Below, in pieces: positions 1 through 64,000 of a stretch of DNA of 64,000 nucleotides. This DNA comes from Candidatus Arsenophonus lipoptenae. GTDB taxonomy: Bacteria > Pseudomonadota > Gammaproteobacteria > Enterobacterales > Enterobacteriaceae. Location of the stretch: NCBI RefSeq assembly GCF_001534665.1, contig NZ_CP013920.1, positions 496,001-560,000 of the forward strand, in the 5' to 3' direction. Under the pieces are notes generated by a model that was given only the letters and a program-made list of their open reading frames with translations, was not told where the DNA came from and ran no database searches. The first letter of the stretch is position 1. Each line of letters opens with the position of its first letter. Position numbers and translations under genes: made by a program.

Positions 1-231
1 TTCGCCAGTAAAAGCTCCAGATATATTTATATCTACATCTTGAGCGCTAAGTTCTATATTACTACCAGTCAAAGCTTTTTTTACTTGTGATAGGTAAATT
101 GTAGGTGGGGCGATTACAATATTACATTTAGTTATATTATTTAACTTTTTATGTAAAATTTGAACAAATTCTTCAATTATTTTTGTATTGCCATTTAATT
201 TCCAATTCCCAATGATTAATGGATAATGCAT
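1..231 (-). CDS. tpiA: Triosephosphate isomerase, N-terminal part (runs off window edge)
   Basis: Only the first 77 codons lie in the window. The gene starts at the ATG complementary to 229-231 and continues beyond position 1. The translation begins MHYPLIIGNWKLNG, which carries the N-terminal NWKLNG strand of triosephosphate isomerase with the substrate-binding Asn and Lys. It continues with VIAPPTIYL and AQDVDINISGAFTGE, both matching the family. The enzyme interconverts dihydroxyacetone phosphate and glyceraldehyde 3-phosphate in cytoplasmic glycolysis. fpr lies just upstream on the same strand, as in the E. coli tpiA-fpr neighbourhood. Identification is secure; the rest of the gene cannot be judged. 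Confidence 0.95.
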   Translation of the reverse strand, partial: MHYPLIIGNWKLNGNTKIIEEFVQILHKKLNNITKCNIVIAPPTIYLSQVKKALTGSNIELSAQDVDINISGAFTGE

Positions 232-442
232 TTTTTCTCCATATGTAATATGTTTATTATAAAAAATTAATTATTATTTTACATATGTTTTACATATTTT
301 AAAATAGTAATTTTATTTTTGTTATTTAATAATCATTGAAATATTTGATTAAAAAATTATTTTTTAGTCCTCTATTAATAGAATTAAGTGTTTAATTTTA
401 GTTTTGTCTATTAATAAATTCTATTTTTGCTAAATTAATAAT

Positions 443-1189
443 TTACCAGTATTGCTCAGTACTAATTTGTCCATTTTTATTATTGAAACGTTTATTCATC
501 CCCCTTTGTATTTTTAATAAATTTTGTGTATCTTTAATCATCCCTGGATTTCCACAAAGCATAATATGACTAGTTACTGGATCAATTTTTGCTTTTGTTT
601 CTTTTTCTAGTTGTCCATTTTCAATTAATTTTGGAATGCGACCTGTAAGTGATCCAATCTTATTTTCTCGACTTATAATTGTTTGTATTTTTAATTTATT
701 TTTATATTTTTTTTCTAATATTTTCATCAATGGTAAGTAACTAAGATCTTTAGCATATCGTACTGCATGTACTAAAATTATTTGCTTAAATTTCATGAAA
801 TTTTTACCTAGTTGTAAAATAGATAAAAACGGTCCAATTGCAGTCCCTGTTGATAACATCCAAAGAGTTTCACAATCAGGTAATTCTTCTAATATAAAAA
901 AACCTGAAGCTTTTTCAGTGATATATATATCATCACCATATTTTAATTCTGCAAGATGCGGACTGAGTTTTCCATTTTTTATATTAACAAGATAAAATTC
1001 TAATTTATTATTAAATGGAGAATTAACATAAGAATAAGCTCGTTGAATACGTTGGCCATTAATTTCTAATGCAAGTTTAGCATATTGTCCAGCAATAAAT
1101 GGTTTAATTGGTGCTTCAAGAATTAAACTAAATAATGATTTTGTCCATTTATGATTTTTAATAATTTTGCCTTTAACCCAATTAGTCAT
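443..1189 (-). CDS. fpr: Ferredoxin/flavodoxin--NADP+ reductase
   Basis: 248 residues from the chosen start, the same length as E. coli Fpr. The protein is an FAD enzyme that passes electrons between NADPH and flavodoxin or ferredoxin in the cytoplasm, feeding radical-SAM and Fe-S dependent reactions. Visible motifs are the FAD-binding RAYSYVNSP segment near residue 50, GTAIGPFLSILQLGK (NADP-binding) near 110, MLCGNP near 210, and the C-terminal aromatic EQYW that stacks on the flavin. A longer reading frame begins at 1210, but the ATG at 1187-1189 gives MTNWVKGKI, matching the family N terminus. It also has a GAGGA ribosome-binding site seven bases upstream, inside the longer frame. All key motifs appear intact. 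Confidence 0.96.
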   Translation of the reverse strand: MTNWVKGKIIKNHKWTKSLFSLILEAPIKPFIAGQYAKLALEINGQRIQRAYSYVNSPFNNKLEFYLVNIKNGKLSPHLAELKYGDDIYITEKASGFFILEELPDCETLWMLSTGTAIGPFLSILQLGKNFMKFKQIILVHAVRYAKDLSYLPLMKILEKKYKNKLKIQTIISRENKIGSLTGRIPKLIENGQLEKETKAKIDPVTSHIMLCGNPGMIKDTQNLLKIQRGMNKRFNNKNGQISTEQYW

Positions 1190-1641
1190 ATAATTATCCT
1201 CAAGGTGCATAAGAATTTAATTCTTATTACTATTTGTATTAATAATAATTTATTAATGATGTAATTATTATTTAATAATTTATAAATATATTATAATATA
1301 AATAAAATCATAAACTATATATTTATAAGTTTATTTTTAATTTCTTCTTAAGAAGATTGGCGTTAATGTATTTTAAGGTATTAATTTTTATTTAAAAATA
1401 AGTAAGTTATTGAGATAATAGGTTAATTATATAATTGTAAGGTTAAATTAAAATTGCTTTTAATAAAATTATCTTAATAATTTACTTTAATAAAGTATGG
1501 TATTAAAGAAAATTGAAAAACGTAGTTTTATATGAACAAATACTTTTATTTTTTATTAAAAATCTGAAAAAATAATTTGTTTTTTAAAATAGTTATATTG
1601 TTATAATTAAAGATGTTATATTGAAAATAATAAGGTCATTA
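1190..1641. other. Intergenic spacer between divergent fpr and lysP
   Basis: About 450 bases of A/T-dominated sequence between divergent genes. It must hold the promoters of both, but so many TATAAT-like strings occur that none can be singled out. Neither strand carries a recognisable protein fragment, RNA gene or terminator. Confidence 0.5.
1197..1201 (-). promoter_or_regulatory. Ribosome-binding site deciding the fpr start
   Basis: On the minus strand this reads GAGGA and ends seven bases before the ATG at 1187-1189. It lies inside the longer possible reading frame, which argues for the internal start that also matches the Fpr family N terminus. Confidence 0.7.
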
Positions 1642-3126
1642 ATGTCAAAAAAATTAATAAAACCCGCAGAAAATACTACAACAATATTGCGTCAAGAATT
1701 GAAATCTAGTCATTTAATAATGATAGCTATTGGTGGATCTATTGGAACAGGGTTATTTATTGCCTCTGGGGCAACTATAGCCCAAGCTGGGCCAGGCGGT
1801 GCTTTAGTATCTTATGTTATTGTTGGTTTAATGGTTTATTTTTTGATGACCAGTTTAGGTGAGCTTGCAGCCTATTTGCCTATTTCTGGTTCATTTGCTA
1901 CTTATGGTTCTCGATATGTAGATGATGGATTTGGTTTTGCCTTAGGTTGGAATTATTGGTATAATTGGGCTATTACTATAGCTGTTGATTTAGTAGCAGT
2001 ACAATTGATTATGGAATACTGGTTTCCTAAAATTGATGGTTGGGTTTGGAGTACAATATTTTTAATTATTATTTTTATTTTTAATTATATTTCTATTAAA
2101 GGTTTTGCTGAAGCAGAGTATTGGTTTTCTTTAATTAAAATAATTACTGTAATAATATTTATTATTATTGGTTTATTACTTATTATTGGTAGTATTAATC
2201 ATGGATTAGAAAATATTGGATGGCATAATTGGAAAATTGGTGAAGCTCCTTTTGTTGGAGGATTATCCTCAATTATAGGAGTATCTATGATTGTTGGTTT
2301 TTCTTTTCAAGGAACCGAATTAATTGGTGTTGTTGCTGCTGAATCTAAAGATCCATATAGTAGTATCCCTAAAGCAGTACGACAAGTATTTTGGAGAATT
2401 TTACTATTTTATGTTTTGTCTATATTGGTCATCAGTTTAATTATTCCATATTGGGATCCACGTTTATTATGTAATAATATTAGAGATATTAATATTAGTC
2501 CATTTGCGTTAGTATTTAAAAATGCAGGACTAGTATCTGCAGCTAATATTATGAATATAGTTATTTTAATAGCAGTATTATCTTCATGTAATTCTGGTAT
2601 GTATGCTTCTACTAGAATGTTATATAATTTAGCTAAAGAAGGAAAAGCACCTAAAATTTTTTCTAGGTTATCATCAAGTGGAGTTCCTAGATATGCTTTA
2701 TTTGTTACTGCTACAGTAGCAGGATTTTGTTTTTTAAGTTCTATATTTGGAAATCAGGTTATTTATTTATGGTTATTAAATACATCAGGTATAACCGGAT
2801 TTATAGCATGGTTAGGAATTGCTATAAGTCATTATCGGTTTCGTAAAGGTTATATATTAAATGGATATGATTTAAATCATTTACCTTATCTTTCTGTTTA
2901 TTTTCCAATTGGACCGATATTTGCTTTTATTTTTTGTTTAGTAATTATTTTTGGTCAAAATTATCAATTATTTTTAGAAGATCAAATTGATTGGTATGAT
3001 ATAATGACTCATTATTTTGGTATTTTTATATTCCTCATAATATGGTTTTGTTATAAAATTATTAAAAAAACTCATTTTATTAATTATCGTAATATGAATT
3101 TTTCTAATTGTGATAAAAATAAATAA
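1642..3126 (+). CDS. lysP: Lysine-specific permease (APC family)
   Basis: 494 residues, close to the 489 of E. coli LysP, and alignable from end to end. LysP is an inner-membrane proton symporter that imports lysine. Visible are the N-terminal RQELKSSHLIMIAIGGSIGTG (APC motif with the GSIGTG substrate loop), YWYNWAITIAVDLVA in transmembrane segment 3, GFSFQGTELIGV, and the SGMYASTRMLYNLA segment. About twelve hydrophobic segments are present. The frame opens with a TTG at 1621, but the ATG at 1642 follows an AAGG-type site six bases upstream and gives MSKKLIKPAE, so I use it. Specificity for lysine is inferred from the very high similarity to LysP. The mtr importer follows on the same strand. 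Confidence 0.94.
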   Translation: MSKKLIKPAENTTTILRQELKSSHLIMIAIGGSIGTGLFIASGATIAQAGPGGALVSYVIVGLMVYFLMTSLGELAAYLPISGSFATYGSRYVDDGFGFALGWNYWYNWAITIAVDLVAVQLIMEYWFPKIDGWVWSTIFLIIIFIFNYISIKGFAEAEYWFSLIKIITVIIFIIIGLLLIIGSINHGLENIGWHNWKIGEAPFVGGLSSIIGVSMIVGFSFQGTELIGVVAAESKDPYSSIPKAVRQVFWRILLFYVLSILVISLIIPYWDPRLLCNNIRDINISPFALVFKNAGLVSAANIMNIVILIAVLSSCNSGMYASTRMLYNLAKEGKAPKIFSRLSSSGVPRYALFVTATVAGFCFLSSIFGNQVIYLWLLNTSGITGFIAWLGIAISHYRFRKGYILNGYDLNHLPYLSVYFPIGPIFAFIFCLVIIFGQNYQLFLEDQIDWYDIMTHYFGIFIFLIIWFCYKIIKKTHFINYRNMNFSNCDKNK

Positions 3127-3299
3127 TTATCAGTAATATTATTACTTTTTACTAAAAAAATAGTATTTTAAATTCATGATTATATATTTTATAATTATTA
3201 ATAAAATATACTAATATCAAAAATTAATATTCCTAATTAAATAATTTATTAGACCAAATATTAAATTATATTAAAAGCTATTAAATATTGAGTGATATC

Positions 3300-4529
3300 A
3301 TGCAATATAGTAAACGTCCTTTCATACTTAGTGGCACAATGATTATTACAGGAACAACTGTTGGTGCTGGAATGTTATCGATTCCTATCGTAACTGCTGG
3401 TGTTTGGTTTATAGGTTCAATAATTTTGTTAGCATATACCTGGATATGCTTGTTTTTTTCTGGTCTAATGATTTTAGAAGTAAATATGAATTATCCTATT
3501 GGCACTAGTTTTCATACTATGGTGAAAGATTTATTAGGTACTAAATGGAATATACTAAATAGTATGTCAATTATGTTTGTTCTTTATATCTTAACATATG
3601 CGTACATTTCAGCTGGTGGGAAAATTATTGCATATAATTTTGATAAAATTATATCGATAAACTATACTATTTCTAGTATATTATTTGGTTTATTAATTTC
3701 TTTTATTATTTGGCTTCCAACTAAAGTATTAGGTCGCTTAAGTATTATTTTAATTTGTGGTATGATGGTTTTTTTTATTATTTTTATCAGTGAAATTATA
3801 AAAAATATTTCATTTGAAATTTTGTTTAATCAAAATGACGTTGATAAAAATTATTTTTATTATACATTTATTGCCTTACCTTACTTATTAACTTCTTTTG
3901 GTTATCATGGTAATATACCAGGATTAATTAAATATTATAATGGGGAAAGTAAGGCTGTTATTTTAAGTATATTAAATGGTACATTTATTGCTTTAGTTAT
4001 TTATGTTTTATGGCAATTTACTATACAAGGTAATATATCACGTATTAGTTTTAAAGAAATTCTTTTTGAGAATGCCAATGTTGATTCACTCTTACGACAA
4101 ATTAATTGTTATATAAAAAATAATTCTATTAAACAGTGTTTAAATATCTTTTCTTATATGGCTATTATAAGTTCATGTTTAGGTGTTACATTAGGTTTAT
4201 TTGATTTTTTAACTGATTTTTTAAAATTTAAAGATAATAATATAGGACGTTTACAATCAGTCATAATAACTTTTACTCCACCTATTATTTTAACTTTATG
4301 TTATCCTAATGGATTTATTCATGCTATTGGTTTTACTGGTTTAGCGGCTACTATATGGGCAGTAATAGTACCAGCTATGATGATGAAGGCTAGTAGAAAA
4401 AAATTTCCTAGTTCTGTCTATTATGTGCCTAAAGGTAAAATATTATTTTGTTTTGTTATATCATATGGTTTAATGAATGAAATTATTCAGATATTATCTA
4501 TGTTTAATATATTGCCTGTTTACAATTAA
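3300..4529 (+). CDS. mtr: Tryptophan-specific permease (HAAAP family, Mtr type)
   Basis: 409 residues, versus 414 in E. coli Mtr. It is an inner-membrane symporter of the hydroxy/aromatic amino acid permease family with about eleven hydrophobic segments. Motifs include GTTVGAGMLSIP near the N terminus, SGLMILEVNMNYPIG, FVLYILTYAYISAGGKI, SFGYHGNIPGLIKYY, SSCLGVTLGLFDFLTD and the C-terminal NILPVYN. These match Mtr more closely than TyrP, particularly the LMILE-N-NY segment and the LPVY end, so tryptophan is the likely substrate; tyrosine or mixed aromatic transport cannot be excluded. The frame opens with TTG at 3288; the ATG at 3300 gives the family-like MQYSKRPF start and is preferred. Strong membrane-protein composition and no visible damage. 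Confidence 0.88.
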   Translation: MQYSKRPFILSGTMIITGTTVGAGMLSIPIVTAGVWFIGSIILLAYTWICLFFSGLMILEVNMNYPIGTSFHTMVKDLLGTKWNILNSMSIMFVLYILTYAYISAGGKIIAYNFDKIISINYTISSILFGLLISFIIWLPTKVLGRLSIILICGMMVFFIIFISEIIKNISFEILFNQNDVDKNYFYYTFIALPYLLTSFGYHGNIPGLIKYYNGESKAVILSILNGTFIALVIYVLWQFTIQGNISRISFKEILFENANVDSLLRQINCYIKNNSIKQCLNIFSYMAIISSCLGVTLGLFDFLTDFLKFKDNNIGRLQSVIITFTPPIILTLCYPNGFIHAIGFTGLAATIWAVIVPAMMMKASRKKFPSSVYYVPKGKILFCFVISYGLMNEIIQILSMFNILPVYN

Positions 4530-4995
4530 TATTTTTATAGCATTTCAAAGAAGTATTAAAATTAGATACTTTAATATTTATAGATTATATCTATGATAAA
4601 TAATCATATTAAATCTAAACATTATTTTATAAATTAATTACTAATTTAGTAATAAATTTTATATATAATTATATTAAAAACAACTTATCTAGTAATAGAT
4701 ATATTATTAAAAATAAATTTTTTACTTATCTGTTTTCTATAACAGAGTTACTTTTTTTAAGTATGTTAATCTATCTAAATATGATAATAGATCAATAGAT
4801 CATTAAATTAAATAACTTAAGATATAGGAATATCAAAATTAAAAAATATTTAATTGAGTTTTTATTAATATTAATACATAATAAACTAAATTATAGATGT
4901 TTTATCTTAGTATATTTTTATTTTTTAGAAAATTGAAAATTACTTTTTATAATATCTTAACATATAAGTAAATATCTTATATTATGAGAATAATT
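4530..4995. other. Intergenic spacer mtr-rplY
   Basis: About 465 bases of A/T-rich DNA with frequent stops in all frames. I see no protein remnant, stable RNA or terminator hairpin with a T-run. It must contain the rplY promoter, but no candidate stands out. Confidence 0.5.
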
Positions 4996-5295
4996 ATGAT
5001 TATTATTAATATTGCAGAAATTCGTTGTAAAAAAGGAAAGAGTGCTTGTCGTCGTTTGCGTAAAAATAAAAAAATACCTGCCATAATATATGGAAGGAAT
5101 CAGAATGGGGGAAATCAAAATCCTATTCTAATTGAAATTGATCATGATGAATTTATTAATCAAGAATGTAAATTTGATTTTTATCATACAATAATAATTA
5201 TGATTAATGGAGAAGAAAATAAAGTAAAAGTACAAGAATTGCAAAGGCATCCATTTAAACCAAAGATTACACATATAGATTTCTTACGTATATGA
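4996..5295 (+). CDS. rplY: Large ribosomal subunit protein bL25
   Basis: 99 residues, the short single-domain L25 form (E. coli 94). It binds 5S rRNA in the large subunit. The match to E. coli L25 covers the whole length: CKKGKSACRRLRKNKKIPAIIYG near residues 12-34, LIEIDHDEF, KVKVQELQRHPFKPKITHIDFLRI at the end. There are two possible starts, ATG at 4984 and ATG at 4996. The second gives MIIINIAE, matching the family MFTINAE beginning, and is used. A small asparagine/glycine-rich insertion (NQNGGNQNP) follows IIYGR where E. coli has a shorter loop. proL lies downstream, as near the E. coli rplY locus. Confidence 0.94.
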   Translation: MIIINIAEIRCKKGKSACRRLRKNKKIPAIIYGRNQNGGNQNPILIEIDHDEFINQECKFDFYHTIIIMINGEENKVKVQELQRHPFKPKITHIDFLRI

Positions 5296-5375
5296 AAATT
5301 TATGGTTGTATTAATATTTAAAATTAAGATTAAAATATAATTTTTCATTTAAACTAAATTTATTTATTTAAAATA

Positions 5376-5405
5376 AAATTATAATTAATTAAATTATAAT
5401 TAATT
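5376..5405. repeat. Perfect 15-bp tandem duplication
   Basis: Two adjacent identical 15-base units (5376-5390 and 5391-5405), each reading AAATTATAATTAATT. It lies 80 bases after rplY and 170 bases before proL. It looks like a replication-slippage product in A/T spacer DNA. Confidence 0.75.
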
Positions 5406-5577
5406 ATCTATGGGATAAGATAATATGGTTGTTTATATAATAAGATTATAGGCATTAGTAATTATAAAAATATAATAAGACAGTTGTTTTTTGGAAAACT
5501 ATTAAAAATAAATATTAGTAATAGATAAAATTTATAGGTTTATTAATTTTTAATATATATGTTTTTATATATCATAT

Positions 5578-5651
5578 CGGCATGTAGCGCAGTATGGTAG
5601 CGTACCGTCATGGGGTGTCGGTGGTCAGAGGTTCAAATCCTCTCATGCCGA
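5578..5651 (+). tRNA. proL: tRNA-Pro, anticodon GGG
   Basis: 74 bases folding as a full cloverleaf. The acceptor stem is CGGCATG with CATGCCG at 5644-5650 and discriminator A at 5651. The D arm has GCGC/GCGT, the anticodon loop is ATGGGGT with anticodon GGG, and the T arm is AGAGG-TTCAAAT-CCTCT. It closely resembles E. coli proL, including the CCGTC/GTCGG anticodon stem with its T-T mismatch. It reads CCC and CCU proline codons. The CCA end is not encoded; the next bases are A-rich, so the tail must be added by the Cca enzyme encoded at 60.4 kb. It is the only tRNA gene I find in the window. Confidence 0.96.
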
Positions 5652-5672
5652 AAAATAATAAGTTATTTTTTT
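5652..5672 (+). terminator. Weak terminator-like hairpin after tRNA-Pro
   Basis: Directly after the tRNA, AAAAATAA (5651-5658) can pair with TTATTTTT (5663-5670) around a TAAG loop, ending in a T-run. The stem is entirely A-T, so termination strength is doubtful. Confidence 0.35.
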
Positions 5673-6217
5673 AATTTTTTAGAAAAATAAAATAGTTAAT
5701 ATATTTATATACTTATTAATAGTAATGTTTACTAATTAATTTTTTTCTAATATTTAATTATTATTTTTATACTTTATAAGTATAACATTATTTATTATTT
5801 ATTTTTAATAAATTTTGTCTTAACAATTTTCGTTATGATATAAATCAAATATTATATTTTAAATAAATATTTTAGTTAAAATAGTTATAATAGATAATAT
5901 AGTTAATGGTTATTTGTTTATTATTAATCTAAGTAAATTTGATATAAAATATTTAAAAATTGTAAAAAATATAATTACTATTAGTTATTTTAATGTGCTG
6001 TTATTAGTTTTTAATATATTTAATATTATATGACCGGAAGTCGTATTTCGTTATTTATAGAACTAAATTAATAATAAATAATAGATAAAAGTTATAATAA
6101 TTTAATATTACCTAATATTTTAAAAATTCTTTGTTAAAACTGTTATAATAAAATTATTTAAAGAATATAGTGATTTATTTTATGTAATATATTTATCATA
6201 AAAATATTAATTAAGTA
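5673..6217. other. Intergenic spacer proL-gyrA
   Basis: About 545 bases of A/T-rich sequence downstream of both proL and gyrA. The one unusual spot is a GC-containing patch at 6030-6050 (ATGACCGGAAGTCGT...), which opens a 13-codon frame. No gene or RNA is supported. Confidence 0.45.
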
Positions 6218-8749
6218 TCAACAAGTATCAATAATACGTTGTAAGCCAACTACTTTTTCATTACTATCAATACGCATTAAAGTAACACCTTGAGTATTAC
6301 GTCCAACAATACTAACTTCTGTTACTTTTGTACGCACTAAAGTACCGGTATCCGTAATTATCATAATTTGATCATTTTTATCTACTTGTAATGCTCCGAC
6401 AACATACCCATTACGTTTACTAACTTTCATAGAAATAACTCCTTTTGTAGCTCTAGATTTTGTTGAATATTTTTTTTGCTCTGTTAGTTTTCCGTAACCA
6501 TTTTCTGTAATAGTTAAAATATCCCCATCATTTTTAGGTATAATTAAAGAAACAACTTTATCTTTAGGTTGTAACTTAATACCCCTAACGCCCATTGCAT
6601 TACGCCCCATAGGACGAACTGTATTTTCAGGAAAACGAACTACTTTTCCTGCAGCTGAAAAAAGCATTATTTCATTTTTACCTGATGTTAAGCTAACCCC
6701 AATTAATTCATCACTATCATTTAGATTAATTGCAACCATACCATTTCCTCTAGGACGACTAAAATCTTGTAGTAATGTTTTTTTAACTATTCCTTTAGCA
6801 GTGACCATAAATATATAATGTTGATTATCAAATTGCTGTACTGGTAAAATTGTGGTAATACGCTCATTTTGTTTTAGTGGTAATAAATTAATTATTGGTT
6901 TACCACGAGCATTACGTCCTGATTCAGGTAATTGATAAACTTTTATACAATAAAGTCTACCTTTATTTGAGAAACATAAAATACTGTCATGAGTATTAGC
7001 TATCAATAAACACTTAATAAAATCTTCTTCTTTAATACGTACTGCAGATTTACCCTTACCACCGCGTCTTTGTGTGTCATAAATAGATATTGCTTGATAT
7101 TTCACATATCCTTGATGAGATAGTGTAATAACAACATCTTCTCGATTAATTAAATTTTCCGTATTAATATCTGCTTGATTTTCAGTAATTTCTGTACGTC
7201 GGACATCATTATATTGTTCTTTAACTATTTTTAATTCATTACGAATAATCTCCATCAATTGTTTTTGATTGTTTAATATGTATGATAATGAAGTAATTTG
7301 TTTTATCAAATTATTATATTCATTTAATATTTTTTCATGTTCTAAATTAATTAATTTTTGTAAACGTAAGTCCAAAATTGCCTGAGATTGTAGAGTAGTT
7401 AAGTAATATTGATTATTTTTTACTCCGTATTGAGATTGAACCCATTTAGGAATAGCTAGTTTATTAGCTGGTTTTGCTAAGATATTAGTAATATTACCTA
7501 ATTTCCAAGGATAAGTTATTAAAGCTACCTTTGCTTCATGAGCTGTTGAAGATTTGCGTATTAATTCGATAATAGAATCAATATTTATAAATGCTATTGC
7601 AAGAGCTTCTAATATATGAGCACGTTCTTGTGCTTTATGTAATTCAAAAATAGTTCTTCTAGTTACAACTTCTTTACGGTGACGAATAAAAGCTTCAATA
7701 ATTTCTTTTAAGTTTAAAAGTCTAGGTTGACCATAACATAAAGCAACCATATTAATACCAAATGAAACCTGAAGTTGAGTGAGTGAATATAAATTATTCA
7801 GCACTACATCTGCTTTTGAATCACGTTTTATTTCAATGACAATACGCATTCCATCTTTGTCAGATTCATCACGTAATGCACTAATTCCTTCAATACGTTT
7901 GTTTTTAACTAAATGAGCTATTTTTTCAATTAAACGAGATTTATTAACCTGATATGGAATCTCATTTATAATAATTATTTCTCGTCCATTTATACTATCA
8001 ACTTCAGTTTTAACTCGTGCTCGAATATATACTTTACCCCTTCCAGTACGGTATGCATTTATAATACCATTACGCCCATTAATAATAGCTGCGGTAGGAA
8101 AATCAGGACCTGGAATATATTTAAATAATTCTTCAATACTAATATTTTTGTTATCTATATAAGCTAAACAAGCATTAATAACTTCATTAAGATTATGTGG
8201 TGGAATATTGGTCGCCATACCAACAGCAATACCTGAAGAACCGTTAATCAATAAATTTGGAATCCTAGTTGGCATAATATCAGGTATTTGTTCTGTATCA
8301 TCATAATTTGGAATAAAATCAACAGTTTTTTTATCTAAATCTTCTAGTAATTCATGAGCAAGCTTTGTCATCCTTACTTCAGTATAACGCATAGCAGCTG
8401 CAGAATCACCATCGATAGATCCAAAATTACCTTGGCCATCAATTAACGTATAACGCATTGAAAAGGGTTGTGCTAACCGTACTATCGCATCATAAACAGC
8501 ACTATCTCCATGAGGATGATATTTTCCAATAACATCACCTACTATACGAGCTGATTTTTTATATGGTTTGTTCCAATAATTACCTAATACATGCATTGCG
8601 TATAATACCCGACGATGAACTGGCTTTAATCCATCTCGTACATCTGGAAGAGCTCGTCCTATAATTACAGACATAGCATAATCCAAATAAGAACTTTTTA
8701 ATTCCTCATCGATATTAATATGAGTAATTTCTCTTGCTATATCGTTCAT
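6218..8749 (-). CDS. gyrA: DNA gyrase subunit A
   Basis: 843 residues, about 32 fewer than E. coli GyrA. With GyrB it forms the gyrase heterotetramer that introduces negative supercoils. The N-terminal breakage-reunion domain has [21 protein letters not shown], the helix [10 protein letters not shown] with Ser83 and Asp87 in the quinolone-sensitive state, and AAAMRYTE with the catalytic Tyr122. The C-terminal wrapping domain keeps the gyrase-specific GyrA box QRRGGKG near 560, confirming gyrase rather than topoisomerase IV. The start at 8747-8749 (MNDIAREI) matches E. coli and has an AAAGGA site ten bases upstream; a longer frame to 8800 is not used. The protein stops at GLQRIIDTC, so the acidic C-terminal tail of the enterobacterial protein is absent. 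Divergent from ubiG. Confidence 0.97.
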
Positions 8750-8759
8750 TAATTCATTA

Positions 8760-8765
8760 TCCTTT
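8760..8765 (-). promoter_or_regulatory. Ribosome-binding site deciding the gyrA start
   Basis: On the minus strand this reads AAAGGA, ten bases before the ATG at 8747-8749. It supports the start that aligns with the E. coli GyrA N terminus over the upstream in-frame start at 8800. Confidence 0.6.
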
Positions 8766-8902
8766 ATTATTCTTATTTTTGATAAGAATAATAATATCAC
8801 AAATCAATATTTTATAAAAATATGAGGATATAATAAGCGATTATTTTACAAGATAAAGTAGAGCTTTTTTTAATATAACTTAATCAAAGGAGTAACTTTT
8901 TA

Positions 8903-9634
8903 ATGAAAAAAAAAATATTAATTGATAATTTAAATATTGATAAAACTGAAATTAACAAATTTAGTTCTATTGCTGCTGATGGATGGGATCATAAAAGTGT
9001 TTTTCAATCTCTTCATAATATTAATCCATTACGTTTAAATTATATTATGCATCATGCTAATGGTTTATTTGGTAAAAAAGTACTTGATATAGGTTGTGGA
9101 ATTGGAATCTTATCAGAAAGTATGGCATTAGAAGGTGCTATAGTAACAGGAATTGATATGGATACTAAGTCACTAGCAGTTGCAAGGCAACATGCTTTAA
9201 AACAAGATATCATAATTAACTATTTACAAGAAACAGTTGAATCACATGCAAAATATTACTCTAAAAATTACGATATTATCACCTGTATGGAAATGTTAGA
9301 ACATGTCCCTAATCCTGAATCAATAGTTCGTTCATGTGCTAAATTAGTTAGATCTAGTGGTCATGTATTTTTTTCTACAATCAATCGTAATAAAAAATCT
9401 TGGTTTTGTGCAATCATTATTGCTGAACATATTTTAAAAATAATTCCAAAAGGTACACATAATGTAAAAACATTTATCAGACCTTCTGAATTGCTTAGTT
9501 GGATAGATAAAACATCTTTAGAAGAAAGACATATAATTGGATTACAATATAATCCAATTATTGATAAGTTTCAATTAAAATCTAATGTTGATATTAATTA
9601 TATACTACATTTATCAATTAGTAATAATGATTAG
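8903..9634 (+). CDS. ubiG: Ubiquinone biosynthesis O-methyltransferase
   Basis: 243 residues, versus 240 in E. coli. UbiG carries out both O-methylations of ubiquinone synthesis using S-adenosylmethionine. The class I methyltransferase motif [16 protein letters not shown] sits near residues 60-75, followed by VTGIDMD (motif II), [15 protein letters not shown] (motif post-I/IV) and [13 protein letters not shown]. The C-terminal half [19 protein letters not shown] is UbiG-specific. An AAGGAG ribosome-binding site lies upstream of the ATG at 8903. It is divergent from gyrA, exactly as in E. coli. With ubiK in the same window, it shows that quinone-based respiration is retained. Intact. Confidence 0.96.
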
Positions 9635-9962
9635 TATTGTTAAAATTTAAAATTTTAAAAAATAAATATTATATTATATAGTAATTTTTTTTAATTTTTG
9701 ATAAGATCTATTATAATAATTTTATATAAATAATTATCTAAATTTAAGTGATTAAAAAATAAATTTTTAGACTTTAGTAAATGTATTAATTACTATTGTT
9801 ATATAATACTTTAATATAATAATCTAATATTATACTGGAATATATCTTTTGTTATTGTTTATCTACTTAATGATAGATATATCATAAGAATAATAACTAG
9901 GAAGAATTATTAACTTATTTTTTATTAGTTGATTTATATATCAATCATAGGCATATTCGCTA
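9635..9962. other. Upstream region of nrdA
   Basis: 328 A/T-rich bases between ubiG and nrdA. A short inverted repeat, ATGATA-GATA-TATCAT, lies at about 9870-9885. I cannot see a DnaA box or a clear NrdR-box pair such as E. coli has ahead of nrdAB. Confidence 0.4.
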
Positions 9963-12254
9963 ATGAGTCAAAAACTATTAGTTACTAAACGTGATGGACA
10001 TAAAGAATATATTGATCTTGATAAAATTCATAAAGTAATTACTTGGGCAGCTGATGGTTTAAAAGATGTATCTGTATCACAAGTAGAATTACGTTCTCAA
10101 ATTCAATTTTATGATGGTATTAAAACGTCTGATATTCATGAGACAATGATTAAATCAGCAGCTGATTTAATTTCAGCTGATACACCTGATTATCAGTATC
10201 TTGCAGCTAGATTAGCTATTTTTCATTTACGTAAAAAAGCTTATGGTCAGTTTGAGCCACCTAAATTATATCAACATGTTACTCATATGGTTGATATTGG
10301 TAAATATGATAAACATCTTTTAAATGATTATTCAGCAGAAGAATTTAAAAAAATGGATAGTTTTTTAGATCATTGTCGTGATATGTATTTTTCTTATGCG
10401 GCAGTTAAACAATTAGAAGGTAAATATTTATTACAAAATAGAGTAACAGGTAAAATTTATGAAAGTGCTCAATTTTTATATATTCTTGTTGCGGCTTGTC
10501 TTTTTGCCCGATATCCGCTTAAAACAAGATTAAGTTATATTCATAGTTTTTATGATGCAATTTCAAAATTTAAAATTTCACTACCTACTCCTATTATGGC
10601 TGGAGTACGTACACCAACACGTCAATTTAGTTCTTGTGTATTAATTGAATGTGGTGACAGCCTTAATTCTATTAATGCTACTTCTAGTGCTATTGTAAAA
10701 TATGTGTCTCAACGTGCTGGTATCGGTATTAATGCTGGTCGAATTCGCGCATTAGGTAGTCCAATTCGTGATGGAGAAGCTTTTCATACAGGTTGTATTC
10801 CTTTTTATAAACACTTTCAAACGGCAGTTAAATCTTGTTCTCAAGGTGGTGTTCGTGGAGGATCTGCTACATTATTTTATCCTCTTTGGCATTTAGAGAT
10901 TGAAAGTCTTTTAGTATTAAAAAATAATCGTGGAATTGAAAATAATCGTGTTCGTCATTTAGATTATAGTGTACAAATTAATAAACTGATGTATGAAAGA
11001 CTTCTTAAAGATAAACATATTACTCTCTTTAGCCCTTCTGATGTAATTGATTTATATGAATCATTTTTTACTAATCAAGATGAATTTGAACTGTTATATT
11101 TAAAATATGAACAAGATACACGTATACGAAAAAAGCTAGTGAAAGCTGTTGATTTATTTTCTTTAATGATGCAAGAACGAGCATCTACAGGTAGAATTTA
11201 TATTCAACATGTTGATCACTGTAATACACATAGTCCATTTGATTCTAATATAGCACCTATTAGGCAGTCTAATCTTTGTATGGAAATAACCTTGCCAACT
11301 CAACTAATGAATAATATTGATGATGATAAAGGTGAAATTGCACTTTGTACTCTTTCCGCATTTAATTTAGGTATCATTAATTCATTAGATGAATTAGAAG
11401 AGTTAGCTATATTAGCTGTTCGCGCATTAGATTCTTTGCTAGATTATCAAAATTATCCTATTTTTGCTGCAAAAAAGAGCTCTATGGGTCGTCGTGCTTT
11501 AGGTATAGGAATAGTAAATTATGCTTATTATTTAGCTAAAAATGGTGTTTATTATTCAGATGGTAGTAGTAATAATTTAACTCATAAAACATTTGAAGCA
11601 ATTCAATATTATTTATTAAAAGCATCTAATGAATTAGCAAAAGAACAAGGACCTTGTCCATTATTTAACGATACAAACTATGCAAAAGGAATTTTGCCGA
11701 TTGATAATTATAAAAAAGCATTAGATGAATTAACATCTGAACCGTTACATTATGATTGGAAGACATTGCGTAAAAATATCAAGAAATATGGATTGCGTAA
11801 TTCAACTCTTTCAGCTTTAATGCCATCAGAAACCTCTTCTCAAATATCTAATGCCACTAGTGGTATTGAACCTCCTAGAGGTTATGTTAGCATTAAAGCA
11901 TCAAAAGATGGCATTTTGCGACAAGTAATACCAGAGTACGAACGTTTAAAAAATAAATATGAACTATTATGGCAAATGCCAAATAATGAAGGTTATTTAC
12001 AGTTAGTCGGTATTATGCAAAAATTCATTGATCAATCTATTTCTACTAATACGAATTATGATCCGACACGGTTTCCTAAAAACAAAGTACCTATGAATCA
12101 ATTACTAAAAGATTTATTACTTGCTTATAAATATGGAATAAAAACTTTGTATTATCATAATACTCGTGATGGTGCAAAAGATATTCAATCAGATCTTGAA
12201 GAAAATATTGAATATACGGATAATACTTGTGATAGTGGTGCTTGTAATATTTAA
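9963..12254 (+). CDS. nrdA: Ribonucleoside-diphosphate reductase, class Ia large subunit
   Basis: 763 residues against 761 in E. coli, alignable throughout. NrdA reduces ribonucleoside diphosphates to deoxy forms using a radical generated in NrdB. The N-terminal ATP-cone (LLVTKRDGHKEYIDLDKIHKV) carries the activity-control site. Catalytic residues are visible: the active-site cysteine in RQFSSCVLIE (Cys225 in E. coli numbering), SNLCMEI with the thiyl-radical Cys and Glu, and ALCTLSAFN with the partner Cys. The C-terminal redox pair is in CDSGACNI. nrdB follows after 11 bases, so they form an operon. Start ATG at 9963 aligns with the E. coli start. Nothing is missing. Confidence 0.98.
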   Translation: MSQKLLVTKRDGHKEYIDLDKIHKVITWAADGLKDVSVSQVELRSQIQFYDGIKTSDIHETMIKSAADLISADTPDYQYLAARLAIFHLRKKAYGQFEPPKLYQHVTHMVDIGKYDKHLLNDYSAEEFKKMDSFLDHCRDMYFSYAAVKQLEGKYLLQNRVTGKIYESAQFLYILVAACLFARYPLKTRLSYIHSFYDAISKFKISLPTPIMAGVRTPTRQFSSCVLIECGDSLNSINATSSAIVKYVSQRAGIGINAGRIRALGSPIRDGEAFHTGCIPFYKHFQTAVKSCSQGGVRGGSATLFYPLWHLEIESLLVLKNNRGIENNRVRHLDYSVQINKLMYERLLKDKHITLFSPSDVIDLYESFFTNQDEFELLYLKYEQDTRIRKKLVKAVDLFSLMMQERASTGRIYIQHVDHCNTHSPFDSNIAPIRQSNLCMEITLPTQLMNNIDDDKGEIALCTLSAFNLGIINSLDELEELAILAVRALDSLLDYQNYPIFAAKKSSMGRRALGIGIVNYAYYLAKNGVYYSDGSSNNLTHKTFEAIQYYLLKASNELAKEQGPCPLFNDTNYAKGILPIDNYKKALDELTSEPLHYDWKTLRKNIKKYGLRNSTLSALMPSETSSQISNATSGIEPPRGYVSIKASKDGILRQVIPEYERLKNKYELLWQMPNNEGYLQLVGIMQKFIDQSISTNTNYDPTRFPKNKVPMNQLLKDLLLAYKYGIKTLYYHNTRDGAKDIQSDLEENIEYTDNTCDSGACNI

Positions 12255-12265
12255 CATGAGGTGAT

Positions 12266-13402
12266 ATGGAATATCAATATACAACTTTTTCACAAATTAA
12301 AAATAATCAATTACAAGAACCTATGTTTTTTGGACAGCCTGTTAACATTGCACGTTATGATCAGCAAAAATATTTTATCTTTGAAGAGTTAATTGAAAAA
12401 CAATTATCTTTTTTTTGGCGTCCAGAAGAAATTGATGTATCTCGTGATCGTATTGATTATCAATCTTTACCTGAAATAGAAAAACATATTTTTATCAGTA
12501 ACTTAAAATATCAAACTTTATTAGATTCTATTCAAGGACGTAGTCCTAATATTGCATTATTGCCAATTATTTCAATTCCAGAATTAGAAACTTGGATAGA
12601 AACATGGTCTTTTTCAGAAACTATTCATTCACGATCATATACTTATATTATTCGTAATATTGTTAATGATCCATCAATTATTTTTGATAATATTATAACT
12701 AATAATGAAATTTTAAAACGTGCAAAAGATATTTCTTCTTATTATGATAATTTAATTAAAATGACTAGTTATTATCATATGTTAGGTGAGGGTAATCATA
12801 TAATTAATGGTGAAAAAATAATCATTTCTTTATATGATTTAAAAAAACAATTATATTTATGCTTAATTAGTATTAATGCTTTAGAAGCTATTCGTTTTTA
12901 TGTTAGTTTTGCTTGTTCTTTTGCTTTTGCTGAACGAGATTTAATGGAAGGAAATGCTAAAATTATAAAATTGATTGCACGTGATGAAGCAATGCACTTA
13001 ACAGGAACACAGCATATATTAAATTTAATGCGTTCTGGTCATGATGATCCAGAAATGTTTATTATTGCTAAAGAGTGTGAAGAAGCATGTTATAAATTAT
13101 TTATTCAGGTAGCCACACAGGAAAAAGAATGGGCTGATTATCTTTTTTGTAGTGGATCAATGATTGGTCTAAATAAAGAGATTTTGTGTCAATATATTGA
13201 ATATATTACAAATAATCGTATGCAAGCTATTGGATTAAAGTCACCATATAAAACTAGTTCTAATCCAATTCCATGGATTAATAGTTGGTTAGTATCTGAT
13301 AATGTTCAAGCAGCACCACAAGAAGTAGAAGTTAGTTCTTATTTAGTAGGTCAAATAGATGCTAAAATTGATTTAGAATATCTTCGTAATTTTGAGCTAT
13401 GA
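12266..13402 (+). CDS. nrdB: Ribonucleoside-diphosphate reductase, class Ia small subunit
   Basis: 378 residues, E. coli 376. NrdB houses the di-iron/tyrosyl-radical cofactor and passes the radical to NrdA. Iron ligands lie in the expected family segments: [15 protein letters not shown] contains an iron-ligand Glu and His and the radical Tyr, [19 protein letters not shown] contains an iron-ligand Glu, and IARDEAMHL contains Glu and His. A GAGGTGAT ribosome-binding site overlaps the spacer just after nrdA. The C terminus ([16 protein letters not shown]...NFEL) is the segment that docks on NrdA. In E. coli the next gene is yfaE, the ferredoxin that maintains this cofactor; here it is followed by 540 bases of empty spacer. 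Confidence 0.97.
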
Positions 13403-15840
<2,438 letters not shown>

Positions 15841-15894
15841 AAAATAATTAGAATTAATAATAATTATATAGTAATAATTTAGGATGTTAAATAT

Positions 15895-18150
15895 ATGAGT
15901 AAAAGTATTACATGTAATATAGAGAGACAACCACTTTATGAATTTGTTGAAAATGCTTATCTTAATTATTCCATGTATGTAATCATGGATAGGGCTTTGC
16001 CATTTATAGGTGATGGTTTAAAGCCAGTACAACGTAGAATTATTTATGCTATGTCTGAACTTGGTTTTATTCATTCTTCAAAGTATAAAAAATCAGCTAG
16101 AACAGTAGGTGATGTATTAGGAAAATATCATCCACATAGTGATAACGCTTGTTATGAGGCCATGGTTCTTATGTCACAATCATTTTCTTATCGTTATCCA
16201 TTAATAGATGGTCAAGGAAATTGGGGGGCCCTAGATGCCCCCAAATCTTTTGCAGCTATGCGTTATACTGAATCGAGATTATCAAGATATGCAGATGTTT
16301 TGCTGGCTGAATTAAAATATGAAACTGTATCGTGGAAACCTAATTTTGATGGAACATTAATTGAGCCAAAAACACTTCCAGCAAGATTGCCAAATATTCT
16401 TCTTAATGGTACTGCAGGCATTGCAGTTGGTATGACTACAGATATTCCTTTACATAATATTCGTGAAGTAGCAAATGCATTAATTGTTTTATTAGAAAAT
16501 CCTCAAGCTGATCTTAATACATTGATGAATTTTATCCCCGGGCCTGATTATCCAACATCAGCAGAAATTATTTCTTCAAAAGAAGATATTCAAAATTTTT
16601 ACCAAACTGGCAAGGGTTCTATTAGATTGCGTTCTTTATGGCAAGTAGATAATGGTAATGTAATTATTACTGCACTTCCTCATCAAGTTTCAAGTTCTAA
16701 AGTTTTAGAACAAATTACAGCACAAATGCGTGCAAAAAAATTACTTATGATAAAAGAATTACGCGATGAATCAGATAATAAAAATCCTATACGTTTAGTG
16801 ATCATACCAAAAAGTAATCAAGTAGATTGTGAACAATTAATGTTATATTTATTTGCAACTACTGATTTAGAAAAAAGCTATCGAGTTAATTTAAATATGA
16901 TTGGATTAGATAATCGACCAGCAGTTAAAGGTTTAGTAGAAATTTTAAATGAATGGTTATTATTTCGAAAAGAGACTGTACGTAATCGGCTACATCATAA
17001 TTTAGCAAAAGTATTAAATCGGTTGCATATTTTAGAAGGTTTATTGAAAGTTTATATTAAAATAAATGAAGTAATTCGTATTATTCTTTATGAAGAAGAT
17101 TTGAAAGAAATATTAATGACACATTTTTCCCTTTCAAAAATTCAAGTTAATTATATTTTAGACTTAAAATTACGTAATTTAGCTACATTAGAGAAATATA
17201 AATTATATGCTGAGAAAGATGAATTAGAAATAGAGAGAGATCAAATAAAAAATATTTTAAATTCAGAATATTATCTGAATACTTTAATTAAAAAGGAAAT
17301 TGAAAATGATGCTCAAATTTTTGGTGATGATCGTAGATCGCCTATCAAAGAATATATAAAAACAAGAAGCATTCATAAATACGATACCATAACTTCTTCT
17401 AAACCAATAACTATTGTTATATCTACTATGGGCCGTATTAGAAGTATAAAAGGTCATGATATTGATCCAGTGAATTTAAATTATAACACTGGAGATAGTT
17501 TCTTGAGTGCAGCAAAAGGTTATGCTAATCAAACAGTTGTTTTTTTTGATAATATTGGTCGTAGTTATTCACTGAATCCTATTAATTTACTTTCCATTAG
17601 TAGTTATGGAGAGTTATTGACTAATAAATTTATATTACCCACAGGTGTAATGATTAAATATGTATTAATGGCTAATGAAGAGCAAAAGTATTTATTAGCA
17701 TCTGATGCTGGTTATGGATTTATTTGTAATTTTAATAATTTAATTACGAAAAATAAATCAGGCAAGGAATTAATAAAATTATCTAATAATTCTAAATTAT
17801 TATCACCATTAAAAGTTAATGATAAAGATCAAGACCTGTTATTATCAATTACTAAAGCAGGTAGAATGTTAATATTTCCAGTTAGAGATTTACCTCAACT
17901 TTCCAAAGGAAAAGGGAATAAAATTATTAATATTCCAGTTGACAAATCATCTCATAGAGATGATTTGTTGAAATGGTTAATATTTTTAAAATCACAATCT
18001 TCAATTATAATATATTTTAGTAAAAGAAAAATAAAATTAAATGAAAAAGATTTACAAAAATATTATGCTAAGCGAGGTTTTTATGGTCATTTATTACCTG
18101 GCAGATTGCGTAGTATTGAGCATATAGAAGTAATTTCTTCTAGTAATTAA
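15895..18150 (+). CDS. parC: DNA topoisomerase IV subunit A
   Basis: 751 residues, E. coli ParC 752. It is the DNA-cleaving subunit of topoisomerase IV. The N-terminal domain has [37 protein letters not shown] with the Ser and Glu-region characteristic of quinolone-sensitive ParC, and [12 protein letters not shown] with the catalytic Tyr. It lacks the QRRGGKG box, distinguishing it from GyrA. The degenerate five- to six-bladed C-terminal domain is complete to the family end. The start follows an AGGATG stretch upstream of 15895. Lies between parE and plsC, matching the E. coli parC-plsC order. Confidence 0.96.
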
Positions 18151-18197
18151 AATATTAATTTTTTATATATGTTAAGCAATTATAACTTGAGGTAAAT

Positions 18198-18929
18198 ATG
18201 TTAGCTGTTATTCGTATTTTTATAGTAATAATATTTACGATATTAGTTTGTATATTAGGTTTTATTTATTGTTTATTTAATCCAAGAAATCCGCGTCATG
18301 TTATGTATTTTGGTCGTCTTTTTGGTAAATTATCATATATTTTTGGCATTACTATTATTACCAGAATACCTTTAAAAGCAAAAAATTATGGTCCTAGTAT
18401 ATATATTGGAAATCATCAAAATAATTATGACATGATAACTATGTCAAATGTAGTACAACCAAATACTATAACTGTAGGTAAAAAGAGTTTGTTGTTTATT
18501 CCATTTTTTGGTCTATTATATTGGTTAACTGGTAATATTCTTATTGATAGAACTCATCGAATGAAATCGTATTATACCATTGCACGAATAGTTAAACAAA
18601 TTAAAAAAAAGAAAATTTCTATTTGGATGTTTCCTGAAGGTACTCGTAGTAGAGGTAAAGGTTTATTACCATTTAAAACCGGTGCATTTCATGTGGCTAT
18701 TGCAGCCGGTGTACCTATAGTACCTATATGTTTATCTGAAACATACGGACGAATAAAATTAAATCGCTGGAATAATGGAATTGTCATTGTCGAGATGTTG
18801 GAACCTATTGATACAACAAAATATAATAAAGAAAATATACAAGAATTATCTGATTATTGTTATAATTTATTTAGAGCTACAATTTTAAGATTAAATAAAG
18901 AAGTAATAAATTTAGAAAAAACAAAATAA
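18198..18929 (+). CDS. plsC: 1-acyl-sn-glycerol-3-phosphate acyltransferase
   Basis: 243 residues, E. coli 245. An inner-membrane enzyme that adds the second acyl chain to lysophosphatidic acid, giving phosphatidic acid. A hydrophobic N-terminal anchor (about residues 4-28) precedes the acyltransferase motifs. Motif I is GNHQNNYDMIT (HX4D catalytic pair; family NHQ-N-YD), motif II includes GNILIDRTHR, motif III is FPEGTRSRG and motif IV is GVPIVPI. A GAGG ribosome-binding site precedes the ATG. It lies 47 bases after parC, probably co-transcribed. No plsB, plsX or plsY gene is in the window, so the source of the first acylation is not visible here. Confidence 0.96.
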   Translation: MLAVIRIFIVIIFTILVCILGFIYCLFNPRNPRHVMYFGRLFGKLSYIFGITIITRIPLKAKNYGPSIYIGNHQNNYDMITMSNVVQPNTITVGKKSLLFIPFFGLLYWLTGNILIDRTHRMKSYYTIARIVKQIKKKKISIWMFPEGTRSRGKGLLPFKTGAFHVAIAAGVPIVPICLSETYGRIKLNRWNNGIVIVEMLEPIDTTKYNKENIQELSDYCYNLFRATILRLNKEVINLEKTK

Positions 18930-19594
18930 TATTTATTTAAATTGTTTTTAGTAGTTTTTAATATTTGTTAAAAATTATTTTAAAAATGATATTTTCATAT
19001 CAAAAATAATTTTTGATTTATAAAAGTTTTTAATTAAAGTTCATCTAACTAATAAAATATAATTTATTTAATTAATATTTATTATGCTATTTATATTATA
19101 TTATTTATATAATAAATAGGCATTTTGTCATTGTATTTTCTAATTATTTATTTTTTTAATATTATATTTTTAGTATAACTATTTTAGTTTATGTAAAACG
19201 TAATTATTTTATTAAGTTTATTTATAATTTATTGAATTTATAATAATAATTTGAATATTTAAATTATATAATATAGTAAAAGTATTTTACTTTATGAGTA
19301 TTATATTTTAATTGTTATTGTACTTCAATATTATTGAAAAATAATACCTAAAAAATTAATGTTATTTAACATCTAAAGTATATTTAGTAAATTTTAAATA
19401 TTCATAATTTGTTATAATAAATACTACATAGATGATGTTATTTAACATTTTTATGAAATTATTTAATTAGTTGTAATTATTTTACGTAGCAAATAATAAT
19501 ATTATTATAGTGGTATTAACTTTTACAGTTTATCAATTAAAGATTTATTCCCATTTAAATATTAAAAATTTTACCCAATTGAGGTAAATATTAA
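18930..19594. other. Intergenic spacer plsC-recB
   Basis: 665 bases of A/T spacer. In E. coli recB is preceded by recC and ptrA; neither leaves a readable fragment here. A short direct repeat, GATGTTATTTAACAT-like with ATGTTATTTAACATC, occurs at about 19360 and 19434. No RNA gene is visible. Confidence 0.45.
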
Positions 19595-22500
19595 ATGAAA
19601 AATAGGAACTTAGAATTTTTTCAATTGGATCCTTATGATTTTCCTTTAAATGGTGAGAGATTAATAGAAGCATCAGCTGGAACAGGAAAAACTTATACTA
19701 TTGTTTTGCTATATTTGAGATTATTATTAGGTGTTGGACAACAAAATTCATTTTTTCGTCCATTAACTGTTGAAGAAATTTTAGTTGTCACATTTACAGA
19801 AGCGTCAACCAAGGAATTACGATCACGTATTTTTCATAATATTCATCAGATGAGAATAGCATGTATTAGGAATGGTATTGGTTTTGAGTCGACTTCAATA
19901 TACTTAAAATTATTACCATTTATTTTAGATAAAGAATTAGCAATCCAATTATTATTAGATGCTGAAAGAAAAATAGATAAAGCAGCAATTTACACTATAC
20001 ATGGATTTTGTAAACGTGTTTTAATGCATAATGCTTTTGAATCAGGCATGTTATTTGAACCGTATATCATAAAAGATGAAAATATTTTACAGCAACAAGC
20101 TTGTATTGATTTTTGGCGTTGCAATTATTATCTTTTAGATTATTCATTATCAAAATTTATTAATAATGAATGGAGCAGCCCAACGGCATTGTTAAATGAA
20201 ATAAAACCTTATTTACAAGGTGATATACCAATATTTATACATCATTCAATTCAGTATCAATCAATACAACAATGTTATAAGCATTTTATTAATATGATTG
20301 AAATAGTTAAAAATTTATGGATTTTAAATTCAGATATAATTTTAGATTTAATTAGTAATTCAGCTGTAAATAAACATACTTATAATAAGCGTAATTTAGA
20401 TACATGGTTTATAAATATTAATAAATGGGCAAGATCAGTTACTTTAGATTATAAAAATCCAAAAGAACTATATCGGTTCTCTCAATCTTATTTAATCAAG
20501 CAGACATTAACTGATAATGTACCAGAACACGAAGTTTTTTTGGCTATTGATAATTTATTAGAGAAATCAAGTATTTTACGTAATTTTTTTATTTTTAAAG
20601 CTATTATTGATATTCGTCAAATAATTATAAAGAAAAAACAATTATATGGCGCAATTGGATTTGATGATTTGTTAAATAATTTAGATCAAGCATTACATGC
20701 AAGTAATGGAGAAAAGTTAGCTAATATTATTCGTAATCGTTATCCATTTGTTATGATTGACGAATTTCAAGATACTAATTCACGACAATATAAAATTTTT
20801 AATCGTATTTATCATGGATATAATAAATGTGGCATAGTATTTATTGGTGATCCCAAACAAGCTATTTATGGTTTTCGTGGTGCCGATATTTTTGCTTATT
20901 TAAAAGCTAAAAAGAATATTAAATTCCATTATACTCTTGATATTAATTGGCGTTCTTCAGCTAATATGATTTCTGCTGTTAATCAATTATTTAATTTAGT
21001 AAAAAATCCATTTATTTTTGAGCAAATACCTTTTCATAAAATTTGTTCATCTATTTTTAATAAAGACTTAGCTTTTATTTATAAAACAAAAAAATTATCA
21101 GCATTAAATTTTTTTTATTTAGATAAATCAACTGTTTCTATACTAGAGTATCAACAAATTATGGCTGCTAAATGTGCTAGTGAGATTTGTAATTGGCTTC
21201 AAGATAGTAAAAATGGGACAACTTGGTTATATCGAGATGCTATAAAAAAATCTGTGAAGGCTACTGATATTATGGTATTGGTAAGAACTCGTTATGAAGG
21301 AACAATGATAGAAAATGCGTTAAGTAAATGCAATATTCCATCAGTTTTTCTTTCTAAACAAGAAAGCGTATTTTCTACTAATGAAGCAAATGATTTATTA
21401 CTTTTATTACAGGGCATATTATCACCTGAAAAAGATTTAACATTGCGTTGTGCATTGGCTACAAGTTTAATTGGACTTAGTGCAGAAGATCTTGAAAAAT
21501 TAAATAGTGATGAAAATCAATTAGCAATATTTATTGAAGAATTTGCTAATTATTTATTACTTTGGCAGACACATGGTATTGCATCTGTATTACGAGCTAT
21601 TATGGTGAACCATAAAATTGCTGAAAATTTAGTGATGGATAATATAGATGGTGAAAAACGATTAATAAATTTTATGCATTTAGGTGAATTATTACAAGAA
21701 GCTGAATTGCAGCTTAATAATGAATATGCTTTAGTAAATTGGTTATCAAGGCAAATTAAACAGCCTAATCCTAAATTAGAAAATCAGCAAATACGTTTAA
21801 AAAATGATGAAGATATTGTCAGTATTAGTACGATTCATAAATCTAAAGGTTTAGAATATCCAATAGTTTGCTTACCTTTTGCTTGTCAATTTTCAGAACA
21901 GAAATCAATATCTTTTCATGATCGTGAAAATTTTCAAATGTATGTTGATTTAACAAAACAAAGTGAAAATATTAAATCTTCTAGTGAAGAGTGTTTATCT
22001 GAAGATTTACGTTTATTATATGTTGCATTAACACGTTCAATTTATCATTGTAGTATTGGTATTGCACCATTAATAAAGAGAAATCGTAGTAAAAAAAAAG
22101 TAAATACAGATGTTCATAAAAGTGCATTAGGTTATTTATTACAACAAGGTAAAGCTGGTAATGCTGATTTATTGCGTGATGCTTTAAATTCATTAATTAA
22201 TGAAAATATTAATGTTATACCATTTGATGGTATTAATTTATATCCCTGGTATCATCAAAAAAATAAATCTTATGATCTATTAGCTAAAAATTTTACAGGT
22301 TATATCCAAAAAAATTGGCGAGTCACTAGTTATTCAGGATTAATTTATAATGAAAAATATCCATTATCTGATCATTTAGCTGTCAATAATGTAATAAATA
22401 TTGATAGTATAAATATTAAAATTGATATCCAATATTTGATGCCTAAAATAAATAATGAATCATTAGATGATGATTTTGTAGTTCAATCTAAAATACAAGA

Positions 22501-23215
22501 GAAAAGTATTCATACATTTCCTAGAGGTCCTAAAGCAGGAACTTTTTTACACTCAATATTATCATTATCATCATTTAATCAATATCCTAAAGAAGATTGG
22601 TTAGCTGAGAAATTAGAACAATCAGGTTTTTCCACTGATTGGGTAGATGTATTAAAAATATGGTTAATTAATATTTTTAATGCTCCTATATTACAAAATA
22701 ACTTCAGTTTATCAAAAATTACATCTAAATATAAAGTAAATGAAATGGAATTTCATTTACCAATAGAAAAATTATTGCATCCATCTGCATTAGATCGATT
22801 AACCCATCAGTATGATTATTTATCTAAACTTTGTTCACCATTTAACTTTGAACCAGTAATAGGAATTTTAAATGGTTTTATTGATTTAGTTTTTATTTGG
22901 CAAGATAAATTTTATTTACTTGATTATAAATCAAATTGGTTAGGTAAAAAAAGTCAATCATATAGTCCTGATAATATACAGAAAGTAATGGTAAAAAGTA
23001 GATATGATTTACAATATCAACTTTATACGTTAGCTTTAAATCGTTATTTGGAAAATCGTATACCTAATTATAATTATCAAAAACATTTTGGAGGTATTAT
23101 ATATTTTTTTTTAAGAGGTATTGATGTTAATAATCCTAATTATGGTATTTATTATACCATTCCTTCTTACGAGTTAATACAAAAGCTGGATGATTTATTT
23201 AGTTCCATTAATTGA
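19595..23215 (+). CDS. recB: Exodeoxyribonuclease V (RecBCD) subunit beta
   Basis: 1206 residues, E. coli RecB 1180. RecB is the 3'-5' helicase and nuclease of RecBCD, which repairs double-strand breaks. Helicase motifs appear in order: EASAGTGKTYTI (Walker A, about residues 26-37), VTFTEASTKELRSRI, YTIHGFCKRVL, MIDEFQDTNSRQY (Walker B), FIGDPKQAIYGFRGADIF, NWRSS, TIHKSKGLEYPIVCLPF and LYVALTRS. The C-terminal nuclease has GFIDLVF and YLLDYKSN, with the catalytic Asp-Lys pair. A TTGAGG site lies upstream of the ATG at 19595. It overlaps closely with recD, whose ribosome-binding site includes the recB stop. All motifs are present, so it looks functional; RecC is not in the window. Confidence 0.96.
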   Translation: MKNRNLEFFQLDPYDFPLNGERLIEASAGTGKTYTIVLLYLRLLLGVGQQNSFFRPLTVEEILVVTFTEASTKELRSRIFHNIHQMRIACIRNGIGFESTSIYLKLLPFILDKELAIQLLLDAERKIDKAAIYTIHGFCKRVLMHNAFESGMLFEPYIIKDENILQQQACIDFWRCNYYLLDYSLSKFINNEWSSPTALLNEIKPYLQGDIPIFIHHSIQYQSIQQCYKHFINMIEIVKNLWILNSDIILDLISNSAVNKHTYNKRNLDTWFININKWARSVTLDYKNPKELYRFSQSYLIKQTLTDNVPEHEVFLAIDNLLEKSSILRNFFIFKAIIDIRQIIIKKKQLYGAIGFDDLLNNLDQALHASNGEKLANIIRNRYPFVMIDEFQDTNSRQYKIFNRIYHGYNKCGIVFIGDPKQAIYGFRGADIFAYLKAKKNIKFHYTLDINWRSSANMISAVNQLFNLVKNPFIFEQIPFHKICSSIFNKDLAFIYKTKKLSALNFFYLDKSTVSILEYQQIMAAKCASEICNWLQDSKNGTTWLYRDAIKKSVKATDIMVLVRTRYEGTMIENALSKCNIPSVFLSKQESVFSTNEANDLLLLLQGILSPEKDLTLRCALATSLIGLSAEDLEKLNSDENQLAIFIEEFANYLLLWQTHGIASVLRAIMVNHKIAENLVMDNIDGEKRLINFMHLGELLQEAELQLNNEYALVNWLSRQIKQPNPKLENQQIRLKNDEDIVSISTIHKSKGLEYPIVCLPFACQFSEQKSISFHDRENFQMYVDLTKQSENIKSSSEECLSEDLRLLYVALTRSIYHCSIGIAPLIKRNRSKKKVNTDVHKSALGYLLQQGKAGNADLLRDALNSLINENINVIPFDGINLYPWYHQKNKSYDLLAKNFTGYIQKNWRVTSYSGLIYNEKYPLSDHLAVNNVINIDSINIKIDIQYLMPKINNESLDDDFVVQSKIQEKSIHTFPRGPKAGTFLHSILSLSSFNQYPKEDWLAEKLEQSGFSTDWVDVLKIWLINIFNAPILQNNFSLSKITSKYKVNEMEFHLPIEKLLHPSALDRLTHQYDYLSKLCSPFNFEPVIGILNGFIDLVFIWQDKFYLLDYKSNWLGKKSQSYSPDNIQKVMVKSRYDLQYQLYTLALNRYLENRIPNYNYQKHFGGIIYFFLRGIDVNNPNYGIYYTIPSYELIQKLDDLFSSIN

Positions 23216-23217
23216 GG
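23214..23217 (+). promoter_or_regulatory. Ribosome-binding site deciding the recD start
   Basis: GAGG overlaps the TGA stop of recB and lies 11 bases before the ATG at 23229. It favours that start over the upstream in-frame codon at 23190, which would lie inside recB. Confidence 0.55.
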
Positions 23218-23228
23218 TTATAAATGTA

Positions 23229-25076
23229 ATGATAAGTTTATTAAAAAAGGCTATTAATCTTAATTTATTTCATTCTCTAGATGTACAACTTGCTATTCGA
23301 TTAGTGAAAGATGAAAATCCATTATTATTGCTGATATTTTCATTGTTAAGTGCGGCAACTAGAATTGGTCATGTTTGTTTATTTATCGATAAATTACAAC
23401 CTGATTATCTATTTTTTGGTAACCATATCGAAATTTCTCTTGCACTTTGGGAAAAATCAGGATCACCAAATGTTGATAAAATTTATTATGAACTGAAAAA
23501 ATGTAATGCTGTTTATGATCTACACAATGCATCAATAAAACCTTTAGTGTTGTCTGGTAATAAATTATATTTTCAACGAATGTGGTTTGATGAAGGATTA
23601 GTAGCTAATTTTTTTTCTAATAATTTAATAAAAATTATTGATGAAGAACGATTAAAGATTACTTTAACTCGTTTTTTTGAACCTTCTAATATAATAAATT
23701 GGCAAAAAATAGCCGTTGCATTAGCAGTAACAAGTCGTATTGCTATTATTTCTGGTGGTCCTGGTACAGGAAAAACAACTACAGTAGCACGTCTATTAGC
23801 CACTCTAGTTGCATTAAGTGATAAAAAATTAATCATTAAATTAGTAGCACCTACAGGAAAAGCAGCTACAAGATTAACAAAATCTTTAAATTCTACATTA
23901 TTAAAATTAAATTTATCAAACACTGAAAAAGAAATTATCCCTTATAAAGCCCAAACTATTCATAGATTATTAGGTGCACAGATAGATAATGAGTCATTAC
24001 GTTATAATGAAGAAAACTTATTATCATTAGATGTATTAATTATTGATGAAGCATCGATGATTAGTTTATCGATTATGGCTAAATTAATCAAGGCTTTACC
24101 TGATAATAGTCATATTATTTTATTAGGTGATAGTGATCAATTAGCTTCAGTTGAAGCCGGTGCTGTTTTTCATGATTTATGCAGTTTTTCAAAATATGGT
24201 TATAGCTATGAACGAGTTAAACAACTTTCAAAAATAACAAATTATGATTTATCTAATTTTATTTCTAATAATGGACCAGAAATTAAAGATAGGATTTGTT
24301 TATTACATACAAGTTATAGATTTGATACTAAATCTCAAATTGGGTTATTTGCCACTGCAGTTAAACAATGTAACATGAACTATATAAATAAATTACTAAC
24401 AAAATCAGCTAATGGTGCAGAAGTTACTTTTAACCATCTAGGATCATCAGATCAGTATGCGCAATTATTATTTGATATTGTTAAAAATTATAGTTACTAT
24501 TTTAATATGATATACATAAATTATGATCCTGAAGAGATCCTAACTGCTTTTAATAGTTATCGTTTACTAGTTGCTCTAAGAGAAGGTCCATATGGCGTTA
24601 TGGGATTAAATTATCAATTAGAGTATGTTTTATATCATAATGGAATAATTAAATATAAAGATCATAGTTGGTATAAAAATTACGAAGGACGTCCAATTAT
24701 GATTTTAGAAAATGATAGTAGTTTGAATTTATTTAATGGTGATATTGGCATTATATTACGGGATGGACAAAGAGATTTAAAAGCTTTTTTTCAGTTATCA
24801 AATGGAATAACAAAAAAAATATCTTTAAGTAGACTACCTAAGCATGAAACAACTTTTGCGATGACAGTTCATAAATCGCAAGGATCTGAATTTGAACATG
24901 TTGCATTGGTTTTGCCACCTATTTTTAGCTCTATTATTAGTAAAGAACTTATTTATACAGCAATTACCAGAGCGAAAAATCAATTAACTATTTATTCTGA
25001 TATTAATGTTTTAATTAAAGGATTATGTACATCTACTGAACGGTTTAGTGGTCTAACCGAACGTTTATTTTATTAA
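23229..25076 (+). CDS. recD: Exodeoxyribonuclease V (RecBCD) subunit alpha
   Basis: 615 residues, E. coli RecD 608. RecD is the 5'-3' helicase motor of RecBCD. Motifs: RIAIISGGPGTGKTTTVARLLA (Walker A, near residue 175), APTGKAATRL, LDVLIIDEASMISL (Walker B), ILLGDSDQLASVEAGAV, SYRF, AMTVHKSQGSEFEHV and YTAITRAK. The N-terminal RecB-interacting region is shorter in detail but alignable (HSLDVQLAIRL). An upstream start at 23190 would overlap recB by 26 bases; the ATG at 23229 is chosen from its GAGG site and family N terminus. Translationally coupled to recB. Confidence 0.95.
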   Translation: MISLLKKAINLNLFHSLDVQLAIRLVKDENPLLLLIFSLLSAATRIGHVCLFIDKLQPDYLFFGNHIEISLALWEKSGSPNVDKIYYELKKCNAVYDLHNASIKPLVLSGNKLYFQRMWFDEGLVANFFSNNLIKIIDEERLKITLTRFFEPSNIINWQKIAVALAVTSRIAIISGGPGTGKTTTVARLLATLVALSDKKLIIKLVAPTGKAATRLTKSLNSTLLKLNLSNTEKEIIPYKAQTIHRLLGAQIDNESLRYNEENLLSLDVLIIDEASMISLSIMAKLIKALPDNSHIILLGDSDQLASVEAGAVFHDLCSFSKYGYSYERVKQLSKITNYDLSNFISNNGPEIKDRICLLHTSYRFDTKSQIGLFATAVKQCNMNYINKLLTKSANGAEVTFNHLGSSDQYAQLLFDIVKNYSYYFNMIYINYDPEEILTAFNSYRLLVALREGPYGVMGLNYQLEYVLYHNGIIKYKDHSWYKNYEGRPIMILENDSSLNLFNGDIGIILRDGQRDLKAFFQLSNGITKKISLSRLPKHETTFAMTVHKSQGSEFEHVALVLPPIFSSIISKELIYTAITRAKNQLTIYSDINVLIKGLCTSTERFSGLTERLFY

Positions 25077-25253
25077 AATATTTTAATGTTGTAAGTATTA
25101 ATATGTAAATAGATATTTAATCATACTAATTTATGTTATAATACTTATATGATTTGTTAATTTTAATTAATGAACATAATGTATACTATGATAGTAGTAT
25201 ATGAGTTTTTTTAATAGTACATAAATAAATAATAGATTTAATAAAAAATTTTT

Positions 25254-25514
25254 ATGTCTGATATTTCTCCTAAACCAGATTATATTATTAATCTATATGG
25301 ATTACGTTGTCCTGAAACCATTATGATGATAAGAAAAATGGTTCGCCAAATGATTAGTGGTGAAACTTTATTAATTATATCTGATGATCCATCTACGATA
25401 CGTGATATTCCTATCTTTTGTCATTTTATGGCTCATCAATTATTAGTTAAAGAAATTCAACATATTCCATATCGTTATTTGATTCTTAAAAAAAATGTGA
25501 ATCAAATGAAATAA
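25254..25514 (+). CDS. tusA: Sulfur carrier protein TusA
   Basis: 86 residues, E. coli TusA 81. TusA takes sulfur as a persulfide from the cysteine desulfurase IscS and passes it to the TusBCD/TusE relay for 2-thiouridine in tRNA. The active Cys19 lies in the diagnostic [17 protein letters not shown] segment. The rest, [24 protein letters not shown] and [10 protein letters not shown], matches E. coli TusA closely. The start at 25254 aligns with the family. It stands alone between recD and rsmD; in E. coli it is near the ftsYEX-rsmD cluster, which here follows directly, so local order is kept. Confidence 0.95.
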
Positions 25515-25761
25515 ATAGTATATAAAATATTTTTAATAAAAAAAATAAAAATAAAGTATTTTATATATTTTTATTATAACTTAATTTATTTTTGTACACA
25601 TAGATATAAAAATATTTGTTTAAATAGTTTATTAAGTTATTTTATTTGTATCTGATATTATTAAATTAAAATCAATTTTGTCTAATTTAAATAAAAAATA
25701 TGTTTCTGACCATTTTTTATTTGAAAAATTATATTTATGTTGGCTATTTTATCATGAATCG

Positions 25762-26337
25762 TCAATAGCGTGTATAAAGACAGTAAGCTACTTGTCCTAC
25801 TTTTTTTTGACGGTATATTAACCAATTTTTAGGTAAAATATTTAAATTGTTTTCTATTTCTGTTTCAATATATATCCAACAATTTTTAGTTAACCAACCA
25901 TTTTGTTCTAATAGAATAGAAGTATTTTTTAGTAAATTTTTACGAAATGGCGGATCTAAAAAAATAATATCATAAGGCGAACCTTTATGAGATAGGTAAT
26001 TTAATATATCATGATTAATTACTTGTGAATTTTTTGCTCCTAATTTTTCTAAATTAGCTTTAATTTGTAAAGCAGCATGTCTTTTTATTTCAATGAATGT
26101 AGCTGCAGCTGCATATCTAGAAAGTGCTTCAATAGCTAAAGATCCGCTACCAGCAAAACAGTCAAGACATCTAGTTTTTTGAATAAAAGGTATTAACCAA
26201 TTAAATAAAGTTTCTTTTATACTATCCATAGTAGGACGTAGTTCATTACAGTTGAAAACTGATATTTTACGCCCCTTCCATTTACCTCCAATTATACGAA
26301 CTTGATAAAATGACTTACATAATTTTTTTTTTGACAT
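25762..26337 (-). CDS. rsmD: 16S rRNA (guanine966-N2)-methyltransferase
   Basis: 191 residues, E. coli RsmD 198. It methylates G966 of 16S rRNA on the assembled 30S subunit using S-adenosylmethionine. Motif I reads CLDCFAGSGSLAIEALSR (about residues 56-73), ATFIE is the acidic strand 2, and IIFLDPPFRKN contains the DPPF catalytic motif of N6/N2 amino methyltransferases. The N terminus VRIIGGKWKGRKISVF is typical of RsmD. Divergent from ftsY, as in E. coli. Start ATG at 26335-26337 fits the family length. Confidence 0.95.
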   Translation of the reverse strand: MSKKKLCKSFYQVRIIGGKWKGRKISVFNCNELRPTMDSIKETLFNWLIPFIQKTRCLDCFAGSGSLAIEALSRYAAAATFIEIKRHAALQIKANLEKLGAKNSQVINHDILNYLSHKGSPYDIIFLDPPFRKNLLKNTSILLEQNGWLTKNCWIYIETEIENNLNILPKNWLIYRQKKVGQVAYCLYTRY

Positions 26338-26644
26338 AGCTTATTATATACTTTAATTAATATCTTATAAAAAAATATTTATTTATTACACTTATAAAAC
26401 TAAATATTTTTTGTTAAACTAAATTTTATATAAAATTTATTAATTAGTAAATGATTTAATAGCTTATAGATTTATTATTTGTATTAGTAATAGTATTTAG
26501 TAATAGTATATTGAAATATTTTTATTAAATAAGGTGCTTTTGAGTAATAAAATTATTATAATTTAGTAAATAGAGCACTAATTTTAGAAAATAGAAAAAA
26601 GAAAGAATAAAAATAAATTATTGATAGAAAAGCAAAAAAAATTA
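26338..26644. other. Divergent spacer rsmD-ftsY
   Basis: About 307 A/T-rich bases between divergent genes. It also covers the region that in other enterobacteria encodes the start of the long acidic FtsY A domain; no acidic reading frame remains, only scattered stops. Repeated TAGTAATAGTAT-like strings occur around 26486-26510. Confidence 0.45.
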
Positions 26645-27586
26645 ATGAAAGAAAATTTTCTTACATATTTAAGAAATAAATTATTAAAAACAAGACAAAA
26701 TATAGGAGTTAATTTAATCAATTTTTTTAAAAATAAAAAAATTGATTATGATTTTTTTGATCAATTAGAAGAACAATTATTAATAGCTGATCTTGGTATA
26801 GAGACAACTAGAAAGATTATAAATAACTTAATTTCTTATACAAGTAGTAAAAAAATTAGTGACACATCTTTGCTTTATAGTATCTTGCGTGAAGAAATGA
26901 AAAAAATTTTATTTACTGTTGATAAACCGGTTATGATAAAAGATACAATATTGTATATTATCTTAATGGTAGGGGTTAATGGTTCTGGTAAAACTACAAC
27001 AATTGGTAAATTAGCACGTCAATATCAAGAAAAAGGCAAATCGGTCATGTTAGTTGCTGGAGATACATTTAGAGCTGCAGCAATAGAACAATTACAATTT
27101 TGGGGGGAATATAATAATATTCCTGTTATTTCTCGTCATACTGGTGCAGATCCTGCATCAATTATTTTCGATTCTATTCAATTAGCAAAAATTAAAAAAA
27201 TTAACATATTAATTATAGATACTGCTGGAAGACTACATAATAAATTATATTTAATGGAAGAATTAAAAAAAATTATTAAAGTTATAAAAAAAATTGATCA
27301 AGAAGCACCTCATGAAGTACTGCTAACTGTAGATTCTAGTACTGGTCAAAATGTAATAAATCAGGTTAAAATTTTTCATGATATGGTTAGTTTAACTGGT
27401 ATAATTGTCACTAAACTTGATGGTACTGCTAAAGGCGGTGTAATTTTTAGTATTGTTGATAAATTTAAAATTCCAATTCGTTATATTGGCATTGGTAATG
27501 GTGTTTATGATTTAAGAAAATTTGTAGCTCATGATTTTATTGAGGCTATTTTTGTCAGAGATAAAAAAATTAATGATTTCTTTTGA
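26645..27586 (+). CDS. ftsY: Signal recognition particle receptor FtsY (NG domain only)
   Basis: 313 residues from the ATG at 26645; a TTG at 26621 would add eight. E. coli FtsY has 497 residues because of an acidic ~190-residue A domain that is absent here. FtsY receives the Ffh-4.5S RNA-ribosome complex at the membrane and delivers nascent membrane proteins to SecYEG. The N domain (LEEQLLIADLGIETTRKII) and G domain (GVNGSGKTTTIGKLA, AGDTFRAAAIEQLQ, DTAGRLHN, TKLDGTAKGG) are complete, ending GNGVYDLRKF...FIEAIF. The basic amphipathic N-terminal segment FLTYLRNKLLKTRQNIG, which binds lipid in NG-only receptors, is preserved. The end overlaps ftsE by 14 bases. Confidence 0.94.
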   Translation: MKENFLTYLRNKLLKTRQNIGVNLINFFKNKKIDYDFFDQLEEQLLIADLGIETTRKIINNLISYTSSKKISDTSLLYSILREEMKKILFTVDKPVMIKDTILYIILMVGVNGSGKTTTIGKLARQYQEKGKSVMLVAGDTFRAAAIEQLQFWGEYNNIPVISRHTGADPASIIFDSIQLAKIKKINILIIDTAGRLHNKLYLMEELKKIIKVIKKIDQEAPHEVLLTVDSSTGQNVINQVKIFHDMVSLTGIIVTKLDGTAKGGVIFSIVDKFKIPIRYIGIGNGVYDLRKFVAHDFIEAIFVRDKKINDFF

Positions 27587-28235
27587 AAATGTTAGTAAAG
27601 TTTACTATAGCAGTAAACAAGCACTCCAAAGTATTAATTTTCATATCATTTCTGGAAAAATGATTTTTCTTGTTGGTAGTTCTGGTTCTGGTAAAAGTAC
27701 GTTATTAAAATTGCTTTATGGTATTGAGCGTCCTACTACTGGTAGTGTTTGGTTTAATGGTTGTGAAGTTAATCGTTTAAAAAAGACAAAATTACCTTTT
27801 TTACGTCGTCAGATAGGTATGGTTTTTCAAGATCATCGTTTGTTATTTGATAAAAATGTATATTATAATGTCTCTATTCCTTTACTTATTACTGGTTTTA
27901 GTATTGATGTTATTAGACGTCGTGTTTCCGCTGCTTTAGATAAAGTAGGTTTGATTAATAGGGCAAAAAGTTTTCCTATTCAATTATCACATAAAGAGCA
28001 AAAAAGAATAAGTATAGCTCGTGCTATTGTTAATAACCCTAGTGTATTATTAGTAGATGAACTTACTGATTGTTTTGATATTGATGACAAATTATCCAAT
28101 AATATAATAGAGTTATTTGAAGAATTTAATAGAATTGGTGTAACAGTTTTGATTGCTACTCATAATCCAGATCTTATTTCTAGCTATAAATATTCCATAT
28201 TAAAATTAAATAATGGAAGAATGATAGAAGGTTAA
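27573..28235 (+). CDS. ftsE: Cell division ATP-binding protein FtsE
   Basis: 220 residues, E. coli 222. FtsE is the ABC ATPase of the FtsEX complex, which controls periplasmic cell-wall amidases at the septum. The Walker A GSSGSGKST (about residues 35-43), Q-loop MVFQDH and switch His197 in ATHNPD are intact. However, the ABC signature LSGGEQ is LSHKEQ (residues 138-143), and the segment after Walker B, normally DEPTGNLD, is DELTDCFD. Walker B Asp and Glu remain. A longer frame begins at 27531, but the ATG at 27573 gives MISFENVSKVYYSSKQAL, the family start. Located between ftsY and ftsX as in E. coli; only one base separates it from ftsX. Confidence 0.94.
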   Translation: MISFENVSKVYYSSKQALQSINFHIISGKMIFLVGSSGSGKSTLLKLLYGIERPTTGSVWFNGCEVNRLKKTKLPFLRRQIGMVFQDHRLLFDKNVYYNVSIPLLITGFSIDVIRRRVSAALDKVGLINRAKSFPIQLSHKEQKRISIARAIVNNPSVLLVDELTDCFDIDDKLSNNIIELFEEFNRIGVTVLIATHNPDLISSYKYSILKLNNGRMIEG

Positions 28236-28236
28236 T

Positions 28237-29190
28237 ATGGCTAAAAAACCTATCTATAAAATTAAAAAATTAAAAGGTGGTTGGTTAGATAAGTATAGAT
28301 ACGCATGGTTAGATACATTATCGGATATATTACGTCAGCCTTTATTTACAATGCTAACTATTATTGTGATTTCTATTTCGATAACAATACCAACCATATT
28401 TTATATGGTATGGAAAAATATTTCACAAATAAACGAAAAATGGTATCAAATCACTCGAATAACTATCTTTTTAGATAAAAATTTATATCAACATAGTTTT
28501 AAAAAACATTTTATTATACTTAGCAAAATAAAAAATATGAGAAATATAGATTTTTTATTAGAAAAAAATATTTTGAGTAAATTTTTGAGTTGGTTAGAGT
28601 TTAATTCTAAATTTACTTTTTTTAAAAAAAATAAGTTATCATCTTTAGGTATTATGATTTCTGAAATTAATTTTCAAAATTCAAAATCATTGTTGTACTT
28701 AAGTAATCAATTAAATAAATTAAGTGTAATTAAAAATATTCGTATATATAACAATTGGTTTATGAATTTATCATTATTAACTGATTTAATTGGGAAAATT
28801 ACAATAATAATTAGTATTTTTATGGTTATAACTATTTTTTTAGTGATAAGTAATAATATTAGATCAAATATCTTTTTTCGTAGAGATATGATTAATGTAA
28901 TGAAATTAATTGGAGCTACAAATAGTTTTGTTATGCGCTCATTTTTAAATAGTGGTATTATATTAGGATTTTTAGGTTCTTTACTTGCATTAGCATTATC
29001 AATTATATTTATGTGGAAAATAAATAGTAATTTTATACAAATAACTAGTGGTTTCATTGGTATTAGAATAATAAATATTCAAGGTTTTTTATGGAATGAA
29101 ATTTTAATTATTATTTTTATTTCTACAATAATTGGATGGATTACAGCTTGGTTAACTACAATTCAATATTTAAGAAGTTTTGCAGAATAA
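28237..29190 (+). CDS. ftsX: Cell division protein FtsX
   Basis: 317 residues, E. coli 352. It is the integral membrane partner of FtsE. Four hydrophobic segments are visible: about residues 39-60, 185-208, 235-260 and 284-305. A large external loop lies between the first two (about residues 60-185), the region that contacts the amidase activator EnvC in E. coli. The N terminus is shorter than in E. coli. DKYRYAWLDTLSDILRQPL matches the cytoplasmic entry helix, and FRRDMINVMKLIGATNSFV is the MacB/FtsX coupling segment. GAAGG ribosome-binding site overlaps the end of ftsE. The membrane protein composition is normal even though the FtsE signature is altered. Confidence 0.93.
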   Translation: MAKKPIYKIKKLKGGWLDKYRYAWLDTLSDILRQPLFTMLTIIVISISITIPTIFYMVWKNISQINEKWYQITRITIFLDKNLYQHSFKKHFIILSKIKNMRNIDFLLEKNILSKFLSWLEFNSKFTFFKKNKLSSLGIMISEINFQNSKSLLYLSNQLNKLSVIKNIRIYNNWFMNLSLLTDLIGKITIIISIFMVITIFLVISNNIRSNIFFRRDMINVMKLIGATNSFVMRSFLNSGIILGFLGSLLALALSIIFMWKINSNFIQITSGFIGIRIINIQGFLWNEILIIIFISTIIGWITAWLTTIQYLRSFAE

Positions 29191-29404
29191 AAACTTATTC
29201 TTAAAATAAAATAATATTAATTTAGTGTATTATTTAATTTGGTTTATTGTTTTTGAAATTTTTTGGACTTTTATGTTATAATTATATATTCCATTTAGAA
29301 GATATTTAATATAAATTTATTTTATAAATATATTGTTTAAATAAAGTGATAAATTTTGCTATTTATAGTTATCTAATAGTGAATTAGATTCAAAGAGGAT
29401 ATCT

Positions 29405-30256
29405 ATGATTAAAGATATGCAATCATTAGTATTACTTTCGCAAAGTAGCATTGAAGCTTATGTAAGATTAGCCAATGCTTATCCAATACTAACAGCTGAT
29501 AAAGAAAAGGAATATGCAAAAAAATTACACTACTATAGTGATTTAAATGCAGCTAAACAACTTATATTATCTCATTTGCGTTTTGTTATTCATATTGCAC
29601 GTAATTATTCAGGTTATGGATTACCACAAGCAGATTTAATTCAAGAAGGTAATATTGGGCTCATGAAAGCTGTTCGGCGTTTTAATCCTGAAGTTGGAGT
29701 ACGTTTAGTTTCATTTGCTGTTCATTGGATTAAAGCTGAAATTCATGAATATGTGTTGCGTAATTGGCGAATAGTAAAGGTAGCTACTACGAAAGCTCAA
29801 CGTAAACTTTTTTTTAATTTGCGTAAAAATAAAAAACGTATTGGATGGTTTAATCAAAATGAAATTGATATTGTTGCTAATGAGTTAGGTGTTACTAGTA
29901 AAGATGTGCGAGAGATGGAATCTAGAATGGCTGCACAAGATATGGCATTTGATATGAATGATAATGATCATGACAATGCTTCTGCACCTGTTTTATATAT
30001 ACAAGATAAAACTTCTGATTTTGCTGATAGTATTGAAGAAAATAATTGGGAAAATCATGCGACTGATAAATTAACTCAGGCAATTTCTACTTTAGATAAG
30101 CGTAGTCAAGATATTATCTATGCCAGATGGTTAGATGATGAAAATAAAACTACTTTGCAAGATTTAGCTGATAAATATTGTGTATCTGCTGAGAGAGTGC
30201 GTCAGTTAGAAAAAAATGCTATTAAAAAACTTAAGTTTATGATAGAATCAACATAG
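29405..30256 (+). CDS. rpoH: RNA polymerase heat-shock sigma factor RpoH (sigma-32)
   Basis: 283 residues, E. coli 284. RpoH directs transcription of heat-shock chaperones and proteases. Regions are well kept: 1.2 ([16 protein letters not shown]), 2.1-2.4 ([34 protein letters not shown] and [22 protein letters not shown]), and the sigma-32-specific RpoH box [10 protein letters not shown] near 133-142. Region 4.2 is present ([19 protein letters not shown]). A GAGG site sits upstream of the ATG at 29405. It follows ftsYEX as in E. coli. The 214-base upstream region may carry regulatory promoters, but I cannot identify them, and an RNA thermometer was not assessed. Confidence 0.97.
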
Positions 30257-30372
30257 TGTAGTATAAATGTTAAAAATATAAAAATTGGCAATAAAGTATT
30301 TTATATATTAAAAGTATAAATATATAAAATAATAAAATTCAGCTTATTATTATATTTTTTGTTAAATATCAG

Positions 30373-31719
30373 TCATTTTTTATTTTTTATTTTTTTTTCT
30401 AAATAATGAATATTGGTACCTCCTTTTAAAAAATTATGATCATCCATAATGTTTTGTTGTAGTGCTATATTAGTTTTAATTCCATCAATAATTAGTTCAG
30501 ATAAAGCATTTTTCATTCTAATAATAGCAATTTCACGAGTCTCACCATAAGTGATCAGTTTACCTATTAAAGAGTCATAATAAGATGGCACTGTATAACC
30601 TGTATAAATATGTGATTCCCAGCGTATACCTAAACCACCAGGAATATGTAGATGAGTAATTTTACCAGGACTTGGTAAAAATGTATTTGAATCTTCTGCG
30701 TTAATTCTACACTCAATTGAGTTACCATGAATTTTAATATTTTTTTGTTGAATTAATAAAGGTAAACCTGAAGCAATTTTCAATTGTTCTTTAATTAAAT
30801 CAACCCCAGTAATCATTTCTGTCACAGGATGTTCAACTTGAATACGTGTATTCATTTCAATAAAATAAAATTTATCATTTTCATAAAGAAATTCAAAAGT
30901 ACCAGCACCACGATAATTAATGTTAAGACAAGCATTTACACATTGTTCACCAATTTTTTTGCGTATTTCCATTTTTATACCAGGTGCTGGTGCTTCTTCA
31001 ACTACTTTTTGATGCCGGCGTTGCATTGAACAATCGCGTTCAGGTAAATAAATCGCATTTCCTTGACCATCAGCGAGTATTTGAATTTCAATATGACGTA
31101 AATTTTTTAGAAATTTTTCCATATAAATTGTACTATTATTGCAAGAAGCTTTTGCTTCTACACGTGTCATAAAAATATTTTCTTCTAGATTTTTTTCATC
31201 ATGAACAACCCTCATACCCCGACCACCACCAGTACCAGAAGCTTTAATAATTACTGGATATCCAATTTGATTAGCAATAGCTATATTATTTTTAATATTA
31301 TCAGTTAAAGGCCCATTTGATCCAGGAATACAAGGTATTCCTACTTTCTTCATAGTTGCAATTGCAGATATTTTATCACCCATGAGTCTAATTGTTTCTG
31401 ATTTAGGACCAATAAATATAAAACCGGAACGTTCAACTTTTTCAGCAAAGTCAGCATTTTCAGATAAAAAACCGTATCCAGGATGTATTCCTTCTGCAGC
31501 AGTAATTTCTGCTGCAGAAATTATTGCTGGTATATTAAGATAACTTTCAATTAAAGCTGCAGGACCTATACATATTGTTTCATCAGCAAGTAATACATGT
31601 TTTAAATATCGGTCAGCTGAGGAATGTACGGCTACAGTTTTTATTTTCAGTTCTTTACAAGCTCTTAAAATGCGTAAGGCAATTTCTCCACGATTAGCAA
31701 TAACGATTTTTTTAAGCAT
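30373..31719 (-). CDS. accC: Acetyl-CoA carboxylase, biotin carboxylase subunit
   Basis: 448 residues, E. coli AccC 449. It carboxylates biotin on AccB using ATP and bicarbonate, the first step of fatty-acid synthesis. Visible features include [33 protein letters not shown], the ATP-binding glycine-rich loop, [62 protein letters not shown]. The glycine-rich loop is [12 protein letters not shown]. coli has Gly at residue 163 where this has Thr. The start is the ATG at 31717-31719, overlapping the accB stop by eight bases, with a GAGG site at 31726-31729. The longer frame to 31734 is not used. Last gene of aroQ-accB-accC. Confidence 0.96.
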
Positions 31720-32203
31720 ATGTTGCCTCATCATTTTCTATGATAACCAGTGGTTCTTCAAATTCAACAGCAGCTCCGTTTTCTAATAAAATTGCTTTGA
31801 TTATTCCTGATTTATCAGTTTCTATTTGATTCATCATTTTCATCGCTTCAATAATACATAAAGGATCTCCTAATTTCACCCTTTGACCAACTTCAATAAA
31901 TGGTTTTGCTTTTGGATTTGGTGCTCTATAGAAAGTACCTACTATAGGAGATCTAATAATATAATCATCAATTTTTGTTTTTTTTTCACTTTTATTTTCA
32001 GATAAAATTTTATTTTGTTCTGTATGGTGTAATAAATTTGTCTGTGGTGTATTTTTTGTTATCATATAATGTTGTAAATTCGATGAATTTTGTATATTTT
32101 TACGATTAATTCTAATTGATTCTCCATCTTCTGATATTTCTAATTTAGAAATATCATATTTTTCTACAAGCTCAATTAATTTTTTAATTTTACGAATATC
32201 CAT
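31712..32203 (-). CDS. accB: Acetyl-CoA carboxylase, biotin carboxyl carrier protein
   Basis: 163 residues, E. coli AccB 156. It is the carrier on which biotin is carboxylated by AccC and used by AccAD. The N terminus [23 protein letters not shown] matches the family, followed by a charged low-complexity linker (about residues 36-80). The biotinyl domain has the EAMKMMNQ motif with biotinyl Lys122, and the upstream thumb region [27 protein letters not shown]. The C-terminal [10 protein letters not shown] slightly exceeds E. coli, ending inside the accC start. Biotin must be ligated by BirA, which is not in the window. Confidence 0.96.
31726..31729 (-). promoter_or_regulatory. Ribosome-binding site deciding the accC start
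   Basis: GAGG on the minus strand, six bases before the ATG at 31717-31719 and inside the last codons of accB. It supports coupled translation of accB and accC. Confidence 0.6.
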
Positions 32204-32254
32204 AAGTGAATTCCATATTTTTATTATTTATAAGTTTTTTATAGTTTTTGATTA

Positions 32255-32728
32255 TTAATTAGTTAATAGGTTTTTAGTTTCAATATTTAATAAAAATTTA
32301 GCAGCAGATTCTAATGCAAAAAGATAACCATCAACTAGAAAACCACAAATGACGCCATTTGCAATATCAGATAGATAAGATTTTTTTCTGAATGATTCCC
32401 TTATATAAATATTAGTAAGGTGAATTTCATAAAAAGGAATCCCGACACTTAATATTGCATCTCGTAATGCTATACTAGTATGCGTTAATGCTGCTGGATT
32501 TATCAACATGAAATCAATTAAACCTTCAGCTTGATGTATTTTATTAATCAATTCATGTTCTGCATTAGATTGAAAATGGCTTAATTTAAATCCTAGTTGT
32601 TTTGCTTTTTCATTTGTTATATTGATAATATCCTTAAGTGTAATTGAACCATATAATTCTGTTTCTCTAACCCCCAGTCTATTTAAATTAGGCCCATTTA
32701 GAAGTAAGATATGAAAATTTTTTACCAT
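32255..32728 (-). CDS. aroQ: 3-dehydroquinate dehydratase, type II
   Basis: 157 residues, typical of the dodecameric type II enzyme. It converts 3-dehydroquinate to 3-dehydroshikimate in the shikimate pathway. Signatures: [20 protein letters not shown] with the flexible lid Arg and catalytic Tyr, [31 protein letters not shown] and EIHLTN with the catalytic His, then [20 protein letters not shown]. coli uses the unrelated type I AroD, but many gammaproteobacteria carry aroQ upstream of accBC, as here. An AAGGAG ribosome-binding site precedes the ATG. Its presence shows that part of the shikimate route is retained even though a tryptophan importer is also encoded. Confidence 0.96.
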
Positions 32729-34369
<1,641 letters not shown>

Positions 34370-34471
34370 ACTTTAATTTATAAAGTTTAATTATTTATAT
34401 AAATAATTAATTTTTAAATTATTTTAAAAAATTAATATTTTAAAACTTATTTATTTTTATTAAAATAATCT

Positions 34472-35389
34472 ATGAAGCAAATATTTAGTAGAGGGCCATC
34501 TTTAGAATTACGTGTTATTATTGCAGTTATTATTGCTATTTTATTAGCTGTTTTTGATCATGAATTTGATACTTTTAAAAAAATACGAGGTTATATAGAA
34601 ACATCTCTAAGTCCTTTTTATTTTTTTATAAATATACCTAAAAAAATACTTGATAATATTTCAGATGTATTGGTAAATAGAGATCGATTATTATTTGAGA
34701 ATAAAGTTTTAAAAAAAGAAATTTTACTTAAGAGAGCGGATAATTTATTACTTGAACAACTTAAACAAGAAAATTCTAGATTACGTGAGCTTTTAAGTTC
34801 ACCAGTACGTCAGTATGAACATATTACTGTTACTCAAGTTCTTTCAGGTTTTAATACACCATATAGAAAACAAATTATTATTGATAAAGGGTTACTTGAT
34901 GGTGTATATCAAGGTCAACCTGTTATTAATGATAAAGGTATTATTGGTCAAGTAATTACAGTTAGTATATTTAATAGTAGAGTTTTATTAATTTGTGATA
35001 AAACACATGCATTGCCTATACAAGTATTACGTAATGATATTCGAGTTATTGCAATGGGTACAGGATGTATTGATCATCTTCAACTTGAACCTTTACCAGA
35101 TAATGTTGATATTCGTATCGGTGATATAATTGTGACTTCTGGGTTGGGTGGCCGGTTTCCTGAAGGGTATCCTGTTGGGATTGTTTCCTTTATAAAACGC
35201 GATATTCAACGCGCTCATACGATTGTTCATGCACGGCCTACTGCTAATTTACAGAGATTACGTTATTTATTATTATTATGGAATGATGATAAAAATAATT
35301 CTCATACTTTAGAACCTTCAAAAGTATACCGTACAGCAAATGAACGTTTAATGAAAATTAAACCAAATATTATTAATGGTAAAAATTAG
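34472..35389 (+). CDS. mreC: Rod shape-determining protein MreC
   Basis: 305 residues; E. coli MreC has 367, the difference mainly at the C-terminal tail. MreC is a bitopic inner-membrane protein whose periplasmic part links MreB/MreD to PBP2. A cytoplasmic start (MKQIFSRGPSLELR) precedes a transmembrane segment near residues 14-30. A coiled-coil follows at about residues 65-105 (NRDRLLFENKVLKKEILLKRADNL...). The beta-barrel core has SPVRQYEHITVTQVL, VDKGLLDGVYQGQPVIND-type segments and IVTSGLGGRFPEGYPVG. Placed between mreB and mreD. Confidence 0.95.
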   Translation: MKQIFSRGPSLELRVIIAVIIAILLAVFDHEFDTFKKIRGYIETSLSPFYFFINIPKKILDNISDVLVNRDRLLFENKVLKKEILLKRADNLLLEQLKQENSRLRELLSSPVRQYEHITVTQVLSGFNTPYRKQIIIDKGLLDGVYQGQPVINDKGIIGQVITVSIFNSRVLLICDKTHALPIQVLRNDIRVIAMGTGCIDHLQLEPLPDNVDIRIGDIIVTSGLGGRFPEGYPVGIVSFIKRDIQRAHTIVHARPTANLQRLRYLLLLWNDDKNNSHTLEPSKVYRTANERLMKIKPNIINGKN

Positions 35390-35494
35390 TTATAAGTTTT
35401 TATTTATTTAAAAAATAAATAAATAATATTATATAATATAATTTATTAGTTAAATAATACTAAATATCTTAGTATTTAATAAATAAAAAATGAT

Positions 35495-35983
35495 ATGGAC
35501 CAATTTTATTATAATGGTAAATGGATCATTTGGCTTTCTTTTTTTATTATGATAATTTTAGAACAAATGCCCTGGCCTGAACAATTTATTTATTATCGTC
35601 CCACCTGGTTATTACTAATTTTAATTTATTGGGTTATAGCTTTACCACATAGAATTAGTGTGGGTACCGGATTTTTTTTAGGAATCTTAATGGATTTGAT
35701 CCAAGGTTCGACACTATCTGGTCATATATTAGCATATAGCATAATTTGTTACGTAATTTCATATAAATATCAGATTCTTCGTAATATGGAACTTTGGCAA
35801 CAATCATTTTTAATTTCAGGATTATCATTATTAATGAATTTAATAATATATTGTACTGAATTTTTATATTCAATTATTTTATTTTATCCAGAAATATTTT
35901 GGAATTGTTTGATTAATGGGATTTTATGGCCTTGGATTTTTTTATTATTACGTAAAATACGTAGGCATTTTTTAATTTACTAA
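35495..35983 (+). CDS. mreD: Rod shape-determining protein MreD
   Basis: 162 residues, E. coli MreD 162. Integral membrane component of the elongation complex, with about five hydrophobic segments. IIWLSFFIMIILEQMPWPEQFIYYRPTWLLLILIYWVIALPHRISVGTGFFLGILMDL matches the conserved core, including the RPxW and GxxxGxLxD segments. Another ATG at 35490 is out of frame; the start at 35495 is used. In E. coli maf (yhdE) and rng follow; here a long spacer follows instead. Confidence 0.94.
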   Translation: MDQFYYNGKWIIWLSFFIMIILEQMPWPEQFIYYRPTWLLLILIYWVIALPHRISVGTGFFLGILMDLIQGSTLSGHILAYSIICYVISYKYQILRNMELWQQSFLISGLSLLMNLIIYCTEFLYSIILFYPEIFWNCLINGILWPWIFLLLRKIRRHFLIY

Positions 35984-36822
35984 ATTAGATAACTTTAAAT
36001 ATATTATTTTTAATAATATTAGTTTAATGAGCTAATTATAATTTATTTAAAAATCATGCTGTGTTTTTTATTATGCATACTTATAGTAATTATATACTCT
36101 AAATAGTTAACATATTAAGAATATTAAATATAGATCTAATGATAAATTTTTAAGATAAAATCAAATTTTATATATTTTAACTATAAAATAATTCATTTTA
36201 ATTTCATTAAAGTTTAATTATTAAATAACATAGAATAATTTAGTATTTTTTAGAGTATTTAAATTATCTTTAATTAATTATTATATTATTAACTAATAAA
36301 AATTATTTATATTTATTTCTAAAATAGAATATTATAAAAATTCTTTTTAAAGATTAAGTTTTAATTTTATAAATAAGCAGTTTTGTGCTATTATAAAATA
36401 TACAAATACTTAGCATAAGTATTATTTAATAATATAAAAAATTTCTAGAATATTAAATTTAAATTTACATATAATTTTTTATTTAAAGAATTCATTTATT
36501 GAATATAATGGATAATAAATATAATTTGATATATAATGTGCTAAATTGTAATTAATTAATAATGTATTTATTATTAAATTATCAAAAAAAATTTTATCAT
36601 TTATACTTCATAAATAAATTTAATAAATATATTGTATTTATATAAAATATGGTTAATTATAACTAATAATTAGTTATTTTATTTTTTAATAATAATCATT
36701 TATATTTATATTTATATATATATTTATTTAGTTAATTTTAATTTATTGAGATAATATAAAAATACTTTTAAGTATAAATTATTAGTACTAATTAAACATC
36801 AAAGTAATACAAAGACATAAAT
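35984..36822. other. Long empty spacer mreD-tldD
   Basis: 839 bases of A/T DNA. In E. coli the genes maf, rng and yhdP lie between mreD and tldD; no readable fragment of them remains. I see no RNA gene. Short microsatellite-like TATATTTATATTTATATATA runs lie at about 36700-36725, just ahead of tldD. Confidence 0.45.
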
Positions 36823-38268
36823 ATGAATATAACTTATGTAAGTGATTATTTATTAACACCAAATAATATTAAAAATCAAGATCTGTATGATATTTTACAA
36901 TTATTAACTGAACGAGATTTAGATTATGCTGACCTTTATTTTCAATCATGCCACCATGAAACATGGGAATTAGAAAATAGAATTATTAAAAAAGGATCAT
37001 ATAATGTAGACCGTGGTGTAGGTATACGTGCTGTTTATAATGATAAAACTGGATTTGCTTACGCTAATGAGATAACTTTAGCAGCATTACATAAAAGCGC
37101 TAATGCGGCAAAAAATATTATAAATCAAAATGGGAAAAAACAAATATCTTCTATAAAAACGATTGATTTTAATAATTTCTACTCTAATATTGATCCTATG
37201 CAAACTATGAGTCATGAAGAAAAAATTGCATTATTATATCGTATTGATCGAATTGCAAGAGAGGAAAATCCTTTTGTACAAGAAGTAGATGTAATACTGT
37301 CTAGTGTTTATGAATATGTTCTTGTTGTTGCCACAGATGGGACAATGGCCGCTGATATTCGTCCATTAGTACATTTATCAGTTAATGTTTTAGTTGATTA
37401 TAATGGTAAGCGTGAACGTGCTAGTAGTGGTGGTGGGGGGCGTTATGGTTATCAATATTTTCTTGAAATAGATAATAATGAAATCAGAGCTGAACATTAT
37501 GCTCGAGAGGCAGTAAGGATAGCATTAATTAATATTTCTTCTATCCCTGCTCCAGCAGGAGCAATGACCGTGGTACTTGGGTCTGGCTGGCCAGGTATTT
37601 TACTACACGAAGCTGTCGGTCATGGGTTAGAAGGTGATTTTAATAGACGTAAAACATCTGTATTTAGCAATAAAATAGGGCAAAAAGTTGCCTCATCACT
37701 TTGTACTGTGGTTGATGATGCTACTTTAATAGGACATAGAGGTTCTTTATCTATTGATGATGAAGGTGTCCCTGGTCAATATAATATTTTGATTGAAAAT
37801 GGTATTTTAAAAGGTTATATGCAAGATAAAATGAATGCACGTTTAATGGGTGTTTTGCCAACAGGTAATGGACGAAGAGAGTCTTATGCTTCTTTACCTA
37901 TGCCACGTATGACAAATACATATATGTTAGGAGGTAAATATTCTCCTGAAGAGATAATTTATAGTGTTGATTTTGGTATTTATGCATCTAATTTTTCTAG
38001 TGGACAAGTTGATATTACTTCTGGAAAATTTGTATTTTCTACTGCTGAGGCATATTTAATTGAAAAAGGCAAGGTAACGAAACCTATAAAAAGAGCGACA
38101 TTAATTGGAGAAGGTAAAGAAATTATGCAGCAAATTTCTATGATTGGTAATGATCTAAAATTTGATAACGGGGTAGGTGTGTGTGGTAAAGAGGGGCAAA
38201 ATATTCCAGTTGGTGTTGGCCAACCAACATTAAAAATTGATAATATCACAGTTGGGGGGACAGCATAA
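36823..38268 (+). CDS. tldD: Metalloprotease TldD
   Basis: 481 residues, the E. coli TldD length. TldD is the zinc-metalloprotease half of the TldD/TldE heterodimer; in E. coli the pair processes antibiotic microcin B17 and unfolded peptides. The HExxxH zinc site reads [17 protein letters not shown] with His262. Around it, [40 protein letters not shown] and [20 protein letters not shown] are near-identical to E. coli. Its partner pmbA (tldE) follows on the same strand 691 bases later, closer than in E. coli, where they are in distant loci. Confidence 0.97.
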
Positions 38269-38959
38269 AATGCTATATAAAACCTATTTAAACAAGTAAT
38301 TCTTTTAAAATTTAAAAATAAACATTAAAAGTTTAAATATAAGCTTATGTAAGCTAGATTAACGGTCTTTAAATTAAAATATTAATAACTATTTAAAGTT
38401 ATATTAAATTTAATATACTATATAAATTTTTAAGAACAATATTATATAATATAAAAATAAAATTATTATTTAATTTACTTCATTGTATATTATTACGTAT
38501 ATTAAAGTTTAATAAAGTACCAAAAATAGTTTATTTTTACATTTAGCAATCTATTATAATACTAATTGAGTAATTTACTTAATAATTATTTTTAATATTG
38601 ATTTTTTATTATTTAGAAGCAAAATAAAATGTGCAATTATTTAAGTTATGAAAAACTATAACTTAAATTATAATTAATTAGTTTTCATATTTATATTTAA
38701 AAATTTTTGTTCAACTAATAAATTTAGCATATTTATTAATTTTAGATAGCAATCTTTAAATATCTTTAAGTCTTTAATTATCAAGTTTTACTTATTTTTA
38801 AAGGTTCTTTTTTAAGAAAAGAATAATTATTTTGATATTCTATATAAGTGTAATAATTTTATAATATTAATTTTTCATCATAATTAATTCTTCTAATAGA
38901 AACTAAATAACTTATAAAAGTTATTTTTATTGAGATTATTTTATTATTGGATATTTTAA
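38269..38959. other. Long spacer tldD-pmbA
   Basis: 691 bases of A/T DNA between partner genes. A dyad at about 38648-38672 (AACTATAACTTAAATTATAA-like) is the only structure noticed. No reading frame, RNA gene or terminator is supported. Whether the two genes share a transcript cannot be told. Confidence 0.4.
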
Positions 38960-40300
38960 ATGAAATTAAAGGAACAAGTTTTATTACAGCGTAAACAATT
39001 AGAAGAAATAGTTGCATCTGTATTATCATATGCTAAAAATTATTCTGACGAAATTGAAGTTACAATAAATCAATCGACTGGTGTTGGGGTAAGTACTCGT
39101 TTTGGTGAAACTGAAAGTATTGAATTTAATAATGATGTTATTCTACATATTACAGTTTATCATAAAAGATGTAAGGGTAGTATTTCATCTACCAATTTAC
39201 ATCCAAAAATGATTAAGCGTATGGTAAAAACTGCTATTGAAATTGCAAAATATACTTCAGAAGATTCATGTTCAGGTTTAGCTGATATTAAACTTTTATC
39301 ATATCAATCACCTGATTTAAAACTTTTTTATCCATTTGATATTAATATTGATAAATCAATTAAATTGGCAAGTCAAGCTGAAATATATGCTTTAAATGCT
39401 GATAAAAGAATTAAAAATTCTGAAGGATCAAAATTTAATAGTCATTATGGTATTAAAGTATTTGGTAATAGTTATGGTATGTTACAAAGTTATTGTTTTA
39501 GTACTCATACAATGTCAATTTGTGTAATTGCTCAGGATAATAATAGTATGGAGCGTGATTATTCTTATACTATTGCTCGTAAATTAAAAGATTTAGCATC
39601 CCCAAAATGTATTGGTAGAGAAGCAGCTAAGCGAGCCATATCTCGTTTATCCCCTTGTAAATTACCTACTATGAAAACTCCAGTAATTTTTACTGCTGAA
39701 GTTGCAACTAGTTTATTTAGTCATCTTATTAGTGCTATTAGTGGTATAAATATTTATCGAAAATCTTCTTTTCTTTCAAATAGTATGGGTAAAAAAATTT
39801 TTCCAAATTGGTTAACTATTAAAGAGGATCCACATGTAATTGGCGGATTAGCTTCATCTCCATTTGATAATGAAGGTGTGAAAACAAATAAATGTAATAT
39901 TATTAAAGAAGGAATATTACAAACGTGGTTATTAAATACTTATTCATCTCGTAAACTAGGATTACAAACAAATGGCCATGCTGGCGGTATTTATAATTGG
40001 TATATTAATAATCAAGGAGTTAATTTTGATGATTTGTTAAAAGAAATGGATACTGGATTAGTGATTACTGAATTATTGGGTTATGGAGTTAATTTAGTAA
40101 CTGGAGATTATTCTAGAGGAGCTGTTGGATTTTGGATAGAACATGGAAGGATAAAATATCCTGTCAGTGAAATTACTATTGCAAGTAATTTAAAAGAGAT
40201 GTGGTCTAATATAATAACAATAGGTAACGATATAGAAACTCGTGGTAATATTCAATGTGGTTCAGTTTTTTTATCAGCAATACAAGTTGCTGGGCAATAA
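38960..40300 (+). CDS. pmbA: TldE/PmbA, partner of metalloprotease TldD
   Basis: 446 residues, E. coli PmbA 450. It forms the heterodimer with TldD; PmbA itself lacks the HExxxH zinc site, and none is seen here, so catalysis comes from TldD. Family segments include QSTGVGVSTRFGETESIEFNND, MSICVIAQDNNSMERDYSYTIARKLKDL, IGREAAKRAISRLSP, PVIFTAEVATSLFSHLISAISG and GYGVNLVTGDYSRGAVGFWIE. The end IQCGSVFLSAIQVAGQ matches. Convergent with ptsN downstream. Confidence 0.95.
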   Translation: MKLKEQVLLQRKQLEEIVASVLSYAKNYSDEIEVTINQSTGVGVSTRFGETESIEFNNDVILHITVYHKRCKGSISSTNLHPKMIKRMVKTAIEIAKYTSEDSCSGLADIKLLSYQSPDLKLFYPFDINIDKSIKLASQAEIYALNADKRIKNSEGSKFNSHYGIKVFGNSYGMLQSYCFSTHTMSICVIAQDNNSMERDYSYTIARKLKDLASPKCIGREAAKRAISRLSPCKLPTMKTPVIFTAEVATSLFSHLISAISGINIYRKSSFLSNSMGKKIFPNWLTIKEDPHVIGGLASSPFDNEGVKTNKCNIIKEGILQTWLLNTYSSRKLGLQTNGHAGGIYNWYINNQGVNFDDLLKEMDTGLVITELLGYGVNLVTGDYSRGAVGFWIEHGRIKYPVSEITIASNLKEMWSNIITIGNDIETRGNIQCGSVFLSAIQVAGQ

Positions 40301-40399
40301 ACCAATAATTGTTATAGTAACACTACTATATTAAATCTGGATAAATTATTAATTTAAATCGTAATTTTGTAATAAATAATTTATTAAATTTTTAAATAG

Positions 40400-40867
40400 T
40401 TATTCGGTAATAACTTCATAAAGCTCTTTATTACTTTTTGCAGATCGTAATCGACGACATAAATCTTGATTAGCTAACCTCTTAGCAATAATAGGTAGAG
40501 TATGTAAATGTATTGTACATTTTTGTGAAGGAACTAATATTGCAAATAGTAAATCTACAAAATTATTATCAAGGGTATCAAACGGTATAGGTTTTTCTAA
40601 ATGAAGAAAAACCCCAACTACATCAGATGAATTGCTATTATTCAATTTTCCATGAGGAATTGCAATTCCTCCACCAATACCAGTTGTACCAACTTTTTCA
40701 CGTGTTTTTAACGAATTAAAAACAATATTTTTAGATATGTTTAATTCAATGGCAGCCACATTGCTAATAATTTCTAATGCCCGTTTTTTACTTGTGCAAT
40801 GTATATTATTTAATGTACATGATGGTGTTAAAATTGAACTAAATAAAAATTTTTTTTCACTTTTCAT
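40400..40867 (-). CDS. ptsN: Nitrogen-type phosphotransferase EIIA (PtsN)
   Basis: 155 residues, E. coli PtsN 163. The EIIA-Ntr protein is normally phosphorylated by the PtsP-NPr chain and controls potassium transport and other processes. The phosphate-accepting His72 lies in GGIAIPHGKL, and the flanking EKVGTTGIG and HLEKPIPFDTLDN segments match the family. In E. coli it sits in rpoN-hpf-ptsN-rapZ-npr; here only ptsN remains and rpoN, hpf, rapZ and npr are absent from the window. Regulation by phosphorylation therefore cannot be confirmed. Confidence 0.94.
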   Translation of the reverse strand: MKSEKKFLFSSILTPSCTLNNIHCTSKKRALEIISNVAAIELNISKNIVFNSLKTREKVGTTGIGGGIAIPHGKLNNSNSSDVVGVFLHLEKPIPFDTLDNNFVDLLFAILVPSQKCTIHLHTLPIIAKRLANQDLCRRLRSAKSNKELYEVITE

Positions 40868-41395
40868 TTTATTTATTTACCTAAGTGAATTTTAGACTAA
40901 ATAATAATGAAGATATATTATAAATAATTTACAATTATTCTCATAGAATTCTTTGTTATTTAATCATAATTAATATTATTTCTCTTTATTAAAAGGAGAA
41001 ATGAAAATTTAATATATTTCTTTTATTTTTGTTTCATTAATCTATTTATATTTTTATATTTACAACATATAAAATTACAAATTATTTATTTGAGTTTTAT
41101 TAAAAATATTTTTATAAATATTATGATGTTAAGTATAAGTATATGAGATATTTTTAATATTTTTCCAGCAAATTAAAACTTTAATTATGATTTTTATGAT
41201 ATATGCTAAGTATAATATGACAATGATAGTTATATTGTTTTGGTAATCTTTATTTAACAGAAGTAGTACTTTTTGTACAAATATTTTAAATAAAATATAT
41301 TTTAATAAGTATATATATAATAAATAAAATTATTAATATAGTTAATTGTGTATATAATAATTTTTACATATATTTTAACTTTAATAATTTTACAA
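40868..41395. other. Spacer where rpoN and hpf would lie
   Basis: 528 bases between lptB and ptsN. E. coli has rpoN and hpf in this interval; neither leaves a recognisable frame. A hairpin-like inverted repeat (ATTTCTCTTT ... AAAAGGAGAAAT) is at 40978-41002, but without a following T-run it is not called a terminator. Confidence 0.45.
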
Positions 41396-42121
41396 TTAAA
41401 GGCGAAATCCTTCTCCTAAATATACACGTTTTACTTGCTCATTATTTAAAATTGTTTTAGGTGTCCCATTAGCAATAATATGACCTTGACTTACGATATA
41501 AGCCCGCTCACATACATCTAATGTTTCTCTAACATTATGATCTGTTATTAATATCCCTAATCCATAATTTCTTAGATGCTGTATAATTTTTTTTATATCT
41601 AATACTGAAATAGGATCAACGCCAGCAAAAGGTTCATCTAAAAGAATAAATTTAGGATTAGCTGCTAATGCTCTAGCTATTTCTACTCTACGACGTTCTC
41701 CTCCGGAAAGTGATTGACCTAGATTATTTTTTAAATGAGCAATATGAAATTCTTCCATTAATTCTTTAGAGCGTTGTTTTTTTTCTGAATATGTTAAATC
41801 TTTGCGGATTTCTAATACCGCCATTATATTATCATATACGTTAAGTCTACGAAATATTGAAGCTTCTTGTGGTAAATAACCTATTCCTTTACGTGATCGT
41901 TCATGTAATGGAAGCAAACTAACATCTTCATTATCAATAGTGATTTTTCCATTATCTCTTGAAATAATACCTAGTACCATATAAAAAGTAGTTGTTTTAC
42001 CTGCACCATTTGGACCTAATAATCCAACTATTTCACCTGATTTTACTTCCAGGCTAACATCTTCAACAACTTTATATTGTTTATATTGTTTTGCTAAATT
42101 TTTTGCAACTAATCTAGACAT
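41396..42121 (-). CDS. lptB: Lipopolysaccharide export ATP-binding protein LptB
   Basis: 241 residues, E. coli LptB 241. ABC ATPase that powers extraction of lipopolysaccharide from the inner membrane with LptFG. Motifs: Walker [11 protein letters not shown]-loop YLPQE, intact signature SLSGGERRR, Walker [13 protein letters not shown] and the switch His in [10 protein letters not shown]. All catalytic residues are canonical, in contrast to FtsE above. Last gene of the kdsD-kdsC-lptC-lptA-lptB block on this strand, 27 bases after lptA. Confidence 0.97.
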
Positions 42122-42148
42122 TCTATTATTTAATATTATTATTTATAT

Positions 42149-42742
42149 TTATTTTTGAATTAATATTTTTTCTTGTAATTGATAAGGCAAAAGTATAGTA
42201 GTTACTCGGTTCCCTTTATCACTTAACGCTTCAATTTTATTTGTTTTTATTAAATAAGTAATTTTATCAGCTGTGATATTATTATCTAATTGTTTAAGAT
42301 ATGCATTACCTTTAAGGATAATAATTTCATTTTCCATTTCATAACGTATTTTATTGCTATGACCTTTAATGAGTTTATCATCATTTTGTAATTGATAAAA
42401 GAATATTGGGGTACCATAGGCTTCAATAACTATTTTTTTTGTATTTTTTTTCTGACGAGTAACGACTACTTTATCTGCTCTAATATTTAGAGAACCTTGT
42501 TTTATAAAAACATTTTTTGTAAATATGATTACATTTTTTTCTAAATCTAATGATTGTTTCACTGAATTAATTTGAATAGGTTGTTTGGTATCATATTTTA
42601 AAGCTAATGTTGGTGAACTTAATACAAGTATTAAACTAATAACCATTAATTTAATATATTTTTTTATTAATAATATAATTTTATTATTAGCATTTCTTTT
42701 TGATTTTTTAATTATTTGGTATTTCGTAATAAGTTTTAACAT
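42149..42742 (-). CDS. lptA: Lipopolysaccharide transport periplasmic protein LptA
   Basis: 197 residues from the ATG at 42740-42742; E. coli LptA 185. LptA polymerises into the periplasmic bridge for lipopolysaccharide. The conserved OstA-type core is clear: QPIQINSVKQSLDLEKNVIIFTKNVFIKQG, IRADKVVVTR, GHSNKIRYEM, ILKGNAYLKQLDNNITADKITYL. A signal peptide is likely: a Lys-rich N region then IKLMVISLILVLSSPTLA, with cleavage near ALA-LKYD. The N region before the hydrophobic core is longer than in E. coli. The start overlaps the end of lptC by 35 bases, as in E. coli; an in-frame TTG at 42748 and an ATG at 42646 are alternatives. Confidence 0.9.
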   Translation of the reverse strand: MLKLITKYQIIKKSKRNANNKIILLIKKYIKLMVISLILVLSSPTLALKYDTKQPIQINSVKQSLDLEKNVIIFTKNVFIKQGSLNIRADKVVVTRQKKNTKKIVIEAYGTPIFFYQLQNDDKLIKGHSNKIRYEMENEIIILKGNAYLKQLDNNITADKITYLIKTNKIEALSDKGNRVTTILLPYQLQEKILIQK

Positions 42743-43274
42743 CTTCAATTAATTCTGCAGTATTAGTATTTATATTGCCTAACATTTTCATACCAATTGA
42801 TTTTAAACCTCTACCAATTATTGTTACTTGATTATTAGATGAAATATCTCGTGTAAGTAGATTAATTATACCCTCTTCCATTAATATTTTTTTTAATTCT
42901 GAATTAATATTCAAATTATTTATTTGAATATCACCATACAAATATAACATATTATCATTAATTAATTTTGCTTTATTAGCACGTATAGTCCAAGTAGGAA
43001 TTTTTTTTATATTATAAATTGTCAATATTGGGTTAATAAAAAAACTAATTTTATCACTTGAAAAGTAATAAAATTTATCTATTATCAGTTTATAATCTAA
43101 TTTACCTTTTGGATTAAATAAATGCATTACTGCATTACCAGTTTGGTAATTTGGTTGATTCTTGTTTATGATAATAGATGTGCTTGATTGATTAAAACTT
43201 GATAAATTCCAACCAATAAGAGATAAAATTATTATTGTTAATATAATATTAAGACATAATTTAAATCTATTCAT
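42708..43274 (-). CDS. lptC: Lipopolysaccharide export protein LptC
   Basis: 188 residues, E. coli LptC 191. A bitopic inner-membrane protein that accepts lipopolysaccharide from LptBFG and hands it to LptA. A single hydrophobic segment (about residues 9-24) is followed by a periplasmic beta-jellyroll domain. Conserved features are GNAVMHLFNPKGKLDYKLI, PTWTIRANKAKLINDNMLYLYGDIQINN and the C-terminal GRGLKSIGMKMLGNINTNTAELIEDVKTYYEI. It overlaps the start of lptA and lies 24 bases after kdsC. Confidence 0.94.
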   Translation of the reverse strand: MNRFKLCLNIILTIIILSLIGWNLSSFNQSSTSIIINKNQPNYQTGNAVMHLFNPKGKLDYKLIIDKFYYFSSDKISFFINPILTIYNIKKIPTWTIRANKAKLINDNMLYLYGDIQINNLNINSELKKILMEEGIINLLTRDISSNNQVTIIGRGLKSIGMKMLGNINTNTAELIEDVKTYYEIPNN

Positions 43275-43298
43275 TCATTATGTATTTATTTTGTATTT

Positions 43299-43847
43299 TT
43301 ATTTATTTTTTATTTTGTTATGAGCAAATAAAATTAGATCACAAACTTCACGTACAGCACCTTTACCTCCTGGTTGAGAGGTAATATAATTTGCTCTTTC
43401 TAATAAAAAAGGATGGGCATCTGCCACAGCAACTGATAACCCTATTTTTTCCATTACAGGCCAATCAATCAAATCATCACCAATATAAGCAATTTGTTGA
43501 GATTCTAGTTTTAATTTAGTTTTAAGGTCATTATATGCTAATATTTTTTTATTATAACCCTGATATATATAATGTATATCAAGTGTTTTAGCTCTAATTT
43601 CTAATAATTTTGACTTACTGCCTGTAATAATAGCTACTTCAATAAAGTTATTTAATAAACTACGAATGCCATAACCATCCTTTGCATTAAATACTTTAAA
43701 TTCTTCACCATCATTTCCCATATAAACTAAACCATCTGTCATGACACCATCAACATCACAAATCAATAACTTTATTAATTGAGCTTTTTCGATAATATAA
43801 CTTTTTACTGGGATATAAAAATTTTTTATTTTATTATTCTCATTCAT
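43299..43847 (-). CDS. kdsC: 3-deoxy-D-manno-octulosonate 8-phosphate phosphatase
   Basis: 182 residues, E. coli KdsC 188. HAD-superfamily phosphatase releasing Kdo from Kdo-8-phosphate for lipopolysaccharide core. The nucleophile motif is LLICDVDGVMTDG with Asp31/Asp33; motif II IITGSKSKL; motif III KLESQQIAYIGDDLIDWPVMEKIGLSVAVADAH with the Mg2+ ligands. The C-terminal loop ITSQPGGKGAVREVCDLIL is KdsC-specific. Start gives a family-like N terminus. Lies 16 bases after kdsD. Confidence 0.96.
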   Translation of the reverse strand: MNENNKIKNFYIPVKSYIIEKAQLIKLLICDVDGVMTDGLVYMGNDGEEFKVFNAKDGYGIRSLLNNFIEVAIITGSKSKLLEIRAKTLDIHYIYQGYNKKILAYNDLKTKLKLESQQIAYIGDDLIDWPVMEKIGLSVAVADAHPFLLERANYITSQPGGKGAVREVCDLILFAHNKIKNK

Positions 43848-43863
43848 GTATTATTTCCAATGA

Positions 43864-44832
43864 TTATATAATACCAGCATGCAATAGATCATGTAAGTGA
43901 ATAACTCCAATAAGTATATCTTTTTTTGCTACTAGTAATGAAGAAATATGATATTGTTGGATTAAATTTAAAGCATCAATTGCTAGCATATTAGGATTTA
44001 CTCTAATACCACCATGGGTCATCAAATCGGCAATTTTAGCACTATTTAAGTCAATTTTCATTGAAAAAACTCTTCTTAAATCACCATCAGTGAAAATACC
44101 TTCAATCTGCATTTTTGTATCGCAAATGACAACCATACCTAATTTTTTTCTAGTGATTTCTATTAATGCTTGTTGTAATGTTGCTTGTTTCCTTACGTTA
44201 GGAATATTATTTCCCGTATGCATTAAATCACTGACTTTTAATAATAGTTTACGTCCTAAAATTCCACCTGGATGAGAAAGTGCAAAGTCTTTAACTGTAA
44301 ATCCTCTAGCTTCTAGTAAAGATACAGCAATTGCATCACCCATAACTAACATAACTGTTGTGCTAGTTGTTGGCACTATTCCTAATGGGCAAGCTTCTTT
44401 TGGTACTTGGATACAAAGATGAATGTCAGCCACTTTACCCATACTACTGAGATGATTTTTAGTCATGCAAATTAATCCAGTATGTTGTTTTTTTAATATA
44501 GGTATCAGTGTCAATATTTCATTTGATTCTCCAGAGTTAGATATTGCTAAAACAATATCTTTATTACTAATCATTCCTAAATCACCATGACTAGCTTCTC
44601 CTGGATGAACAAAAAAGGCTGGTGTTCCTGTACTAGCTAATGTTGACGCGATTTTACGTCCAATATGCCCTGATTTACCCATACCCATAATTACGACTTT
44701 TCCAGTACATTTAAAAATAAGTGTACATGCTTTATTAAAATCATTATTTATGTATTGCTCTAGATTAGCAAGTCCATTACGCTCAATTTCTAATACTTTT
44801 TTCGCGGTTTTTTGAAAATTAATATCAGACAT
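43864..44832 (-). CDS. kdsD: D-arabinose 5-phosphate isomerase
   Basis: 322 residues, E. coli KdsD 328. It converts ribulose 5-phosphate to arabinose 5-phosphate, the Kdo precursor. The SIS domain has VVIMGMGKSGHIGRKIASTLASTGTPAFFVHPGEASHGDLGM and AISNSGESNEIL, followed by TSTTVMLVMGDAIAVSLLEARGF and two CBS domains (MHTGNNIPNVRKQATLQQALIEI and LMTHGGIRVNPNMLAIDALNLIQQYHISSLLV). The ATG at 44830-44832, with a GGA site eight bases before, gives MSDINFQKTAKK; a second ATG at 44844 is possible. First gene of the block; the Mla genes that precede it in E. coli are missing. Confidence 0.95.
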   Translation of the reverse strand: MSDINFQKTAKKVLEIERNGLANLEQYINNDFNKACTLIFKCTGKVVIMGMGKSGHIGRKIASTLASTGTPAFFVHPGEASHGDLGMISNKDIVLAISNSGESNEILTLIPILKKQHTGLICMTKNHLSSMGKVADIHLCIQVPKEACPLGIVPTTSTTVMLVMGDAIAVSLLEARGFTVKDFALSHPGGILGRKLLLKVSDLMHTGNNIPNVRKQATLQQALIEITRKKLGMVVICDTKMQIEGIFTDGDLRRVFSMKIDLNSAKIADLMTHGGIRVNPNMLAIDALNLIQQYHISSLLVAKKDILIGVIHLHDLLHAGII

Positions 44833-45503
44833 TTTATATTCCATATTTCAAAAATGTAATTTAAGTAGATGGATTAATAAATTATTAATGTTTAATGATA
44901 TAATATTTCCATATTTAATTATCAATATCTTGCTTATAATATAATGTTTAAAAATAAATATATTGACTTTTATTAAGATTAAATGGGACAATAATTATTG
45001 TTAATTTTTTAATTTTAATTAAGAAATAAAAATTAATATTCATAAAATAATATTAATAATATATTTATATTTTTAAATAAAATTTTTGCTAAATATTTAG
45101 TATATTTAAAAAGCATTTTCAAATATAAACGAATTTAACATATTATATAGTAAAAATTACAAGTATTATTTAAAATAACATATTAGTAATAATGTTATCA
45201 TAAAGATATTAAATAATAGAATCTTTTGATTTTATAATAGTATTTTACAATTTTATTAATTTATAAAATAAATTTTTATAATTAAAAAATTATTTACTTC
45301 TTTAGTACTTCAATATTTATTGAATCAATTTTAACTTAGTAATAGTTATACATCAAATTCATATTATATTTTTAAAAATTAGCAAGTTATAGTAAAAATT
45401 ATATAGAATAATTCATTCTATATTGTAAAGTATTATTTTTAATTTATATCATTAGATAGGTTTTAGTTAATTAATTTATATATATTATATATAGAGTAAT
45501 ATT
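44833..45503. other. Divergent spacer kdsD-ibaG (mla genes absent)
   Basis: About 670 A/T-rich bases. E. coli has mlaF-mlaE-mlaD-mlaC-mlaB between kdsD and ibaG; no fragment of them is visible. It must contain the promoters for both directions. No RNA gene seen. Confidence 0.5.
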
Positions 45504-45758
45504 ATGGATAAAAATGAAATAAAACAAATTTTAATAAAACAATTAAAATTAAATAAAGTATTTGTTAATGGTAATGGTAATAATTTTCAAATAATTGCTA
45601 TTGATGATATGTTTATAGGTAAAAGTAGAATTGAAAAACAACAAATCATTTATAGACCATTAATGGAATATATTATAGATAATCGAATCCATGCGTTATC
45701 AATAAAAACATATACATCATTAGAATGGATAAAAGATCATAAATTAAATGTTTTGTAA
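45504..45758 (+). CDS. ibaG: BolA-family iron-sulfur/acid stress protein IbaG
   Basis: 84 residues, the E. coli IbaG (YrbA) length. A small BolA-like protein that pairs with monothiol glutaredoxins in Fe-S traffic. The BolA fold residues are visible: FVNGNGNNFQIIAIDDMFIGKSRIEKQQIIYRPLMEYIIDNRIHALSIKTYTSLEW, including the conserved His in NRIHALSIK. Start ATG at 45504. It is 52 bases upstream of murA, the same arrangement as in E. coli. Confidence 0.95.
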   Translation: MDKNEIKQILIKQLKLNKVFVNGNGNNFQIIAIDDMFIGKSRIEKQQIIYRPLMEYIIDNRIHALSIKTYTSLEWIKDHKLNVL

Positions 45759-45807
45759 AAATATAACTTATTCATGAGTAATATAACTTTTAATCATAGA
45801 GAATTAA

Positions 45808-47076
<1,269 letters not shown>

Positions 47077-47358
47077 TCTATTTGTTTTATAAAAATAAAA
47101 TTTATAATAATAATCAATTTAATTTATATTAATAAATTATAAAATAGTGAATTTAAATGCACTAAGCAATTTTAATATTGTGTGTAATGAAATAATAACT
47201 AATTTTAAAAATTATTAATTTGATTATATAAAGTTAGCAGTTTTAACTAAAATATTTCTATTAAAGAATAAGAAAGAAATTTATTTTTTTAACTTATAGT
47301 TAATAAGTAACTTAAAACGTAAATAAAATAATAGCAGTAACTATTTTTTATTATTAAA
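47077..47358. other. Convergent spacer murA-degQ
   Basis: 282 bases between converging genes. A short dyad, TTAACT-TAT-AGTTAA, lies at about 47290-47304, but on neither strand is it followed by a proper T-run, so termination is not claimed. In E. coli mdh and argR lie nearby; they are absent. Confidence 0.4.
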
Positions 47359-48786
47359 TTAATTAAATATATTATTACCACGCAGTAATAAATAAATATT
47401 TTGATCTCCTCGCAATATATTTAATGCTAAAGCAGTAGGTTTAGTTTTAATAATTTTGCGCAACTGATTTATATTCTCTATACGTTGTTCATTTGCACTG
47501 ATGATAAGATCACCTTTTATTAAACCAAAAGTTGCTGCAGGTGAATTGGATAAAACGCTTTCTACTTTTACACCTTTAGTACCATTAATAATACTATTAC
47601 TTAAAGTAGCACCCATTAGTGAAGCAGTTAAAATTTCAGCTTTTGTACTATTAGATTCACTATCTTCTAATATAACTTTTACTGTTATTTGTCTGCCTTT
47701 ACGAAGTAAACCTATGTCAATTGGTTTACCAATTTCACTAGTACCAATTTTTGCTCTTAACTCTGCAAAACTATTAATATACTTATTATTAATTGAAATT
47801 AAAACATCTCCAGGTTGGATACCTGCTTTAGCAGCTGCAGAATTTGGAATTACTTCACTAACAAATGCTCCTTTTTGTGCATCAATATTTAATGCTTTAG
47901 CTACATCAGAAGTCATTTCAGTTCCTTTTATTCCCAATAATCCACGTTTTACTATACCATATTTAATAATTTGATCACTAAGCGATTTTGCCATATTTGC
48001 TGGAATTGCAAATCCAATTCCAATATTACCACCTCCAGGAGCTAAAATAGCAGTGTTAATGCCTATAAGTTCTCCATTTAGATTAACTAATGCACCACCT
48101 GAATTACCTCTATTAATAGAAGCATCTGTTTGAATAAAATTTTCTAAACCTTCTATATTTAAACCACTACGCCCTAATGCAGAAATAATCCCAGATGTCG
48201 CCGTTTGCCCTAATCCAAAAGGGTTACCAACTGCAATTGCAAAATCACCTACTCGTAGTTTATCTGAATCTGCTATTGTTATAGTTTTTAGATTTAATTT
48301 TTTTAGGTTTGCTGTACTAGAATCTTTTATTTGTAAAAGTGCTATATCTGTTTGAGGATCCTTGCCTATTAATTTAACATCAATTTCTCTACCATCATTA
48401 AGTTGAATATGTATTTTATCTGCATTATCAATTACATGATTATTAGTTATAATATAACCTTTTTCAGCATTAATAATAACTCCAGAACCTAATCCTTCAA
48501 AAGGGCGAATACTTTGTTGTTGTGAAGGAAAATTTGGGCCAAAAAAGAATTTAAATTCTTCTGGTAACTGTTGATTTTGAATACGTGTTCCAGATACACG
48601 AATACTAACTACAGCAGGAAGTACTTTTTCTAACATAGGAGCTAAGCTATATAATTCTTGATTTTGATTATTAGAAAAATTTGTTGATGGGATTGATGCA
48701 GAATAACTTATTGTAAGTATATTTATGAAAAAAAGAATAATACTTATAGTTAACATAGTTAAAAATTGTTTTTTTATTTTTATCAT
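47359..48786 (-). CDS. degQ: Periplasmic serine endoprotease DegQ
   Basis: 475 residues, slightly longer than E. coli DegQ (455). HtrA-family protease/chaperone in the periplasm. A signal anchor covers about residues 8-30. The catalytic triad is His117 (ITNNHVID), Asp147 (QTDIALLQ) and Ser229 (RGNSGGALV). Two PDZ domains follow, about residues 280-370 and 385-470. The Q-linker found in DegP is short, and the segment SLAPMLEKVLPAVVSIRVSG with FKFFFGPN matches DegQ, so degQ is preferred over degP. Location next to rplM-rpsI matches the E. coli degQ position. Probably the main periplasmic protease here. Confidence 0.94.
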   Translation of the reverse strand: MIKIKKQFLTMLTISIILFFINILTISYSASIPSTNFSNNQNQELYSLAPMLEKVLPAVVSIRVSGTRIQNQQLPEEFKFFFGPNFPSQQQSIRPFEGLGSGVIINAEKGYIITNNHVIDNADKIHIQLNDGREIDVKLIGKDPQTDIALLQIKDSSTANLKKLNLKTITIADSDKLRVGDFAIAVGNPFGLGQTATSGIISALGRSGLNIEGLENFIQTDASINRGNSGGALVNLNGELIGINTAILAPGGGNIGIGFAIPANMAKSLSDQIIKYGIVKRGLLGIKGTEMTSDVAKALNIDAQKGAFVSEVIPNSAAAKAGIQPGDVLISINNKYINSFAELRAKIGTSEIGKPIDIGLLRKGRQITVKVILEDSESNSTKAEILTASLMGATLSNSIINGTKGVKVESVLSNSPAATFGLIKGDLIISANEQRIENINQLRKIIKTKPTALALNILRGDQNIYLLLRGNNIFN

Positions 48787-49487
48787 GAATTCAATTCTCT
48801 TATATACCTTATACAGAGTTTAAAGTGATTTAATTTTTTAGATATAAAGTATATTAGCAGTTTTTTAGAAAATTAAAATGATTATGAATAACTTATTTAA
48901 GTAATAATAGTAAATATCTTATTATATAAGATAACAATATTTATTATTCTTTTATAATTATTTATATTTAATAATAGTATATAGTTGTATTATTAATTGA
49001 TTTTGATTTAAAAAATTTTAGTAACCACGTTTTCATTAAATTTAAAATGTATTTTTATTATAATATTCAGAATGAAAACAATTTTTTAAATTAGTTATTA
49101 ATATTAACAATATTATGTATTTAGAAACTAATACAGTATTACATTATATGTATTACTAATAATTTTTAAAATATCCAAAATTATAATTAGATAATTAATT
49201 ATTTTTAATAAAAGATATTGTATATTAATAGTTAAAGTTAAGTGTTGATAACAATAAAAATAGATTTTATAACTATTGAAATTAATTCAGTATTTTTTTA
49301 TTTTAAATATATTAATTTAATATGCTAACTTAGATTTTTAAAAAATTGAGATTTTATTTTTTTAAATTAATATATGACTTAATGTTAGTTTTATATTAAA
49401 GATATTTTTACTTGATAATTATGAATCAAGTTTAACGATAAATTTATATTATAAAAAAAATATATATTTATTATTCATAATATAAAT

Positions 49488-49528
49488 GCTGATATTATAA
49501 TATATGATTGCATTATATCAATATCAGC
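49488..49528. repeat. Inverted repeat with nine-base perfect arms
   Basis: GCTGATATT (49488-49496) pairs with AATATCAGC (49520-49528). The loop region can extend the stem with bulges. The arms contain G-C pairs, unusual in this spacer. It is followed by TTTATAATT, not a full T-run. Confidence 0.75.
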
Positions 49529-49755
49529 TTTATAATTAAAATTATTAATTATAAAAAATAATAAATCATTATAAATGATATCTTTATAATTACATAACAA
49601 CAACTTAAGTATAATAAAATATATTTTAATATAAAAGCTTAAATTGATATTTTTAAAATATATTATTATTGTTATTAATACCATTTCATTATATTTAAGT
49701 GTAATGTATTATAGTTGAATGGTATGATAATTAATTATCAAGTTGTAAGTTGTAA

Positions 49756-49799
49756 TTATAATTTAATATAATAAAATTTATAATTTAATATAATAAAAT
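49756..49799. repeat. Perfect 22-bp tandem duplication upstream of rplM
   Basis: Two adjacent identical 22-base units, 49756-49777 and 49778-49799, beginning TTATAATTTAATATAATAAA. Just before, a seven-base unit (AAGTTGT) is also doubled at about 49739-49754. Looks like slipped-strand duplication about 140 bases before the rplM start. Confidence 0.85.
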
Positions 49800-49940
49800 T
49801 TTTTATTAAGTATTTTTGTATTAAACACTGTTATTTTTGTTGATTTATAATAACAGAAATTAATATAATATTTAATTATAAATATAAAATTATTTTAATA
49901 TAAATTATTTTTCTAAAATTTTAAAATATGGATAAGATGA

Positions 49941-50369
49941 ATGAAAACTTTTACAGTTAAATCAGAAATCGTAAACCGTAACTGGTTCGTTGTTGATGCA
50001 TATGGAAAAACTTTAGGAAGACTAGCAACTCAGATTGCTCGTATTTTACAGGGTAAACATAAAGTGGAATATACTCCACATGTGGATATTGGTGATTATA
50101 TAATTGTTATTAATATAAATAATATTTTTCTTTCTGGTAATAAACGTAAGAGTAAAATATACTACCGTTATACTGGTTATACAGGTGGTATAAAACAGAT
50201 AAGTTTTGAAAAAATGATTACAGATAATCCTGAACGTGTAATTGAAATTGCTGTAAAGGGTATGTTACCTAAAGGATCTCTTGGTCGTGCTATGTATCGC
50301 AAAATGAAAGTTTATCAGGGTAGTGATCATAATCACGCGGCACAGCAACCGCAATTTCTTGACATTTAA
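49941..50369 (+). CDS. rplM: Large ribosomal subunit protein uL13
   Basis: 142 residues, the E. coli length. An early-assembling 50S protein. [58 protein letters not shown] and [46 protein letters not shown] match E. coli closely. The start ATG is at 49941. Followed after 19 bases by rpsI, the usual L13-S9 operon. In E. coli L13 represses its own operon through the leader mRNA; no structured leader is evident here. Confidence 0.98.
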
Positions 50370-50388
50370 TATGTATGGATATAGTATA

Positions 50389-50781
50389 ATGGCTGAAAAT
50401 CAATACTACGGTACCGGTCGCCGTAAAAGTTCTTCTGCACGTGTATTCATGAAAGCAGGTAAGGGTAATATTACCATTAATAAACTTAGTTTAGAGGAGT
50501 ATTTTTGTCGAAAAACAGCTCGTATGGTTGTTCTTCAACCATTAGAATTAGTAAATTTATTGCAAAAAATGGATTTATACATAACTGTTAAAGGTGGAGG
50601 GATTTCTGGTCAGGCAGGAGCTATCCGACATGGTATTACTCGTGCTTTGATTGAATATGATAACACTTTGCGTTCTTTATTACGTACAGCTGGATTTGTT
50701 ACCCGTGATAGCCGTTCTGTTGAACGTAAAAAAGTAGGTAGACGTAAAGCTCGTCGACGTCCACAATATTCTAAACGTTAA
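50389..50781 (+). CDS. rpsI: Small ribosomal subunit protein uS9
   Basis: 130 residues, the E. coli length. S9 reaches the P-site tRNA with its C-terminal KR tail. [20 protein letters not shown] at the N terminus, [24 protein letters not shown] in the core, and the end RRPQYSKR with the universally conserved terminal Arg. A longer reading frame starts at 50323 inside rplM; the ATG at 50389 gives the exact family N terminus and is used. Confidence 0.98.
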
Positions 50782-50785
50782 TTAA

Positions 50786-50818
50786 TTATTAGCAATAATA
50801 CGCTAAATAACTATTTTT
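50786..50818 (+). terminator. Candidate terminator of rplM-rpsI
   Basis: TTATTAGC (50786-50793) pairs with GCTAAATAA (50802-50810), one base bulged, around an eight-base loop. It is followed by CTATTTTTTA and then AGTTTT. The stem has two G-C pairs at the loop side, stronger than most of the spacer. It starts five bases after the rpsI stop. Confidence 0.5.
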
Positions 50819-51036
50819 TAGTTTTAATATATTATAGTTATTAAATAACTTTTTAAATTTATTATTAGCGTCAAAATTTTTTAGTAAAAATATATATTTT
50901 ATTTAATATTAATTTATACATTTTAATTTAAACTAAGTTACTTTGGTTTACATAAACTTTAAAACATACAAAATTGCCAAAATTGGTTATATGATGTTGA
51001 TATTTTTATTTTTGTAAAAAATTTTGGAGGTTTTTC

Positions 51037-51669
51037 ATGACTGTCGCTGCTAATAAACGTTCAGTAATGACACTGTTTTCTGGCCAAACTGATATCTTTA
51101 GCCATCAAGTTAGAATTGTATTGGCAGAAAAGGGAGTGAGTGTCGAAATTGAGAATGTAGAAGCAAGTCATTTACCTAAAGATTTGATTGATCTAAATCC
51201 CTATAAAACCATACCTACATTAGTTGATAGAGAATTAACATTATACGATTCACGTGTTGTTATGGAATATCTTGAGGAACGGTTTCCTCATCCATCGTTA
51301 ATGCCAGTTTATCCTGTAGCTCGTGGTAGCAATCGTTTGATGATACATAGAATAGAAAAAGATTGGTATTCTTTGACATATAAGATTAAAAATAAAGATC
51401 CTCAAGCTAACGATGCTCGTAAGAAGTTAAAAGATGAATTGATATCAATATCAGCAATTTTTAAAGAAATGCCATTTTTTATGAGTGAAGAATTTAGTTT
51501 AGTTGATTGTTATTTAGCACCACTTTTATGGCGTTTGCCGTATTGGCATGTACACATACCAAAAGTAAAAGAAACTGAGGGTATTTATTCTTATATGGAA
51601 CGTGTATTTGAAAGAAATTCTTTTCTTGCATCGTTAACTGATGCAGAGCGCGATATGCGCATAGGTTAA
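51037..51669 (+). CDS. sspA: Stringent starvation protein A
   Basis: 210 residues, E. coli SspA 212. Glutathione S-transferase-fold protein that binds RNA polymerase and aids stress transcription in E. coli. Family segments: RSVMTLFSGQTDIFSHQVRIVLAEKGVSVEIENVE, DLNPYKTIPTLVDRELTLYDSRVVMEYLEERFPHPSLMPVYPVARG and FKEMPFFMSEEFSLVDCYLAPLLWRLPYW. The GST active-site residue is absent, as in all SspA. A strong GGAGG site precedes the ATG. In E. coli sspB follows; here it is missing. Confidence 0.96.
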   Translation: MTVAANKRSVMTLFSGQTDIFSHQVRIVLAEKGVSVEIENVEASHLPKDLIDLNPYKTIPTLVDRELTLYDSRVVMEYLEERFPHPSLMPVYPVARGSNRLMIHRIEKDWYSLTYKIKNKDPQANDARKKLKDELISISAIFKEMPFFMSEEFSLVDCYLAPLLWRLPYWHVHIPKVKETEGIYSYMERVFERNSFLASLTDAERDMRIG

Positions 51670-52033
51670 ATATAAATTAGCAAATAAAGGGTTACAATAA
51701 TTTTACTATATAATTATAGAAGTAATCATAAAACTTCAATAAAATTTGTAAACAATATTACAGAGAAATATTGAATTTCACTGTAATTTTACTTAAAAGA
51801 ATTTTTATTACATCTATCTAATATAAAGACAGATATAAAATTGCATGCATACATAATTACATGTATACATATTGAGTATGTATAAGAGAAAAAATTTGCT
51901 AGATAAATTTTAAATTTAAATATTCTTTTATTATGAAATATATTTTATTTTAATTTATTTTTTATAGTTAGTTTAACTAGCAGTATTATTAAATAAATAA
52001 TAAATTGTATAAACATTAACATTAAGCTATATC
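51670..52033. other. Convergent spacer sspA-dolP (sspB absent)
   Basis: 364 bases with no trace of sspB. It holds a cluster of GTAT/ATAC inverted repeats around 51845-51884; the perfect one is listed separately. Confidence 0.45.
51864..51884. repeat. Perfect short inverted repeat in convergent spacer
   Basis: TATACATA (51864-51871) pairs perfectly with TATGTATA (51877-51884) around a TTGAG loop. Another half, ATACAT-AATTAC-ATGTAT (51850-51867), overlaps it, giving two mutually exclusive hairpins. Followed on the plus strand by AGAGAAAAAATTT rather than a T-run. Confidence 0.6.
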
Positions 52034-52609
52034 TTAATTAAGATAGCTAAATGCTGTAACAACTCGTTTAACGCCATAGATTTTACTAGCAATTTTTGCT
52101 GCTATTTTTCCTTCTTGTTTAGGTAAAATACCTAGTAAGAAAACTTCCCCATCTTCTGTAAGAACTTTAATAGAAGATGATTGAATAGAATCATTAATAA
52201 AAATAAGCATTTTTACTTTGGTTGTTATCCATGTATCTTTAATAGCAGTATAAAGATTAATAGGCATTTTTTGATGTATTTCATTATAAACGTTTTTAAC
52301 TCCTATTATTTTTGTAGCTATTTTTTTTGCTCTTTCAGCTAAAGTAAAATCATCTGTTTGTCCTATAAGTAATATATTGCCTGAATAAGCAGTAACAATA
52401 ATACGCGCATGATGTCTAATGTACTGATCTTTATTAATAACAGAATTTACTTGCGCTTCTAATGTTATATCATTAGCTTGTTGATTTATACTTCTTGGAT
52501 CAGTAGCACTTTTTGTAATAAGTGCTACTGATCCAATTATAAAAGCACCAAAGCATCCTTGTAATAAAAAAATACTATATATCATGGTAATAATAGGAAA
52601 AATTTTCAT
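52034..52609 (-). CDS. dolP: Outer-membrane lipoprotein DolP (dual BON domain)
   Basis: 191 residues, identical in length to E. coli DolP (YraP). An outer-membrane lipoprotein with two BON domains that preserves outer-membrane integrity. The lipobox is SIFLLQGC with the lipidated Cys at residue 19. The first BON domain covers about residues 47-115 (VNSVINKDQYIRHHARIIVTAYSGNILLIGQ), the second about 118-190 (TWITTKVKMLIFI...VKVLTEDGEVFLLGILPKQEGK..GVKRVVTAFSYL). A DPRS/DxR segment before BON1 matches the family. The ATG complementary to 52607-52609 gives the signal peptide. Confidence 0.95.
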   Translation of the reverse strand: MKIFPIITMIYSIFLLQGCFGAFIIGSVALITKSATDPRSINQQANDITLEAQVNSVINKDQYIRHHARIIVTAYSGNILLIGQTDDFTLAERAKKIATKIIGVKNVYNEIHQKMPINLYTAIKDTWITTKVKMLIFINDSIQSSSIKVLTEDGEVFLLGILPKQEGKIAAKIASKIYGVKRVVTAFSYLN

Positions 52610-53123
52610 TATTACTCCTTAATTATATTTTTTATAAAATAATTTTGATTATAAATTATAAGTTTTATGTAATTATCATAAAAAAACAAGTAATTTTACT
52701 ATATTAATTGATTTTTAATTTTATTATTAATATACAATTACATTGTATATTAAATTGATAATATAAGGGTTATAAAATTTCTTAATTAAAATAAATATTA
52801 ATAATTAGAAATTTTATTTAAATGTTATTAATAAGATATTAAATATACTTAAGATTATTTATAATGGATTTTTATATAAATATTTTCTTTAAATTTTCAA
52901 ATTTTAATTAATTATAATTTTTTAGTTTATCTTTGATTGATATCAATAAAATATGGATTTCATAAATTTAAGCTATTTTTTTATAAAAAATTAATTATTT
53001 TTAAAAATGCAAAAAAAATTACATTTTTCTGTTATTGAAATAATATTGTTATTTTAAGTTGATAAAATATAATATTTTAAAAATTAATAAGTTATTTAAA
53101 ATAAATATTTAAGGTAAGAATTA
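52610..53123. other. Divergent spacer dolP-rsmI
   Basis: 514 bases of A/T spacer. E. coli has lpoA, yraN and diaA between rsmI and dolP; no fragment is readable. It contains the promoters of both genes. Confidence 0.45.
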
Positions 53124-53951
53124 ATGTTATATGTTGTACCAACACCTATTGGCAATTTAGATGATATAACCTTACGTGCATTAAAAGTGTTAAATGAAGT
53201 CGATCTTATTGCTGCAGAAGATACAAGACATACTAGTTTATTATTACGGCATTTTGATATCAACACTGGTATGATATCTTTACATATTCATAATGAACAT
53301 CAAAAAACATATCAAATAATTTCTCAAATAAAAGATGGAAAGAATATAGCATTAGTTTCTAACTCAGGAACACCTTTGATTAATGATCCAGGTTATTTTT
53401 TAGTAAAATATTGTAGGTTAGCTGGCATACGTGTCGTGCCTTTACCTGGTCCTTGTGCTGCAATCACAGCTCTTTCTTCATCAGGTTTAGCTGTAAATCG
53501 TTTTTGTTTTGAAGGATTTTTACCAGCAAAAAAGAAAAATAGACAGAGTCTACTACGTAAATTAATTGAGGAACCTAGAACACTTATTTTTTTTGAATCA
53601 CCACATCGTTTATTAGATACATTATTAGATATGGTATTTATTTTAGGTGTAGATCGTTATGTAGTATTAGCTAGAGAATTAACAAAAATATGGGAATCTA
53701 TTCATGGATTACCTGTTGGAGAATTACTTGAATGGATAAAGTTTAATAAAAATCGTTATCGTGGTGAAATAGTTTTAGTTGTTGAAGGATATAAAATATC
53801 AAAAAAAAATCATAAAGCTATTTCTAATGATGTAAAAAAAACATTAGCATTATTACAACAATCATTATCTTTTAAGCAGTCTATAGTTATTACAGCAAAA
53901 ATTTATGGAATAAAAAAAAATTATTTATATAAATATGCACTTGAACAATAA
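53124..53951 (+). CDS. rsmI: 16S rRNA (cytidine1402-2'-O)-methyltransferase
   Basis: 275 residues, E. coli RsmI 286. It 2'-O-methylates C1402 in the decoding centre. The tetrapyrrole-methylase fold is obvious: [40 protein letters not shown] at the N terminus, [36 protein letters not shown] and [16 protein letters not shown], then [13 protein letters not shown] and [13 protein letters not shown]. Start at 53124 gives the family beginning. Stands just upstream of rnpB. Confidence 0.96.
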
Positions 53952-54035
53952 ATTATAATTTTTAAAAAATATTTAATTTTACATATCTTTAGATTTTAGA
54001 AATTTATATTAATTTAATTAAATTAATATATTTAT

Positions 54036-54413
54036 TAGAGTTAGCTAGACAACCGCTGCTTTACTATTATTAATAACAATTATACTTAGTAATAAAGGAG
54101 AGGAAAGTCCGGGCTCCATAGGGTAAGGTGCCAGATAACATCTGGGAGGTGTAAGCCTACGTTAATGCAACAGAAAATAAACCGCTAATATTATAAAAGT
54201 ATATGTAAGGGTGAAAAGGTGCGGTAAGAGCGCACCGCACAACTGGTAACAGTTTGTGGCAAGGTAAATGCCACCTGGAGCAAGGCCAAATAGGAGTTCA
54301 TATAATGTGGCCCGCATAGAACTCGGGTAGGCTGCTTGAGTCAATACGTAATTATTGATCTAGATGAATGGTTGTCCACGACAGAACCCGGCTTATAGGC
54401 TAACTCTAAAAGT
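54036..54413 (+). ncRNA. rnpB: RNase P RNA (M1 RNA), catalytic component
   Basis: About 378 bases, E. coli 377. RNase P RNA cleaves the 5' leader from tRNA precursors. Universal elements are visible: GGAGAGGAAAGTCCGGGCTC (P4/P5 strand and CR-I), ATAGGG, CAACAGAAA, AGGTGCGGTAAGAGCGCACC (P15/L15, with the GGTAA that binds the tRNA 3' end), GGAGCAAGGCCAAATAGG and ATGAATG...CCACGACAGAACCCGGCTTAT. The terminal P1 helix is AGAGTTAGC (54037-54045) with GCTAACTCT (54399-54407). The P3 region, GC-rich in E. coli, is largely A/T here. Ends are estimated to within a few bases. Confidence 0.96.
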
Positions 54414-54713
54414 TAAAAACTTTAATTAGTTAATATTCAGAGAATATATATGTAATTAATGAATATTTGTAAATAAAATTATTTACTTATTAATTATAAG
54501 TTGTAAATTTTTTATAATAAATAATTTTTATAAAAAAACAGAATTTATTCATTAATATTAGATAAATATTTAAGTATATATTTATATTAATTAATTTTAT
54601 GGTTGTTATTTGTTATAAAATTTATATTTATATACTTTATAATTTTAGAAAATTATCATACTTATTCTTAATAAGGATGACAAAAATATGAGTGAGATTT
54701 ATATTTTATATTT
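54414..54713. other. Spacer rnpB-yqjA
   Basis: 300 A/T-rich bases between rnpB and the end of yqjA. No gene visible. I see no clear terminator hairpin just after rnpB. Confidence 0.4.
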
Positions 54714-55379
54714 TTATGTATCATGATTTTTTAATCTTTTTTTTATTATTACTATCAATGTACCTATAAAACCAATAAAAAATAAAATAATTGGTAGCAG
54801 TACTAAGATGTTCATTATTTTTTTTTCATAATATTGAAAGAATAAACTATTACCAAATAGATAACCAAGAGTTGTTAAAATAAATACCCAAAGTAATCCA
54901 CTAATCCAATTAAAAAACTGAAAATATTTATTAGGAAATCCTGATAAACCAGCAATGATAGGTAATATTGACCTGATAAAAGCAAGAAACCGTCCAATAA
55001 TTAGTGCTGCTAAACCATAATTATGGAACAATCTATATGCTTGTTGTTGATAATGTTTTGGTAAATTAGATAACCAATATTTTACAAATTTATTATCTCC
55101 TAACCATTTTCCTTGTAGGTATGCTATCCAATAGCCTAAACTAGAACTTATAGTTAAAATAATTATTGTTAATGGATAATTCATGACACCTTTGGATATT
55201 AAAACACCAACTAAAATAAGTAAACTATCGCCAGGTAAAAAAGCTGCTGGTAATATTCCGTTTTCTAAAATTAATATTATAAACAATATTATATAAATAC
55301 TTAATGCTAATGAAGGATTCATTAGTATGTTATGATCTTGATTCCAAAGTGCAAAAAATAGTTCTTTAGTTGATTTCAT
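54714..55379 (-). CDS. yqjA: DedA-family inner-membrane protein YqjA
   Basis: 221 residues, E. coli YqjA 220. DedA proteins are polytopic membrane transporters implicated in membrane lipid recycling and proton-motive-force maintenance. Residues known to be essential in E. coli are kept: Glu in ILENGILPAAFLPGDSLL, Asp in that same PGDS, and two Args in LIIGRFLAFIRSILPIIAGLSG. Hydrophobic segments are near residues 27-50, 60-85, 120-145 (re-entrant), 160-185 and 190-212. Ends in a basic tail. The start ATG at 55377-55379 fits. Distinguished from YghB by similarity; both share activity in E. coli. Confidence 0.92.
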   Translation of the reverse strand: MKSTKELFFALWNQDHNILMNPSLALSIYIILFIILILENGILPAAFLPGDSLLILVGVLISKGVMNYPLTIIILTISSSLGYWIAYLQGKWLGDNKFVKYWLSNLPKHYQQQAYRLFHNYGLAALIIGRFLAFIRSILPIIAGLSGFPNKYFQFFNWISGLLWVFILTTLGYLFGNSLFFQYYEKKIMNILVLLPIILFFIGFIGTLIVIIKKRLKNHDT

Positions 55380-55843
55380 AAATTATTCCTTAGATACTAT
55401 TATCTTGTATTGATCAATTCATAATTAATTATTATCACCTGTTAAATTAATTTATTTTTAAGTATATTAAATATTAAATTTATTTGTAAATAATAGATTT
55501 TAATACTTTAATGGTTTTATGAAATTAAAAATCATTAAATCTTAAATAGTAAAATTATTAATTAAATAAATTTTGTTATTTGATATTTTTAATTAAAATT
55601 AAAAAATAATTAACAATGAGTTAGCTATATTTTTATTATATTATTATGTCGATCAGTAATCTTACTATATAAAATAATTATTTTATATTTTAAAAATATG
55701 TTTTTGATTTTATAAATATATTTTTGTTATTTAGTAGATAAATTTTATTAATATTAATTATTTTTAGTTGAAATATATAAAACTAAAATTAGTAATAATT
55801 ATTAAGTTTTTTTAAAAAAACATTTTTTATGTTAGGAGTTTAA
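55380..55843. other. Divergent spacer yqjA-alx
   Basis: 464 bases. In E. coli alx has a long pH/manganese-responsive leader; nothing comparable (GC-rich riboswitch stems) is visible here. A strong AGGAG site lies immediately ahead of alx. Confidence 0.45.
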
Positions 55844-56797
55844 ATGAATTCAGTTGGTACTCCAATACTATGGTTTAATTTTGCTATAATGATTACTGGT
55901 TCATTACTTATTGATATATTTTTACAGAATTATCTTAAAAAAAAGAAAATAATCGTACAACAAGATATTATATGCATTTTTGTTGGTATTATTTTAACTC
56001 TGTTATTTTCCTTATGGTTGCATTTTTATCTCAAAGAGACAATAAGCTTAACTTTTGCTAATCAGCAAGTGATGAATTTTCTTACTGGATATGTATTGGA
56101 AAAAGCATTAGTTGTTGATAATGTATTTGTTTGGCTGATGTTATTTAATTATTTTTCAATTTCAATAAAAATGCAACATAAAATACTTATTTATGGGATC
56201 TTTGGTGTTGTAGTATTACGTATTATTATAATTTTTACCGGTAGTTGGTTATTTCTGTATTGTCATTGGATTTTTTATTTATTTGGTATTTTTTTGTGTT
56301 TTAGCGGCATTAAATTATTTCTTTTGAAAGAATATAATCAATCTTTTGATAAAATACCTATAATAAGATGGCTTAGTGCTCATTTGCCGATGACAACTAT
56401 TTTACATGGTGATAGTTTTTTTGTTCGTCAACAAGGCACTATATTTGTTACTCCATTAATAATGGTACTAATTTTAGTAGGGATTAGTGACATTATTTTT
56501 GCGTTAGATAGCATTCCAGCAATTTTTTCAATAACAACTGATACTTTTATTGTATTGACTTCAAATTTATTTGCACTTTTAGGTTTACGTGCAACGTATT
56601 TTGTTTTATCTAATATTTCTAAGAAATTTTTCTTTACAATAAAATATGGATTATCTGTTATTTTAATTTTTATTGGTATAAAAATGTTATTAATAGATAT
56701 ACTTTATATTACTACTACTACTTCATTGATAATTATCATGGTTGTTTTATTATTAACTATGTATGTTAATTATTTTCTTTGTAGATATAAAAAATAG
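55844..56797 (+). CDS. alx: TerC-family membrane protein Alx
   Basis: 317 residues, E. coli Alx 321. An inner-membrane TerC-family protein linked to manganese export and alkaline response. About nine hydrophobic segments. Conserved segments include the N-terminal MNSVGTPILW, TGYVLEKALVVDNVFVWLMLF with the Asp-Asn metal-associated pair, GSWLF, FFVRQQGTIFVTPL and SDIIFALDSIPAIFSITTDTFIVLTSNLFALLGLRA. E. coli has LILVELSD in that segment; here residue 213 is Gly rather than Glu (codon GGG at 56480-56482). AGGAG ribosome-binding site upstream. Confidence 0.93.
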   Translation: MNSVGTPILWFNFAIMITGSLLIDIFLQNYLKKKKIIVQQDIICIFVGIILTLLFSLWLHFYLKETISLTFANQQVMNFLTGYVLEKALVVDNVFVWLMLFNYFSISIKMQHKILIYGIFGVVVLRIIIIFTGSWLFLYCHWIFYLFGIFLCFSGIKLFLLKEYNQSFDKIPIIRWLSAHLPMTTILHGDSFFVRQQGTIFVTPLIMVLILVGISDIIFALDSIPAIFSITTDTFIVLTSNLFALLGLRATYFVLSNISKKFFFTIKYGLSVILIFIGIKMLLIDILYITTTTSLIIIMVVLLLTMYVNYFLCRYKK

Positions 56798-57204
56798 TAT
56801 AATTATAAATTATTGTTATTTTTATAAAAAATATTTATTAATTTTATATACCTTAATTAAACTTTTCTTAGTTTTATTTTCCTATTTAAAGTGTTACAAA
56901 ATAATAATTTTAAATTAAATAATATAGTTAGCATAAATTTATTTTTTATAATTTAACTCATTTTAATAAAACAATTAATTAATATATAGTTATATTATAC
57001 ATAATTATATATTGATATATTATGAATATTTCTGACTAATAAAATTAACTATAAAAACAGCAGTTAATAATAATTAGTTAGTTCATATTATTCATTCAAT
57101 AAAATTATTTATATTTAGAAAAATTAATATAAACATTTTATTAAATAATTTTTTTTAGTAAGATACTACTATTTTTTATTAGATTAAATGTATGTAAAAT
57201 TTTT
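56798..57204. other. Convergent spacer alx-ribB
   Basis: 407 A/T-rich bases between converging genes; no gene, RNA or convincing terminator. Confidence 0.4.
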
Positions 57205-57864
57205 TTAAATATTTAATCTATTTTTAGATAAATTTTTTTTGTATTTAACTAGATCATTGATAGTTATCACTGGTATATTATATTTTTTAGCAAAAATAAG
57301 AACTTCTGGAAGTCTAGCCATACTACCATTATCATTTGTTAATTCACATAAAACCCCAGCCGGCTTAAATCCAGCCAAAGTAACTAAATCAATAGTAGCC
57401 TCAGTATGCCCCCGACGTATCAATACACCTCCTTCTTGTGCTCTTAAAGGAAAGACATGGCCAGGGCGATTAAGATCAGTAGGTTTTACATCATCTGCAA
57501 TTGCTGTACGTATAGTTACTATACGATCACTAGCCGATACACCTGTTGTGACTCCTCTTGATGCTTCTATAGTGATAGTAAATTGAGTTTTAAATTGACT
57601 AGTATTTTCTTCAACCATCATTGGTAATTCTAATTTTTTACGATGCTCTTCTGTTATAGAAAGACAGACAATACCACTACCATATCTTATCGTTAATGCC
57701 ATTTGTTCAACTGTCATAGTTTCAGCTGCAAAAATAATATCACCCTCATTTTCACGTTCTTTATCGTCAAGTATGATAACACCTTTTTTCTGATACAATG
57801 CTTCTATAGCTCGTTCTATACGTACAATAGAATTGCCGTATATTGAAAGTAATAATTGATTCAT
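57205..57864 (-). CDS. ribB: 3,4-dihydroxy-2-butanone-4-phosphate synthase
   Basis: 219 residues, E. coli RibB 217. It makes the four-carbon unit of riboflavin from ribulose 5-phosphate. Active-site segments: [78 protein letters not shown] and the C-terminal [19 protein letters not shown]. The longer frame begins at 57873; the ATG at 57862-57864 gives [10 protein letters not shown] and has a GAGGTG site six bases upstream, so it is used. The FMN riboswitch that precedes ribB in E. coli is not seen. Confidence 0.96.
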
Positions 57865-57870
57865 TTTAAA

Positions 57871-57876
57871 CACCTC
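57871..57876 (-). promoter_or_regulatory. Ribosome-binding site deciding the ribB start
   Basis: GAGGTG on the minus strand, six bases ahead of the ATG at 57862-57864. It overlaps the alternative start at 57873, so the shorter protein is preferred. Confidence 0.65.
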
Positions 57877-58298
57877 ATCATAAAAAAATAATATACTGAA
57901 ATATTTTATTTAAATAAAATTTAATAAATAATTTATAATTAAATATATTATTATTTTTATTAATATTTTTTATAAGATTATTCTATAAATTATAGTTTTT
58001 ATTGTTTTATCCATTATGTAATAAATTTTATATAAATTGTTATAATAATTTATATAATTATTTATTTTATTTTGTTTGTGATATGTTATTCAACTATTAA
58101 TAATTAAATAATATTTGCAATAAAAATTTATAATAGTTTATGATGGCTAATATTATAATTACAAGATTGGTAATCTTATGATTGATCATTTATTATTTTA
58201 ATATTTTTGATTAGTTTTAATTATTTATAAATAAAATTAATTATTTTTAATATTTATAATACAAAAATATTTTTGTTTTAATTAGATAGAGAATAATA
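57877..58298. other. Spacer ribB-ubiK
   Basis: About 422 A/T-rich bases between divergent genes. A six-base inverted repeat TACAAGATTGGTAATCTTATG-like at about 58160-58180 (AAGATT-GGT-AATCTT) is the only hairpin noticed. No FMN riboswitch element is readable ahead of ribB. Confidence 0.45.
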
Positions 58299-58559
58299 AT
58301 GGATGATAATAAAAATATTAAACAAATTTTTTGTAATATCAAAAATATTGTTTCAAAAATTATATTTACTATTAGTGATAATTTTAATCAAAAATTATTT
58401 GAAATATTGCAATATCAATTAGAAAAATTAGATTTAATTTCACGTAAAGAATTTGATATTCAAATGAAAATCTTATTTAAAAATCATAAAAAAATAATTC
58501 AAATGGAAACAAGAATAGAGGAATTAAAAAAAATATTGTTATCTAATAACAAAAAATAA
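58299..58559 (+). CDS. ubiK: Ubiquinone biosynthesis accessory factor UbiK
   Basis: 86 residues, E. coli UbiK 96. A small, mostly helical coiled-coil protein that binds UbiJ and helps the soluble Ubi complex handle lipid substrates. The family core is LQYQLEKLDLISRKEFDIQMKILFKNHKKIIQMETRIEELKK, close to E. coli [24 protein letters not shown]...LEQRISELE. The N-terminal half is diverged and hydrophobic/charged alternating. Start ATG at 58299. It converges on hldE with only two bases between stops. Consistent with ubiG being kept. Confidence 0.9.
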   Translation: MDDNKNIKQIFCNIKNIVSKIIFTISDNFNQKLFEILQYQLEKLDLISRKEFDIQMKILFKNHKKIIQMETRIEELKKILLSNNKK

Positions 58560-58561
58560 AA

Positions 58562-59989
58562 TTAATTATTTTTAATAATAGTATCAATAATCTTTGTTGT
58601 AGATATTTTTTGATCAGAATTAAATATTCTAACATCTCCACCTGCAGCTAAAACTTCTTTGCTACCAATAATATCTTCTGGTTTGTAATCGCCACCTTTC
58701 ACTAATACATCTGGTAATATTTCACTTATTATACGTTGAGGATTGTCCTCTTCAAAAGATACCACCCAATCTACTGAACTTAGAGATCCTAACACAATCA
58801 TACGCTGTATTAATGGATTAATTGGACGGTTATTTCCTTTTAGCCTTTTTATTGATGCATCACTATTTATAGCAACAATTAATCGATCTCCTAATTTATG
58901 TGCCTTAGCTAAATATATCACATGTCCTGCATGTAATATATCAAAACAACCATTAGTCATAACAATTTTTTCACCACGAGAACGTGCATTTTTAACTGCA
59001 TATTTTAATTGCTTTTCATCCATTAAACCAAAATTATTATTATTTTGATCATCAATAGCATTTTTAAGTTCAATCTTTGATATTGTTGAAGTACCTAATT
59101 TTCCAACCACAATTCCAGCAGCAGTATTAGCTAATAAAGAAGCTTGATGAATATCTAATCCAGAAGCTAATGATGCAGCTAAAACGCCAATCACAGTATC
59201 ACCTGCCCCAGTGACATCATATACTTCTTTTGCTTGTGTCGGTAAATGTAATGGAGATTTTTCATATTGCAATAATGTCATACCTAGTTCTGATCTAGTA
59301 ATTAATAACCCTTTAAGTTTCAATAAATTAATTAATTTCATTCCTTTTTTTTCAATATCAATATTATTAATACATTTGCCTACAATAGATTCAAATTCAA
59401 ATATATTAGGTGTTAATAAAGTAGCCTTACGATAATAATTAAAATTATTACCTTTTGGATCAACGAGTATTGGTATTTTTGCTTGATTTCCTAATTCAAT
59501 GATTTTTGAAATTTGTGTTAATGCCCCCTTGCCATAATCAGATAATACAAGCGCTCCAAAAAGTGGTAATATTGATTTAATGTGTTCTAATATTGGATTT
59601 GTATCGATGCTACTAAAATCTTCTTCAAAATCAATCCTGATCATTTGTTGATTATGTGATAGAATTCTTAGTTTAGTAATAGTAGGATGAGTTGATAAAT
59701 TGATAAAATCGCAAACTACATTAGCTTTATTAAGTTTTTCTGTTAATATTACAGATTCATTGTCAATACCAGTTAGTCCTATGAGATGTACTTTAGTTCC
59801 TAAACTGGCAATATTCATTGCGACATTAGCTGCACCTCCAGGACTATCTTCTTTCATTTTTATTTTTACTATTGGAACAGGAGCTTCTGGTGAAATTCTA
59901 TTAGTTAATCCATACCAATAACGATCTAACATAACATCACCGATTACTAGAATATTAGATTTTTTAAAATTAGGTAGTTTAATTTTCAT
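58562..59989 (-). CDS. hldE: Bifunctional heptose-7-phosphate kinase / heptose-1-phosphate adenylyltransferase
   Basis: 475 residues, E. coli HldE 477. Makes ADP-glycero-manno-heptose for the lipopolysaccharide inner core. The N-terminal ribokinase-like kinase domain (about residues 1-315) has [38 protein letters not shown] and the ATP/anion-hole motif [14 protein letters not shown]. The C-terminal nucleotidyltransferase domain (about 340-475) has [17 protein letters not shown] (HxGH) and [12 protein letters not shown]. coli has Val where this has Cys in TNGxFD. An AGGA site precedes the ATG. glnE, next to hldE in E. coli, is absent. Confidence 0.97.
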
Positions 59990-60429
59990 TTTTATTCCTA
60001 TTAAAAATATATTATTACGTTGATTTTTAGTAAAAATAAATAAAAGATTAATTATAGTTTTATAATTATTATTTTTTATAGTGAAAAGTTTTTATAAAAA
60101 ATTTAATATTTGATAATAATTAATAATATTTATTATATTAATGTGTTACAGTTAATAAAAATAATTTTTATATTAACTATTTTATCTAGAAATATAAAAT
60201 AAAGTTATAATTACTTTTAAATTTTTTCTTATTATATTATCGATATATAGTATAATAAAATAAAAAAAATAAAGTTCTTTATTTAGATGCTTAGAAATGA
60301 TGTAAAATTTTACAAATATTATTTTATTTTTAATATTTATAATAATTATTAATAAATAAAGCACATTGTTTTATTTGTATAAATGTAATCAAATTATTAT
60401 TTGAAATATAATCATTTAAAGATAAGAGT
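59990..60429. other. Divergent spacer hldE-cca
   Basis: 440 bases with promoters for both genes; an eight-base TTATTATA ... TATAATAA dyad at about 60229-60258 is the only structure noticed. A 60-codon minus-strand frame at 60182-60364 is low-complexity Ile/Tyr-rich and not called. Confidence 0.4.
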
Positions 60430-61668
60430 ATGCAAATTTATCTTGTTGGTGGTGCAGTGAGAGATCAATTATTAGGATTGCCTATTTCTGATCGTGATTG
60501 GGTAGTTGTTGGAGCCACTAAGAATGATTTGATAAAATTAGGTTTTCAACAGATAGGTAAAGATTTTCCAGTTTTTCTCCATTCTCAAACACGTGAAGAA
60601 TATGCTTTAGCTCGTACAGAAAGGAAGAGTGGTATAGGCCATATCGGTTTTTCTTTTTGTACTAACCAATATGTTACAATAGAAGAAGATCTTTTGCGTA
60701 GAGATCTTACTATTAACGCTATTGCTCAATCTAAGGATGGCAGATTAATTGATCCATTTAATGGTAAAGATGACATAAAAAATCGTATATTACGTCATGT
60801 TTCATACGCTTTTATAGAAGATCCATTACGAATATTCCGTGTTGCAAGATTCGCAGCTCGGTTAGCTCCCCAAAATTTTACTATTGCTAATGAAACAAAA
60901 TTATTGATGAAAAAAATTATTTTAAATTATGAAATTAATGAAATTAGTGCAGAAAGAATATGGGAAGAAACTGAAAAAGCATTACAATCATCTTCTCCTG
61001 AAATTTATTTTCAAGTTTTGTATGATTGTGGTGCCTTAAATATTATTTTTCCTGAAATTAATAAATTATTTGGCATATCAAAAGTAACAGGATTTATATC
61101 CAAAATAGATGTTGGTTTGCATACACTTTTTGCTTTAAAAATAGCAGCTTCATTAACTAATGATATTGAAATACGTTTTGCAGTTCTCTGTCATGATTTT
61201 GGTGAAATATTTACTAAAGAAGAAAATTATTCTGATAATCATAATTTCTTTGTTCATGTCTATACTTTAATTGATGTTATGTGTACTAGATTACGTATTC
61301 CTAATAGAATAAAAGAATTAGCTAAGTTAGCTGCTAGATTTCATCCATTAATACATAATATTAATAAATTAAAACCAGATATTGTAGTAAAATTATTTGA
61401 TCAATTAGATTGTTGGCGAAAACCAGAGAGAATTTATCAATTAGCTATAGTTTGTGAAGCAGATTTCCGTGGATGGCTAGGAAGAGAGCATTTTTTTTAT
61501 TCTCAAGGTCAATTTATGATTGAAGCATTTAAAATATTAAAACAAATATCAAGCAAACATTTTATAAAACATGGTATGCAAGGTATTGAAATTAGAGATA
61601 AACTGATTAAAATACGTATCCAAGTATATACTGAATGGCGAAAACAACAAAATATCTTACCGATTTAA
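60430..61668 (+). CDS. cca: CCA-adding enzyme (tRNA nucleotidyltransferase)
   Basis: 412 residues, same as E. coli Cca. Adds or repairs the CCA 3' end of tRNAs, needed here because the tRNA-Pro gene lacks encoded CCA. The catalytic triad motif is GGAVRDQLLGLPISDRDWVVVG with Asp21 and Asp23. RRDLTINAIA and the neck helix IFRVARFAARLAP are intact. The C-terminal HD-like phosphohydrolase region is eroded: HDLGK is HDFGE (residues 255-259), HGHG is SDNHNF and EFHDL is RFHPL. The E. coli phosphatase/phosphodiesterase activities may be lost while nucleotidyl transfer remains. Starts at ATG 60430. Confidence 0.95.
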   Translation: MQIYLVGGAVRDQLLGLPISDRDWVVVGATKNDLIKLGFQQIGKDFPVFLHSQTREEYALARTERKSGIGHIGFSFCTNQYVTIEEDLLRRDLTINAIAQSKDGRLIDPFNGKDDIKNRILRHVSYAFIEDPLRIFRVARFAARLAPQNFTIANETKLLMKKIILNYEINEISAERIWEETEKALQSSSPEIYFQVLYDCGALNIIFPEINKLFGISKVTGFISKIDVGLHTLFALKIAASLTNDIEIRFAVLCHDFGEIFTKEENYSDNHNFFVHVYTLIDVMCTRLRIPNRIKELAKLAARFHPLIHNINKLKPDIVVKLFDQLDCWRKPERIYQLAIVCEADFRGWLGREHFFYSQGQFMIEAFKILKQISSKHFIKHGMQGIEIRDKLIKIRIQVYTEWRKQQNILPI

Positions 61669-61687
61669 ATGTATTTTTATTCTTAAA

Positions 61688-62038
61688 TTATTTTGTTCTT
61701 TTAATAATAACGCTAACTTGTTTAGCTCTAGCTATTGCGCTTGGTTTACAGACTTTAACTTTTACCCAAGAACAATCAAATTTATTCAAAATAATTTCAG
61801 ATATCTTTTGAGCTACATGTTCTATTAACATAAATTTTTGAGATTCTATATGTTTAATTATTAATTTACTAATTTGAGCATAATCTAAATAATACCCATT
61901 AGAGTAATTTTTAACTGTAATTTTTTTGTTATTTCCAATTTTAATATCAATTAATAATTTTTGTTGGATAATTTGTTCCCAATCATATATACCAATAGTT
62001 GTAAATACTGTTAATTGTTCAATAAATATAATGTCCAT
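61688..62038 (-). CDS. folB: Dihydroneopterin aldolase
   Basis: 116 residues, E. coli FolB 122. Splits dihydroneopterin to 6-hydroxymethyl-dihydropterin in folate synthesis. The N terminus MDIIFIEQLTVFTTIGIYDWEQIIQQKLLIDI is nearly identical to E. coli, with the catalytic Glu in DWEQ. GYYLDYAQISKLIIKHI, FMLIEHVAQKISEIIL and VKVCKPSAI with the catalytic Lys follow. Converges on cca with 19 bases between. E. coli bacA next door is absent. Confidence 0.96.
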   Translation of the reverse strand: MDIIFIEQLTVFTTIGIYDWEQIIQQKLLIDIKIGNNKKITVKNYSNGYYLDYAQISKLIIKHIESQKFMLIEHVAQKISEIILNKFDCSWVKVKVCKPSAIARAKQVSVIIKRTK

Positions 62039-62615
62039 TTATTTTTTACTATTTTATTAAAATTTATAATAAAACAATCTATTAAATACAAAAATACATT
62101 AATAGAGATTATTATACTGATATATTTATTCACAATAATTGTGAATTAAAAAATAAAATTAATATGAATTTAAATTTATTAAAAATACTTTTAATTATTT
62201 ATGATTAAAGTATATAGATTAATAATATTTAAAATGATAATTTTATATAAAGCATTTACTATTTTTTGTGAAAACTTGTCATTTAGAATAAATTTTTAGT
62301 AAAACGATTAATTTTTATAGTTAAATTTTATTATTTAATGATTTATTACGCTATATAAATAGATCATTAGTATTAATATAAATATATATTATTATTAATA
62401 ATATATATTTATTATTTTAAATAAATAAAAATTTATTCATATTATTATATATTTAAAAAATTAGTTGTTAACTATTTTAAAAATATTAATAATTAACATC
62501 TTGAATATAATAAAATCTTGTTAGATAAATAAAAATATAAAAATATTTAGTAGATTTAATAGATAATATAATTGTTTATTAATTTGTTAATTTTTGTAGG
62601 TTAAATATAATTTAA
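62039..62615. other. Spacer folB-tsaD (plsY absent)
   Basis: 577 bases. In E. coli plsY lies between folB and tsaD; no polytopic membrane frame is visible here. A dyad ATTCACAA-TAA-TTGTGAAT at 62128-62146 lies in it, listed separately. Confidence 0.45.
62128..62146. repeat. Eight-base perfect inverted repeat containing a DnaA-box-like site
   Basis: ATTCACAA (62128-62135) and TTGTGAAT (62139-62146) with a TAA centre. The left arm extends to TTATTCACA (62126-62134), which fits the DnaA consensus TTATNCACA. Operator-like, but no binding protein can be assigned; a single box may occur by chance in such AT-rich DNA. Confidence 0.5.
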
Positions 62616-63641
62616 TTATGATGTAATTATTAATGGAGGTAAGTCTTCTAATGACCAATATTTTTTGATAGTAATCTCTATATTATGTTTGGTACCATAT
62701 TTAAAACGAAGCATACCCACTAATGCTATCATTGCCCCATTATCGGTACAAAATTCTAATTTAGGATAAAATAATGTTCCTCCAAAATTTGTTATTGATT
62801 TTAACATTTTCATTCTTAATGTATTATTTGCACTAACCCCACCAGCTATAATTAAATTTTTAGCACTAGTTTGTTTTAAAGCTCGTATGCATTTAATAAT
62901 TAATGTGTCTACTAACGCATCTTCAAATGCCCTAGCAATATCTGCTAATGTTTGTTTATCTTTATTATTATTACGTATAGTATTGGCTACAAAAGTTTTT
63001 AACCCAGAAAAACTAAAATCTAATCCAGGACGATCTGTCATAGGACGTGGAAATATAAAACGTTTGGCACGTCCATGTTTTGCCATTAATGATAATGCAG
63101 ATCCTCCAGGATAATCTAAACCTAATAAATTAGCTATTTTATCGAATGCCTCCCCAGCAGCATCATCTAGTGATTCTCCTAATAATTTGTATTGACCAAT
63201 TGACATCACATGAATTAATTGAGTATGCCCACCTGATACTAATAATGCTATACAAGGAACTTTAATGTTATTTTTTTCTAATATTGGGGACAGTAAATGG
63301 CCTTCCATATGATTTATAGGAATAGCTGGTATATTCCAGGAAAATGCCAATGAGCTTCCAATTGTAGCTCCTACCAACAAAGATCCAGTTAACCCTGGTC
63401 CAGCAGTATAAGCAATAGCATCAATATCTTTGCTAGTTGAATTAGATTGTTTTAAAGCCTTTTTAATTAAAGGTATAGTTTTGCGAATATGATCTCGAGA
63501 AGCTAATTCAGGCACTACTCCACCATAGCTAGAATGTAATTTTGCTTGACTGTATAGCTGATTAGCTAATAAGCCTTTTTGATCATCATAAATTGCTACA
63601 CCAGTCTCATCACAAGATGTTTCTATACCTAAAATACGCAT
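62616..63641 (-). CDS. tsaD: tRNA N6-threonylcarbamoyladenosine transferase subunit TsaD
   Basis: 341 residues, E. coli TsaD 337. With TsaB and TsaE it makes t6A37 in ANN-reading tRNAs, a universal modification. N-terminal [20 protein letters not shown] is the first actin-like phosphate motif. Metal-binding His pair is in [12 protein letters not shown], then [28 protein letters not shown] and the phosphate motif [11 protein letters not shown], and [17 protein letters not shown]. Intact. In E. coli it is divergent from rpsU, and the sequence beyond 63641 ends with ribosome-binding-like motifs for such a plus-strand gene. Confidence 0.97.
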
Positions 63642-64000
63642 TTATTTCCCATCATATTTATTAAATTAACAAACTTATTTTATAATAAACTAGTTTTATC
63701 ACTATTATATGACTTACCAGTCTAAGAATTTTTAATAAATAAACACTGAATTGTATACTTTTTATTGTAATTAAGATAAAAGTAATTCTTCTAATTTGAT
63801 AATATATTAAGTAATAATACAAATTATTTTAATTTATTTTATTTTATACTAATAAGTTATTTAATGTGTATTTTTTTATTATGATCTATAATATATATTT
63901 ATTTAAATAAAATATATTGTGTCGATTTTAATGATCTATCAATATGAATGTTTATAATATCATTGTAATTAAAATTAATTCTGAGGTCACCAAGGTAAAT
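63642..64000. other. Upstream region of the next gene (rpsU expected)
   Basis: 359 bases to the window edge. The last 20 bases contain GAGG (63983-63986) and AAGG (63992-63995), typical ribosome-binding sites for a plus-strand gene beginning just past the edge. In E. coli tsaD is divergent from rpsU-dnaG-rpoD, so rpsU is the likely gene, but no codon of it is visible. Confidence 0.4.

Follow-up and report, generated by a model that had tools for sequence, protein, structure and literature searches.

How does an ABC ATPase come to be encoded by an open gene when the motifs at which its two subunits meet across ATP have been altered, and what can such a protein still do? The question is raised by ftsE of Candidatus Arsenophonus lipopteni. 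In E. coli, closure of the FtsE dimer by ATP shifts the periplasmic domains of FtsX, EnvC bends, and the amidases AmiA and AmiB are switched on. The present organism is a symbiont of the deer ked (PMC5027103), and its genome (hereafter G000) is one contig of 836,724 bp with 24.8% GC. The window analyzed is a stretch of 64,000 nucleotides from this contig (NZ_CP013920.1, positions 496,001 to 560,000), and its relevant features are collected in Table 1. The order ftsY-ftsE-ftsX-rpoH is that of E. coli, which supports the orthology of ftsE; the 3' end of ftsY overlaps the start of ftsE by 14 bp, and ftsY served as our control for the rate of change. The best model for FtsE is the NCBIfam equivalog TIGR02673, with 249.3 bits (below the curated cut-off of 264.85) and the next family 80 bits lower, while FtsX scores 209.6 bits with TIGR00439, under the cut-off of 255.

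Table 1. Features of the ftsEX locus, in positions of the window.
Feature	Position	Strand	Description and basis
ftsY	26621..27586	+	SRP receptor NG domain; upstream operon gene; ORF list; 62% identity to E. coli FtsY
ftsE	27573..28235	+	220 residues, frame open; ABC-type ATPase subunit of FtsEX; 61% identity to E. coli FtsE
Walker A GSSGSGKS	27675..27698	+	kept; translation, ABC comparison
ABC signature	27984..28001	+	LSHKEQ replaces LSGGEQ; translation and alignment
Walker B Asp-Glu	28056..28061	+	kept; translation and alignment
6-bp insertion (two residues, CF)	28071..28076	+	between Walker B and D-loop; alignments; placement uncertain within about 28068-28082
Switch (H-loop) His	28161..28163	+	kept; alignment
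ftsX	28237..29190	+	317 residues, frame open; membrane subunit of FtsEX
FtsX periplasmic domain (E. coli 93-220)	28405..28788	+	31% identity to congener G003
FtsX X-lobe (E. coli 145-171)	28561..28641	+	EnvC-docking surface; decayed, 6/27 consensus residues
rpoH	29405..30256	+	downstream gene; ORF list, E. coli protein search

Lesions in the nucleotide site of FtsE

An earlier note on this DNA reported LSHKEQ in place of LSGGEQ, together with a conserved Walker A, Walker B Asp-Glu and switch His, and translation and alignment of ftsE bear out both statements. FtsE retains the elements expected of an ABC nucleotide-binding domain in Walker A, the Q-loop (FQD), Walker B with its Glu (LLVDE) and the switch His (in ATHN); the signature LSGG[EQ] is absent from it, and the spacing of the D-loop from Walker B is not normal. 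The string DELTDCFD, also reported earlier, is present (28056-28079), but it does not match DEPTGNLD residue for residue, since FtsE carries two extra residues: the alignment runs DELTD-CF-DIDDKLS in the symbiont against DEPTG--NLDDELS, and the same two-residue gap was recovered in a HMMER alignment to E. coli FtsE. There is no premature stop or frameshift in ftsE or ftsX. The predicted structure has the normal FtsE fold, with 8hd0 as its best structural match (TM-score 0.95); model confidence is lowest (67-71) at residues 161-180, which include the D-loop.

Could these motifs result from an error of sequencing or assembly? The data come from a single genome of the species, which gives this reading some room. 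However, going from GGN GGN to the HK codons takes at least four base changes, whichever GGN codons are taken as the start, and the error would also have to insert 6 bp without disturbing a reading frame that is otherwise open. Because of the number of changes needed, and because the published assembly is based on 40x Illumina data polished with Pilon (PMC5027103), a base-calling slip is unlikely; other symbionts, moreover, show similar erosion. We therefore regard an artifact as extremely improbable.

Because the nearest ftsE shares 68% amino-acid identity and dS was judged saturated, the changes were evaluated through amino-acid branch lengths and counts of invariant sites. The second signature glycine (G141) is invariant in 51 of 51 aligned FtsE sequences with intact motifs, and the first (G140) is replaced by S, A or T in some free-living species (e.g. 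LSTGE, LSSGE). These 51 sequences define 82 invariant columns, 12 of which are broken in the symbiont, as against zero to two in each of 12 intact sequences treated by leave-one-out; judged by this alignment, the breakage of FtsE motifs exceeds chance. Clustering of the breaks in residues 137-170 is marginal (p = 0.034). A genome-wide erosion of ABC ATPases was considered and rejected: the genome encodes 12 further clear ABC ATPases, and each has retained an [LV]D D-loop and the second glycine of the signature.

Among the sequences seen, the HK pair is not a common variant of functional FtsE in free-living relatives. When 84,980 species genomes were scanned with patterns, among them the peptide QLSHKEQK, no HKEQ relative came up (such a scan detects near-exact peptides only), and none was present among the aligned sequences. 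The five congeners in which ftsE is intact, which have large genomes, all read LSGGEQ and DEPTGNLD (for G008 the alignment covered residues 37-220). Eroded signatures do occur outside the genus, in four reduced symbionts with an open ftsE: LSRGEK in G046 and G060, LSNSEK in G182, and LSICEK in G226, where G046 and G182 are presumably Baumannia. The switch His is lost in G060 and G226. Because of these four cases, erosion of FtsE is recurrent in symbionts, while among the sequences seen HK and the D-loop insertion are private to G000.

EnvC and the docking face of FtsX

A tblastn search with the E. coli protein found no EnvC in the genome outside a masked 5 kb. Congeners have envC flanked by hldD on one side and yibN-secB on the other; the hldD-yibN gap of G000 is ∼490 bp long and empty, with no trace of the gene. 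Thus envC has been cleanly deleted at its syntenic site, and because this gap is empty the masked sequence is unlikely to hide envC. The masked stretch itself (G000:C1:627501-632500, outside the window) reads N and interrupts ftsB.

The earlier note described FtsX as complete. This holds for the length of its open frame, but the face that docks EnvC has decayed. The X-lobe, which is the EnvC-docking part of FtsX (PMC7668044), has 6 of 27 consensus residues in G000 and 23 of 27 in congeners; the count is 3/27 in G226, which lacks EnvC, and 16-18/27 in G046, G182 and G060, which have it. G060 is the best control for loss of the X-lobe, because outside the X-lobe its FtsX has diverged to the same degree as that of G000 (111 and 115 of 271 consensus residues, respectively). 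The limits of the periplasmic domain (93-220) were our own choice; within them identity to congener G003 falls to the value in Table 1, against 57-63% in the rest of the protein. Invariant sites of FtsX are broken at 17 of 30 periplasmic positions versus 7 of 39 elsewhere (p = 0.001), and the same test gives p = 0.014 in EnvC-less G226 and p = 0.69-1 in the eroded genomes that have EnvC. The distance between G000 and G003 relative to that between E. coli and G003, taken from gene trees of fixed topology, is 2.83 for the FtsX periplasmic domain, 1.67 for FtsE, 1.29 for FtsY and 1.15 for the membrane part of FtsX. A separate observation concerns G182, whose ftsX (G182:C1:66000-76000) has two in-frame stops, near positions 101 and 172 of the E. 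coli protein, and for that reason looks like a pseudogene although EnvC is kept.

What is new here is the deletion of envC at its syntenic place and the divergence of the FtsX periplasmic domain and X-lobe alongside the loss of FtsE motifs. The envC deletion and the decay of the docking face support the suggestion, made in the earlier note, that selection on division control has been relaxed in a symbiont, and loss of EnvC is a likely cause of that relaxation on FtsEX.

Within the genus, decay is seen at several stages. G006, which has a large genome, carries an envC (G006:C9:72974-74209) with in-frame TAG and TAA codons, and its FtsE and FtsX are intact; in G007 envC is undetected and ftsE is a pseudogene, the X-lobe of FtsX is near-normal, and gene loss looks recent; G004 has neither envC nor ftsE, and G005 is without ftsE. 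The series G006, G007, G004 supports an order in which envC would be lost first, with G007 represented by a draft of 330 contigs. A general rule by which FtsE erodes only after EnvC is lost was rejected: FtsE is eroded in G046, G182 and G060 with EnvC present, and loss of EnvC is therefore not the sole route. Among 100 genomes tested for EnvC, both proteins occur in 14 (one with a broken envC) and neither in 80; EnvC without a good FtsE is found in 4 (one with both broken), and an FtsE frame without EnvC in 2, G000 and G226, both eroded. No tested genome has an FtsE with intact motifs and no EnvC. Because kinship and reduction are shared among these genomes, this co-occurrence is a pattern rather than an independent test.

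These data also bear on whether the FtsE motifs might be compensated, so that a working ATPase moves FtsX for another partner. Sequence alone leaves room for a replacement partner, and the retained Walker A, Q-loop, Walker B and switch His, like the predicted fold, would suit an active enzyme. However, the glycine lost does not vary among intact FtsE or among the genome's other ABC ATPases, the length of the D-loop is altered, no HKEQ relative was found, and the known docking surface is gone. We consider compensation very unlikely.

What remains of FtsEX, and the probable route of cell separation

The explanation that we consider probable is that FtsEX of G000 is a machine uncoupled after the loss of EnvC. 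With envC deleted, FtsEX would be left with nothing to push, and because EnvC is lost selection would be gone both on the ATP stroke, that is, on the second signature glycine and D-loop register of the ATP sandwich, and on the X-lobe. FtsE would still bind nucleotide through Walker A but would probably form no closed ATP dimer. The earlier note envisaged a complex that binds ATP and turns it over slowly; because the lesions sit where the two ATP-sandwiched subunits meet, a failure to close the sandwich is probably the better description. In E. coli, FtsEX without hydrolysis still binds FtsA and recruits EnvC, but septal synthesis is blocked (PMC7343993). FtsA G366 and the FtsZ tail are retained in G000, and an ATP-locked FtsEX might therefore be harmful; we infer that the lesions would prevent closure rather than trap the closed state. 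Bypass of FtsEX through FtsA R286W or G366D was rejected, both residues being wild type. The E. coli ftsEX genes can be deleted at raised osmolarity (PMC7343993), and by analogy the interior of a host cell may be osmotically similar to this permissive condition.

Why, then, are both frames still open? Had the genes decayed neutrally along the entire branch, ftsE would be expected to carry ∼6 stops and ftsX ∼17, and none is observed; constraint therefore persisted along most of the branch or is still in force. Selection may be keeping FtsEX as an ATP-independent scaffold that joins FtsZ and FtsA at the septum, with ATP hydrolysis and EnvC binding discarded and its other contacts preserved. The absence of stops agrees with this, as do the retained FtsA G366 and FtsZ tail, the membrane part of FtsX, which diverges no faster than FtsY, and FtsE outside residues 137-170, where 11 of 87 invariant sites are broken (13%), the same share as in FtsY (17/135). 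The same data are nevertheless compatible with constraint having been lost recently; FtsE taken over its full length has diverged faster than FtsY, ftsE and ftsX have been wholly lost from related reduced genomes, and predicted ATPase mutants of E. coli fail to rescue growth in low salt (PMC7668044). Selection for a scaffold is in our judgment unlikely, and it is rather unlikely that a selected, ATPase- and EnvC-independent FtsEX serves as a purely structural part of the divisome while NlpD activates AmiB instead of EnvC. Under uncoupling, the remaining complex would be a passive divisome scaffold at most, or would simply not yet have been lost.

E. coli queries detected the division proteins FtsA, FtsZ, FtsI, FtsW, FtsQ, FtsL, FtsB, AmiB, NlpD and MepM in G000; the same kind of search found no AmiA, FtsK or ZipA. 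AmiB (G000:742709-743860, 48% identity to E. coli AmiB) qualifies as an EnvC-class amidase and is the sole amidase of its Pfam family in the genome. Its activator-binding helix SQAVLDLQF is retained, which suggests that AmiB still requires a LytM activator. NlpD is the obvious candidate, and in the uncoupled state daughter cells would probably separate through AmiB activated by NlpD. Elsewhere in the genome, FtsN (G000:C1:397648-397902, outside the window) matches the E. coli protein over its first 90 residues only. TolB and Pal are retained (G000:C1:778-2579, outside the window) and TolQ, TolR and TolA were not found in G000, so that the energised part of another envelope system is missing.

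Relation to known systems

The locus works as an experiment of nature that separates the parts of FtsEX devoted to EnvC from those devoted to the divisome: in the absence of EnvC, conservation is lost in the X-lobe and the ATP sandwich but not in the membrane part of FtsX. Because ATPase-dead FtsEX blocks division in E. coli, the symbiont complex bears on the distinction between failure of closure and failure of hydrolysis. The genus Arsenophonus offers a series of stages in the loss of this module, in which the division machinery is coming apart piecewise.

The E. coli FtsEX-EnvC-AmiA/B system, a type VII ABC mechanotransmitter (PDB 8hd0, 8w6j, 6TPI), resembles that of G000 in gene order, in fold and in the identity of FtsE (61%). 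In contrast to it, G000 has neither EnvC nor AmiA, its signature and D-loop are broken, and its X-lobe has decayed. FtsE of G046, G182, G060 and G226 is like that of G000 in combining an open gene with a non-consensus signature, but EnvC and the X-lobe are both present in G046, G182 and G060, and none of the four has HK or the D-loop insertion. A precedent for NlpD acting on AmiB comes from Vibrio cholerae, where Moll and colleagues (2014, cited in PMC8416486) reportedly described a single amidase, AmiB, modulated by two activators. Whereas two activators act on the one amidase of V. cholerae, G000 has lost EnvC and retains NlpD as the only canonical amidase activator found.
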